Shown here piece by piece: positions 1 through 64,000 of a DNA stretch of 64,000 nucleotides. Within the stretch, counting starts at the first letter, position 1, and every line of letters starts with the position of its first letter. Where the stretch lies: positions 17,580,484 through 17,644,483 of the forward strand of contig CM059579.1 in assembly GCA_030386875.1 (NCBI GenBank), written 5' to 3'. Source of the DNA: Morinoia aosen. Lineage: Eukaryota > Arthropoda > Malacostraca > Amphipoda > Talitridae. The notes below the pieces were generated by a model. That model searched no databases. It was not told the origin of the DNA and saw only the letters and a list, made by a program, of their open reading frames with translations. Made by a program: the position numbers and the translations under genes.

Positions 1-56
1 TGATATTCATTAGAGTAGAAAATAATTGTGTTGTCAGATATTCTTATACTTAAATC

Positions 57-815
57 ATGCACTGGTCAGTACACTGCTAAGCACTACATTGTACACTGCT
101 GAGCACTACATTGTACACTGCTGAGCACTACATTATACACTGCTGAGCACTACATTGTACACTGCTGAGCACTACATTATACACTGCTGAGCACTACATT
201 GTACACTGCTGAGCACTACATTGTACACTGCTGAGCACTACATTATACACTGCTGAGCACTACATTGTACACTGCTGAGCACTACATTGTACACTGCTGA
301 GCACTACATTGTACACTGCTAAGCACTACATTGTACACTGCTGAGCACTACATTGTACACTGCTGAGCACTACATTGTACACTGCTGAGCACTACATTAT
401 ACACTGCTGAGCACTACATTGTACACTGCTGAGCACTACATTGTACACTGCTGAGCAATACATTGCATACTGCATAGCACTACATCGTACACTGCATGGC
501 ACTACATTGTACACTGCTGAGCACTACATTATACGCTACTGAGCACTACATTGTATACTGCATAGCACTACATCGTACACTGCATACTACATCATCGTCC
601 ACTGCATAGCACTACATCGTACACTGCATAGCACTACATCGTACACTGCATAGCACTACATTGTACACTACATAGCACTACATTGTACACTGCTCAGCAC
701 AGCATTGTAAACTGCATTACAATAAAATATAAACAGCTCAGCACCACATTGTAAGCTGCTCAGCACCACCACACTGTACATTTCTCAGCACTGCATTGTA
801 CACTGCTGACGGTAC
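57..815. repeat. 22-bp tandem array (about 34 copies)
   Basis: Head-to-tail 22-bp units built around GCACTACATTGTACACTGCT with GA completing the unit. The first 20 or so copies are nearly identical (TTGTACAC or TTATACAC variants). From about 465 the units drift to a GCATAGCACTACATCGTACA type, and after about 660 they become ragged and fade by 815. There are no unique spacers between units and no coding potential, because TGA occurs in each unit. This is a minisatellite with a homogenised core and a decayed edge. Confidence 0.97.
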
Positions 816-2089
816 ACTGATGGAAACCGATTTGTGGGTTTGCTGTCGCGAGATGGTTTATTGCCTCGCGGAGTCGCATTAAAGGTCACGGAGTCTCGCA
901 ATTCTACGACTCTACTGTTTATCCTACTCGTTTTTAATTTTACCTGCCTAAGTCTGTGATTTATTTTTATATTTTTGGGTCATTAGTTATTTTTTTAAAG
1001 GTGTTAGTGTTATTGAAAATACGCAAATCGATAAAATAGCTTATAGTTAACACAATAGCTCTGCAGGAGATCAGGCAGTTTAAAAATAAAAACGCATATC
1101 ACGAAGTTTCTGATAAATGGAATAAATATAATGGGTAGTACTCATAAAATTCGAAATGGCTGTCATATTCTCTTCTTGAATTTGCATTGAAAACTAGGCA
1201 ATACCTCTACCTCGTTAATTATGCTCTTAATTTCTCATCTGTTAATAAATTTCTTTGCTTTCGGTGCTGTCATTGCCTGAACACTTTTCAACCATTTCTT
1301 CATATTTTTTTCTTCATTACCTCTCGAAGTTGCTCAGTGACACGCTGAGTGCCGAATTTAACTTTGGTGAGTGAGTTTTACTATTTGATTACATGAATTT
1401 CGTGTTCTGAGATCGTTTTGATATTTTAGACTCCTTCACATCTTGATCTTTAGTAATTTCTGTGGTCTCCATATCGTTGCAGTATCGCCTGCAGCCCTCA
1501 ACTTCCCGCTGCTGGCGTAACTGCAGCCCTAGACAAGAGGGCTGAGCTCAGCATCATTCCCGTGTTACGCTCCTGCTGAGGTTGTGTTCAGACTCGGTCG
1601 CCAATTCGGGAGTTGCTGATGGTACTGAGAGGTGCGTTTTGGTCATTTGTTGCTTCGCTATATACGAACTTAATTTGTATTATATTTTCTTCCACGTGCT
1701 TCATTATTCAGAAATGATTTCCCTATTACAGGGTGGTGATTAATCTACTCTAGTGGTGCTGGGGTTTCCCACTCCACAATATCCAGAATAAGTTCGGCTG
1801 CTGCTGCGTGAAGCTATGTTTTGCAGGCTTATGAGGCCCGTCTGTCAACTTAACGCTTTGAATGGGAGCTTAGGCTCTTTTTCACACCATCCCTCGGGCC
1901 ATTTTGACCAAATACTGATATTAAAATATAAAGAAAAATTTCTCATAAAAAACACAAATACAATACGTATTCGACCTCTGTGGCTGCTCTTGCAACGTTT
2001 AATCAAACTTGAATTTGAAATTGGTTGTCTTAATTTTTAGGAGTGTGCAAAATCTTAAGACTCAAGGCCACATTGCAGAGCGCGCAAGT
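816..2089. other. no gene recognised
   Basis: AT-rich unique sequence with one moderately GC-rich patch at about 1490-1640. A GTGAGT donor-like site near 1367 has only a tiny possible exon before it, so I do not call one. Nothing else is supported. Confidence 0.6.
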
Positions 2090-2740
2090 CCACATTTTAC
2101 AGTGCAAAAGTCCACACAACACACACCAGAACTCAATACCACATCGTCCAGTACAAAAGTCCACACAACACACACCACAACACAATACCACATCGTCCAG
2201 TACAAAAGTCCACACAACACACACCAGAACACAATACCTCATCGTCCAGTACAAATGTCCACACAACACATACCAGAACACAATACCACATCGTCCAATA
2301 CAAAAGTCCACACAACACACACCAGAACACAATACCACATCGTCCAGTACAAAAGTCCACACAACACACATTAGAACTCAATACCACATCGTCCAGTACA
2401 AAAGTCCACACAACACACACCAGAACTCAATACCACATCGTCCAGTACAAAAGTCCACACAACACACACCAGAACTCAATACCACATCGTCCATTACAAA
2501 AGTCCACACAACACACACCAGAACTCAATACCACATCGTCCAGTACAAAAGTCCACACAACACACACCAGAACTCATTACCAAATCGTCCAGTACAAAAG
2601 TCCACACAACACACACCAGAACACAATACCGCATCGTCCAGTGAACAAGTTTACTTGTCACACACCAGAACACAAATCACAAGTCCGCACAACACACACC
2701 AGAACACGCGACACACACCAGAACACGACACACCAGAAAG
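2090..2740. repeat. 49-bp tandem array (about 11 copies plus degenerate tail)
   Basis: Units of exactly 49 bp start with CCACACAACACACACCAGAA and end with GTCCAGTACAAAAGT. Regular copies run to about 2640, then a shorter degenerate ACACACCAGAACAC tail runs to 2740. No TAA, TAG or TGA occurs in the + strand unit, so all three + frames stay open. Because 49 is not a multiple of 3, the apparent 233-codon and 121-codon frames simply cycle through the three translations. They are not evidence of a protein. Confidence 0.96.
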
Positions 2741-2935
2741 GTAAGCACGCAACAATCGGTGCGGCCAGAACGCGTCTCAGCAGCACACGGGCGCCTCCCA
2801 ACGAGCGCCAGGGGAGCGCGGCGCTGAGGTGAGCAACGCTGCGCTCTGCGGCTCCTGCGTCTCTTGTGCTTCCAACGACGTCTGGGCTGAATTTTGGCGG
2901 CGTCTGCATTGGGAGTTTTGAGTGGCGCAGTGATG
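2741..2935. other. GC/CpG-rich patch after the 49-bp array
   Basis: About 190 bp clearly richer in GC and CpG than its surroundings, starting exactly where the 49-bp array ends. It holds two donor-like sites on the + strand, AAAG|GTAAGC at 2741 and GCTGAG|GTGAGC near 2830. A promoter or first exon is possible, but no core promoter motif or coding frame is convincing. A GC-rich patch also follows the 40-bp array at 56.7 kb. Confidence 0.35.
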
Positions 2936-5900
2936 ATGTGTGCTGTTTTGTTAATCTGTTGTTGGTGTCATGATGTTTGTATAGAATGAAATGCTGATGT
3001 GTGTTTGTTTGTTTTGAGGTCTGGTGTGAAGGTAGAATATGATATTGATTAAAATTGGGAATGAGAGATAGAGAAACAAAGGAGTAATTAATATTTACGA
3101 GATACGCGGAGAACGTGATTAAGTCTACGGATATTACAACCAGTATTTAAGTAACTCACGACACCTGCGATAGTATTTGAAATACCAGTTGGGATGGAGT
3201 TACTTCCTCATATCTATTGAAAATCAGAACATAATGATCTCAAAATATTTTAAAATTGAAGTCTAATCGAACTCTCGAATAAAATGACGGGCAGAAACTC
3301 CTATCAACTCGACATTTTTCTCCCTAAGGCAGGAACTCCAACGCTACCGTATGTACAGTATTAAACTTGCATGAATGCACACTCCACGACAAGGTGCCAC
3401 GTACGCTTTACGGATGTTATCTCCCATTCAAGATTTGAGCCATAAAGTGTAGAGCAAGGACTCTATTACAGGGAGTACTGCACTGAAACAGCAACAGTGT
3501 GCCGTGTGCCGCCGTCAGCAGTGGTTGTGTCGAAGCTCGCTCGTGTCGCAGGTTATCTTCTCTCTAACTGGTGCCCTGCTCTCTTACTCTGCTCCAGTTC
3601 TTAGGTCGTAGAATAAACAAACCTTAATTTCCAGTCTGAGATGCTAAATCTTGCCGTGTTTTTCGTCTGTGTTTATTTAGTGTAGAAAGTTATGCTTAAA
3701 ATAACATATCAGAAGTCTATTATCAAGGCTTTGTTTGAGATGCCGCAGAGTTGCCCCGCAATCGATGTCTATAATGACACGCGAGTAAACAATGAATGTT
3801 TGACAGCAATTGGCAGCGCTGTAAGACTCCTGGTTTTTATTTCTGAACGAAGATAGTTTTTCTTATCACCAGAATATGAATTCATCTTTTGATAAATTTT
3901 TTGAGAGAAATGTCAATCAGGCTTGAGTGCATGCGAATGCTCATCAAAAACATGGATGCTACGTTAAATGGAAATAGCAACAAAGATCAAATATATTCTA
4001 AGGTCGTGAATTAGCCCCAGACTGATCGCGAGCAATGGAGCAAATTGTTACGAAGCACGATAACATTTCACAATAAAATTCATCACGGGTTTACATCAAA
4101 AATATTTTGAAATTTTCTCTCAAAAAACAAAGAATTTCAAAATTAATTTTATCCTTGTGCATTCTATCTTTCAACAACGTGCAAGCATGGCCGTGGAGGG
4201 CTTTTTTCCCCCTGAACTCTCTTTTGTGACAAGAAATTACTTTTACTTAAATTCACTTTGTTAAAATGAAGATTAAAAAGCTTCTTTGGAAAAACTCTGA
4301 GTCTTTTAAAAGTTTTAGTTTGTAAATGCGCGTGCCATGAAAGATCGCGATCCCTTTGGCCGACCTGACTGATCATGTAGAATAGTTAATGTGAGGCGAG
4401 AGGGCAGGACGACGCATAACTAACATGTCATGTTTTTTTCTTCTAGAGACCATGTTGGTCGAAAAATTAGTAAATTTATTCTCCTACCGAAATATTTCCT
4501 TAGAAAGCTACGGATGATTTATTCGGACTATCATCATCTGCGTCATGCTGAGAGCTTTAAACCATTATTTCAAGTAATTGTAATTCAGGAGAAGTTACAC
4601 GTTTAAGTCTAGCTCGAACGAAACGTAGTCAAGATACTACAAATCAAACGAAATGGCGTTCCTGTGAGCTGGAAGTGAAACTGAACGTTACATCGACACT
4701 GCAACGACGTGATTTAACGCACTGATTCTACGTCTCATGTGAGTATTGGTAACTTTCACGCAAAAATTTTTTTTACCAGCACCTAAATGTAAATTTAAAC
4801 TATAATTTTCATACAAAACATTCCAGGTCTGATGTTCAATTGAAATTATGTTTACCTTCGATGTATCCCATCAAGCTGTGCATTGCGGTATGATTTCTGG
4901 ACGGACGGACAAAGAATATTTTACTCGCTTCAAGGTTCAAGAAATGAAAGTACCAATATTCAATTCATGTGATCAGAATTTGGGCCTAAGGTAAGTTATC
5001 AGTAACATTCCAGTAGAAATAAAAAATAAAGGTGCATTAAACTTGACTGTTTGTTTATTTTATTTTAGCTTTAGTGTATAAGGCAAAAGTTCAAATTTTT
5101 TTTTACTGACCAAAGTGATGACAAGCAAGGAGAGAATCGATGTCCGTTCTATCAGAGAAATTTTTGCAGTAGAAGTTTTACAAATATTAAATTCGAGTCA
5201 ATCATTTGTGAACCTCGAAGAGCAAGAAAAATTCATTATTAAATAATTTATTACACAATCAGGTAAGTGTGAATGTGCCATTGCTCGAAAATAGCAAGCT
5301 AATTTCAATTCTTTAGAATGTACATTGTGGTACAAGTATCAATAGCTTCGATATTGCTTCAAAGTTGTCTTGCATAGCGTATACCACGTTTTTCTCAATG
5401 CCCTATAGCATTTAGTGGAAAATTCAACGCCTTAAGGAAAACATTTTTCATGCCCATGTTAATATTCTAACTTTCAAGGAGGAAATACCTTAACAGTGTA
5501 AGTAATTCAGGTTTTCATTGAATTAAATAAATAAATAAATTCTACACAGTAATGCGATCAGTTTGAGTTTTCCACGTCTCTGGAGTTGTAACCAACGGAT
5601 TAAATTTTTTTTCCGAGGGTTGCATGATGCTTCCTCAAACGTAAAAGTTATTTCATTAATGATGTGCTTACATATTAATGATTCACTTCGAATATATACA
5701 TCGGGGTTCTCAAGGACATAATTTCAGTGCTCGATCAAATAAACGCATGAAACAAACCAGGAAGCTCAGCAAAAAGTTTAAGAAGTGTAGAATTCGGCTC
5801 CAAAATCCATAGTACTGCTGAAGTAATGTGTCTGAAGATACCTGAAGTATTCTGAGAAACCCTTTCTTTTGGGATCATGACTCGTTTATTATTCAAAAAT

Positions 5901-6443
5901 CTTCCCTCGCAATACAGCATTCATGCAGGGTGTGCTTACATTCCACAAAACAATTTCAAGGAAAAAATTATTGAAACCCGTAAATATCCATCGCCCAATG
6001 TGTTGTCATTTTCACTGGAAAACTGAAATAAAACTGCAATTTTTAGCATTTTCCCCGAATTTTAATAGCGTAGTAATTTACACGCGAGTTTTTTCAGAGA
6101 TGTCCGCACCTCAATAAGCCGACCTTGTTACACACTCGCATCATGCGACACAGAGCGCACCACTACGGAGTGGCGTTGACATTTTTCGCCATAAGATTCA
6201 CAGGATCTTAACCTGTGCACTACCGCCTCGGAGTCTGCATCTCGATCAGTGCTCATGCTGCCTCGTTAAGTGTTGAAATTTAACCCCCCCCCCAAAAAAA
6301 AATTCATATAACCGAGCAAATGAAAGTATAGGGCACCAGATTAGCGCTTGCCAGACGTGGGATTTGATACACCCTCACCTACAAATTATCTACTTGTCAA
6401 AGAGGAAGCTAAATGCGCACACATTTGCTCCTGTGCATTGCAG
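2936..6443. other. no gene recognised
   Basis: Mostly AT-rich unique sequence with short AAAT runs (for example near 5525). A strong donor AAG|GTAAGT near 4990 has no open frame behind it. I see no RNA gene or transposon. Confidence 0.55.
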
Positions 6444-6515
6444 GCAGTAAATCACTTCACTGAAAGTACCGACATTAGTGTCCAATTTGTCAACAATCTC
6501 CATGACTCTGACGAG
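6444..6515 (+). CDS. candidate internal exon (24 codons), unknown gene
   Basis: What is seen: a pyrimidine-rich acceptor ending CTGTGCATTGCAG at 6443, a 72-bp stretch open in one frame only (starting AVNHFTES and ending LHDSDE), and a donor GACGAG|GTGAGC at 6516. Both introns would be phase 0. The other two frames have stops inside the 72 bp. The product is not recognised, and a 24-codon exon carries too little sequence to assign a family. It could be a chance pairing of splice-like signals in AT-rich DNA. Other candidate exons on the same strand lie at 14.4 and 18.0 kb, but whether they join is inference. Confidence 0.28.
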
Positions 6516-9036
6516 GTGAGCTGCTCGAACCCTTTCCTCAGAGTTCTTTGATGTTCGTTAACAGCTGTTATTGGTGGCTTTCCTCTGCGTGGTTTATTTG
6601 CAGCATTTACCTGGATTTCAGTTTATAGGCTCGGCCGCCTTCTCACGTAACTCATTTTGGGCTAAGTGTATGTACACACCGCTGAGCCTGTGACATCGCT
6701 CAATATAAATACGTTCTTTATTTGGTCTCTGAGTTTGACACAATAGACACAATCATTAAACATAATCATTTAACCCAATCATTAGATAGTCTTCAAAAAC
6801 AATCTCAAGGGCAATAAGTTGAATGTAATGTTCACATGAAAAAATATACTATGTTGTTTCTAAAAGCAGGAAGTTAGCCACAGGGAGGAATAAGCCACTA
6901 TCCATACATCATTTATTTCTGATGGATTCACTTGTATTTGATATGCACATATGGTTCATCCTAGGCGCGTCCTGGTCCGCTGCACAACAGTCCAACTATT
7001 GATTACGATTTCGCATTGAACGAAAACAAGTGGTTGATAACGATGGATATACAGGAGAGGCGGCGGAAGCGATTAGGCAGCAACACGGTCGATGAGAAAG
7101 ATAAGAGTTGCCACTCCAGCCAAAGAGGCTGGATTGGGCCTTCATTGTAGCGTTTGGGAGGGCTGTGTGATACCACGGAACTTACCAGTGATGAATGTCG
7201 ACCATGTAGGCAGAGTAAGGCAGGCTTTGCTTTATTCTCTATAGTGTACGAGACAATAAGAAAAGGAGAAAAATCTAAAAGATATCTCGTGTCAGACTTC
7301 TCTAGCAAGCATTACTGATCAAGAAATAATGGGGAAGCCTTTCCTTATTTTGCTTCTTGAGTTAGCATCTCAAGTTTCAGTTCAGCTGAGCCTGCATGCG
7401 TTTGTGGGAGAGAAGGACACGAACTACAGTGACGTGTGCAGCCTGCTCAGAGGGCTATAAAACAGTCCCAGGCAGCTCAACCCTGAGACACAATTACCTG
7501 AAGTCATTACCCGTCGTCTAATTTGCTTCTATTATTTTGCTGTGCCTCAGCTTTGGAGGTCGAGTTCTTCGGATGCTGAGGGTCTGGTTTGTAACGATGC
7601 TTCATTTGGACTGGTATCGGTACCAAGATTGCTGTGATAGTGGTACTCGTCTGTTTGTGCCCGTACACATGTCAAGATTGTGGCTCACGCTGAGTAGTGC
7701 TGCATTTGAAACCTTATTTTTATATAACTGTGCAGCATACAAGCGTACGTTCAAAAACCCAGCTTTTTGTAGAAAAACCATCGAAATGATATGAAACCCT
7801 GTAACTTATTTCATATACGAAAAAAATTCAATTTCTCACGTACACATAATATTCGAATATACCTTCACCTGCATATCAGAATCCGAATACGTTTGTTAGA
7901 ATATTCTGCTCGATATGACTTGTATAATATGTGGTTTCTACAGCGCAATGCCACACCATTTTTAGAACAGCAGAAAACTGTAGCTCGCACCCACACCTGA
8001 TGCCATTGGAATGCAGTAAGGCCAGAAAATCCTGCAAAACTTTGAGGTGCCTCTCAGTCACTCCTCCTGGCTTTTCATTTCGGTGAGCTACGAGGAGCAG
8101 AACGCTGAGCTCGTTCCTTATCTTTGTTTATTGTTCTTTGCTTCCATTCGATTTCGATGCGAAAGATTAAAGGCCTCCAGAAATTCCGTCGATTTTCGCC
8201 CTTATCGCAGCTCTCAATAATCCAGACGGCGGAAGAATTTCAATTGGACCGCTGTCGTTAGAGCTCTTTTGAACTTATGGTGTATGTGGTTCTCTTAGTC
8301 TTGTGAGCCAAGAATAAGTCTTAGAAGCTGAAACACCGTTCTTCACATCCCCAATATAAGTAACAGAGCTATAAAGTACAATAATACTTCAATCATTGGT
8401 AAGATACTTCTAAAAGCCTGAATTAGTTGATCATGACTCGTACTGAAGATATCAGTTTTATAAACGCTCGACTGAGATAGTAGCAGTAACAAGGAAGATG
8501 AGCAGGCTCGGGTTACGATATGTTTATGGCTTACTCGCTGTTTGGCTTGCTCGCTTTCGGCAAAGTTGGAAAGTATTTTTTATTGCAACGTAGTTGGAGG
8601 GCACAATAAAGCGTCATCTCAATTTCTAGGTATTGTTCGTACAGATCATGAGCTAGATTTTATTATTATTATTTGGCTTCCCATGGAGGCCATACGAGGC
8701 CTTCCCAATCTCGAATATTACGTTTTACGTTGCCCTGCGCATTGCTAGCCTTTCTTCTTTTACTCAGAGTACACTACGACTGTGTGTAATCAAAAGATAT
8801 CACGTCATTTGAAATATAGTACTCTATTCTCTCAAGTAGGTTTTGAAATTTATTGCTAATTCTTGAAAAAGCAACGCTTCGGAATTTCATTGAATAACGA
8901 TGAGAGACAAACTTTAATTTCGTTCGCTACAATCCCGATTAGGAATCTGACTACGTGTTTCTGTTCCTTCAGACTATTTAGGCACCCTCTAACTGTTTCA
9001 CGAACGATGCACTGCTCGCTTATACGCTTTATAATA
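6516..9036. other. no gene recognised
   Basis: Unique sequence. On the minus strand, 7186-7238 is a 53-bp stretch between a long pyrimidine tract ending CACTATAG and a donor CTG|GTAAGT. It is too short to call as an exon on its own. A frame open from about 8863 into the array below starts in unique sequence but shows no recognisable domain. Confidence 0.5.
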
Positions 9037-9790
9037 CTGCACTACGCACACCACACGAACTCTGCACTACGCTCACCGCACGAACTCTGCACTACGCACA
9101 CCGCACGAACTCTGCACTACACAGCACCGCACGAACTCTGCATTACGCACACAGCACAAAATCTGCACTACGCACACCGCACGATCTCTGCACTACGCAC
9201 ACCGCACGAACTCTGCACTACGCACACCACACGAACTCTGCACTACGCACACCGCACGAACTCTGCACTACGCACACCGCACGAACTCTGCACTACGCAC
9301 ACCGCACGAACTCTGCACTACGCAACACCGCACGAACTCTGCACTACGCACACCGCACGAACTCTGCACTACGCACACCGCACGAACTCTGCACTACACA
9401 GCACCGCACGAACTCTGCACTACGCACACAGTACGAAATCTACACTACGCACACCGCACGATCTCTGCACTACGCACACTGCACGAACTCTGCACTACGC
9501 ACACCACACGAACTCTGCACTACGCACACCGCACGAACTCTGCACTACGCACACCGCACGATCTCTGCACTACGCACAGCGCACGAACTCTGCACTACGC
9601 ACACCGCACGAACTCTGCACTACGCACACCGCACGAACTCTGCACTACGCACACCGCACGAACTCTGCACTACGCACACCGCACGAACTCTACACTACGC
9701 ACACCGCACGAACTCTGCACTACGCAGCACCGCACGAACTCTGCACTACGCACACCACACGAACTCTGCACTACGCACACCACACGAACA
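9037..9790. repeat. 25-bp tandem array (about 30 copies)
   Basis: Units read CTGCACTACGCACACCGCAC plus GAACT. Most copies are 25 bp, with scattered 24- and 26-bp variants such as CGCAACACCGC and ACACAGCACCGC. The + strand unit has no stop triplet in any frame, so a 313-codon frame runs through the array with a 25-residue period (75 bp). One-base indels do not interrupt it, which is expected of a stop-free repeat and argues against selection for a protein. The heptamer GCACTAC also occurs in the 22-bp array at the start of the window. Confidence 0.96.
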
Positions 9791-9800
9791 CCCTTTCCCC

Positions 9801-11649
9801 GTAGTGTGCATATCGAGCCGATGAAGCGGGGCAATATTTTATGCACTTCCCGAGTTCTGCTCTTATTGCATCTCAGGCCAAATTTCCAGGCAGCTTGCGG
9901 CAGGAAATCAGAAGTCCGCTGACGATAATACTAAGCGACGCCTGGCGGGCCCTTTTTATTATTAAAACTGCGCTCTTGCACTGCCATCGTTTTCTATGGA
10001 AAAATGCGTTGTTCCGCTGCAACTGGTGCCGCAAAAACTTCTCACAAAGATATTGAAAGTTGAAAATAACGTTCTAGCAGACATGAATGAATAAGAATTC
10101 GTCCCAGATGCCACCGGTGTGAAAAAAGTAGACAAAGTCGGTCGAGACATTAAAGGGAAGTCGTGCGGCTTTGTATGAGAAAATGAGAGCTCGCGCAGAC
10201 AAGGCGGGGTTATTTTCTTTGCATTCCCAGTGTAAATTGAACTTCAACGAGAAACCAAAGAGAAATACTTCGATGACAATGGAAAATAGTTCAAAAAGAA
10301 TGATCGAAGGCCACCGCTTGGATGTATTACCGAGATTTATGGTCGGATATCTGAAGGGAGAATAATTTTGTTCGCTACTTCGATGATATGAAAGGCTTCA
10401 ACAGTGTTTTCGGTATTGATTTTTAACGCTTATGAAATTAGAAGCCACCAGTAAAATCGAAGGAAAACTTCGGTCTGCATGAGTGCTAATGATTGTACGA
10501 CCAAGCAATCGATAACACGCACAAAAACCACGCGTGCGAGACATGCCGGAACGTTGCGTCTTAATATAATCCCAGTGAGTGCTCACAAAGCGGACATTTT
10601 AAGAACTCAAATGATATCCTTGCATTATTAGACCAGAAATAAATTTTGACAAATAATGACCTAACGTTGTTTCACGGTTCACAGGCACTGATTTGTGCAA
10701 GTTGAATGAACTATTCACTAGGATATTCATGGTAGAGCGTGATCATTAATTTTTCAAAGCATCTTCTTTAGGGAAATAAGTTCGACGCTATAAGCGGAGT
10801 TATTAATTTTTTGCGTCTGCGAAAGGTGTATAATAAACATGACATACTAAACAGGGTAAATATGGGTCTCATGTGATCAGCATTTAAATCTGAAATCAAC
10901 GCAGATCCCTCAAATTCAAGCCCCATATGACATATTTCTATCCAAGTTTTAATTATTGAAGCAGCTACGTTTTTCCGAGATAGCAATAGCTTCTTACTTC
11001 CTATCAATGAAATATATTTTTTTCTCTTCAGTTCAAAAGTTTTACTACTCCGTGTTATCCCATTTTGGAGAAAGTGGCTTCAGTGCTAGTTTTCCAGAAA
11101 TATTACAACGTTATACGAGGTAAATTAACTCTAAGGAAAAGTTCTGAGAGCCAGGGGATCACCGTACTCTAAAATAGCACGCGCTCTATTACAGTTAATA
11201 GAGTATTTTCTCTTGTATCAAACACAGGCACAGTGAACAACAATGGTTGTGTGAGTTCCGGAGCGAAAAGCCCAACCGCTTTACAACACTGTCGAGTGGA
11301 ATCTGTCTTACTCCGCTTCGCAGAGTCGGCAGAACGAAGTACGAAGAGGCAGAGCGAACCCCAAAGTAAAAATTAAATTGTGCCACAAGAGGAACTCCTA
11401 CTGCGAAAAGCAGGGTATGAGAATATAAACTGGTATGAAAGGCAGTCCTCTTACAAAAGAACTCTTTCAATTATACAATAGTACCTCGCGAGAATAAGTT
11501 TTGGTGGTTTCGTATCCGTACAGAACGAAAAACTTGCAACGTTCCACTTCTTGCAAAAAAATAAATGCCAGACATTTTACTTCAGTGTAAATTGCAATCG
11601 ATTGTGGCCTGCTGTCGGCCACCTTCCCGTAGAGAGGAGAAGCCTGGGA
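9801..11649. other. no gene recognised
   Basis: Unique AT-rich sequence. Several short open frames, none with a recognisable domain or splice context. Confidence 0.55.
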
Positions 11650-11651
11650 TA

Positions 11652-12394
11652 CGAGGCATGTCTAAAAAGTATCCGACCTTTGGCCAAAAATATTATTTCG
11701 AATACCTGACGGAGTTGGGACCCTAATCCCCTTCAAAGTAGGCCCTTGTGCTTGCAAACACTTAGCTCACCGATCCTTCCACTGCTGCATGGAAACACCT
11801 CTGGAAGTCTTCTTTTGGAATTGTGTTCAGCTCCGTCGTCGCGTTTACTGTTCGACTGTGTTACTCCGTCGATGCTGACTGTTTTCTCTAATGTCCATGG
11901 AATTGTGAGTCACGAATACGCTCCAGAAAGACAAACAGTGAAAAAGGAGGGCTATCAAGATGTTCTCCGGCGACTCCGTGACGCAGTTCGGCGTCAAAGA
12001 CCTGACATGTGGACGGCGAACAACTGGCACTTGCATCATGACAACGCCCCCGCACGTTCACCTCAATTGATCTACACTTTCTTCGCCAAACATGGAATTA
12101 CGGCCGTTCGCCAACCTCCCTACTCTCCAGACCTGGCTCCTTGAGACTTCTGGTTGTTTCCAAAATTGAAGACGCCACTGAAAGGATCCCGTTTTGAGAG
12201 TAGAGACGAGATAATGTGGAATGCGATGACAGAGCTGAGCACCATTCCCAAAGAAGACTTCCAGAGGTGTTTCCAAGGGCTAAGTGTGTGCAAGCACAAG
12301 GGGCCTACTTTGAAGGGGATGAGGGTCCCAACTCCGTCAGGTATTCGAAATATTATTTCTGGCCAAAGGTCGAATACTTTTTAGACAGGCCTCG
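11652..12394 (+). mobile_element. fold-back mariner derivative, non-autonomous
   Basis: Ends are inverted copies of CGAGGCNTGTCTAAAAAGT. A TA dinucleotide precedes the left end (11650-11651), as expected for mariner; the right flank reads TTTGTA, so the right target duplication is lost or altered. The inverted homology is not limited to short termini. From 11652 to about 11850 the sequence matches the reverse complement of about 12195-12394, including the part encoding the transposase C-terminus. Only the catalytic-to-C-terminal part of the transposase remains between the arms. The 5' end of a mariner has therefore been replaced by an inverted copy of its 3' end. At 743 bp it is about half the usual 1.3 kb. 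Confidence 0.85.
11876..12330 (+). pseudogene. mariner transposase, C-terminal fragment
   Basis: Role of the family: DDD/DD34D cut-and-paste transposase acting on mariner terminal repeats at TA sites. Seen here: a VFSNVHGIVSHEY segment where the family has its first catalytic aspartate (replaced by N), then APERQTV, then WHLHHDNAPAR with the second aspartate. Next comes PPYSPDLAP, followed by DFWLFPKLK with the third, at D34D spacing. A TGA codon sits directly before that third aspartate (12142-12144), and the N-terminal helix-turn-helix half is absent. The tail up to the GPTLKG region is readable after the stop. The gene cannot make an active enzyme. Confidence 0.88.
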
Positions 12395-13354
12395 TTTGTA
12401 TGTGTGTATGCATGTATGTATGTATGTAAAAGTCGTAATTAATAAAAATCAATAGGAGGAAAATTTTTGCTCCGCTATGATTTTTCTTCGGTTACAAAAC
12501 TCCCTTTCAACTTCAAGAAATGTCATAAGATGCAGTGCAGTACACGTGACATCGTTCTACACTAAATGATAAGGATTTAGAAACCAGAGGCGCCAAATTA
12601 TTCTGGACGGTTTGCTGAAGAGCCAAAGTGTCGTCTACCCCGGGATTGCTGAGCGAACGGTACTTCATGATGTTATCCATGCATATGCGCGTAAAATGAA
12701 GTCTTTGTTTCCACATTCATTTTTAGTGAGTGTACTGAGAATGTTGACAACTCCTGACCACCGCTTAAATTAGGCACATCGACATTCATTTTCCGGATCT
12801 TCCACAATCTTTTCAGTATTTTAGATATATATTTTTGCATACTCTATGGGTGTTTATTTTTTGGGGAGAAGCCTCATTGTTATAACTCAAATGTTCTCTA
12901 ACTCGCATACGAGCTTTAGGTGAGCATTATGAGCAGCCTGCTCCACCTCGGGCCAAGCGACGCCCAGAGGAATGTTCCTCGGCGTAGAGACCAGTCTTGA
13001 AGACCTACTGCGAAAGTCCGAAAAAAAAACCTTGTTTGAGAACTCTCAAATCGTCTTCATCTACTCTCTCCCACGTATGTGGATATATATATAGACGAAA
13101 ACTTTGATATAACACTATAAAAAATCGTAGTTCAACAAGCATTGCATAATGATTACACTCAGTCGATTACGGCGCTTTTAAGGTCATAAAACCTGTTGCA
13201 TTTCAGGTGTACGTGCTGCAAAATGAAATGAACAATGAATGCATGCTGTATAAGTGCACTAATATTTCATTACTTATCTGATCAAAGCGAACACAAATCT
13301 ACATGGCCGCAATGAGAGGAGACTCAACCATGGAGTGCATTAGAGGGTCTTGGT
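12395..13354. other. no gene recognised
   Basis: Begins with a short TGTA/TGTG microsatellite (about 12397-12428), then unique AT-rich sequence. Nothing else is supported. Confidence 0.55.
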
Positions 13355-13611
13355 TCACTGTGGGTGAGTGGTTAAGAGCATGCACCCTTCACGGGAAGGT
13401 GTCGGCAGTTCGAATCCCGACAGTGCCGCCCGGTGATCCTCCCCGTTGGGAAAAGGAATAACAATGGCCACATTTTCCTACTCTACCCAGGTGTAGGAAA
13501 TGGGTACTGGCTTGAACAGGGGTAACCGTCATTACGTCTTGGTGTGAGTTATAAGGCATTTGAAAAACCAATGTACAAGATGATGTGTGTCAGGCTTGAT
13601 TGGAATAAAAC
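13355..13611 (+). mobile_element. tRNA-derived SINE, copy 1
   Basis: The head carries RNA polymerase III box A-like (GTGAGTGGTTAAG) and box B-like (CAGTTCGAATCCCG) sequences with tRNA spacing. The tRNA-unrelated body contains ACCCAGGTGT and GGTACTGG-like blocks shared with the copies at 24.6 and 62.0 kb. It ends in the shared tail CAGGCTTGATTGGAATAAAA. Length is about 257 bp. This copy lacks the simple-sequence tail seen at 24.6 kb. SINEs move with LINE machinery, and none is seen in the window. Confidence 0.85.
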
Positions 13612-14395
13612 AATGTTTATCTTGCTACGGGCGCACAGCAGCCGTGCGGTAGAGAGCGACAGAGTCGGAGCCTCACTGGGGCAACAAACCGACAACGTTT
13701 CTCATGCTCAGGAGCGAGACCTGCTCTTCTTCGTACCGCAAATTCATCTTGTAGATTGTGCACCATATCTCACAATGAGGTTATTAGTGATTTATTTTTA
13801 GAGGTAGCTTAATGAATGTTGTTCATCATACGTGGAGAGGAAATTGTGCTACGCTCGTGTGGCATACTTTGGTCTTGTCTCCTTAAAAGAGGACTTGTGT
13901 TGGTGAGTTAGCGTTTTTCTTCGCGATTGGAAGCCGCAGATTGCCAGTCAGGAGGACCGGAAATGAAGGCTTACAAAATTACTTTCGGTGAATACCAATT
14001 TTTTTTTGCCTTTTAAATGATTATTTTTGACACAGCAAGACACAATATTTGGTTGAACTGAAGACATTTCAGTTTTTGGAAGACTGGAAAAAATTATAAA
14101 AAAGTCAGCACGAGCCTCTAGAAAATGTGAGAATAAAGAATAGGCCTCGCATTATTCATTGGCATTCATATTTACTGAGGCATTCTTTTGATTTTACCAA
14201 TGTTTTATAATTTCAAAAGCGTTGAAAACAATACCGAAAAAAGTGTTGAAGCTTTTGACATCATCCAAGAAGCAGACAAAATTATTCTCCATCAGGATGT
14301 TCCTCCATAAATTTAATTTTTGCCTATTCCCCGCTCATCATTCATGCGTGAAAAACGTTTATGTGCAAATTACAAAATACTCATTTCGTTTCTAG
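13612..14395. other. no gene recognised
   Basis: Unique sequence. The last 35 bp form the pyrimidine tract and AG that bound the candidate exon at 14396. Confidence 0.5.
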
Positions 14396-14823
14396 CACTG
14401 TAGATGCGACTAGCCCCACACAAGGATTGAGAAACATACACTCATCCCTGACAACGGTTGCTGCAAAATCAGCCGAGGTAGTTTCGGCTCAAGCAAATAT
14501 TGTACCTCTTACTGAAAAAAATATAAAAAATCCGCCAACACGTCAGTTATTATCATCATTATTTCCTGTGTATTCAATGGAAACTGCTTCTCAGTATGCT
14601 AATTGGTATTATCTGAAGCACATGTCAACGTTCATAGAACCAGCAAAAAACACGTGAAACTAGTCATCACAAATCCATTGATGATTGCCCGTACAACATC
14701 CTGCAGCCATTATCATTTGCTTATTCACAGGACATTACCAGACGCAAATCCGTCGGAGACTGTCTCTGTTCGATCAACGATCTCTCCGGCCAGATTTGCC
14801 TTGGTATAAAGAAGACAGGTCCG
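14396..14823 (+). pseudogene. candidate exon with one frameshift, unknown protein
   Basis: An acceptor TCATTTCGTTTCTAG precedes 14396. The frame starting at 14397 is open for 86 codons (starting TVDATSPTQGL, with FPVYSMETASQYANWYYL near its end) and stops at 14655. A second frame, open from 14638 to 14823, continues with CPYNILQPLSFAYSQDI and later CSINDLSGQICLGIKK. The two frames overlap across a run of six A (14645-14650). Losing one A would fuse them into about 140 codons. Third codon positions in the second part are strongly C/G-biased, unlike the AT-rich surroundings. Possible donors at the 3' end (CTTG|GTATAA, CAG|GTCCGT) are weak but both give phase 1. The protein family is not recognised. 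It may be a real exon with a sequence error, a pseudogene, or an old mobile-element gene. Confidence 0.35.
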
Positions 14824-15037
14824 TAATCACATGACTTATGCCTCGTAATTATCTAGTAATTATTTCGGAGACAAGGCATTATGCGAGCTGTGTTTATAAA
14901 GACTAGCTAAATGCAAGAGTAATGCATACGCGTCAGTTGTCTCATGGGATAATTTGATAAAATAACGTACCCAACAATGAAAAGATTAAATTATTAGGTT
15001 ATTAGTTAGTTTAAGCCTCCTTATCCGCAACAAATGC

Positions 15038-15332
15038 TTTCCGAAGAGATGAAGGAGAAAGGCATCATTTAGTATGAAGTAAAGGGAAAACGGAATCTAT
15101 GCAGAAATGGCATAGAAAAAGTAAATTGAGAAAGATTATGAACAAAATCAAAGTTGAAGAAGAAAGTAGTACGTGCTGAAAAACAGGACAGCAAAAAAAA
15201 AACGGTCCTTAACATAACAAAAACATTTAATTTCAACAAAAAAAGGCCTACCTAATTCTCAGCTCGGGCCCTCACATTTTCCCCCTGGGTGTGCTAAAAC
15301 CCATATATGCAATAGTTGTATTCCCTGAGGGG
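15038..15332. repeat. dispersed repeat family A, copy 1
   Basis: One of five related copies (see 30945, 32095, 37725, 63190), all written the same way round. Shared blocks in order: AAAGTTGAAGAAGAAAG, ACAGGACAGCA, TTAACATAACAAAAACATTT, TTTCAACAAAAAAAGGCC, CAGCTCGGG, CCTCACATTTTCCCC, then a small hairpin-like GGGTGTGCTAAAACCC. Copies 1 and 4 are the most alike. No coding frame. The family is not recognised. Confidence 0.8.
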
Positions 15333-17339
15333 CCTAACAACGAAAAATCAAAGTTTCCCATTAAATATATAATTCATTTCATTGTACGTGAAGACATGAT
15401 TTGAAGAGGTGAGGTGTGTATTAAAGTTGATGAAGTAAATGGAAGTAGGAATTGATGAAGTGAAGTACTAGTAAATTAAAGTAGTGAAGTAAAAATGGAA
15501 AGTAAAATATTGTGGTGGGGTCAACGTACGTATGTTGACTTTTGAAAGTATTAAAAATGAAATCTTTTCCTTAGCGTTTCTTGAGAAGTGAAAAAAGAAG
15601 GATGTTCACAGCAGCCTCTTTAAATAAGAACGAAGAAATTCCCGTTAAAAAAATAAATAACAATAAATCTAACGTTCCTTAGAGTAACAATGTTTGCCAG
15701 AAGTTCTTCAGGCCTGGCGTTGTAATTGTAAACAAGTGATAACGAATCGAAGGAATTTAGAATACATTTTTAAACAAATTTTTAGGATTTTTAAACAAAA
15801 ATGTTGGTTTCCTTGATGCAAACAAATAACTCATTAATATAGAACACAAGGGTACTGAGAAATACGCTTTTCATTGAGGAAATAAGATAGAGATTCTTCA
15901 ATGATCTTGTTTTAATCTGAAGAACTCGTTGAAGATGGGGCAAAAATGATGTAGCAAACAAAAGTTGATTCTTCGAAAAATTAAAAACTGTAAATTTTAC
16001 TCGTGAGGAACAAATGGATTTCATAGCCTGGCGTCTCATGCTCGTCTCACACTTCTTAAAATTCTCGAAATGTGAAAAATAAAATTCCAGGAACCAGAGT
16101 TAAATCTTAAAGTTTGTATGATTTTGAATAGAGCGTACTTCAATATTTACGTAGATCAATTAGAATTATTTGAAGAGGGTAGATTTTTCTTCTTTATAAT
16201 TTAGTAATAACTACTTCATCTGATCCCACCACAGGTATTCCATTCTACAGCAATTTTTCTGCGCGTTAATCCTAATTATTGGCGTTTTCCATTTGAGCAG
16301 ACGTGGGTGACTTACTAGGCTCGATAACTTCTGGTGAACTATTGTAACTCTAAGAAACGTCAGATTTATCGAAATTATTTTCTTACCGCAAATTTCTTGG
16401 TTCTTATTTGAAGAGATGTCATGTGAAAAGCTTTCTTTCTCTACTCCTCCAGCAACGCTCAGAAAAATATTTTACTCTTAATACTTACCAATGTCATCAT
16501 ACGTACTAGGTTCGATATTTTACTCGCTAGGTTCGAGTTGCAGTTGTGGTTGCACCTCCCGTGCATGGGTTGGCTGCGGCCTGATCCCTGAGACACTATG
16601 CGAATCTTAGACATGCGTTGTTTTTTACCCTCATGGTATATTTTGATACCAATTAATCATTGTTCTCTGATCTTTTATTTCAGATATCACGATTTGTTTT
16701 TTGAACTGATGATGAAACGAGATTCTGCAACGTTTTATTAGTAACTAAAGATGATTAATTTCCTCTAATTTTTCTCCATTTTTTAAAGTTTTTGACAATG
16801 CCAATGGCTAAAACAATTTTTGACCTTCACCAAGCAAGCATTTACAACTTTTTCAACGCTTTCACATGTTTTTAATGCACTAGTGGTGGTTCGATCCTGA
16901 AGTGGCAGTGCACCGACGAAGTATGATGAGCTTTGGAGCATTCTTTTGGGGCTCGAAAATGTTGGGAGTACTAGTTGCTGTAAAATATAGGTAACCTTCA
17001 TATTTGTTCAACTAGAGAATATCTTAGCCAAACATCCAAATCAAAATTCTTGCTTAAACTTCAAGCCTTTATTAAAATACTGATCAACACCGCTGCAAAA
17101 CAACACTAATCTTAGAACTGGCCTTAAAATTCGGCAGCTGATCATACATTTCGAATTGTCCTGACCCAGTCTCGGCAAAACACCGTTTTAAAAAGGTGGA
17201 GACCGTGCAGTTTTTATCAGGCACGCGTTTTGAGGCAATTGCAGCAAGTGCTCGAGTGCCGCCATAGCGTGACGCCCGGACGCTGTCTCGCTGTCGTGCC
17301 AGCTTCTGCTCCCTGCTGCATCTCACACGCTCTAGCATG
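15333..17339. other. no gene recognised
   Basis: AT-rich unique sequence. A purine-rich stretch at 15400-15510 repeats GAAGTAAA-like words loosely. No gene signal. Confidence 0.55.
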
Positions 17340-17532
17340 TGTAGAGTGTTGGGTGTGTACGTGCGTGTGTGTGTACTTATGTTTTATGTGCGTCCTGTGT
17401 GTGTTCTGTGTATGTCTGTGTTGTGTGTATGTGTGTGTACAGATGCGTATAGTGTGTTGTGTTCTATGTGTGTGTGTGTTGTGTGAGTGTGTGTATGTGT
17501 TGTGCGTTGTGTGTTGCACGCTTGTGTTGTAT
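17340..17532. repeat. (TG)n-type microsatellite, impure
   Basis: About 190 bp of TGTGTG runs interrupted by TATG, TCTGTG and TTGTG. The overlapping open frames of about 105 codons on both strands are by-products of this low-complexity tract. Confidence 0.92.
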
Positions 17533-18002
17533 ATGCACATATAGATATATCTTACTATGTGTTGTGTAAGTGTTGCAATCGTCCGTCGGTGTTCCCTGAA
17601 AGCGTTCGTTTCAATGAAAAAATTAAAAAATTGTTCAATAAACTAACTAATGAACGCTTTAAATCGCGGAATGAAATAAATGAATAAATAAATAATAAGT
17701 AATAAAAATGAGTTAAATACCTCTTTCCATGCATGGGATCCGACGTGGTTTGATAGCTTTCAAAATAGACTAATAAAGTTGTATTTTTATCGAGCAGGGT
17801 TTTGAGAGCCTATGCTAGCATTGATGTCTATGTAGACTAGTGAAATCATTATGTATGTGGGTAACTCTCATTGTCTTGAAGAATCAAAATTATCTGCGCG
17901 GTTGATGAAAAACTCACGATTCTTCAATCATGTTTACTCACTGCTTTTTCCGCATTAGGCTTTTAGAAATTGAATTCTTCCTCTGGCCTGTTCTAATTGC
18001 AG
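17533..18002. other. no gene recognised; ends in a splice acceptor
   Basis: AAAT-rich near 17670-17710. The final segment holds the pyrimidine tract and TTCTAATTGCAG acceptor in front of the candidate exon at 18003. Confidence 0.5.
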
Positions 18003-18175
18003 AACTTGTGGGCAACTCGGGTTTGTCCAGTCTTGCAGTTGGACGGCCATCAATAGGACTCGAAGTCGAGGAGAACAGAAGTGGCCCCTTTTCTCTGAGT
18101 TACATGATCAAAGTGCACAAAGACAATGCCAACTTCACTCGTCCACCTGCCTTCTTCAGCAATATTGGCTTCTTG
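18003..18175 (+). CDS. candidate internal exon (57 codons), unknown gene
   Basis: This is the best host-exon candidate in the window. An acceptor with a good tract (TTCCTCTGGCCTGTTCTAATTGCAG, positions 17978-18002) is followed by 173 bp open in one frame. A donor TTG|GTAAGG follows at 18176. The split first codon is completed by AA (intron phase 1 upstream) and the downstream intron is phase 0. The peptide begins LVGNSGLSSLAVGRPSIG and later reads SLSYMIKVHKDNANFTRPP. It has an N-glycosylation sequon (NFT) and no transmembrane segment. Codon composition is more balanced than the flanks. I do not recognise the family. Phase agrees with the 14.4 kb candidate, whose possible donors leave one G. 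The antisense frame over the same DNA is a shadow. Confidence 0.45.
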
Positions 18176-21100
18176 GTAAGGGTTCTCCTTTGTTCTCGCC
18201 AAAAACCGGCGCTTCGATCGTTCAGCAATACCGCAACTTTGAGTCAACAAGATGGATGGCGAACGAAAACACTTCGCGCTCATTACCAAGCACGAAGTAC
18301 TCCGAAACTTGTGACAGAATACGGATCGTGCGTGCGACAGGCACACAATGTAAGCTACTAGCGCACTTTTACTTATAAAAAAGAGTGAGTAATGGCTCAG
18401 TTGATTACTTTGAGACGAAAACTTCATCCCGCTAGCATACCTCGTAAAATTTTTTCGACGTTGAAATAATTGCAGACTTGAACTATCCCAACGATTCAAT
18501 ACTGATTTCCATTATTGCTGTGGTATTTTTTCGTCGAGAAAATTCTTAGTTAGTACTCATTTTAATAGAAAACATTACAATTAAAAATGTCCGCTACACG
18601 CTACGAAATTTCAGATTTATCATTTTCGATCCTTTATGTCGGCTTGGTCAATAATGATTAGCGATTCCCTGTTCTGTAACGCGCATCATTCATTCACGAC
18701 ATGGTCTGACAGGTCTACCAGCACTGACGTCGAGTTTCTATGTTAAATTGGGAATTTCTTGAAGATTCATACTGTCTCATTTAATAGAAAGCTATTCAAC
18801 AATATTTACTTCCCTCAAGTCAATACACATCGTGCCGTACGTGCGGCCATATGGGTCACAAATAACTTCCGCGCTTCACGAATGAAATATTCAGAATGGT
18901 CGCGTATTGCCTCCAGCATGATTCATGAAACTGTCGTATTGACTTAGCAATAAGTTACAATAGGACTCCAATTGCCACTAAGAGCCGGCGTCGGAGCGCA
19001 CAAAGCTAGGATAGACGATAACGAATGAACCTCATGAGCGCCATCGCCATTTGAGCCTCAGTTGTTCCATTGGAACCCTGCCGATTTGGTGTCTTTGCAG
19101 TTGAACAGAATAAATGTGGGGAGATTTAGTTTTTCTCTACGATGGATAAATGGAAGATGGGGGCGTTGATTTCTTTAGAGACGGGTAGATATAGAAGCCA
19201 AAAATTTATAACCAGGAGTTTGTGAGGTCAGAGCTTGGCAAGTTTAGTTTCTTCAGAGCTTGAATGGTCAGAGAGGATCAAGCTCACCATATACAGAGCT
19301 GGACAGGTAGCTAAAACGTTGCTGGACTTGGCTTAACAGCAAAATCCTTGAAACGAGTGTCTGAGGCTGCATTAGTTCCAAGATTCCAGTTCTGAAACTC
19401 ACTTACCCAATGACTGATTTCATGAATTTAAAGCAAAACAAATTTGCAAAAGGAAAGTACAGTACGGACAAGTAACAGGCACAGCATGACGTGGGTAGGC
19501 CATACAAGAGGCGCGATTGGCGCACACACCTAACGGAGAGGAGTAAAAGATAGAGGCGTAATTATTGGGAAACATCAAATTTACCAGATTTTTATTCATT
19601 GTTCATTAGCGACATCCGATGGTGAATTGAAGCCATTTTAAACAAATACTAAGATATTTAAAAGTGACGGCCTGAAAAAGCTATATTGAGATTTTTTATA
19701 GTATTTGGGAGCAAGTCCGAAGTTTGACTATAATTATCATAGTAATTCACTAATCTCAGTTCGGTGTAAGTTTTCAGTTCGTATTGACGGTGTCACTGAG
19801 ATTCGAACGTTCGCTCTGAACGAAGCGAACATTATTGCAACTTATATAACAAGCCCATATTTAGTGTCCGATACAACCTCCCACAAAAAAATGAAATCTC
19901 GCCTTAGCAGCCTGTAGATCACGATAAAAATTCCGAGAATTTCAAGAATCCAATTACTGGAAGTGATTCTTGCTGAGGCAGAAGAAATCATACGAGCCAG
20001 CTGAAGCTAGGGCTCAACTATAATATATCACGTCCAGTGACTGATCGAGCTTCATGGCTTGATGTGCTGGAGCCTAAAGGCTGCGCAGCTCGCTGCGTGA
20101 CGCTTGAACATCGGTTGGGTCCGTAATGTCTTCGGTCGATACCTGATGTGACTGCATTAGGAGCCTCATAGCATCGCCCCATGAAGGTAATTGGAATAAG
20201 CTCACTTCCAGCGAGGATTTTGGAATCATAAAAAAATATCGTGTGCACTAGATGCCCCGATTATGAAAAATTCAAGTTACTTGACTACGACAATGAGCTG
20301 TTATTATTTGCACTTTTATACAAAGGTGTGCATTCGCAAGAAATTATTCTAAAATCTAAGAATAGGCAATACCAATTTTCAGTCATGTATGACAATTTTC
20401 AGCCGTGGTATGTCTTGTTTTGGTCACAAATTTCTTGTTATAGCTGAAAAATCATCCAAATAAATCGAACAAAGAACGCTAATCAAGAACGGATAAAATC
20501 TAATGAATTAAATATCCAGGTGCAAGTAGGTCGAAATACTTGACCGTATCAACGTTGTGGGTTTTACTGATGACCAAATTATTTTTGAGTCTTTGCTTTT
20601 CGTTAGTAAGTGGTTTGAAACTTAAAAATTAGTTTTTTTTGGGACAACTGAATTTCATTGAGAGGAGCAGAGGTGCTGAAGGCCTGTGAAACAGCGTGAA
20701 TATTACCAGCAAAAATTTCATCAATAAAATTACATATTTCTTCACAATTATTATAATTTCAACATATCTAATACATTGTACTAACATATACACGTGTGGG
20801 TGCGTCTAATGGTACACTGTGTATCTTCATTTACCATTCACTTACACCCAAGCTGAACTGCTGATGAATGTTCCGATATCATCCTTACGTTTAGTACGAA
20901 GACATTTTAGACGGTGTTGAACGGGCTACACATATGATTGAAGAAAAACCATTTCAGAGCGTTAAGTTGCATTACCTCATCACTGCCTCAATTGCCAGTA
21001 AACGCCTGAAAGGCATTATTTACATAATTCTTGGTTTAATATCTTAAGCAATATTATTAACAAGGGTAGAATGTGAACTAACGAGGAGCAGCTAATTTCT

Positions 21101-22859
21101 TTATTTACTTCAGACTTGAACTCGGCATTGCTGGTTTATGTAATGTGTGAGCTCGCGTGGATATGAGCACTCAAGACACTTCCGTTCTTAGGTATTTTTG
21201 ACTGCGTTAAGTTCACTAAAATTACAAGTTTTCAATTGGTCTCGTGCGGAGAGGGAGATGACTGTAATGCTTGCCTACTTACAGTCTTCAGTACTTTAAA
21301 ACAAAGATAATACTCCTTCTGGATTTGTTTTCTGAACTTCAGTGCGAAAGCTTTATAAATCTTACATCGTTACATCTCTGGGGAAAACAAGAGAAGTCAA
21401 ATTTCAAAGCATGTGCTTCTGCAAATTCCTAACAGAGATACCTTTGTTGTGATTTTCTTTACTTTTACTAAAGTTTCATCGACATTTATTCAATAACTCA
21501 GTGTTGTTTTAACGAAATAATGTTCTAGATCCGCTTCATTCCGGAATGAATTCAAGAATTTCTATACTTTTGTTTCCTTCATTAGACATTCTTTTAATTC
21601 GTGTTTTAAACAGACGGAAAATAAAGCTCAGTCACTCCATAACTAGATTTAGAAACAAAAATTGATTTCAGTTGAGTTATGGACCTCTTTAGAACTCGAA
21701 GACTTACGCCTGTCGTACATACTGTACTGTACATACGATGCCATATTGATCTATCTTGTTTATTTAGCTCAATTTTGATGGCGTAAAAGCTAAAAAACAT
21801 TCAAATTAAACTGTTACACAGTATCGTTGATACATATATTGTTATTGATTAGGACCTGTGAATACATTTTTCTTTGACACTCTGTATATCCTTACAGATG
21901 CTGCCACTGGTATCACTTTTACTGAATAATGCCCGATAAGTTCTGATAAATCCCCCGGGTTTGTTGAAACTGCTCCCAATTTATCGTAGATAATTTTTTC
22001 CCCAGAGGAGCACCGCAACATCGCGCAATATGACGAGCGCACGTCGTTGAACTATAATTTTATTGAATTAATTTTGGCATGCATGCTTGTCTCCCTGAAC
22101 TTCTGAAGAATTTTTGATATCGTCCTATACGGAGATAAATATGGAGAGTTCATTGAGTATGAACATATCTCAAACGGATTTGAATGGGTTACTTTACCGC
22201 TCGGAAAATGAATCAATTTTAAACATTAAATTACATCACCACCGTCACAGCTTAAAGGAAAAATCTGCACCATTTCCTTGAAGTTGCAGCAGGGCTTCTA
22301 ATTAGCTGTCGAAAAGTTGCACAAGCAAGCCAGGTTTTCAAAGAGCGCCCAATACCGCGATACCTCGGTAATTAAAACCATCGACTTTGGGAAACTTGCG
22401 TCGACGGCTTACTCTCAAGTCTCAGAAGTTCACTGCGGGCAGAGTGAACTTTTTTGCATAGCTTCTAAGGCCTTAAGTTTTTGGGCTGACTAGCCCATAC
22501 ACAAATGAAGGACGCTACGAGGAGCCAAAATATTAAGAAAGGTGTGGATGAGTGAAGCCGTCTGTCGGAAATTTAGCCCTGCAAACCAGCAGGGACCTTG
22601 TAATATCGTAGTTCTGTTGTGGTTAGTCGCCTTTGATAATTAATCAAAGCCTTGCTTCCTTATCTAAATATTTTCTATTCACTGTGTGAAACTCTCCGTA
22701 TTTTACTTGTTATTCAAAATGAATGAACTAGTGCAATAACAAAATTTTTCTCCAAGTTCTTCTTTTTCAGTCAGTGCAGTTTTTGTGTCGGCGTTCTTGT
22801 TCTCAGTTTTATGCTGAAAGCGCAGTTCAGGATTTCCAGAGCTGTGCACATGTCGCAGG
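18176..22859. other. no gene recognised
   Basis: Unique, AT-rich, gene-silent by eye. A stretch at 21842-22042 reads on the minus strand towards ATACAGAGTGTCAAAGAAAA, resembling TE-edge sequence of the form ACAGGGTGTC, but no second terminus was found. Around 19205-19280, GGTCAGAG and AGAGCTTG words recur loosely. Confidence 0.5.
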
Positions 22860-23260
22860 AGGGAGGGAGCTAATTAAAACCGACTTATTGCACAGGGCTT
22901 ATCACTCATCACTCCGCATGAACCTTTTAATTACACAATAAAAATCTCAGCCATTGAACTGCAACGGCGATTAAAGCAATTATGTCTAATACTGAGGTAT
23001 AAAAGACACCAAACGTCATCCCTGAAGTCCTTTTCAGGTAAAAGAACTGAAATGCGGTAGAAAATTGTAGTCTGAAATTGCGGTCCGTGAAGGACAGCTG
23101 CACAAGAGAGGCGTCACCGCGACCATCACCTGTTGCGCCGGCGACATTTATGACGGAGATAAATGCGAGAACTAATTTAGTAACTGCTTTTCATGCATTA
23201 TAGCCCAGCTACCAGGCTTATGAGCGGTGACTAACTCGTGATTTATGTTCCTGATACTGC
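22860..23260. promoter_or_regulatory. possible conserved noncoding block
   Basis: A stretch richer in GC than its surroundings, studded with homeodomain-type words: CTAATTAAAA, TTTTAATTACAC, GGCGATTAAAG, TTTATGACGGAGATAAA. It lacks repeats and coding frames. This texture is typical of deeply conserved developmental enhancers in insects. The call rests on composition only, with no alignment. Confidence 0.2.
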
Positions 23261-23649
23261 TTTAAAAAAGCTGTGTGGAGTAGGCGAGCAATTCTTCCGT
23301 AATTTTTTAGACTTCAGTCAGTCTTGAACGACAATGATCCTAGAAGAGATTTTGCTGTCGCAAATCGATGCAATACGACGCTAATTCAGAGCGGAGTGCT
23401 CTTTGTAACCTGCAACGGCTTCGCGGTATCTCCATTGATCGAGTCACTACATGGTCTATAAAGAAACGCAGGTAAATACTAATAAATTGTGCATCAGGCC
23501 CATGCAAACCATGATATAGTCTTGGCTGTCGCGATAGTGGCCACTGCGCTTCGTGGTCTTTATCGGAACTGTCACTCATACGCGCTCAGCAAATTAATAC
23601 GGTATTTTTTGCCAAGACTTGTTTTTAACGTTTAAAATATTTCATTGGG

Positions 23650-23797
23650 AGTTCTAATACCTTATTGAAGGTCCAACCGAGGGTAGCTGTTCTTAAAAGA
23701 AGAGTGAAATGTGTTTTATTTAGTTCTAATACCTTATTGAAGATCCAACCGAGGGTAGCTATTTAAAAAAAAGAGTGAAATGTGTTTTATTTAGTTT
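23650..23797. repeat. 72-bp tandem duplication
   Basis: Two adjacent copies begin AGTTCTAATACCTTATTGAA and end GAAATGTGTTTTATTT. They differ at a handful of bases and small indels, so the duplication is fairly recent. Confidence 0.93.
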
Positions 23798-24149
23798 GGC
23801 GGACGCATGTCACTTTCGTTCTTATGATCGATGAACCTAAATAGTCTTTGTCGCAGCGGCGCTGAATATTCCACGAACTTCTGCAAAGCGTTGCACAAAA
23901 AATTAGTATGAAAAACCAGTTATTACGCCGAGTTCTGGGAATCGACTCTATTTAGAACATAATGTTTCACTTCTTCTTTCTTTGTCGAACGCACGAGAGA
24001 ATAGAATACAGTAGTTATAATCGAATCAATGATTTTATGTTAAACATGTATTCAATACTAAATTTCAGTAACTATTTTTTTCCATAACAAGTGTTTGTCA
24101 ACACTAATTATTCGTCCATGCTATTCTGTATTATTCTGTGATTTAATAA

Positions 24150-24308
24150 AATAATAGCGATGAATAAGCTTTGATCCGTAACATTATATTCAAAAACTTG
24201 ACAGTTAAAATTGAACGTTTCGACTCGAGGAGTTATTCTCACAGTCATTCTCAACTGTCAAGCTTTTAAGTATAATGTTACCGATCAAAGCCTTATTCCT
24301 CGCTAATT
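24150..24308 (-). mobile_element. Penelope-like terminal remnant in an inverted repeat
   Basis: Arms of about 55 bp face each other: left 24150-24207 (ATAAGCTTTGATCCGTAACA...CTTGACAGTT) and right 24248-24308 (AACTGTCAAGC...TGTTACCGATCAAAGCC). On the minus strand the loop reads GAGAATGACTGTGAG, then CTCGAGTCGAAACGTTC. The same GANAATGAC...GTCGAAACGTTC arrangement follows the GIY-YIG fragment at 31.8 kb. In Penelope-like elements, terminal repeats can be inverted and such a motif sits in the 3' region. I infer a drastically truncated Penelope-like insertion. It could instead be an unrelated MITE. Confidence 0.5.
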
Positions 24309-24606
24309 TTTTCTCAGTTAAACTTAGTAGAAAAACAAACCGACATGTACTTCCATTCTGTGATTTATAAAGCATCCACTTTTGCCTCACTTTGTTTAGA
24401 TATCACATGAAATTGACTGCCTAGTTATTGCGACGAAATCAGTCAAGGATTTCTTTTTATTATGATACAGTTAAAAGAAGCAAAATAATGACTGATATAT
24501 GCTGATAAATAAATCCCTATTCTTCTTATTTCAACTCGTTTTCGTCCGGCACTAAGACTCAATATCACGCACGCTGTGTTAGAGAAATTCCACATGCTGA
24601 TCCAAA

Positions 24607-24915
24607 ACAAACAAACAAACAAACAAACAAACATCGGCATCTTTGGAATGCTTTATTTCCAATCAAGCCTGATACATATGATCTTAAGCATTGGTTTTTC
24701 AAATGTCTTATAACTAACACTATATATAGGACACCATGACGGTTCACCCGTAAAGCCGGTACCCATTTCCGACACCTGGGTTGAGTGGGGTATTGTGCTT
24801 GAGCTTTCCCTTATACCCAACGTGGAAAATCTCCGCGCCAGCGCCGGGATACGAACCCTCGTCTCCAACATACAAGGCCGATCCCTTAACCACTGTGCCA
24901 CGGAGAGCACGGTCC
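24607..24915 (-). mobile_element. tRNA-derived SINE, copy 2, with (TTTG)n tail
   Basis: Reading the minus strand: box A-like GCACAGTGGTTAAGGG, box B-like GGGTTCGTATCCCGG, and the body with ACCCAGGTGTCGGAAATGGG. The tail block CAGGCTTGATTGGAAATAAA follows, then GATGCC and a (TTTG)n run (CAAA on the + strand, 24607-24632). The tetranucleotide tail shows how the 3' end is extended. Open frames of about 90 codons across it are SINE by-products. Confidence 0.9.
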
Positions 24916-24920
24916 AGTTG

Positions 24921-24966
24921 GCACGTATCATACATTTTCAAAGGCCTCATAACTAATGCCGTGTAG
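24921..24966 (-). mobile_element. older SINE 3'-region fragment beside copy 2
   Basis: CATTTTCAAAGGCCTCATAA on the + strand matches the SINE 3' body (CATTGGTTTTTCAAATGTCTTATAACT) with divergence. Its position right behind copy 2, in the same orientation, suggests a younger SINE landed in or next to an older one. Confidence 0.55.
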
Positions 24967-25263
24967 CATGCACTGGCGGTTTCCTCGGTGTAGCCTGTGC
25001 CTGTTTAAAACTCTTGAGAAATTGTGGCTAACTTTCTTCCTTTTCTCAACTCGGAAGAAACACGGGGCTCGCAGTGCGGAGCTCTGACACCCAACCTTCC
25101 ACTTGGAGAGACGAGCGCACTAAACCCTAGGCTCTGTTTATTTTTTTTTTCTCTCCCTGGTACAAGCTTCATGCTCGTGTTGAATCATCTTGGAGGGAGA
25201 CGTCAAGAAAGCGGACATGGAAAAAATTGCGATCCGACAAGAAAAAATTTTTTTTTTCCACAG

Positions 25264-25352
25264 TGCGTTTCTACGAAGTTGATTCCAGTGTCATTTTCAA
25301 TCTTAGTCTTCGGTGTATTCGTTGTGGAACCAGGTCTCTCAGGGGCGAGTAG
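25264..25352 (+). CDS. candidate exon, unknown gene, frame uncertain
   Basis: An excellent acceptor (run of T then CCACAG, ending 25263) and a good donor (GAGTAG|GTAAGC at 25353) enclose 89 bp. Two frames are usable. One reads CVSTKLIPVSFSILVF onward and is open to the donor. The other reads RFYEVDSSVIFNLSLRC and meets TAG exactly at the exon end. A second acceptor-like site lies upstream at about 25167 after another T-rich run. This could be a coding exon, a 5'-untranslated exon or chance. No family is recognised. Confidence 0.28.
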
Positions 25353-27562
25353 GTAAGCTCTTGGTGAGTGTAACTTAATGAGTCTCTGTTGCAGCTTCTT
25401 AGGTTGAAATATATAATTTTCCTCTAAGTATACCAATTAGATCGCAATTAAAAAGTGTTTCTAGCACCACTGGTTCAGGAACTGTTCAGTAAAAGCAAAC
25501 TGTTATTATTATCCAAGAAGGATTACCAACCGGAAATGTGAAATATAATTTACTATTATTTTTAACACAATGCTCAGATTAAAATATACCTCAAATATAT
25601 CTTATTGGGAGAACATATCAGCGGATGAGAAGAGCGTGCTTTCCGAGAACTGATGGACCAGAACGTGCCAGCAATGTTCAGCTATTTTGGTGCCAAGATT
25701 TCGTGACTTGAAGCAATTGTAGGAGGATGTGCACCGGTGCGCCCATTATCATAAACAATGAAAGCTCTTACCCTTGCATAAAACGTCTTTATGCAGAAAA
25801 CTCAACGAGTCTCCGAGTTTGCACTTATGTTTGTATTCTATTCCTCATTCAGACAAAAATGTGTCTCATAAGTTGTGGGAACAGGGAATTTTTGTCGCAA
25901 GTTGTTGCATAAATGCTGAGGAAGAAGTTCTAAAAGGGTAAAAATATATAAATTATATAGAAAAGAAGTTTATGTGAGTAATGATAGTCATACTTTACTG
26001 AAAATCCATTTCTTGCAGGATTTACGGAGGGTGCCAGAAGTATAGTAAAGTAAAGTATAGTTATACAGAGCACAAGCATTAACACTCTTCAGTCTCACTA
26101 AGAACCATGAATGATCAGATGGATGAGCTGAACTATCATGCTTTGCGTTCATTTGCAAAATTTTAGAAGACTTGGTGAATAAAATAGACATTCCTAAACC
26201 GAATACCATTTTTTTACTATTCAGTGTGATGATGATCGATTTTAATATGGGATCGCTTTAGACGTGCTCTTGAGAAGAGTTAACAACTTCCAGATACGGA
26301 TCAGCATTTTGGGGGCCGTGTGAAGTTCAGTCTCCAGAAGCAGCAATCATACTAACAGAGTTAGATTAACAGGAGTGACACTGACAGAAGTTACGAACAT
26401 TATCAGAAGCTGGTTCGATACAGCGTTCGAGATTTGGTCCATTACAGCAGGTATAAACATGCAAAAGGCACCATTAAGGCCGAGTATGACGTGAACATCG
26501 CGTCCAGCTAAGTATCACTTTAGTCACTGATGTGGGTCGTCTCACCCCGGCTTGCGCTTCATGACAGGGGTAAAATGAGCCGTTCCAGCAAATCGAGGGT
26601 GTCGTAAAACGCACTTTTCCCGAGTCACTATTTGCAAGACAGGCCTCCATTAGTGCAGCCCTGTTTCCGTGCCGGCAAAAGTGAATGTCTCCGTTGGAAC
26701 GATGTGCACGTAACGCGAGAGATACACTGCGTAATATCGATGATTATCGTCGATGGTTGTGAGTATGCCCGTCTGTAGTGATAATCAGAACGTCATCCGT
26801 CTAATGCGACTGTAAGAAGACGTGACAGAAATGTTATATACGCGCACTCCTCTACGAGAACACCAGCAACGAGAATGCGATTTCCGTCAAGGCCAAAAAA
26901 TTCAAGAGCCTCGTCTCTTAAATCATGAGCGTGAAGAACTGTTATGGATGCTATCGTTAAAAAGTGGATTTAGATCTCGTAGATCTAACTATAAACGCGA
27001 GAAGAGTCGTTCAATTTACTGCAAAGAAATCAGCTTTTGCTTCAATTTTGATACTTTCCAGCTGCAAACACGTAACGTTTTCACATATGTATGGCAGCTA
27101 GTTAAAACTGAACGCAGCAGGCGACCTGTTGTTTCCAGCCTGAAAATGTGTGGGAGGAATAAGCCAGAATCCTGTTCGGTACTTACCAGTAATTATAATC
27201 ACCGAGTTGAGGCAGAGTTATAACTGTTTTTTCTTGCTCGGCTGGCTAAAGACGTTCACAGCTTGTTTTTCTATGGAAGTTCTAAGTTCTTGAATTTCAT
27301 GCCACGTTATCAAGCCTGAGCGAGGAATCACAAAATTGTATATCTATCGTACTCATCAGAAATCAAAAAATTAGTCGCTCCAACAATTATTGTACTGAAG
27401 GGAAGAGTCCCCTTTTAAAAAAATTCTTTTATTATTGAACCTATAGTAATGAAATTTGGTTTACAGATAGAAAATGAAATTTGGAATTATTTGCCATTCG
27501 TGAAAAAATGCGATTTTCCCCATAGAAAACGAGATATTCATAGAAAACGAGATTTTTTTTCT
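25353..27562. other. no gene recognised
   Basis: Unique sequence with moderate GC between 26500 and 26800. The open frame at 26822-27223 (133 codons) is basic and shows no domain or splice context. Confidence 0.5.
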
Positions 27563-27878
27563 TTTTCAAAATGTATCTCCTCCTACAGTTTTTGTGCTAC
27601 AGTGATGATTTTAGTGTCATTATATGCGGAAATACTTTTAGATTATAAAAACTAACTTTGCATTCTCCAAACTTTAGTTTGAAGTTGAAAAAATCGAAAA
27701 ATTCCAAAAATGGTATTTTTTCGTAAAATTTCATATATTATGACGGCACAACTTTCGATCGAAAATGAATTTACAAACTGCCATTTACTTTTTAAAATGC
27801 CCACGTTTTTCCGCATGCAATGACACTAAAATCATTACTGTAGCTCGAAAACCGTAGGAGGAGATACATTTTGAAAAC
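27563..27878. mobile_element. MITE-like inverted repeat element
   Basis: Left arm about 27563-27637 contains CAAAATGTATCTCCTCCTAC and GATTTTAGTGTCATTATATG. The right arm, about 27800-27878, is its inverted copy (GACACTAAAATCATTACTGT, GTAGGAGGAGATACATTTTG). Arms are about 75 bp with roughly 85-90 percent identity by eye, and the interior is about 165 bp and AT-rich. Target-site duplication was not identified. A non-autonomous DNA transposon or fold-back duplication fits. Confidence 0.65.
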
Positions 27879-28839
27879 GCTACATTCCGATCCTCCAAAA
27901 TGAGGCAAAACAGGTTAACAAAGATATATAAACAATCTAAATCTTTTTTTATTATTTTTTATTGGGTCAGCTAGGACCCTTGAAATCATTATACAGTGAT
28001 AAAGAGACATAGAAGATGACATAGCAACGTCAAACCGTGAAGAAAGTGCCAAGGAGAACGTGTAGCATGAGAAAATATCACTTCCCTCTCCCCTCCCCCC
28101 ATAATTCAAACCCCCGTAGCGGGCGAACCAATGAACGTAGGAACTTCATTTTTTCACAGGATGTACCTGACATCTTACCCTTCCTATGGCAGCTAAAACT
28201 CAATATATCAAGAAAATTCGACATTCTACGGAGACTCTTCCCTGAAAGGCATAATGACAAGCGAATGCAAAAGTTATTTAAATTGCCCAGAGTCTTATTG
28301 AATAACACTTATATTTCTTTCACAAGAAAAGATTATCCGTAGAAAATTCTAGCCTATAAAACCTTGAAATTACTTTCGAACTTCTCATAGGTGCAAATCA
28401 GAAGGGAATAAGGCATCAATTGAAATCTGAAAATCATGTGCAGACTAGTGCTCAACAAGGCTAACAAAAAAGTATTTAGCAAGCATTAAAGGTATTAATC
28501 CCTCAAGTACTGAGTGATAATAGTGTTAAATGTGGTGCACGAATACTAGTTTACCGATAAATATTGCGAGACTCGTAACATGTATCACTTATTAGAGTAA
28601 TAGAGCTTTTTCGTCTAACTTGCAAACTTGTTCATTATGTACTGGTGAGGAAATAATATACGATTGACCATCCTTACGAATTATGGAAAGTTTTCTCAAT
28701 ACACAATTTCATGTGATACTAGTAGTTGTTTCCCTCACTGTAAGAGCAGTCACTCGCGCTGAAAAGACATAGCTAAAATCGGATTACGATACCATATACC
28801 TACAGCTATTTTTTGATATGGTGCCAATGGAGGGCGAAC
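27879..28839. other. no gene recognised
   Basis: AT-rich unique sequence, with a short C-rich tract near 28083-28100. No gene signal. Confidence 0.55.
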
Positions 28840-29130
28840 AGGGGAGCCGGCCTCGTATTATCATGATTAAAAGGCTGCTGCAACGCTCGCTCTGTGCTGC
28901 AAGCCCACAGATGAAAACCAAATTAATCGGTGCGGCTAATCAGCAGTTGCTAATGAATACTGACTGATACAAACATGCCATGCAACAAAGCGCTAATGAG
29001 TACACGTCCTGAGGACATTGTAGTTTTCCCACGCACGCATACAATATTAGTGGACGGCCGCAATGTTTACGCTGATATGCATTGATCATCAACGCTAGAG
29101 TTGGAAGGGATGTACGTGCTGTAGCAAATT
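28840..29130. promoter_or_regulatory. possible conserved noncoding block
   Basis: Balanced composition with many TAAT cores (ATCATGATTAAAAGG, CCAAATTAATCGG, GGCTAATCAGCAG, TGCTAATGAATACTG, GCGCTAATGAGTACA). No coding frame or repeat structure. It resembles insect developmental enhancers by texture only. Confidence 0.2.
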
Positions 29131-29459
29131 AGTTCATGTCAAGGAAAATAAATTTATAAGTTTTTATTTCCGTATTTAATTGTCTGAAAAGAAAGCACTG
29201 CCAAAATTAGCCCATGCCTACACTTTGTGTGTGAATTTGGCCGAAATTCGGTAATGAACCTGACTGTGCACTTGAATAAACGCCCTGCAGTGAGGTGCTA
29301 ATTGGTGCACGGGACTCAGAGCGCCGTACGCAAACCAGGAACTCAGCTAATGCATGGATTTACCGAGATTGTATGAGAGCAGCGCGCGAAGTAACTAGTC
29401 CATAAATCGATGGGGGGCAGTAATGCTCAGCAGCTTGAATAGGCCGCGAAGAAGAACGC

Positions 29460-29895
29460 TCTCAGCCTCAAAAATTGATGAAGTACTCAGAGCCCTTGAA
29501 TAAACCATAGATGCAGAGCAATAATGCACGTCATTCTAACCAATAGACTCTGTATGCACAGCATTACTGCAGGTCGTTCTAACCAATAGGCTCTGTATGC
29601 ACAGCATTACTGCAGGTCATTCTAACCAACACACTCTGTATGCGGAGCATTACTGCACGTCTTTTAAACCAATAGACTCTTTATGCGCAGCATTACTGCA
29701 GGTCATTCTAATCAATAGACTGTACGCATGCAGAACAGCATTGCGTGTCATTTTAGCCAATGAATTCTAGATGCAGAGAAATACTGCAAGTCTTTCTAAC
29801 CAAATGAGTCTGTATGCAGAACAATACTTCACGTTATTTAAGCCAATCAGCCTCGATGCAGAGTGATAATGCCCGTAATTTTAGCCAATATTGAG
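29460..29895. repeat. 43-bp degenerate tandem array (about 9 copies)
   Basis: Units start with GTCATTCTAACCAATAGACT at 29530, 29573, 29616, 29659 and 29702, giving an exact 43-bp period. The period then wobbles (45, 43, 43), and further-decayed copies reach 29895. An even older copy precedes 29530. The centre is most homogeneous and both edges decay. Confidence 0.93.
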
Positions 29896-30338
29896 AGACA
29901 CTCGTAGGGAATAGTGGAAAATTAATATAAACAGGAATAATTAATTTTAGTAGTGAGAAAGTGTTTAATGTTTTAACATTGAAATGGAAATTCAAAGGGA
30001 ATATTTCAATTTCGAACAATTACAATTTACCCTTTCATAAAAGTTATTAACACACGCAGCTTAACTAACGAAAACAAAATATTGTCGAAGAAATTTCTAT
30101 TTCAGATGCTTTAAATATATTAGTAATTCCATTATAAGCAAAACTGTTCACTGGATGAGATAAAAAATAATGTAGAATTCGTTCGCTGTTTAACAAAAGC
30201 AAGAGGATGCTTCTGCGTCAATACGCTGTGAATTTAAACAGACTGAATATTAACAGGAAGTTAATCAATTTTGTGAATATTTAATGTGATCAAATGCCAC
30301 GCATAGCCGTGTTCCGGTCCCCTTGACTCGCTTATGGA
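29896..30338. other. no gene recognised
   Basis: AT-rich unique sequence with nothing supported. Confidence 0.6.
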
Positions 30339-30432
30339 GTTCTGTTTCATTGCCTTGTTTCTGGGGTTCTGTTTTACTGCCTCGCTTCTGGGGTTCTGAT
30401 TCACTGCCTCCGTTATGAAGTTCTGATTCACC
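30339..30432. repeat. 27-bp tandem repeat (3.5 copies)
   Basis: GTTCTG recurs at 30339, 30366, 30393 and 30420. The 27-bp period keeps frame, so the minus-strand frame spanning it (30261-30572) shows 9-residue repeats such as NQNPRSEAV and KQNPRNKAM. With so few copies and no upstream support I treat it as a minisatellite, not a gene. Confidence 0.85.
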
Positions 30433-30944
30433 CCCTTGCACACACAATATTGGGGACAATGAACGAGGAGCAAGAATGCTACTGATGTAACGATGCATTT
30501 TTTAACCGAGGACTGTGAAATATGAAATGTTGTCGGGGCAATGTGTGTGCTGCTGCTTGGTAAATACGACAATGCCTGAATGGAGTGGGCACTTCATCAC
30601 GTTATTGAACGGTGGAACTAAATTTGCTGTGTCTTTATCGCTTTAAACGTTAGCAGTGAAACTATTGGAAGCTAGGAATGCTACGTGAATAAAATGTTCG
30701 TAATGGCCGATTTATAGTGAGGCCAAACCGAAATTGAGCTCTCGATTTTGAGAGCAGGAAATTAAAATTTAGAGAGTGTGTTAGTTTTTTTACTCCGTGA
30801 AACTATGGATGTCAACAATTTTATTGAGTTTTTCAATTATTAAGAATACACTGAATTCTACAGAAGCTGGGTATCTATCCAAAAGATTAAGATTTTTAGA
30901 TTATATCTAAACTTCAGCCTCTCTAACCCCTTAAATAATTTACC
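30433..30944. other. no gene recognised
   Basis: Unique AT-rich sequence with nothing supported. Confidence 0.6.
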
Positions 30945-31252
30945 TAGAGAAGAAAGAAGAATACATGCACAAATTGGTAAGAGACGATGAAGCTATGCAC
31001 AAAAATCCTCCCACACACGATTTCTTGCATATAGAAAAAACTATTGCACCAAGTTTTTGAAGCAAGATAAAAGTTGAAAATGAAATTAGTACGTGCTGGA
31101 AAAAAGAGCTCTGAATGAAAAATTATGATCTGCTACAACGAAGTTATTCAATTCTATTTCAACAAAAGGAAGGTCCTTGCAATTTTTAGATTAGGATCTC
31201 ACTTCATCTCCGTAGGAACGCTAGTTCCCATAAATACAATGGTTCTATACCT
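30945..31252. repeat. dispersed repeat family A, copy 2
   Basis: Diverged member: AAAAGTTGAAAATGAAATTA, GTACGTGCTGGAAAA, TTTCAACAAAAGGAAGG and GATCTCACTTCATCTCC in the family order. It ends with a clear small palindrome GGAACGCTAGTTCC followed by CATAAATAC, shared with copy 5. Confidence 0.7.
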
Positions 31253-31349
31253 CTGAAATGATCGTCTCAATTCGTTAGAATTAGTGTTTGAGTGTCAAAT
31301 CTAAAAAAAATCAAAAACGTTGCTGAAAACCTTCTAAAAGCTTAATTTA

Positions 31350-31925
31350 ACAATGAATAAAAGAGCAAAGAAAATCGCTTTAATAGAAATCATATTTCTT
31401 TAAAAACGCTCGTCATTTATAGATATTGTTGCGCACGGTGAGCGTCTGAATACGTGGGTTCGACCATTCGAGCCCTGGATATTCGAGTGGCTGAGCATAC
31501 CGGTTGGAGTTTTCGAACTGAACAGTTACTCTCTTCCCCTCCCCAATCTGCTGTTCGCTTTCATGCAGAGAGTTGTGACCTTCCAGTTCGGCTAGACAAT
31601 TTTAAAATAATTTCTTCTACATTCGGTACAATTAACCTTCGCATTTCAGAATCCCTGTTCATTTTAAAAGATAAACCTACCTTGAACAATACGCTATCAG
31701 CCTTCCCTCTGCAATTAGTGTAGTCTCTGTCTTTCTTTTTTTTAATGTCCTATACTCCAATGATGAATATATTTTGAACTTGTTATAATTCGGTGCTTTT
31801 GTATTTTTTCAGATAGTTGAAAATGACAAAAAAAATTGGTCGAAACGTTCTTTTTTATTGAAATACTATTTAAAGAAATATGATTTCTATTAAAGCGATT
31901 TTTTTGCTCTTTTATTCATTGTTAG
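31350..31925 (+). mobile_element. Penelope-like retroelement, truncated, with inverted flanks
   Basis: A GIY-YIG endonuclease fragment (31440-31723) and its 3' region lie between inverted repeats of about 56 bp. The left repeat is 31350-31405 (AACAATGAATAAAAGAGCAA...) and the right is 31869-31925 (...TTGCTCTTTTATTCATTGTT); they differ by a few bases and one indel. Just inside the right arm comes GAAAATGACAAAAAAAATTGG then TCGAAACGTTC. Penelope-like elements are known for 5' truncation and for terminal repeats in either orientation. TA or TTA flanks both outer ends, which could also suit a DNA-transposon reading. The endonuclease makes Penelope-like the better call. Confidence 0.65.
31440..31723 (+). 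pseudogene. GIY-YIG endonuclease domain, Penelope-like, fragment
   Basis: In Penelope-like retroelements a GIY-YIG nuclease follows the reverse transcriptase and nicks target DNA. Seen: YVGSTIRALDIRVAEHTG, matching the second half of a GIY-YIG core with the arginine and the EH pair. Then come SAVRFHAESCDLP and the family's typical C-terminus, LRISESLFILKDKPTLN followed by SAFPLQLV and a TAG stop. The first half of the domain and the whole reverse transcriptase are missing, and an in-frame TGA sits at 31439-31441, so this is a 5'-truncated dead copy. Recognition is from remembered family patterns, not from a search. Confidence 0.7.
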
Positions 31926-32094
31926 ACTTTGCAAAAAGCAAGACTTTAACATATATCCAATGCTTAATTTATAATTATATGCCGTTATGGGTAACTTCAA
32001 AACACACCCACTTTAATTAAAAAAAACAGTCGACTTATTACTATAATAAATACGCTCATTTAGAGAAGATTGAATCATAAGTTAGTTTCAGACT

Positions 32095-32405
32095 CCCGAT
32101 TTAGAGCTCCAAAGAGAAAAATGAGGAAGGTACCATCTAGTTTGGAGTTAAGGGAAAGTAAAATATGTGCACAAGGTGTGTTCCCAAGCATGAACACAGT
32201 AAGTTGAGAAGGGAGGTTGTGAAATAAGATAATAGTTGAAAAAGAAAGTAATTTGTACTGGAAAACAGGACAACAGAAAGGCAAAAAACGGTTCTCAACA
32301 AAACAAAAATTGATTCTTCAATATTTCAACAAAAAGAAGGCCCTCTTAGCTTTTCTCTCGGGACCTCACATTTTCCCCTTTATTAATGCTTATTTTAGCC
32401 CCAAT
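32095..32405. repeat. dispersed repeat family A, copy 3
   Basis: Carries GATAATAGTTGAAAAAGAAA, GGAAAACAGGACAACAGAAA, TTCAACAAAAAGAAGGCCC, CTCGGGACCTCACATTTTCC in the family order. It has about 11 extra bases (TTGATTCTTCAA region) relative to copy 1. Confidence 0.78.
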
Positions 32406-33229
32406 GTATAGCTTCTTTCATGCACAGGCAAGCACACGAATTCAAGCCAGTTACACAGCAGCGTTCATTCTCTTCATTTTAAGCACCAAAACAAACCATA
32501 ATTTAGAGGATCAACTCTGCAGCACCAACTCGAACAAGCAGCTGAAAAAAGCTGGAAGAGAGGCCCACACACTTTGAATGATGCCGCTGATTTTGAAGCT
32601 AATTACTCAGTTCCTCCCACGTGGCAGCTGACACAACATCGAGGCTCTTCACAAGAGGCAAACATGCGAAAGAAAAACTACACTCGAGCAGCCATTGTCT
32701 ATGCCAGAGACCTGTAAATTTGAAGCGAACGGAGCTGTCAAGTGCAGGCTCAGCATGCCAGGACCAGGGAATCTTCCAATAAGATGGGCTTCGTTCCCAG
32801 CGTCCCAGTATTCTGAAGTCCTGCCAATGTTCTCCAGAGCTCCCATTCAAGTTCAAATAAGAAGCACTGGACGATGTAAGTTGGATACGGATGGATTATT
32901 TTGTTCAAATAAGGCTGGATATTAGGAGCTTTTAGATTGATTGGAGTGCTCCAGTGAGGGCAAAGCTTCTGTTTCGGAAAAGGAGCACAATAACGCCGCA
33001 CAAGGCTTGAGCTTCCAATCCCTATAACATTAGTTCAGATAGGAAATTTTTTCAAAGATGCTTTTCTTCAAGAACGATTGCATGAATGTTTGCCTTGAAA
33101 GGAAGCTGTGCGTTCAATACACGGATACTTAGGGTTAATTTCCAGTTTAGTTAAATGAATGATTTATAAATGTTTCTACTTTCAAAGTGTAACAATACTC
33201 GCCAGAACAATGATGAACGCGAACATATT
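32406..33229. other. no gene recognised
   Basis: Unique sequence of moderate GC (32690-32860). Overlapping short frames on both strands there show no domain and no convincing splice pair. Confidence 0.5.
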
Positions 33230-33560
33230 GAATCGGTCTCGCGTTTCTCAGTTCTCAAAGCTGTCTCGGATTTCATTGTTACCAAGTCTGTTTTGAGTTT
33301 CGCAGTTTTTAAATCTGTTTTTCACATTTTTTTCATTTTTGCGTTTCACAGTTATTTGCTGCCCCGCGTCTCAGTTTTTAAATCTGCTTCGCGCTTCAGT
33401 CATTAAAGCTGTTCAAGGTTTCACGGTGATGAAGCTGCTTAAACGGAATCCGCTGATGAAGTTTCAGTTTTTAGATCTGTTTCAGTAATTACAATTACTT
33501 CTCGTTTCCCATTTAATAAGGTTGTTTCTTTTTTCGGTTACCAGAGCCGTTAGCTCGTTT
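33230..33560. repeat. degenerate CGTTTCAGTTTTTAAATCTG-type repeat
   Basis: The phrase TTTCNCAGTTTTTAAATCTGTTT recurs loosely with spacing of about 30 bp (33245, 33300, 33375, 33465 and later copies). Units are much decayed, so period and copy number are approximate. Confidence 0.6.
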
Positions 33561-33894
33561 CTCGTTTCGGTTACCGGTACACTCACTCTGCACACTGGGC
33601 AATGCACTATTTTGACCCCCATCAAGTGTTTACAAACTATGAGCGCCGATGCACTCGCTGCCTGGCTAAAACCCACCTTTTACTGGCTAAAACCCACCGA
33701 TTTTATATTTATCGAACAAAATTTGACCGCAAAGCGCACTCAGCGACAAATTTTCTAAAGCGTTCGTTGAAAACATTGTAAATGACAAATCAGATGATTT
33801 TCGCTAGAGATCAAAGCTAATATGACAACACTGGTGCGCAAATAATTATTACATACGTGTAATCAGCACAGGTAGCATTGCTACACAGTGAGCG

Positions 33895-35105
33895 TAGTTA
33901 CCATCAGGTTCAGGTGGCACAGTTAGCTCAGTTTTCACTGTTGACGCAATTAATGTAGTTGTTCGGGTTTGCAAAGACAAAGTCCAGTTAGCCATAAGCT
34001 ATGTTAACTGACTAAGCCCAGTTGGGTTTAATAATTCTGAAAGCTCATCCAACACAGTTTGCTACACTCACAGTTTTCGAAGTTTACGCAATGTATCACA
34101 TTAACCCATACAATTAGCGCAATTGGCCCAGTTTTCACAGTTAGCACTGACAGCCAATAATTCAATTGCCCAATTAACGTAGTTGACCCAGTTAATGCAG
34201 TTAGAGTAGTTGGTCCAGTTAAAGTAGTTGATCCACTTAACGCACAGTCAGTGTAATTTGTCCATCTAGCGTAATTAATCCATGTAGGTAGCGCAAGTGG
34301 AGTATTCAGTCTTGTTAGTCCTGTTAGTGTATATGATACAGTGGTCCAATTAAGTAGATCTAGTTAGCCCTTATAATCCAGTTAGCGTAGTTGGCTCAAT
34401 AATCGCAGTTAGCGTGGTTGACCCACTTAACTAAGTCAGCCGGAGTAGTTGGCCAAATTAACTCAGTTGGCTCATTTAATACAGTTAATTCAGTTATTTC
34501 ACTTGCCCAGTTATCCTAGTGAAACGCAGTTAACCCAGTTTGACGAGTTAGTAAAGTTAGTCTAGTTATCTCATTAGTCCAGTTAGTCTAGTAAATGCAG
34601 TAAGCCCAGTTACCCCAGTTAGTAAAGTTGGTCCAGTTCTCCCATTAGTCCAGTAAGTCTAGTAAATGCAGTAAACCCAGTTACCCCAGTTAGTAAAGTT
34701 GGTCCAGTTCTCCCATTAGTCCAGTAAGTCTAGTAAATGCAGTAAACCCAGTTACCCCAGTTAGTAAAGTTAGTCTAGTTATCCCATTAGTCCAGTTAGT
34801 CTAGTAAATACAGTAAATCCAGTTACCCCAGTTAGTAAAGTTGGTCCAGTTCTCCCATTACTCCAGTTTTTCTTCTAAACGCAGTTGGCCCAGTTGTCCC
34901 GGTTAGTAAAGTTACCCCAGTTGCCAGCTATTCTAGCTAACGCAGTTAGCCCAGTTGTTCCGGTTATCCCAGTTGGCCCAGTTACCCAGTTGCCAGCTAT
35001 CCTAGATAACGCATTTAGCCCAGTTGTCTCGATTATCCCAGTTGGCCCAGTTACCCAGTTGCCAGCTATCCTAGAAAACGCAGTTAGCCCAGTTGGCCCA
35101 GTTTA
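33895..35105. repeat. CAGTT-based array with 71-bp and 69-bp higher-order units
   Basis: Basic words such as CCCAGTTAGC and GCAGTTGGCCCAG fill 1.2 kb. The first 600 bp are irregular. From 34550 a 71-bp unit repeats exactly (AGTAAAGTT at 34550, 34621, 34692, 34763, 34834). From about 34910 the unit changes to 69 bp (TTGCCAGCTAT at 34921, 34990, 35059). The 69-bp part is in frame, giving a 23-residue repeat with TQLPAILDNAFSPVV, but flanking context gives no reason to call a gene. Confidence 0.93.
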
Positions 35106-37724
35106 ACGTGCTTTGGCCAACCGTTTGGGGTCTGCTGTCCGGAAGCGATGCCTGCCGCAAATCGCTCAGAGCTGAGCGATCGATTGAGGCAACAAACTCA
35201 GTTTTATGGTAGCTCAACACATCCTCCTGTTTATTGAACGATACTCGCCGTGCATTTTTATCTCGTCTTTGAAAAGTTGCCGAGAGTCCTAGAGCTCGAT
35301 AACGAGCTACGCGTGTTTTAACGAGCGAACGTTGCATTGGAACAGCACACGCGCAGGTGCCTTCATTGTTGGCTTGTCTCTTTTGTTGCTGGCTTGTCCC
35401 TACCTTTTTTGGGCGTAAATATTCGTTGGCATTCTACTGCGTGGGTTGGGCTTGGAGTTCTCTTTAAATTCAGGAACAATAGAAATACAATATCTGCTTC
35501 TGTGAAAGCCTTGATGATGTCAACAGTACTTTTTTTGTATGACTCTTTGTTTACCAAATAGTAAAAACATTTATCTACAGTCAAGTCATTGATTTTCGGT
35601 GCATAGCGGGCCTCCATTATACAGGAACTTTTGAGTAAAATTCTTGAATAAAAAATAATCCCATGAATTTTTGAATGATGGTCCATCAAAAATGGATTTA
35701 GCTGTTAACTCATTCATGGGGAAACAGTTGTAAAATGAGGCAGAAGGCACAGACACTTCAAGAGAGCACACTAATGACCCAGTGCAATTGAAAGAATTGG
35801 TTTTCTACGGAATCTCAAGTTGAGGAGCTCGTAGTTGGAGCCTCTGAGAAAGAAGTTTGGCTCGTTCCCCCTGTGCCTTTGTTCAACTTTAATGGAGCTT
35901 CTTCCTGACTCTAAAGCCTTCTCGATGGCCGGCCCGGGCTTCACAGCGCTCATCCTGACATTCTCCTCCACTGGGGTCGAATTTTCGAACAACTTACACC
36001 GTCGACGAGGTCAGTTTTTCTTCCGACCCGACTACATTACGCGTTGCTTTTTTCCCGCCAAAAATTCACAAGTTGTGGAAGATTTTTTGTAAGGAGCAAC
36101 AATTTCAGCGAATGAAATTTGAAAATTTAGACTTGAAAAACAGTCCGTAGCGAAGCTAAGTTGTCAGAAAAACAAAAGCAGTCAGCTATTCGGCTCTTAA
36201 ATTGGTTGATTCATAACAGTAAAATACAACACCACAGAGGCTCACCAAAGATTCTGGATCGTTGCGGCCAGGCTTGCTGATTGACCCTGCTTCGCTTCAG
36301 TGCATTCGTCCAAACAAAAACACCGAAGTCATTTTCACTGGCAATCAACTGTATCCGCTTCACAAATGAAGAGACGTGAGTTTGATCTTCCGTCGGTCTA
36401 GTTTTTCCAACAATAAAATTTATTGAGCGCATACCCTGAAGCGCTTAGCTAAGGATTTACTAAAAAAAGAATTAAGGTTTTATTTACCTAGGTGGCTAAA
36501 TGGCTGAGTCTGTACACATGAGTCAACAGCATACACCATATTTATAAAACGTGACAAATTGATTTATTTTTTGAGTCAGTTCATTCACGGACTTTCGGAC
36601 TCATTCAACCATTCTATGAGATCATGAATAACACGAATTCTAATGAAACTATGAAGGTAAATCATTCTTAAAAACGTCTAAAGTTAGTCTGCGTGCACCA
36701 GACTGCAATGAACGCTAAATATATGCTATAATGTAACGTATATAGTGGCCAATTATTTGGTGCAGCTCTGACTGAGGGTAGGAAATTTTGACTCATAGTC
36801 AAGAAGATTTGTGACAGAGTTTGGAAAACCTGGGAGTACTACAAAATGTTTGATCACGTTTATATTAACAAATGTAGAATAATAAAACACATTTTATCCA
36901 CGTTATTTCATTTTTTAGTGTTTTATTCGCGTATACGAAAATGAATCTATTCAAGTTAATCAGCTTCAAAAGTCAGAGCTGCAGCATTTTTGTTTGCGAC
37001 TTCACCTGAGGAGGTTACGTCACAAATTATAACGTGGCACGGATAAACCAGGCATTACAGCAGGGTGCGTTGCAAAACAATTCCGGGATTTCAGTATCAA
37101 GTACGGCCAGTGAGGGTAATTGGCACTGCTGCGGCTGCGCTCGTGACCAAAATCATTTGCTATCATGCTTTCAAACTTAATGAACAGACCTGAGGTTGCA
37201 TGATTTTATTCAATAGTTTTTTCAGGTCGTTTGGTAGGAAGGTTTAAAAAAAAGGCAGCAAAAATACAGTTTTCTCTTAGGCATTCAGTAGGGATTATTT
37301 TGAATGCTTTAGACAGAAACAGCTAGCTTTGCGGTCATTCAGACGTATTCTTGGGAAAAATTTCAAGCCAAATCGAAAAGTTAGCAAGAATCGGAATAAC
37401 TTTTCGGCTTTTTAGCAGTGAATGTTTTGTATGCTAGAGACAGTCACAGGCAACTGGAGACGTGGGACAATGCCGATGCATGCCGATGCTTCTGAAAATT
37501 TTCAATTTAGACACTTTAAAAGTGTTTCAAAATAAATGCAACTCGTGCAAGCATTCAAACGAGCACAACAACAGTAGCTAGTACTAGCATTTCCAACAAA
37601 ATTACAACAGCTAGTATTTCATATAACAGAATAACAGCTAGTGTAGTAATTGCATTTCAAATGTGTCTTCTAACGCATTTTCCATCAAATTAGATGTTAA
37701 TTTACTCCATCCTAACCGCTACAA
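35106..37724. other. no gene recognised
   Basis: Unique sequence. Several frames near 35340-36090 overlap on both strands without recognisable domains. ACAGCTAGT words recur loosely at 37560-37640. Confidence 0.5.
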
Positions 37725-38012
37725 AGGCATTCTAAAGAGAAAATGGACGAAGGCACAATTAATTATGTGTGGACTTAAGGGAACGTGGAGTCAATGCAAA
37801 TGGTGCATAGAAACAGTGATTTGAGAAAGAAGTTCATGAAACGAAATAAAAGTTGAAGAAGAGAGCAGTGAAGCACAGGACAGCAGTGAACCGAAGAAAA
37901 GGTAGTCTTTAACATAACAAAAAACATTTTGTTTCAACAAAAAAAGGCCTACCTAGCTTTCAGCTCGGGACCTCACATATCCCCCCTCGGGAGATGCATT
38001 TTTCATCTAGTA
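37725..38012. repeat. dispersed repeat family A, copy 4
   Basis: Closest to copy 1. Shared are TTAACATAACAAAAAACATT, TTTCAACAAAAAAAGGCCTA, TTTCAGCTCGGGACCTCACA, and a 5' half with GGTGCATAGAAACAGTGATT matching GGCATAGAAAAAGTAAATT in copy 1. Ends near GGGAGATGCATTTTTC. Confidence 0.82.
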
Positions 38013-38470
38013 CACTGAAGTGCTACAGTCTTGCGTGAAAGGAACGTTTACAACCACTAACAGCCAATAAACTGCCACCCTACCTTAAAAATAAAGTCAA
38101 ACACTTAGAGTTCGTAAACGAGCAACTATTTGCATTGCTTAAAAACTCTTAATTTCCGAAAGCGATTCAACTTTTTCTCAACACTTTTGGCCACAGTACG
38201 TCTACCTCCGCTGCATAACTAAAAAAGATGCAACCGGTTCGTACCTTTGCGCTTTTGCTGAGCACAAATTTCGTAGCGAAATGTGCGGTGCTCGCCGCTT
38301 TAAAACTTTCCGAGAATTCCCGAGTGGCGCTGCGGCCGTAAAGGTTATGATGTAGGGCGGCCGTTACCTGGGGACGGAGCTTAAGTCCCTCAACAGCCGC
38401 TCCGACCTTCGCTTCTGGTTGACCATCCCAGTGCCACGCGTTAGAATAAACATGGAATTAAGGAACGTCG
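38013..38470. other. AT-rich sequence then a GC-rich patch
   Basis: From about 38280 composition turns GC-rich. Between 38355 and 38490 one + frame (RYLGTELKSLNSRSDLRFWL...) has C/G-rich third positions, but it is bounded by an in-frame TAG and a TAA and lacks a convincing acceptor. It may be an eroded exon or a CpG island. Confidence 0.3.
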
Positions 38471-39229
38471 GTCGCTCGCTTCAGCACTGCTAATTCGCCA
38501 CTGTGACCGAATGAATCGATTGCGTGGACTGATGCTAGGTTATAGGCAGACGAACGTTTGTGGTTATTCTGGGAGGAGAAGTAAGGGAGGTGTGTTGGAG
38601 TGAAATGTTATAAAGCAGAGCCCAAAATACGGAACGGTCATGACGATCGATGTGTTGCCTCGGTTTTAAAATCTAGGATGGAATTCATAAGAAAACGTCC
38701 CGAAAATAGACGTTTATTTCTTAATCAGCAGCTGAATGCATACAAATCTATAAAGTTGAAGGGGTGCAAAGGCGACAAAACACTTGACACCGACAATTTT
38801 TCTACGTAGAGATTTTCGCAATAATTTTTAGAGCCTTGTCGCTTCGGTTTTCAAATTATTATAGATGCTTGTAGTTATCGACAACGAACGAGGAAATAAT
38901 TTGGTCTGCATCTTTATTTTTTACAATTGAAAATGTAGCCAGATAGTATAGCTTAAAGACAAAAAATTACAAAGAATTCATCATCTAGAATACTAGTATG
39001 AAGTTATTCCTCTAATAATTAGTCGTAAAAGTGTTGCCTCTATTTCTGAATTCAATGCGGGTAGTTGCGGAAAACACAGAAGAAAATAATGCATTAATTA
39101 CTTTCTCCTTTTCAATAACTGAGCGTGTGAAAAGAATATATAAGAAAAAAAGAAAAAATACAATGAATTCGACACCGAAAGGATTTGCGTGCAATAATGA
39201 TTGCACTCATTAGCAGCGTATCCCCACTA
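38471..39229. other. no gene recognised
   Basis: Unique AT-rich sequence with nothing supported. Confidence 0.55.
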
Positions 39230-39500
39230 CATGCTCAACGTCGTGCAGACAGCTATCATGCAGAGATGAGCCCCGGTCTGCCGTGGCCAGCCACCTCCAC
39301 GCTGAGGCGCCACGAGCCATCCTAGCACAGCAGGATTTAATTACGAGCCGTGTTGTCTGATCTAATTAAATGCATTGGCCTTCGGCTTTCATTTACACGA
39401 CATGAAAGGCAAGGCTCGTCCATCCAGTAAAATACCCGGCGCGGCGCACGATGGCAGACGCCTGCACGCACGGCTTCTGCTGCCGCTCAATTCTGCGGCA
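39230..39500. promoter_or_regulatory. possible conserved noncoding block
   Basis: A sharply GC-richer island inside AT-rich DNA, with GGATTTAATTACGAGCC, GATCTAATTAAATGCATTGG and CTTTCATTTACACGACATGA. Homeodomain TAATTA cores sit in otherwise mixed sequence with no frame and no repeat. It is the clearest enhancer-like block in the window, by texture only. Confidence 0.25.
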
Positions 39501-42029
39501 TGGAAAAAAATTCTCGTCCATTGACGAGTGAGTTTCTCATAGCCAAATTTGCGTTCAAATGCTGTTTTAAAGTTGGCTCGGTCAATTTTAAAAGTCTTTT
39601 GGGATGTTAGCTAAACGCGTTGTAAATTAATGAAGAAAAAGGGAGAATGAATTGTTTGTAACTGATTTTAATCTTGTAATTAATCGCAAAATGACAGCCA
39701 AATGAAATAAGGAACGACGTCTCACCCTTACTACAACTTCAACCAACTTAAGAATAAATTCAACATTTACTATATCATTTTAGTTCATTTATTTATATTT
39801 TTTGATGCTGGTTAATTCTCCGGACCAAACCTGTATAGATTTTCAATGTTACACCTACAGCATGTTCGTTATAACTTGTTGAGGCCGAATGGTTTAAGAT
39901 ACGATTTTGATTTTCAGGAGTTGTGGTTGCTAATAAATTACTAGCGTCGGGTGACTGGACAAGGATGTTATCTGACTGCTACACTGCTACAAGGATGTTA
40001 TCTAACTGCTAATCTGACTGCTACACCTTCGATAACTGAGGGAGTGACCTCTATTTCATTAACTTTTCCTATGGACGACAAATTAATTACCTTAGCGTTC
40101 CTTCAGTGAATCTACATTACAGCATGTGCAGTGTGACCATGCATGTGCATTCACAAGGATTTTCAAGCAAGGGTTGATCACCGTAATTTATTCGCATACT
40201 GAACACAATTTTTGCCCTCTATCAAACGCCTGTAACGAGCTTCACTCAGCTAACTTTGAGGGAGAGAGACTATGAAGAGAGGTCGACTGACGTGGCTCAA
40301 AGTTCTTGGTGGAGGGGAATTTTTACAACGAAAAGTCGTGCAATAAATTGAGATTTACGACACCCTTCCTCCGAGGAGGAAAGGACATATAGAGCTTGCA
40401 TGTAATTTGCTGACCAGCACTTAGGACCTCGCCTCAAATAATTTTTCGCCTCCAGCCTTGCTTGATTCTTTACGAGAATGCACTTCACGTTCACCATTTA
40501 AGTGAATTGAAGAAATAAGAGAACTCTTAAGGTCTAATTTTGAGGCCATCTTTTCAAAATTTGGGATTCTTTGAGTTTTGAATTGAGTAAGAGCCGCACG
40601 CAGGACCGAAACGAGTTTTAGACGAATGCTCATCGCTTTGCAATGCAATTCATTCATTTCATATTTCAGTACCATAACTTGAATGCTCTAACCACCCAAC
40701 GTAACGTAAAAGAACGCACTTCCGTTCGTGTACGAACTTGCATCGAATGTTACCAAGAGCGAGCTCGAAGATATGCCAGTCTGGCCAGATGCTCAAAAGG
40801 GCTCGGCTTGCACCTCAGCTGAATTTCTCATCAGCGAGCGAGAGGCGAACAGAATTTTGAACCGCGTTGCGTGTTTAGGAGCGCTTGTGTTCACAGTATA
40901 TTGTTCACTGAGGCTTCGCTTCTGTGATCTATTTCTGAAACTCGCACAGTGATAGCTGCCGCTGCCTAATTCTTATCTTCGGTTCAGATGGGTTTATTTT
41001 TTGGAATTTGACGCTTTTGTTCAATATCCAATGCCGAACAATGGTCATAGATCATTTGCAAAATGTCAATGATCGATTTCAGTTTCAATTTGTGGGGATG
41101 CAAGGCGAAGTCATATGACTGCTTATATTTTTCCACCTTCATTGTGATACTGAATGTATGAGTTTAATCGATAGAGAGCATTGCCATCAGGCTATTGTTT
41201 GAAAACCGTGATGGACAGAAACCACTCGTGTGAGAAGCAGGTTTCGTGAAACTCCCTAAACGGGAATAAATAGCATAAAGTATGAAGGCGAACAAGTTAT
41301 AAGACTGTCTTTAGCAACGCAACGAGCGTTGAGGTTTGCGCTCCTCAAAACAAGATGAGAGACAATTATTACTCCTCCGCACCAGTTAAACTTGCATGGC
41401 TATTGCCGTCATTAGTGACATTAGAAAGGAGTCACAGAAGAAAGTAATTGCCATTTTTAGCGATGTATAAGTGATGTATTTTAGCGATGTAAATAAGCGA
41501 TGGGCTTTTACAGCGATATTCGATTATAATCGCAATGAAACTGTTGCATTTTCAGAGTGGACTTTCATTTTACTGTATAGGAAATAGTAAAGGAAGAGTA
41601 GAGCAGGAGTAATTCTTGACAATTTTATGGCATTTAAATATGTATCCCGTGAGAGGAAAAGGTAAATGGGAGAACATTATTCCAAGATGAAATTAGAGCT
41701 CTGGAGTTATGCGGATGATGTATTCATGAGTTGTACTGCAGTACAAAGTATTCGTAAAGACATGAAATAAAGCGAAACAAAGAGCTCAAATTCAAGCCGT
41801 AATTACTACGTAACAGATATTGGTGGTCTATTAGATAAAAATCAATCTGTAAATGGCATTTCAGGAGGTAAGTTTTGTCTTCAATACTAAAATGAGCTCC
41901 CTGAGTGTGGTAATAAAAACGTGAAAGCTGAGAATTCGAATCCGTACCCGACGAGTTATGTGGAATCCTTCGAAACAGCGAAAAAATAGAATAGGGAAAA
42001 CACAAACGCAATTGCGTGCCGTATAAGTT
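39501..42029. other. no gene recognised
   Basis: Unique sequence. A small direct duplication (ACAAGGATGTTATCTNACTGCTA) lies at 39960-40025. Frames near 40420-40950 show no domain. Confidence 0.5.
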
Positions 42030-42165
42030 CTCACATATTTTCAGACACTGTATTATAGACATTGTATTATAGACAATGTCATTGTAATACAATGTCATTG
42101 TATTATCGACAATGTTTCAGACAATGTATTATGGACAGTACTCACATATTTTCAGACAATGTCTA
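42030..42165. repeat. AT-rich ACAATGT/ATTGTATTAT repeat with dyads
   Basis: The words GACAATGT, CATTGTATTAT and TCACATATTTTCAGACA recur, partly as inverted copies, in 135 bp. The outermost direct copies are at 42031 and 42140. It could form cruciforms; there is no gene. Confidence 0.7.
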
Positions 42166-43127
42166 AACAACCTATTTTGCGTAAGAAAGCTAGCTTTAGC
42201 TTCTTAAGTGAATCTACGATACAAGAACGAAGTCTTGCAAACGACAAAGCTCGCTACTAACTCAGTGAGCCCCACACTCTTTACCAGCTCACATTTGGGG
42301 ACACTGAAGACGAAAATGTTATTTAGTGATCTCGCTTGCAGCTACTCAAAAAAATTTCATTGTTAAAAAGCTGTTTAACATATAAAACAAATAGTATAGG
42401 CCTTTCCACTACCTCCTGGTAACTGCGTGTACTTTGAAACACAGATATTTCTCAGCATTTATCTATGGATCTCGCATACAAATGCTATACGAGGTTTGAT
42501 TAACACTTAACTATCATCACCTTCTGTATAATGCAGTTTCTTACGCCAGTGAGAGCAAACGTCGAAACAATACCAGTATAAAATCATAGTTTTGTTCAGC
42601 AGTGTACCAGTACTTGACCTTCAAGCACAAGGTAAGCTTGCTTTTACTACAGAACTAGGATAAAAAATACTTGTGGGTTATCTGTCACCACTTGTTTAGG
42701 GTAAAAAGGGTTTTTAGGTGAAAAAGTGAAAAAAAGTTATTGTTTTATGAATACTGAATTAATGTTCTGGAGAGTATGAATGGATTTTTTATGTGAGAAG
42801 GTATCCATGTTGATTTTGATTTATTTCTAATGCAATTTATCAAATTTCCACAGATGTATAATTAATCTACGGGACCTTCCTCTTCAGTTCGTGGAAGGTC
42901 CCAGAGATTCATTTTGGTCTGAAACAAAATGAAAATTTAAAATTATGACAATTAACAACAATTTCATGAAACTAACCTAACTTAACCTAACCTTTGCATC
43001 AAAAGGAAGCCATAAATTGAAAGTGGTGACAGGTAAGTACCGGATAAAATCTGAACTTAATAAATTGCCTCACATGTACACTTGTACGAGGCAGCTACCT
43101 GCACACGACACTCATGGCCGCCCGGTT
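42166..43127. other. no gene recognised; short telomere-like run
   Basis: Unique sequence with CTAACCTAACTTAACCTAAC at about 42974-42993, close to the insect telomere repeat (CCTAA)n but only about four units long. Donor-like GTAAGC (42632) and GTAAGT (43034) lack usable exons. Confidence 0.45.
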
Positions 43128-44545
43128 GATATTCTGGAACAAATAAGTTTTACAGCCTAGGTCACGCCTGTTGGATATACTGGAACAAGTAAGTTTTACA
43201 GCTTAGGTCACGCCCGTTCGATATTCAGGTCTACCTCAAAACAACATTATGGATCATGCCAGTCTGATACTCTGGGTGACCCTTTGTGGCATTCTGTTTC
43301 ACGTCCGCTCGTTTGATATTCTGGATCACGTTCGAATGAAATTCTGCTACGTACTCGAGTAAAATTTTCGATTACCCTTCATGTTATTCTGAGTCCCCCC
43401 TGTGTGGTATTCTGAGCCACCCTGTGTGATATTCTGATCCTCCACTGTGTGATACAGTGAGCCACCCTGTGTGATATTCTGAGCCTCCACTGTGTGATAC
43501 AGTGAGCCTCTCCTGTGTGATATTCTGAGCCTCCACTGTGTGATACAGTGAGCCACTCCTGTGTGATATTCTGAGCCTCCACTGTGTGATACAGTGAGCC
43601 ACCCTGTGTGATATTCTGAGCCTACACTGTGTGATACAGTGAGCCACCCTGTGTGATATTCTGAGCTTCCACTGTGTGATACAGTGAGCCACCCTGTGTG
43701 ATATTCTGAGCCTCCACTGTGTGATACAGTGAGCCACCCTGTGTGATATTCTGAGCCTCCACTGTGTGATACAGTGAGCCACTCCTGTGTGATATTCTGA
43801 GCCTCCACTGTGTGATACAGTGAGCCACCCTGTGTGATATTCTGAGCCTCCACTGTGTGATACAGTGAGCCACCCTGTGTGATATTCTGAGCCTCCACTG
43901 TGTGATACAGTGAGCCACCCTGTGTGATATTCTGAGCCTCCACTGTGTGATACAGTGAGCCACCCTGTGTGATATTCTGAGCCTCCACTGTGTGAGACAG
44001 TGAGCCACTCCTGTGTGATATTCTGAGCCTCTACTGTGTGATACTGTGAGCCACCCTGTGTGATATTCTGAGCCTCCACTGTGTGATACAGTGAGCCACC
44101 CTGTGTGATATTCTGAGCCTCCATTGTGTGATACAGTGAGCCACCCTGTGTGATATTCTGAGCCTCCACTGTGTGATACAGTGAGCCACTCCTGTGTGAT
44201 ATTCTGAGCCTCCACTGTGTGATACAGTGAGCCACGCTGTGTGATATTCTGAGCCTCCACTGTGTGATACAGTGAGCCACTCCTGTGTGATATTCTGAGC
44301 CTCCACTGTGTGATACAGTGAGCCACTCCTGTGTGATATTCTGAGCCTACACTGTGTGATACAGTGAGCCACTCCTGTGTGATATTCTGAGCCTCCACTG
44401 TGTGATGTTGTGTTCCACTCCTATGGGATGCTGTATTCCACTCCTGTGTGATGTTGTGTTCCACTCCTGTGTGATGTTGTGTTCCACTCCTGGGTGATGT
44501 TGTGTTCCACTCCTGTGTGATGTTGTGTTCCACTCCTGTGTGATG
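43128..44545. repeat. 22+23-bp dimeric satellite with decayed fringe
   Basis: The core (43390-44405) alternates two related monomers, CCACCCTGTGTGATATTCTG-AG and CCTCCACTGTGTGATACAGT-GAG, forming a 45- or 46-bp dimer. The left fringe holds three 46-bp copies starting GATATTCTGGAACAA-like (43128, 43174, 43220), then looser units. The right end (44405-44545) is a plain 23-bp repeat of TTCCACTCCTGTGTGATG type. CACTGTGTGATACAGTG is a 5-bp-stem dyad. On the minus strand no stop triplet exists, so frames up to 303 codons with a 15-residue period (EAQNITQGGSLYHTV) appear in all three phases; they are by-products. Confidence 0.96.
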
Positions 44546-44929
44546 TTTTGGGCTAAGCTCAAATGACTTCCATACTTTTCTCCTCCGTTCAGCTTTCTAA
44601 TAAAGTCCTTACAAACCTATCTCTGGTCTTTCTTTCAATAATTTGGTAAAGCTCGTTGATTAGGCTGAAAAACCTTGCTGGCCCTTCATTCGACAGAGAA
44701 GTTTTGTGTCTTTTGGATTGGATGACGAACAAATGAGTGAGCCATCATAAAAATTTTCAATTCTCCAGAATAAGAAAAATACCAAACTCTGTAATCAAGT
44801 TCAACTTATGGCATTTGTCACGATGGCCTGCCAAATATTTGAGGAAGAAAGAATTTCTTTGAGAACATTGCTGAAAATGTTCGTGTGAACTTTTTTAAAT
44901 GGTGGGGTAACGTAAGTCGCTGAATTATG
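44546..44929. other. no gene recognised
   Basis: Unique AT-rich sequence with nothing supported. Confidence 0.6.
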
Positions 44930-44998
44930 GATTAACATAATGGCTCAAAATAACACTATGACTCAAAATTACATTATGGCTGAAAATAACGTTATGAC
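44930..44998. repeat. 18-bp tandem repeat (about 3.5 copies)
   Basis: TGGCTCAAAATAACACTA-type units begin at 44941, 44959, 44977 and 44995, with substitutions between copies. Confidence 0.85.
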
Positions 44999-45034
44999 AA
45001 CTTAACGTAAAGTTAGTCTAATATGCATTGCATT

Positions 45035-45130
45035 TTCCGTAGATTGTAATTTTCTCTGTAAAAGACACTGGGGTTCGTTCTAACGTTAAAGGATAGGCTG
45101 TAACACAACAAGCTTCATTTAGGTGCATAA
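45035..45130. repeat. dispersed repeat B, copy 1
   Basis: GTAGATTGTAATTTTCTCTG, then AAAGACACTGGGGTTCGTTC and ATAGGCTGTAACACAACAAG, match the block at 46190-46290 in the same order and strand with moderate divergence. Identity of the family is unknown. Confidence 0.6.
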
Positions 45131-46189
45131 TGTTTAAATTGTGTTAGAACATAGAAAAGACATCATTATTTGTATATCAATACACAGTTTTTGCTTGCTT
45201 GGTCGTTTGTCCATCGTTTCTCCCGTCCTGTAAACTGGATACCAGGCCTCTGTATAAGGGCTGCTCATTTATGTTTAGTTTTGTTGCATAGTTTACACTG
45301 TTTAAAAAATCATTTCAATGCTCTAATAACATGAAAATATTGGAAACGAGTTAAAAAACTACAGACATTTATGCTGTATGCTTAGTAACATCGTTAAGGA
45401 ATGAAATGCAGTTCGAACTGAAAGAATGCCAATGTCTTTCATGATGGGAAATACACTACTTCTTGAGAAGAGGGATGAAATAATCGTACATTTTTTACCA
45501 TTTTTCCTAGTTTATGTGTATTCTTTCCATTAAAATACGAGTTGTGTTCAACACTGCTTATGCAAATCTAGAAAGTTTTAGTCAGAGCAATTGAGAAAGG
45601 CTCCATGTCAGTTATTAATTAAAATGTTCTGGCATCGCTCAACTCAAATGTGTAATACGTTTCTCCGTGTGTTGACAGTCGCTATGTGCTTGTGCATAAC
45701 TCTCTACGGGCATCAAGGGCATCAGAGACGGCTAAAAAGATGTAATCTTTTTAAATTTAAAAAATGAAAATATTTGTGGGCTCACCGGACTCGAAGATTT
45801 ATCATCAAATACATCATGTAATTCATGTTCACAGAGATTGATGTACGTGCTTCTATAAGCATAACTACGTACTTAAATTATCTAGTACTTCACCACAACT
45901 ACCATAACTAAAATGATCGTGTCACTGTGACCCAACACACTCACTCACCTAAGCTGATTTTTGGCACACAGAGATCCCCATGATATGTTTCGTCACATTG
46001 CTAAGGCAATATTTGCAGGGCAATTACCCAGAGTAGCGCAACTCTGTCCAAGGTGACAAGTTGCAGGCCGCGGCAGTACTCCGCTATCACCAGCCTGACT
46101 TTACTCACTACAGTTTTGACGCTGCGCTCTCTGGTCAACTGTCTCAGCGCTGAATTTGTGATCGTGCTTCTTGGCTTGTGCGCTGCATT
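45131..46189. other. no gene recognised
   Basis: Unique AT-rich sequence with nothing supported. Confidence 0.55.
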
Positions 46190-46290
46190 TGCTGTAGATT
46201 ATAATTCTTACTGTAAGAGATATTGGAGTTGGTTTTGGCGTTGAGAATAGGCCAGAATAAACCTAGTTTCATTCAAGTCTAAGATGTTAG
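46190..46290. repeat. dispersed repeat B, copy 2
   Basis: GTAGATTATAATTCTTACTG, AAGAGATATTGGAGTTGGTT and AATAGGCCAGAATAAACCTA align with the copy at 45035. Confidence 0.6.
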
Positions 46291-46869
46291 AATTTTTGAG
46301 GTGTTTCTTTCACTGGAGCAAATCGATCAATTATGTTGAGCTATTAGCCAAATGTGCATGAAATTTGTACATTAGGTTCTTTGAATATGATGCTCTAAAA
46401 TTTATTTACAAAACGTACACTTTATGGAAAGAGGGTGGAGAAGAGTATTCGTCTGCTTACGAGGTCATGTCACAGAATAACGGTTAAATCCCATTTTAAT
46501 ACGAACTGCAGTCCTTGCACATGTAACACGTTTTTTTTTACATCGAATGGATTTGTGATCAGTTCAGCTATTAGCCAGGTAGCATAACACAAGTTGTGAT
46601 TACAAACTCTATCGCCAAAAGTAAAGTTGTGCCCAAATATACAACCGAGTAAAAAAATTCCCGTACAGTACATTTTCGTACACAAACGAGATACTTACAA
46701 ACGAAAACAGTCTTATTAATCATTGTCCATTATATGAGAGCAACACACATTTCAGTATGTATGAACCAGTTAGATGGCACTGCTACTGGGTACGCTAGGA
46801 CCAAGCATCTTCAGCGACGTATCAATCAAATCTACGAACAAAGTGCCTTTCTTTACCCAGCGCAATGTC

Positions 46870-47250
46870 ACAGAGTACAGCCCTAATATTCCCAATATTT
46901 CAATCGATAAGCTTCAGAACAGACGTTTCTATATTCAACATGACGTGCTCCACCCCTAATATCCATAACATTATTCCAATCCACAAGTATCACCAGAATA
47001 GAACTCCTCATGTTGAACGTCACGTTATCCACCCCTAATATCCACCGCATTACCTCAGTTCCCAAGCATCACCAGAATGGAGCTCTCCTAGCAGAGAACC
47101 ACAGCGTCATGAGCGTTACCCTCAACTAGAATTGAAGGTAGCGTCTCCAACACTAGAATTCACAACGTTATTTCAATCTACGTACAAGCATCGCGAGAAC
47201 AGCCCTCATGATGTTCAGAATAAGGATACACTTCAGAATGAGGATACACT
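46870..47250. repeat. about 79-bp degenerate tandem repeat
   Basis: CCACCCCTAATATCCA occurs at 46950 and 47029 (79 bp apart), followed each time by CACCAGAAT(A/G)GA(A/G)CTC. A weaker copy starts near 46878 (CAGCCCTAATATTCCCAATA) and decayed copies continue to 47220, where an 18-bp duplication (CAGAATGAGGATACACTT) ends the block. Confidence 0.75.
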
Positions 47251-49959
47251 TCCCAGTCAGAGAAAGTCGAGGTAGTGTGTGTGAGCACAACACAAGAGGG
47301 CGTAATGAGGTCCTCTGGCTGTCCATCCGAGGACAATTTACTTCATGATGATCACCATGCTATGCATCTAAAGGGCTCTTAATGCCCTGCGCTCCGTTGC
47401 TGTAACTCTAAGGCTGTCATTTCTATGCCTCATTTCTTGTACTTCCATTCAGTGGTGGCTATGCTTTCGTGTTTTCATCTAAGAATGGGGAAGATTTTTG
47501 AGTGTGATTCTAGATGAACGTAAAGTTACATACATAATTACGTGTTTTTCCTGAATAGTTTGCTTCTGGTATTGTACCTCCGTATCTTCAAACTAAGTCG
47601 TGCGTACACATGTTGCGCTCTATGTTCAACGGCATGTGCTCACGTCTTCAATTTCTTCTCGCTATGAGATTTTTTCCATATGTCTTAAAACAATTACTGA
47701 ATAACGCTTCCCTCATTTTTGTAAGACTTCTCATTTCCTCAGTGGCGTTTCTCATTAAAAATAGGGATGAATGCTCTGTAAATTTGGAGCTGAGAGGGTA
47801 TTCACAGCGCGGCCCTTACGAGTTTGAATGTAGCGAGAAAACAAAACTCTATTGAATGCGTAGCTCTCTCTCGCTATCTTATTTTCATATTAACCTTTTG
47901 TTAATATAATATTTCCATTGTAAAAGCACCGATTAAAAAACTGACGATTGATGATGTGAATAGTATGGCATATTCAAACTTCTCTTCAAATTGTGATTCA
48001 GTTTTTTTCTGTCAATTTCCTATTAATTTCTCTTGTTGCGCTTGACTCTGTGACAACAATCCCACAAAATCAGCATTTTGCTCGAAATACCTTAATTTAT
48101 GCAAATAAAACTCACACGCTAACTATTAATCACAAATCTTAGTAAAATAAATACTTAGATTTATGCATAAAAAAAACAGAATTTCAACGAGAAGCTTGGA
48201 ATGCGGAGCAAATGCTAGAAGTCAAGAAAGATCCGCCATAGAAGCACAACGTAGAAAAAAGAATTATGCCGACTGAACGATACAGGGATGTATATGAGCG
48301 AGAGCAAGGGATCATTATGGCCTACAATTGACCGTAAATCGGCTCTCATGGACGCCGGAAACTACGCCAGGAAGAAGCTTCTGCGACGTAGGAGCACATT
48401 TACCATCGGCCGTAAAGTGCACGGTCGCACGGGCTTGTGGATGGGAAATACAACACTACTTTTTTACTGTGCTGTCTTTACTTTTGTTAATTGGAACGAA
48501 CAGCATCAACGTGATAATGGTAATAAAAACAGTGCTATATAATTTCTCACAGGAAAGTTTGCGAGCGGTCTTTTCGCGAGGGATTGCACTCACAAGCTAC
48601 AAATCAGTTCGACATAAAAGCGTTAGCAAACGAATTCTTCGAATCGGAGAAGTAATTCCATTACGACTGACTTCTCCTTGCCAAATTGAATTCCCTCATT
48701 CACGAGCAGACAGGATTTCCCTGCGCCTCACAACTGAGCTCGCCCAACGATGCCGTCTTCAAAGAAGAGTCTTCAGAAACTCAATAGTCCGCTGGAAATG
48801 CAAACGGTCGCTACGAACCGAGATTCTGAACTCATGAATTCAGAGTTCAAGACATCGAGTAATCAATTGAAGCCTCCTTAATCAATGTTCTGTAAGAGAG
48901 GCTTCCCAAAACGCGTTTGGAAGCCCTACACGCGCTTCGGAGCTGTAAGTTTCGTCCGTAAGAGGGAAAGACCGCGGGCCTCGTTTTGCTGCATTCAAAT
49001 GATCGCTCACCGTCTACCGAATGGAATCCGAGTCTAACAGATGGCGCATGAACGCATTCGGAAGACGATAAAAGGCTTCTTACTGTTATCGCAGACTTTG
49101 AATGCGCGTAAAAACATTGGCCGTAAAATTAGCCTCCTTAGAAATCTCTATAAAGATGCTGCTGAACATGAAATCGAAGGCCGGAGTGTGCAGTTCTTCT
49201 AGCAGTGAATTGAATAATGATTATTAAGTGAAAAATTCGTTATAATTTGCAGACAACATTACTATACAGCGAGCTCAATAAATTAAACACTCCTTGCGAG
49301 AAAATAACATTCTATGGCGCAGAAACTATTATCTTATTTGAAACAGTTTTCGTCAACTGCACTACCTTCTCACTCCTTTATTCTTCTTAGTATCAACTAC
49401 AGGTCTACTTGAGCCTAATCAAATTCTCATCAAAGAGTGAAAACCTTGTACCTTCTACAGATTAACTTGACAATCGAAACCATTCTCAAACAAAGAGTTA
49501 ATGCTTCTTTGTATCCAATGCCGCCATCGCAATTTGGGTCTCGGCTTGTCAATAATCCCCGCTATAAGCCGTCACTTTGTTCCCTGGCAGCTGAGACGCG
49601 GCTCTGAGCCTCGCGCTCGCATTCTCCGGAGACTTAGCATTTCAAGTGAGAGCAAGACATTAAACACGTCAAGTGATAAGTTCTAAGGCATGCTATTTAA
49701 TTCAGACCAAATATATATTGAGAAATCGCTGACCATTTCAGGATAAATGAACAGATGTGTAGCAAATGAGATGAACTGGACGTATGTACGTTTGTCAATA
49801 AAGCTTTTCAAAGTAAACTGCTTTGATGAACCAATACTACACGTCCGACTCGATGTGATGCACAAAGATCACACTCATCATCACAAGGTTTTATTTTTGT
49901 CAAATGCTAGGCATAAGTTTCAGAATATCGATAATCACTGAGTTGAACAAATGTTGTAC
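47251..49959. other. no gene recognised
   Basis: Mostly unique. The 169-codon frame at 48328-48837 overlaps another frame in its first 70 codons (KSALMDAGNYARKKLLRRRS...). Both show no known domain. I cannot support a gene. Confidence 0.45.
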
Positions 49960-50165
49960 AATTTCAACTCGACGCGCTCTAGACGCACAAGACCGGAGCC
50001 AAGAAGCGGGGACCAGGAGATACGACGGGTCAGCTTACGCTCTCCAGGAACGCGCTGGAAGCTGACGCTCGCCCTCAAGAGACCTGACGACCTGAGCAGG
50101 CGCGAGCAGAGACGAGGGCAGAGTAGGTCTGCAGCGGCCTAACTGGGCCGTGAGCACAGCAACTT
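49960..50165. other. GC/CpG-rich patch
   Basis: About 200 bp of CpG-rich sequence (for example CGACGCGCTCTAGACGCAC) in AT-rich DNA, with a short basic frame. It could be an unmethylated island, a promoter or TE debris. No splice sites or core promoter motif convince. Confidence 0.3.
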
Positions 50166-51097
50166 TAATGCGTTTGAGTTCTCCTATTGACAGTTTTTGC
50201 CGGCCTCCTTTTTGTGGGCGAGTTTCTTCTCCAGCAGCTGCGTTCGCATCGTAGCGCTGATTGGGAAGAGGATTGCGGGATTTTTTCCGTTTTTCCTCGA
50301 AGTTTCGGTAGCGAACTTCGGCCGATGCCGACGTGTTGGCGATATGAACGATGTCAGGTGTCGGGGACGTGAAATAGAAGGTGCTCTCAAAAGTTCTCAG
50401 GTCGTAGCCATCTATCTATGTCCGACAAGAGTTAAAAAGAACTTGGTAGAGAGACGGAAATTAAGAGTTCCGTTTCAATGACGAGATTTTTCTGTAAATT
50501 CTACTTGCATTTTGCGTGCGCAAATTTACGGACATAAAGAGCAGTGTTGGAACGTTAATGAAATCTCAAAAATACAAATGTAGAAATATGTTCAGGCATG
50601 CTTCTTATCTTCTCGCTTAAAATGTATATTTTCACCATTTTAATTTCATACTTGACCCAAGCCGTTTAATTTTTCCGTTCTACTCGGTTGTAAAACTATG
50701 TTTAGTAGAATGATGACTAGAGGATGTGCTCTACTGATTTCCTGGATTGCTAGCGGAGGATATTATATACATCATCGCAAGCTTTTATTTTCGTCAACCA
50801 AACACTAAATTGTTTTTGAATGTTTTGCGAGAAAGTATTCACGGCAATGAATAATATTGAAAACATTATTATTGAACAGTATTTTTTAATACCACTATTA
50901 TAGTATACTTCAGAACGCCAGAAAGATTGAAGTATTATCTGAAGGTTTCATCTCAATATTTGTATCGAGCACTTGAGGGATTTTTTGTGATTGTGAGATT
51001 GAGTGCTTTTTTGCAAAATCATAAACATTGTCGAAAGAAAGCATGTGTTTGATTCCTCAAGGGATAATTATTTCTTGCATAGCAAGCAAGCAAATAA
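50166..51097. other. no gene recognised
   Basis: Unique sequence with nothing supported. Confidence 0.55.
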
Positions 51098-51502
51098 AAC
51101 TGGGATAGTCTTTTATTTTCAACTTGGAAAATATTTATTCGCGTAATTTGTCGTGAACGCTGTACATTTCACAGTAAAATTGGCGAATTACAGGGTAAAA
51201 CACACGACTAGAGCAGCAAAGAAACTTATAAGAGCGATCAAATTGTTCATCGTACTCCCACTTAGTACCCAGATGAGGAATGAGTTAAATTAAGCAACTA
51301 TCCAAAATTAATTAATTAAACAACTACCCTAAAATGAAACAAAAACCATACTGAAATGAATTTCTAGCAATTATTGGGGTAATTTACTATCGGCGAATTT
51401 ACAAATACATCATTTTTCCAATTTTACTATGAAATGTAAAACGTCCATGAAAAATTACGCGAGTCAGTATTTCCAAAGCTGAAAATAAAAGACTATCTCA
51501 GT
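51098..51502. mobile_element. MITE-like element with about 90-bp terminal inverted repeats
   Basis: The left arm (51098-51190) reads AACTGGGATAGTCTTTTATT, later CGCGTAATTTGTCGTGAACG and TACATTTCACAGTAAAATTG. The right arm (51415-51502) is its inverted copy (CAATTTTACTATGAAATGTA ... AATAAAAGACTATCTCAGTT). Identity is about 80-85 percent by eye. The interior is about 225 bp, AT-rich and non-coding. Size (405 bp), long inverted ends and lack of coding capacity fit a MITE; the target duplication is unclear. Confidence 0.75.
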
Positions 51503-52541
51503 TACGACGTATAGTAGAGACCAGAAAAATATTGAATGTTCCAAATGATGATGTTCGCTGGTTAGGAATTTTATTTAAATTTCTGTATGTATGAAAGTGC
51601 TGGTTCCAGACCATAGCTCAATTGCAAATTAACTCACCAACTTAGAGTGTAAAATAGGGGACATTGGCGAAAAATTGTATACGTTTTCATAATTTTAAAA
51701 TCGGTTAGGCTGTCATTTGTTTTGTATTTTTCATTTATTAGAGAATTAAAGGCATTTGTGTGTTTCTTTGGGAAAAGGGGAAAATTTCTGTGAAGGCCTT
51801 CGATATCGCTGAGTTTTGTCACTTGGCTAAATCTAGAAGTGGTTGTCAAATGTTATCGTTGACAATATACACCTGATTTGCGAATTATCCCAATCAAATT
51901 AAAGAAATGAAAGTTGGCAATAATTTCCCAACATAAAGTAATTATTCATCTCTAAAACGTATTTCATATTTTCCCATGTAAAAATGAATTAGGATATTGG
52001 CACTTAATATAGCAGAAAACGAGAAAGACCAGGTGCTGGAACACTAGTACAGTAGAGTGGGAGGTGTACGACATGACGATGCAGAAGGGGTATTACTCCA
52101 GAAAAATATTTAGAGTAACTGAATTTGAAAAAATCCAGTTAATTAAAGATCGTTGAAATAAAGTGCTGTTTATAAGACAGTACTTAATCTACTACATTAT
52201 TTAATACTTAAAATTATTTTGTTACGTATGTGTAGAGAAAAAATTGTCTAGTTGCAATGAAAAATTTGTTCATCCATTGGGACTTTATGCTCAAGGTTTC
52301 CTGATAATTTAAGCTCTACTTTACGAAAACTATAAAAATGACCACTTTCAGAATGACCAACTCACCGTCTTCTGAATAACATTCAGGAGCTAACTAATTT
52401 TGGTTTTGATGAAAATAAGAACTTTATACGTGAAATGAGGCGGTCTGATAAGTTACGCCGGAAAATCAGCTGTGCATTTCTTCCCTTTAGCAGATCTTGG
52501 TAGTTCTCGGTTCAAATTTCAACCCTCAGGTTTTTTTTCAG
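51503..52541. other. no gene recognised; ends in a splice acceptor
   Basis: Unique AT-rich sequence. Its end is GGTTTTTTTTCAG, a textbook acceptor. Confidence 0.5.
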
Positions 52542-52699
52542 GAGCAAATATCCGTGAAATACTTGTTCATCAGACACAGAGCAATGAGGGAGCTCTCTCC
52601 TCTACCTGCGTTTCGTTAAGCGAGATCGTTAAGTTCACATTACTGTGTTGTTGCAAGGAGAGCTTAAACTCCAGGTCTTTCATCTCAGAAAAGCTTTGA
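52542..52699 (+). CDS. candidate terminal exon, unknown gene
   Basis: After the acceptor at 52541 a frame stays open for 52 codons (ANIREILVHQTQSNEG ... SRSFISEKL) to a TGA at 52697-52699. The upstream intron would be phase 1. No donor lies before the stop, so it would be a last coding exon; no clear polyadenylation signal was noted close downstream. The family is not recognised and chance is a real alternative. Confidence 0.22.
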
Positions 52700-54426
52700 A
52701 ATCTTCATCAAAGACACACGAACGGAGCTATCAAAGGGAAAATTTTAATTCGCTAGGTTACAAGATTTGGAAGACTTCCTCTACAACCAGCATAGACTTC
52801 CTCACTGTTAACGACCTTGCCTTGAATGTAGAATTCTAACAGCCAGTCAGGCTAGTAATTGATTTTGTGTTTGAGAAACTCAAAATGATTTAGATATTTC
52901 AGGCCCGGTGCGTGCGAGGTGGAAGTGATGAGTTCTTTGAAAAATACAGCATAGGTATTGGAAGCTAAACCACACTCTGAATATTTCAAAGACTTTACTT
53001 TAAAACTTCAGCAGCGTAGCGGTTAAGTAAATTTATGCACAGATCAAAGTATCGAAAATTCTCCCCATAACGGCGAATTAAAAAAAGCACATCCAAAACA
53101 TCCAACGTTATGAATAAGTTAACTCAGACCAACTATTGGATGGAACGCGCCAGCTACGAAAACTCGAGGCTTGAATAAGTAGAACAAGACAAAGCGCACT
53201 TCAGGGCTGCATGGCTGCGGTTATCTGGACTAGAAATGGAATATATGAATGTTTCATTAGAAACTCACGTAATTCACAGCTGTCCAAAAGCTGCGCTTCC
53301 AATGTGAGAAGTACATTATCATAAATAAATGATGGAAAGGTTTGCCCAAAAGCTTAAAAGTAGAACTTTTTCTATGCTTGTTTTTAAGAGAAGTTTCAAT
53401 ATCATGAATGCAAAATGTTAGAAATCACTTGATGATTCAGCGCAAAAGAGATTCTAGTTTTGTTTTCAAAGACTTAATACCCATGCAATAATTGCAGAAC
53501 AGCGACATTGACTTTTTCTCAATCTCGATCATTTTAAAGGCGATTTCATATTTTTCGACGAAGAGCAGTATGAAGGGTTTCTTTTGAGCTCAAAATGATG
53601 CTCAAAAGCAAATTTAACAACGTGACTTGCATTTTTATTACGGCTTCAGCTTCAAACTTTTCGCTATCCGTCGGAATCTGAACAGGTTGGAATTTATTTC
53701 GCGCAAATAGGATAGTACGGCGAAGAGTAAGTAGAGCTTGTGCGTGAAGCAGTGTGGCGTACAGTGATCAAGAAATTTTTTCGTACGAAAAATAAGGCAT
53801 TTCTCCCCAAAAGGTGAGTATAAAACTAGTTGTTTTGGGATCGAATCAATATTGGCTAGTCTGTTAATTTCATTCCAGTCAAAATGGTAATATTGCATCA
53901 CGACAGCAAGATGCTTGAGGAAAACCTCATGTTATCGGCGCGAAACTTGTGCTCGGTCTCAGGTTTCAATTCCAGCATGTCGACGACCTCCAAATTTAGT
54001 CTACATCTGAGAATAATTGGATTCAGGAAATATAATTCCGATTTTACCATGACCTACTGCGAGTCTTGACCTGAATCTGCTTGAAAATCTGTGGCAAAAA
54101 TTAAAAATTCAAATACATTGTCGGGTTGTAATAATTTTCAAGAATTTGAAGGTGTTTTTAGTATTTGAACATGTTCAATATCATTCCCAACGCAAATTCG
54201 TTAAACTCTTTTTGAAATACGTTGGTAAAAGCTTTGTGATAAGAGTTAGGCAAGTTAGGAGTTATAATGGCTATTAATATTGTTATTATGTTCTTCAGGC
54301 AAAATAATACGAATACTTCCTTCAATTTACGAGCACTTCTTCCTTGATATTTTTGTAACAGCAATGGAATTAAAAATGTGGTTAGTAGAAGCGACTTTCA
54401 ATTTCTCATGTCCTTCATTAGTGGCC
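52700..54426. other. no gene recognised
   Basis: Unique AT-rich sequence with nothing supported. Confidence 0.55.
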
Positions 54427-54832
54427 AAAGGTCATTGTCTTCCCCCTTTCAGCGTACAGTTCCTCTAGAGTTAGAAGTCTTGTCTCGTAAGTAAGAACGA
54501 AATCATTCCTACAGCCACGAACGTTCAATACTTTTGAATTTAAAATTCTCTGCCAGCGTAGTTTCAAGCCGCTATCAAGCCACTAACGAAGCCAGAAAGA
54601 AAAAGAAAGAAAAAACTTTGTACCATCTATATTGGAAATAAACTGTTTTCTTTCTTTTTCTTTCTGGCTTCGTTAGTGGCTTGATAGCGGCTTGAAACTA
54701 CGCTGGCAGAGAATTTTAAATTCAAAAGTATTGAACGTTCGTGGCTGTAGGAATGATTTCGTTCTTACTTACAAGACAAGACTTCTAACTCTAGAGGAAC
54801 TGTATGCAGAAAGGAGAAAGACAATGACCTTT
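54427..54832. repeat. near-perfect inverted repeat, 187-bp arms, 32-bp loop
   Basis: The left arm is 54427-54613 and the right arm 54646-54832, equal in length with no indels. Comparing base by base I count five mismatches, all in the outer 60 bp. The inner 127 bp (54487-54613 against 54646-54772) is a perfect reverse complement, including GCCAGAAAGAAAAAGAAAG. The loop (54614-54645) contains ACTTTGTACCATCTATATTG. No terminal motif or target duplication of a known transposon class is evident. A transcript across it would fold into a single long hairpin like the precursors of insect hairpin-derived siRNAs; that role is inference. The 68-codon frame starting at 54692 is a by-product. Confidence 0.97.
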
Positions 54833-55208
54833 GATTACGAGGTGTGCAGGACGCGAGGTGTGGCTGTGCTGTTCACTAGGCGAGGGGGGTGGGAATGAAT
54901 GAGAAGGATACTGTTTTCTAGCGCGGTGTTTGATGGAAGTGCTTAAGAATAAATAAATGAAAAAAAATATATAATCAATAAATGAATGAATAAAGTACTT
55001 AAAAGTTGACCATTCTTTAACCCAATCTTCAATGGCGTATGATAATCCACCGGAGGTTTCGCAAAAATAAACAAAACACTGATGAAAATTTATTTTACAA
55101 AAATTTTAAGACCATGAATACAGAATATTAAAAGAATTACTGCTCAAGAGGGCAGGATGAGGGGATAAATGCACTGAGGGCCCATGGAAGTGAGGTAAAG
55201 TGTAAATG
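54833..55208. other. no gene recognised
   Basis: An AATAAATAAATGAATG-type simple run (about 54940-55000), then a short lead-in of GAGG-rich sequence to the 40-bp array. Confidence 0.6.
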
Positions 55209-56675
55209 AACTGTGAGGCAGGGTACACCAGGACGTGAGGCGTTACAGGACTGTGAGGCAGGGTACACCAGGACGTGAGGCGTTACAGGACTGTGAGGCA
55301 GGGTACACCAGGACGTGAGGCGTTACAGGACTGTGAGGCAGGGGACACCAGGACGTGAGGCGTTACAGGACTGTGAGGCAGGGTACATCAGGACGTGAGG
55401 CGTTACAGGACTATGAGGCAGGGGACACCAGGACGTGAGGCGTTACAGGACTGTGAGGCAGGGTACACCAGGACGTGAGGCGTTACAGGACTGTGAGGCA
55501 GGGTACACCAGGACGTGAGGCGTTACAGGACTGTGAGGCAGGGTACACCAGGACGTGAGGCGTTACAGGACTGTGAGGCAGGGTACACCAGGACGTGAGG
55601 CGTTACAGGACTGTGAGGCAGGGTACACCAGGACGTGAGGCGTTACAGGACTGTGAGGCAGGGTACACCAGGACGTGAGGCGTTACAGGACTGTGAGGCA
55701 GGGTACACCAGGACGTGAGGCGTTACAGGACTGTGAGGCAGGGTACACCAGGACGTGAGGCGTTACAGGACTGTGAGGCAGGGGACACCAGGACGTGAGG
55801 CGTTACAGGACTGTGAGGCAGGGTACACCAGGACGTGAGGCGTTACAGGACTGTGAGGCAGGGTACACCAGGACGTGAGGCGTTACAGGACTGTGAGGCA
55901 GGGTACACCAGGACGTGAGGCGTTACAGGACTGTGAGGCAGGGTACACCAGGATGTGAGGCGTTACAGGACTGTGAGGCAGGGGACACCAAGACGTGAGG
56001 CGTTACAGGACTGTGAGGCAGGGGACACCAGGACGTGAGGTGTTACAGGACTGTGAGGCAGGGGACACCAGGACGTGAGGCGTTACAGGACTGTGAGGCA
56101 GGGGACACCAGGACGTGAGGCATTACAGGACTGTGAGGCAGGGGACACCAGGACGTGAGGCGTTACAGGACTGTGTGGCAGGGTACACCAGGACGTGAGG
56201 CGTTACAGGACTGTGAGGCAGGGGACACCAGGACGTGAGGCGTTACAGGACTGTGAGGCAAGGGACACCAGGACGTGAGGCGTTACAGGACTATGAGGCA
56301 GGGGACACCAGGACGTGAGGCGTTACAGGACTATGAGGCAGGGGACACCAGGACGTGAGGCGTTACAGGACTATGAGGCAGGGGACACCAGGACGTGAGG
56401 CGTTACAGGACTGTGAGGCAGGGGACACCAGGACGTGAGGCGTTACAGGACTGTGAGGCAGGGGACACCAGGACGTGAGGCGTTACAGGACTATGAGGCA
56501 GGGTACACCAGGACGTGAGGCGTTACAGGACTGTGAGGCAGGGGACACCAGGACGTGAGGCGTTACAGGACTATGAGGCAGGGGACACCAGGACGTGAGG
56601 CGTTACAGGACTATGAGGCAGGGGACACCAGGACGTGAGGCGTTACAGGACTATGAGGCAGGGTACACCAGGATG
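55209..56675. repeat. 40-bp tandem array (about 36.7 copies)
   Basis: Exact 40-bp units read GGACTGTGAGGCAGGGTACA then CCAGGACGTGAGGCGTTACA, with no indels at all. Two polymorphic sites are zoned. GGGTACA predominates in the first 20 units and GGGGACA in the last 17 or so, while CTATGAGG instead of CTGTGAGG occurs once early and in most of the last ten units. This pattern is expected from local unequal exchange. Stops occur in the unit; there is no coding potential. Confidence 0.98.
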
Positions 56676-56905
56676 AGCAGACAGGAAGGCGGGAACAGAA
56701 AGGGTAGCAGAACACAGCAGGAGGCACAGCGGGGCGGGGAGGCGGGGCAGGCAGAGCTCTCTAACGAGCCCAGAGGTGTGTTGTGTTGGGTGGAGCAGGC
56801 CAGAAAAGCAACGCCACTTTAAAGCTTCACGTGTTCTTCTCGGCACGCGCTGCCGTCTCGCCCGTCAGCGGCACTGGGGCTGAAGGAGCCAAGCGCCACT
56901 GTACG
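56676..56905. other. GC-rich patch after the 40-bp array
   Basis: Contains GCGGGGCGGGGAGGCGGGGC (GC-box-like) and GGCACGCGCTGCCGTCTCGC. It follows the array directly, as the patch at 2741 follows the 49-bp array. It could be promoter-like, but no TATA, initiator or exon is clear. Confidence 0.35.
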
Positions 56906-57526
56906 AAGCACCGACCTCCTTACGCAATGTCTTATTGTTGTTCATAGCTCTTTATTTTAGAATAATGAACCTCTTCTGAAGAATGAAATCCAGCTGAAAG
57001 AGGCACACATGCAAATTTGCGGTAGTGGTGCGTACTTGCATGTGAAGATAGTGGATTAATTAACACTAAACTACCCAAGATTAGTGCTTTCTTGATTGTT
57101 CAAAATATGAAACGTGCGATTTAGACTACATGTTATAATATCAATTATTCATTAATAACACTTCTCACAGCAGTCAGAAAAACTTTACATTTTTCTCTAC
57201 ACTTCGTAACTTTGATAGTCTACGCAAAACTTTCGAAGATGCGAAAAAAAGATCTGGAATTATTCAAACGCCACCTATTTATTATTTGATTATAATACTT
57301 GAAAAACGTTTATCAGAACAGGTTAACTTATGGACATAGTGTGATTCAATACGTCATTTTTCAAGTCCTCGCTAGTAAAGCGGTTCGCTTTGAATGCTCC
57401 GAAACACCAAACCAGATCTGCGGAGCTGATCATAACTCTGCAGGTCGAGACTCTAATCGCCAGGTATAGGAAACGACGGTGGATCAATCACGTTCTGATG
57501 TTCATTTTCAATGTTTCCGTTACTTC
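56906..57526. other. no gene recognised
   Basis: Unique AT-rich sequence with nothing supported. Confidence 0.6.
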
Positions 57527-57640
57527 TTCTAAAAAGATTTCTAAAAGAGAAGAGATCGGAAATGATTTCTAAAAGAGGGATTTCGAAAATGATTTCTAAA
57601 AGAGGGATTTCTAAAAGAGGGATTTCTAAAAGATTTAAAA
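57527..57640. repeat. TTTCTAAAAGAGGGA minisatellite, 15-bp type
   Basis: ATTTCTAAAAGAGGG is repeated four to five times, with two longer spaced units carrying GAAAATG. Confidence 0.88.
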
Positions 57641-58410
57641 CCGATCGCTGAAGTGAACTTGGATGAAATGTTTCGAGTTAATTGCCCTCAAATCTCGTTA
57701 TTTTATTGGAAAATCAGAGAGGCTTACAAAACTTGAGGCACCTGACGGTTTTTATTGGCGAAATATTGCCAAGACTCACGCTAATGGAAGTAATTATAGA
57801 ATTTTCCCCTTGAACTGAAATCTTACATTGGTCCGCGAAATTATTGATCTACTTGCCGGAAATTGATATCTTCAAGAAAGAAAAAACAACACAGAGCACC
57901 ACGTAGAAAATAACGTCAATTTGTATTGCTCATTCCCAATCAAAAAAAGAATAACAGAAGTACGTTTAAAGATGAAATTTTCAATAACATTCTTCACCCT
58001 GCGTGCCTTCAAATTGTTTAGGTACAGAACTTACTGGCCACATAAGTGTTGTATAAAGTAATAATACGTGAAGTATTTGAAATTTCTCGTAAAAACTTGA
58101 TTGCCTTGTTTATGCTTCATGACTGCAGTTTTTCCAAGCCATTCATTTCATAATGGCAAACCCAGCTTTTATGTACTTTGTAAAATTTTAACCATTCTGG
58201 AACGCAAAAGAAACAAGAAGTCTAAAAAATTCTGCCTGAGAAAATTCATCTACTTGAGCATTGTTTTTCCGCAATGGAACACCAAGGGACCAACATCCCT
58301 AAATTTGTAATCTACGCTTGTTACTGCAAGTACCATCAATGAATACATCAATCATCAAACAAAGTGTTTGGAGGTTTGTAGGTTTAATTAATACAAGGAC
58401 TGAAACAACG
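57641..58410. other. no gene recognised
   Basis: Unique AT-rich sequence with nothing supported. Confidence 0.6.
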
Positions 58411-58487
58411 GCGAAGTGAGGCTGAGACTACGGCAAACTGACTGCGTATTGGGGCTGAGACTACGGCAAACTGACTGCGTATTGGGG
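58411..58487. repeat. 33-bp tandem duplication
   Basis: GCTGAGACTACGGCAAACTG ... GTATTGGG occurs at 58421 and 58454. A decayed third copy may precede it. Confidence 0.88.
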
Positions 58488-58551
58488 CATGTGGGTACCA
58501 CTCGGTAAATTGCTCATGTACGCTCCGGTATAAATGAATAGCATTTTACTA

Positions 58552-59837
58552 GTGGGCTTCAAAAAGTTCGTGGAAAATGGACTTAACTGAAAATGATATG
58601 AAAAGAATATGATGTCAATGCACCAGAACGTTGCTATACCAACGTGTTATAACGTGTTTCACATGAACCCTTAAATGAATGTTGCAACGCGGTGTCGCCA
58701 TTTGCAAGGCAGCAACTGTTCAAGCAATATGGCATCTGCCAAATCGAGGCCAGGACACACATCAAATTCATGGTGAGGCCTGGATGGAAAAACAGCAAAA
58801 TCATTGACTCTCGGGAACCAGTTTATGGCGACAGTGCCCCACTGAAATTAACAACCTACAAATGGATGAGTCGTTTCAGAAGCGGAAGAAATGAGACTGA
58901 AGATGATCCCCGCAGCGGCAGGCCATGCATATCAGTTTGTGTGGAAAACATTGATTCTGTTCTTGACCTCATTGAAAAGGATAGGCGAATGACCACCGAA
59001 TGAGTAGCAGACACACTCAACATCTCCGTGGGTTCTGCACACACACAATTCTGGTGGACAGTTTGGGACTGAGCAAGCTCTCCGCTCGATGGGTTCATAG
59101 GCTGTTGCGCCCAGATCAGCAGGAATCAAGGGCAGATTTTTCTATGGAAATTTTGAACAACTGGGATGAGAAACCTATACTTCATCTGCAGCGAATTGTG
59201 ACAGGCTCTACCAGTACGATCCCGAGGACAAAACTCAATCGAAGCAGCTAGTGGCTGCCCAGGTGTGGAAGTGGGCCAGTCAAAGCAAAATATGAGCTTT
59301 CAAGAGGAATGGTTATGGTCACTGTCTTCTGGGGTACAGAGGGGATATTGTTAGTTGTTTGCCTCGGGAACAAGAAAACAATTACAGCTGTTTATTATAA
59401 AGAGATTTTGAGAAAATTGTCTAAGAAAATCGCAGAAAAACGCCCTTGGAAGCTGCATCGGTGCGTCTTCTTTCACCACGTCAATGCACCCGCTCACGGC
59501 GCTGGCAGACAAGAGCTGTGCTACTCCAATTTCGATGGGAAATCATTCGACATCCACCTTATAACCCCGACTTAGCCCCATCCAACTTCTTTTTATTTCC
59601 AAACCTGAAAAAGTCATTGAAAGGTACCCAGTTTTCATCAATTGAAGCAGTAAGAAGAGCTGTCGTGACTTGGTTCAAATTGCATGACTCAGTTCTACGC
59701 AGATGGACTTAAAGGCTGGTATCAGCGTTTGCAGAAACGTATTGACCTAGATGGAGCATATGTTGATAAATAAACATTATGACTTTGACGGTTTTCTCAA
59801 ACTGTCCTGTTTCCAGGAACTTTTTGAAGCCCCCTCG
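58552..59837 (+). mobile_element. mariner transposon, nearly full length, inactive
   Basis: Length 1286 bp matches intact mariners. Inverted ends share GGGCTTCAAAAAGTTC, and TA flanks both sides (58550-58551 and 59838-59839). The left end has lost a few of the outermost bases relative to the right (CGAGGGGGCTTC reading inward). It holds one decayed transposase gene. It is a different lineage from the mariner at 11.65 kb, whose ends are CGAGGCNTGTC. Confidence 0.93.
58692..59773 (+). pseudogene. mariner transposase (D34D type), broken
   Basis: Recognisable in order are an N-terminal helix-turn-helix region (ARTHIKFMVRPGWKNS, TTYKWMSRFRSGR, EDDPRSGRP), the linker (VLDLIEKDRRMTTE), and a core with MVMVTVFWGTEGILLV, where the first catalytic aspartate is replaced by G. 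HHVNAPAH follows, with V for the second aspartate. Then come YNPDLAPS and NFFLFPNLKKSLKG, with N for the third. The C-terminus ends in VDK and TAA at 59771-59773. There is an in-frame TGA at 59001-59003, further stops near 59070-59150, and at least two frameshifts (around 59500 and 59700). The true start codon is not clear. All three catalytic positions are altered, so the copy is dead. Confidence 0.92.
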
Positions 59838-61070
59838 TATCTATTTTGCGATCTTTTTAAAAACAAATGCTACCCTAACATTTAAAATAATATTTTGCAA
59901 TTATGCTTTTCATATATGTTATCAAAGATAAAAATGTATTCGACCAATAAAGTGAGTTACATATTTCTGCTAATTACAGCCTATAACCAAAGCAACAGTG
60001 ACAACCGCGAAAACGCAGTTAACGTGTTCACTTCAGTCCTGTATATTTTGCTTTACTAGGGCTACTGGACTTGAGCTACGGGGAGCAGACAGTTCTCCGT
60101 CCCAATCATACCCTCCACTGCATACATTGCTGAGCAGGGAAAATCAGAAAAGAATGTGACACAAAGGAGCGTTAAGTTAGGCTTCTCTAGGTTTTGGCTG
60201 CATCAGAACTTTATTCCTCTTCAGTGCGGTAATGGTTTGAAGAATGAAGTATCTTTAGTTCCCTATATTTTTAAAGAATGACTAGTTTTACCACTTATTT
60301 TGTTTTAATTTTTGCGTATAGGAACACCAGTGCTGACAGAGCGCGTTCCCTACACCAGGCCTCACCTTATCGTACACTCACACACACGCACTCTGCGAAT
60401 CATAAACGAGTGAAAACTCATCCAACCACGAAATTTGAACGTCTGATTTTATTCTTCGTTCTTCTTAGAATTAACCTAAACCGCTTGTTTGAACTTCTAT
60501 TCTCATCCTTCGCTCTTAAAAACTCTCTCCCAACCCACAATTAATGATAAACCATGTCCGCTGATTGCCATTAGAGTTGCTGATGCATGGAATTTGTAAA
60601 TAAAAAGTTGCGTTGTTCCACGGAAAAAGTTTCTGCTGTTCGTTTTCCCACGAACATTGTTCGCGCTAATTTTGGTAATTGACTACTGGCCATTTTCTTT
60701 AACGTAGTTGTGGTAAAACGTAGAATGCCTTATACGAATAAAGGTATTCTGAGTAAATTTCAAGTTAATCTGGCTACAGATCTGTTGATTTTCGAGCTTT
60801 CACAGTCGCCACAGGCACGCAGTGCAATACCGCAAAAAAAATCGATTTCACGTTGAGAGAAAACTAAAAGTAATGTCATATGTCGAATGTTTTAGCTGTC
60901 GCCTAAGTGAGATAGTTCGTTTAATATACCTCATGCGAAATCTATTATGGGCACCACGTACAGGAAAACACACGTACGTATATGCATGAACTTTTTTCGT
61001 TGACTAGCTTGAATTATTATGCATTTGGCATTGAAAGCACCAGTACAGATTAGCACGAGTAGAGGCACAG
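59838..61070. other. no gene recognised
   Basis: Unique AT-rich sequence with nothing supported. Confidence 0.55.
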
Positions 61071-61073
61071 GTG

Positions 61074-61610
61074 ATGAGAAAATATGAAACAAAATTTTTA
61101 GTATTGCCCGACTACAATTTTCCACATATAATACAGGTCTGGACTAAAATCGTGGTCAATTGTGCCGGTACCAGGCTGGAGAGAAATCCACAGAGTGAGC
61201 AGTTACCCAATTTTGCCGGAAGATCTACGGTTAATCAATATCAAAATGCTATGAAGTACATCAAACATAAGTGTGAGATTGTTATTTGTGCATGCTTTCG
61301 CATTGATTATGCAATTTGGTTTCGCATTGATGTTATAATTTGGTTTCTCAAAATAGAAAAGAGACTCCCAAGAGGCAAAAATGTCTGCACAAAACATATC
61401 AGAACTCGCTTCAAGGTGCGAAAAACTTTCTTTTACTTTAGAGTAATGGCAGAAACGTTCTTAGCAATGATACGATCATTACTCCAATTGTATCATTTCA
61501 ACTGCGAACACCTTCCTGTCAAATTAACGAGACAATTTCACTTGTCGAGCCTTTTTTCATCTCTTACGTGGAACAAAACTTTTCCTCCATCTATCCTACT
61601 CAGCATATGA
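61074..61610 (+). CDS. longest open frame outside repeats, doubtful
   Basis: 178 codons from ATG at 61074 (61071 is GTG). The peptide is lysine- and aromatic-rich and has an internal near-duplication, FRIDYAIW and FRIDVIIW, caused by a 24-bp DNA duplication near 61300. No domain, signal peptide or family resemblance is seen. Third positions are AT-rich like the background, and there is no promoter or splice context. I list it because it is unusually long for non-repetitive sequence here, but a chance frame is the more likely explanation. Confidence 0.12.
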   Translation: MRKYETKFLVLPDYNFPHIIQVWTKIVVNCAGTRLERNPQSEQLPNFAGRSTVNQYQNAMKYIKHKCEIVICACFRIDYAIWFRIDVIIWFLKIEKRLPRGKNVCTKHIRTRFKVRKTFFYFRVMAETFLAMIRSLLQLYHFNCEHLPVKLTRQFHLSSLFSSLTWNKTFPPSILLSI

Positions 61611-62009
61611 ACCTCATTAAGAGTATTTTTCGCAGGAGGCCATTTTAAAATCGTTGTGAATAATTCTGCCTATTGTTCTTTTGCTTTATTCCAAGCGGGC
61701 TCGTCAAAGATGAGGTCGCTGTGATACAATTCTTCCACTGCGACGCCGTTCCTCTAAGTTATCACTTGCTGTGCTGCAAACAGTTGATCTTATCAATTTT
61801 AGCTTCTTTGTAACCTAGGAGTTAAAGGACGCTGCACCATGTTGTTCATTTCGCGTTTAGACGATAATTTCCTCAAAATCAATGATGATTCAGTGTTGCT
61901 GAGTATTTATTTGATGAAATTTATGGATAACGAAAAATGTATAATGCAAAATTTCGCCTACATGTCCAATAAATCTACCCCTAAGATTTCGTAGTGCTTT
62001 GAAAAAAAT
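61611..62009. other. no gene recognised
   Basis: Unique AT-rich sequence with nothing supported. Confidence 0.6.
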
Positions 62010-62286
62010 AATAATGAAGGCATCTACGGATGCTTTATTTCCAATCAAGCCTGATACATATCACCTTGTACATTGGATTTTCCAATGCCTTATATCTAAC
62101 GCCAGGACGCCATGACGCTTTCCCCCGGTCAAGACCGGTACCCATTTCAGACACCTGGGTAGAGTGAGGTTTTGTGCTTGGAATTTTTCTCCTATACCCA
62201 ACAGAGAAAATCGCCACTAGCGCCGGAGCTCGAACCCGGGTCTGCCGCACGGCGGCAGATCCTCTAGCCACACGGCTATGACGAGC
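62010..62286 (-). mobile_element. tRNA-derived SINE, copy 3
   Basis: On the minus strand: box A-like CCGTGTGGCTAGAGG, box B-like GGGTTCGAGCTCCGG, body ACCCAGGTGTCTGAAATGGG, tail CAGGCTTGATTGGAAATAAA followed by GATGCC, as in copy 2, then an (ATT)n-like end. It matches copy 2 over its whole length. Confidence 0.9.
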
Positions 62287-62419
62287 AAAAAAAGAACTTA
62301 AAGGTTCGCTGCCCCCTGATAAGTGTAAAAATAAATCCGATCCTTGCGTTGATCATCTAACGTAAACCTCAACTTACACGCCTAAAAATTTATCCAAGGT
62401 CATTCATAACGTGACTTCA

Positions 62420-62665
62420 AAATCATCCTAGTTGAGTGACACGGACTAATTTCCCTCAGTATAAGTTAATGCTTCCATAAGGTGATATTAACATGAAGTG
62501 ACATCGTCCTAGTTGAGTTATAAGGACTAATTTTCCTCAGTATAAGTTAATGTTTTCATTCGGTGATATTAACAGGAAGTAACATCGTCCTAGTTGAGAT
62601 ACAAGGACTAATTTTCCTCAGTATAACTTAATGCTCCCATAAGGTGATAGTAACACGAAGTTCGA
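62420..62665. repeat. 81-bp tandem repeat (3 copies)
   Basis: TCCTAGTTGAG begins units at about 62426, 62507 and 62588, exactly 81 bp apart. Each carries GACTAATTTTCCTCAGTATA and GGTGATATTAACA. Copies differ at several scattered bases. Confidence 0.95.
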
Positions 62666-63189
62666 CTGTATCACTGCTCAGCGTAATATCATTGAGTGGT
62701 GCGGCTCGAGACTTAGCACCTTGATGCCCATTCACCCAAGTGCATCATCTTGAAGCGCTCGATGGACGAAGGCAACGAGGCGCCATTTCTATTTAGCAAC
62801 AATAATCGTTTCAAAGCATTTCGGGGCAAGTTTAGGGTAGCATCCCTCTATTATGGAAGCCGGTGCTGTTTCACGTCTGGAAAAAATGAAAGTGTATTCC
62901 CTAAGTTGAGTTATTCTGAGTGAGAGACGGTTTATAAATACTGGAAAGTATCGTAAGCTTAGGTAGTTGTTAATAGTGTTGAAAGTATTATGTTTTGAAA
63001 AAGTAATTGATTTTACATGCACAACTAAAACGACGGTTGCTCGAAAATGAGACAAGAGAACAAGTTTTTTCAAAATGGAATTGGAAAAATCTGTGTTGAT
63101 CTAACCCAAAGTCTGATTTTTTACACTTTTTCTATTAGCTCGATTTAATCATTGACTTGCTTCAGAGCCTGCTTGTATAATTTTCAAAG
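62666..63189. other. no gene recognised
   Basis: The first 120 bp is GC-moderate unique sequence, the rest AT-rich. No gene signal. Confidence 0.5.
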
Positions 63190-63415
63190 AGTTAAAACTT
63201 GAAGAATAAGTAATAAGTGCCGAGCAAAAGAACAGCAGTAAATCGAAAAATGATTATCCATAAAAAAACAAGATAATTTAAAGCTTAATTAAAATACTTG
63301 ATACCTGATACTTATTCACTTCAGAACACAAGGAAAGCCTACCTATCCTTCAACTCGGGGCCTTATATCTTCTTTCTCGGAACGCTAATTCCCATAAATA
63401 CCATAATTTCATCCG
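63190..63415. repeat. dispersed repeat family A, copy 5
   Basis: The most diverged copy: AAAACTTGAAGAATAAGTAA, AGAACAGCAGTAAATCG, GGAAAGCCTACCTATCCTTC, AACTCGGGGCCTTATATCTT, then GGAACGCTAATTCCCATAAA as at the end of copy 2. Confidence 0.68.
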
Positions 63416-63474
63416 CCTAAGTGAGCATCATACTTCCCATAAATATCACAAAACCTGAAACAACTTACAAAAAC

Positions 63475-63535
63475 TTGACTCGAACCCTCAATATGATGGA
63501 TATCGATTAAACCACGCAAATACGTGAGAGGAATG
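63475..63535 (-). repeat. tRNA-like segment, possible SINE head
   Basis: On the minus strand, TTGCGTGGTTTAATCG (box A-like) lies about 30 bp before GAGGGTTCGAGTCAAG (box B-like). It sits just upstream, on that strand, of family A copy 5. Family A could therefore be a minus-strand SINE with this as its head, but the other copies lack a visible head. It is not an intact tRNA gene because arms do not pair convincingly. Confidence 0.35.
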
Positions 63536-64000
63536 CACTATAATAACGATTTCAAAATAAAATGCCGAAGAAGAACGCAATAGTTGAAATTGCAGAACCG
63601 AAACTTATGCCCCAAACTGGAGGGCCCGGAGCACGTCTGTCAGGTCGGGGATTGCTAATCCAGTCGAGTTTGTGCTCAATCGCTTCCGAGGAAATTCAAT
63701 ACCTTAGGTCCAGCTGAGCCCGTGCAGGCGAGATGCAGCAGAGGATATAATTCGTGCATGCAGCTGCCGCTACAATTGCAGGGCTGTTGCTTTGCAGAAG
63801 TTTGCTCCCCGGATCCCGAGCAGCTTGCATTCTGTTCGGTCTCGACTTCCGTTCTGTTTTCGCGCTGCTGTGGTATTTGTTGCAGGTGTGGTGTGATGAA
63901 CTATTCTGGGTCTGCGCATGTTAGTTACGGTAGACTGCATGGGAATATGTGACTGACTTGTGTGGGCATGTGATGGGTTTTCGTAAATCCATGAGGGTGT
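63536..64000. promoter_or_regulatory. possible conserved noncoding block at the window end
   Basis: From about 63600 composition is balanced and non-repetitive, with GGGATTGCTAATCCAGTCGA, CAGCTGCCGCTACAATTGCA and TTGCAGAAGTTTGCTCCCC. An acceptor-like TTGCTTTGCAG at about 63799 precedes sequence with no long frame. It may be regulatory or the edge of a gene continuing beyond the window. Confidence 0.2.

What the first reader, a model, noticed from the sequence alone, without database searches (positions are those of the whole stretch)
54427..54832. Nearly perfect 187-bp inverted repeat with a 32-bp loop
The arms are equal in length, without indels, and differ at only five positions by my count, all in the outer third. 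The inner 127 bp pair perfectly. Either the duplication is very recent, or the pairing is maintained by gene conversion or by selection on the RNA. It is not tandem-array DNA and shows no transposon ends I know. A transcript would form one long hairpin, as in insect hairpin-siRNA loci. Perfect palindromes of this size are also unstable and hard to assemble.
Basis: partly seen in the sequence, partly recalled or inferred. Interest (0 to 1): 0.78.

Follow-up and report, generated by a model that had tools for sequence, protein, structure and literature searches.

The report
Hairpin born from aborted LINE insertion
A near-perfect 188-base inverted repeat is real; it most likely arose in one event when a tiny piece of a jumping gene was inserted and its DNA copy folded back and copied the neighbouring host DNA, and a second locus in the same genome has the same layout.

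Summary
The inverted repeat is real: arms 54426-54613 and 54646-54833, 188 nt, 5 mismatches, inner 127 nt perfect, loop 32 nt. Queries from the arm and from both flanks find only themselves in the 1.99-Gb genome, so it is not a MITE. The loop plus the first 19 nt of the right arm (54616-54664) is the 3' end of a multi-copy LINE, cut down to 49 nt; the left arm begins with the reverse complement of that LINE tail and continues as an inverted copy of 169 bp of the 3' flank. The apex is the LINE's 5' truncation point. A 12-of-13 direct repeat lies at the outer edge and just after the tail. Best model: first-strand cDNA snapped back, primed on itself and was extended through its tail into flanking DNA. 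A genome-wide pattern search for the inverted tail beside the LINE end hit four loci; one other, L055, is a second long hairpin with unrelated arms. In the sequence scanned these two are the only inverted repeats of 80 nt or more at 85% or more with loops up to 300 nt. Function as a hairpin-siRNA locus has no support. New variant of known LINE insertion errors.

The parts
54413..54425 (+). 5' copy of a 13-bp direct repeat (CTTCATTAGTGGC), candidate target-site duplication, abutting the left arm
   Evidence: matches 54668-54680 at 12 of 13; 9 of 274,269 random anchor pairs do as well
54426..54613 (-). Left arm: inverted copy of the right arm (3' flank plus LINE tail), inferred to be the new copy
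   Evidence: query 54420-54592 finds only itself and its partner
54595..54613 (-). Inner end of left arm: reverse complement of the LINE tail (GAAAGAAAAAGAAAGAAAA)
   Evidence: in 39 of 39 rows of other copies the element ends in a forward T/C-rich tail followed by other sequence
54614..54645 (+). 32-nt loop; 54616-54645 is LINE 3' end sequence
54616..54664 (+). 5'-truncated LINE remnant (49 nt): CTTTGTACCATCTATATTGGAAATAAACTG + tail TTTTCTTTCTTTTTCTTTC
   Evidence: a copy of the family carries RVT_1
54646..54833 (+). Right arm: LINE tail (54646-54664) followed by native 3' flank (54665-54833, 169 bp), inferred to be the original
54668..54680 (+). 3' copy of the 13-bp direct repeat (CTTCGTTAGTGGC), 3 nt after the LINE tail

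Best explanation
It is an ultra-short LINE insertion whose first-strand cDNA snapped back. Steps: (1) the LINE nicked the bottom strand and primed reverse transcription of its tail, giving cDNA attached to the 3' flank [inferred; standard target-primed reverse transcription]; (2) after about 49 nt the cDNA 3' end folded back onto its own strand and was extended as a primer [inferred from the reverse-complement tail at the apex]; (3) extension ran through the cDNA tail and on into 169 nt of flanking genomic DNA [inferred from the left arm being tail plus flank, inverted]; (4) the new end was joined to the upstream side and the other strand filled in, leaving a 13-bp direct repeat [repeat shown, step inferred]. 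The result is a 188-bp hairpin made in one step. Nothing indicates that it does a job now.
For: Loop and inner right arm match the 3' end of a LINE with reverse transcriptase; 39 of 39 rows of other copies show the tail forward and then other sequence (some rows share a flank and are duplicates). The left arm carries the tail reversed and is fused to the LINE's 5' truncation point. LINE sequence upstream of the truncation is absent next to the hairpin: 54150-54425 finds only itself in the genome. Direct repeat 12 of 13 across the insert; 9 of 274,269 random anchor pairs do as well. Independent replicate: the pattern 'inverted tail, 10-40 nt, LINE end' gave 9 matches at 4 distinct loci, reversed control 1 match; one of the other three, L055, is again a long hairpin (arms 159 and 157 nt, 153 of 157 pairs match plus a 2-nt gap) with an arm unlike the window's and a LINE end at its apex. 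Of 320,484 bases scanned, with overlaps (about 256,000 distinct), these two are the only inverted repeats of 80 nt or more at 85% or more, ungapped, with loops up to 300 nt. Human LINE-1 ORF2p extends RNA hairpins, copies DNA and switches templates in vitro (PMC10830420, passages).
Against: The second case L055 shows no target-site duplication. Of 14 ordinary copies checked (L031's 5' end lay outside the view) at best one, L043, has a candidate of 9 bp, part of it in the tail and not at the estimated LINE start; so the 13-bp repeat is unusual for this family, or chance, and its length was chosen after seeing it. The scan is LINE-centred. Snap-back of the long kind is rare (0 of 63 places not chosen by the inverted-tail search). 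Copying the flank needs strand displacement or resection that is not shown. By eye the priming homology is only about 2 nt, with two extra T. The clustered outer mismatches are not predicted. Whether L055's own flanks and arm are single-copy did not complete. No empty allele could be examined.
Confidence: 0.75

Rival explanations
1. Later replication error: an old 5'-truncated LINE end was already there, and a replication fork switched templates and copied the nascent strand back, inserting the inverted copy.
For: Template switching can create perfect stems in one event and fix existing ones (PMC8794818, abstract and start of introduction); inverted duplications are the commonest inversion class outside mobile-element events in a human set, 277 events with median 284 bp (PMC12350158, passages). 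Would also fit the perfect inner stem.
Against: The switch would have had to fall at the LINE's 5' truncation point, or delete the rest of the LINE, in the window and again at L055 (L055's left flank was not searched for LINE sequence).
Confidence: 0.12
2. Sister-chromatid version: the cDNA was joined to the same site on the sister chromatid in inverted orientation (L1-mediated fold-back), then resolved locally.
For: L1-bridged fold-back inversions between sister chromatids are described in tumours (PMC7058536, passages).
Against: The left arm contains the newly made tail itself, which an uninserted sister would lack; a double insertion would be needed (inference). Here the arms are under 200 bp, not megabases.
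Confidence: 0.07
3. A functional hairpin-RNA (endo-siRNA) locus kept perfect by selection.
For: Would fold at -338.8 kcal/mol if transcribed; inner 127 bp perfect.
Against: The arm query has no second genomic match, whereas fly hpRNAs typically show substantial complementarity to one or a few targets, from a single siRNA to extended regions (PMC10317233, passages); no expression data; no Rfam match.
Confidence: 0.03
4. Assembly or library artefact (fold-back read).
For: Palindromes are prone to it; no reads were available.
Against: Arms differ at 5 sites; a LINE end sits at the apex and a 12-of-13 direct repeat spans the insert; same layout at a second locus.
Confidence: 0.03

Closest known systems
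5'-truncated LINE insertions by target-primed reverse transcription
   Same: LINE 3' end with its tail next to the 3' flank; 5' truncation; candidate TSD
   Different: Only 49 nt of LINE, and an inverted copy of the 3' flank at the 5' end
Twin priming (5' inversion of L1; named in PMC12350158, passages)
   Same: Inverted sequence joined at an internal point of one insertion
   Different: The inverted part is tail plus host flank, not upstream LINE sequence; L049 and L054, with inverted tail only, could be twin or dual priming
L1-mediated fold-back inversion in tumours (PMC7058536, passages)
   Same: LINE at the apex of an inverted duplication of flanking DNA
   Different: Chromosome-arm scale and between chromatids there; under 200 bp and interstitial here
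LINE template jumps giving chimeric retrocopies (PMC2104539, search listing only)
   Same: Reverse transcriptase leaves its template during insertion
   Different: There it jumps to other RNAs; here the copied sequence is the tail and host flank, inverted
Replication template-switch hairpins (PMC8794818, abstract)
   Same: One event gives a near-perfect stem
   Different: Here the apex coincides with a LINE insertion end
Drosophila hpRNA loci (PMC10317233, passages)
   Same: Long inverted repeat that could make a dsRNA hairpin
   Different: No second match for the arm, no expression data

Membership tests
LINE (non-LTR) insertion | 3' end and tail shared with a multi-copy family encoding reverse transcriptase | tested here: met
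   39 other places (40 of 758 candidates scored); exact 23-mer of the tail at 133 places, the window's included (first 100 listed); RVT_1 E 1.9e-14 upstream in copy L012. LINE clade not determined
LINE (non-LTR) insertion | Target-site duplication | tested here: inconclusive
   12 of 13 here; none found at L055; at best 1 of 14 ordinary copies checked
Snap-back inverted duplication of flank | Apex at LINE 5' end, arm = tail plus 3' flank | tested here: met
   second case L055
Snap-back inverted duplication of flank | One event, not insertion followed by a later rearrangement | not testable with these tools
   needs an empty or intermediate allele
MITE | Multiple dispersed copies | tested here: not met
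   Arm query: 1 candidate place genome-wide, itself and its partner
hpRNA / endo-siRNA locus | Target with arm homology | tested here: not met
   No second match to the arm query; matches as short as one siRNA not excluded
hpRNA / endo-siRNA locus | Dicer-dependent 21-22-nt RNAs | not testable with these tools
   no small-RNA data

The most novel reading that the evidence does not exclude
LINE insertion recurrently makes long hairpins in one step: very short first-strand cDNAs self-prime and copy roughly 140-170 bp of flanking host DNA, seeding new long hairpin loci made of host sequence (raw material for hpRNA or miRNA genes) across the genome.
Probability: 0.35. Interest if true: 0.7.

Novelty: new variant of a known kind. 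Interest (0 to 1): 0.45.

Why it matters
Where long perfect hairpins come from is an open question for hpRNA and miRNA gene birth. Two loci with unrelated arms, in which a stub of LINE tail sits at the apex of a host-DNA hairpin, point to retrotransposition as a one-step source, and give a simple sequence signature (inverted tail next to a LINE end) that can be counted in any genome. It also bears on how second-strand synthesis can go wrong.

Tried and rejected
MITE or other TIR element: rejected, one place only. Tandem repeat: the arms overlap none of the arrays listed. Known structured RNA: no Rfam hit at gathering score. The bacterial promoter/terminator scan is not meaningful for this genome.

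Further snap-back cases: gap 10-40 gave 9 matches at 4 distinct loci, reversed control 1: the window, L055 (long hairpin), and L049 and L054, which have the inverted tail without flank copy. Gap 41-71 gave 5 places, control 0; judged by eye from the matched letters none is clear, and only one of the five was fetched (L088): a short inverted-tail-like stretch and no flank copy. L005 has an inverted flank of 85 aligned pairs, 73 matching, plus 10 gap columns, around its LINE; set aside, as it could be an older case or a LINE inside a palindromic element. An inverted-repeat scan of the 39 copies found inverted repeats in 3 (L017, L027, L040), none spanning the LINE end. In one search, 76 of 78 records were aligned (L036 and L047 dropped for lack of the core motif); 9 are records of the 4 pattern loci and 4 repeat earlier places, leaving 63 places not chosen by the inverted-tail search (a few share flanks by duplication, for example L021 and L022); none has a long hairpin within 600 nt of the LINE end, apart from L005's diverged one.

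Not answered: whether the L055 arm is single-copy; a laxer tail pattern; an organism test with PF00379. Literature: ten searches (one search listed none) showed no paper that I recognised, from titles and abstract starts, as describing this exact structure; that is not proof of absence. Script errors; argument errors.

Full report
Observation. The inverted repeat exists as described: arms 54426-54613 and 54646-54833 (188 nt each), loop 32 nt, five mismatches, all in the outer 61 nt, inner 127 nt perfect. Among inverted repeats of the window with arms within 4 kb it is by far the strongest. As RNA it would fold at -338.8 kcal/mol, z -40.

Copy number. In the window's own genome (1,990,973,590 bases, 29 contigs) a 173-nt query from the left arm (54420-54592) finds one candidate place, itself and its partner. 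The left flank 54150-54425 and the right flank 54834-55180 each find only themselves. The tool warns that simple repeats and very common words are skipped, so short shared words are not excluded. A dispersed MITE family is ruled out.

The apex is a LINE end. The full hairpin query gave 41 matches, two of them the locus itself on either strand; the other 39 lie within query positions 174-253, mostly 191-239, that is the loop and the start of the right arm (40 of 758 first-look candidates were scored). Upstream of that end, copy L012 has an open frame with a reverse transcriptase match (RVT_1, E 1.9e-14). I read those 39 places (loci): in 39 of 39 rows the element ends in a variable T/C-rich tail followed by other sequence. 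Several rows share a flank (L004 and L023, L016 and L018, L021 and L022, L024-L026), so they are not 39 independent insertions. An exact 23-mer of the tail occurs at 133 places in the genome, the window's included. In the window the LINE part is 54616-54664, 49 nt. The clade of the LINE was not determined.

Anatomy. Right arm = tail (54646-54664) + 169 bp of flank. Left arm = the same, inverted: its inner end 54595-54613 is the reverse complement of the tail. The LINE's upstream sequence is not to the left of the hairpin, since the 276 bp there find only themselves. So the apex is the LINE's 5' truncation point. The left flank ends in CTTCATTAGTGGC (54413-54425), which matches CTTCGTTAGTGGC (54668-54680), 3 nt after the tail, at 12 of 13. 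With the left end fixed and 0-8 nt of slack on the right, 9 of 274,269 random anchor pairs of the window (tandem arrays left out) do as well; a looser test, arrays included, gave 33 of 20,000.

Mechanism. In target-primed reverse transcription the cDNA 3' end lies at the LINE's 5' truncation point. If that end folds back and primes on its own strand, extension copies first the tail and then the flank, giving this order. That the new tail itself is in the left arm argues for copying of the same molecule (inference). ORF2p of human LINE-1 extends RNA hairpins, copies DNA and switches templates in vitro, and a staggered second cut of about 12-18 bp is part of the proposed insertion model (PMC10830420, passages); this is a different LINE, so the comparison is by analogy. 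Which polymerase made the flank part is unknown.

Replication of the pattern. A pattern asking only for GAAAGAAA, 10-40 nt, TTGGAAATAAACTG found 9 matches at 4 distinct loci; the reversed control gave 1. Besides the window: L055 (C13) is a second long hairpin, arms 1362-1520 and 1542-1698, three mismatches in the flank part, one mismatch and a 2-nt gap in the tail (153 of 157 pairs match), with an arm unlike the window's (best local scores 16 and 13; RNA fold z -33). Whether its arm and flanks are single-copy was asked but not answered. L049 and L054 have the inverted tail without flank copy, which dual or twin priming could give as well. A wider gap (41-71 nt) gave 5 places, control 0, with no clear case by eye; one of the five was fetched.

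Background. A scan of 320,484 bases (window and fetched loci; eleven records that overlap the window or repeat L049 left out; other overlaps remain, so about 256,000 distinct) for ungapped inverted repeats of at least 80 nt and 85% with loops up to 300 nt found two: the window's and L055's. With longer spacing there are others, for example the 87-nt ends of a mariner-like element at 11659-12387. The sample is LINE-centred. L055 was chosen by its inverted tail, not by its arms, so its long arms are an independent result.

Against. L055 shows no target-site duplication. Of 14 ordinary copies checked (L031's 5' end lay outside the view) at best L043 has one: 9 bp, partly in the tail, some 20 nt from the estimated LINE start. 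The 13-bp repeat is therefore supporting, not decisive. The long kind is rare: 0 of 63 places not chosen by the inverted-tail search, apart from a diverged inverted flank at L005 (73 of 85 pairs, 10 gap columns). The exact-pattern search finds only short-loop, well-kept cases, so its count is a lower bound.

Mismatch clustering. All five mismatches lie in the outer 61 nt (chance 0.003) and four within 13 nt (0.004, tests framed afterwards). Possible causes: error near the end of the snap-back synthesis, or later repair of the inner stem by template switching (PMC8794818, abstract). L055 has mismatches in its inner part, so this is not a rule. Unexplained.

Function. No evidence for a hairpin-RNA gene. 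Fly hpRNAs typically show substantial complementarity to one or a few targets, from a single siRNA to extended regions (PMC10317233, passages); this arm has no second match of that length. Small-RNA data would decide.

Novelty. Short inverted duplications are a common variant class in people (277 events outside mobile-element events, median 284 bp; PMC12350158, passages), and LINE-bridged fold-back inversions are known in tumours (PMC7058536, passages). Ten literature searches (listings only except the papers named) showed no description of LINE-end snap-back copying of flanking DNA into a short hairpin; subscription papers are mostly outside that library. I rate it a new variant of a known kind.

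Noticed in passing
window 55210-56673: A 40-bp minisatellite, 36.6 copies at 97% match, starts about 375 bp right of the hairpin.
   Followed up: no
window 11659-12387: Mariner-like element about 729 bp long with 87-bp ends at 95% and a transposase fragment (Transposase_1 E 6.7e-06).
   Followed up: partly
window 58653-59712: Pieces of a mariner-type transposase in more than one frame (Transposase_1 E 2.2e-13 at 59252-59575).
   Followed up: partly
window 31348-31404 and 31869-31924; 27563-27621 and 27819-27877: Two smaller inverted-repeat pairs that look like MITE ends.
   Followed up: no
window about 54061-54105: Looks like a decayed Tc1-type transposase end (read by eye as DLNLLENLWQKLK; motif recalled, no search).
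   Followed up: no
L005, reverse complement, 891-985 and 1621-1705: Inverted flank around a LINE copy, 73 of 85 aligned pairs matching plus 10 gap columns: older snap-back, or LINE in a palindromic element.
   Followed up: partly
L002, L004, L006, L007: These LINE copies carry a short palindrome close to GATGGTACTTTTGTACCATC next to the 3' end, near where the window's copy is truncated.
   Followed up: no
L011 2-2224: A 741-residue open frame that looks like an LTR-retrotransposon pol gene (recalled motif, no search).
   Followed up: no
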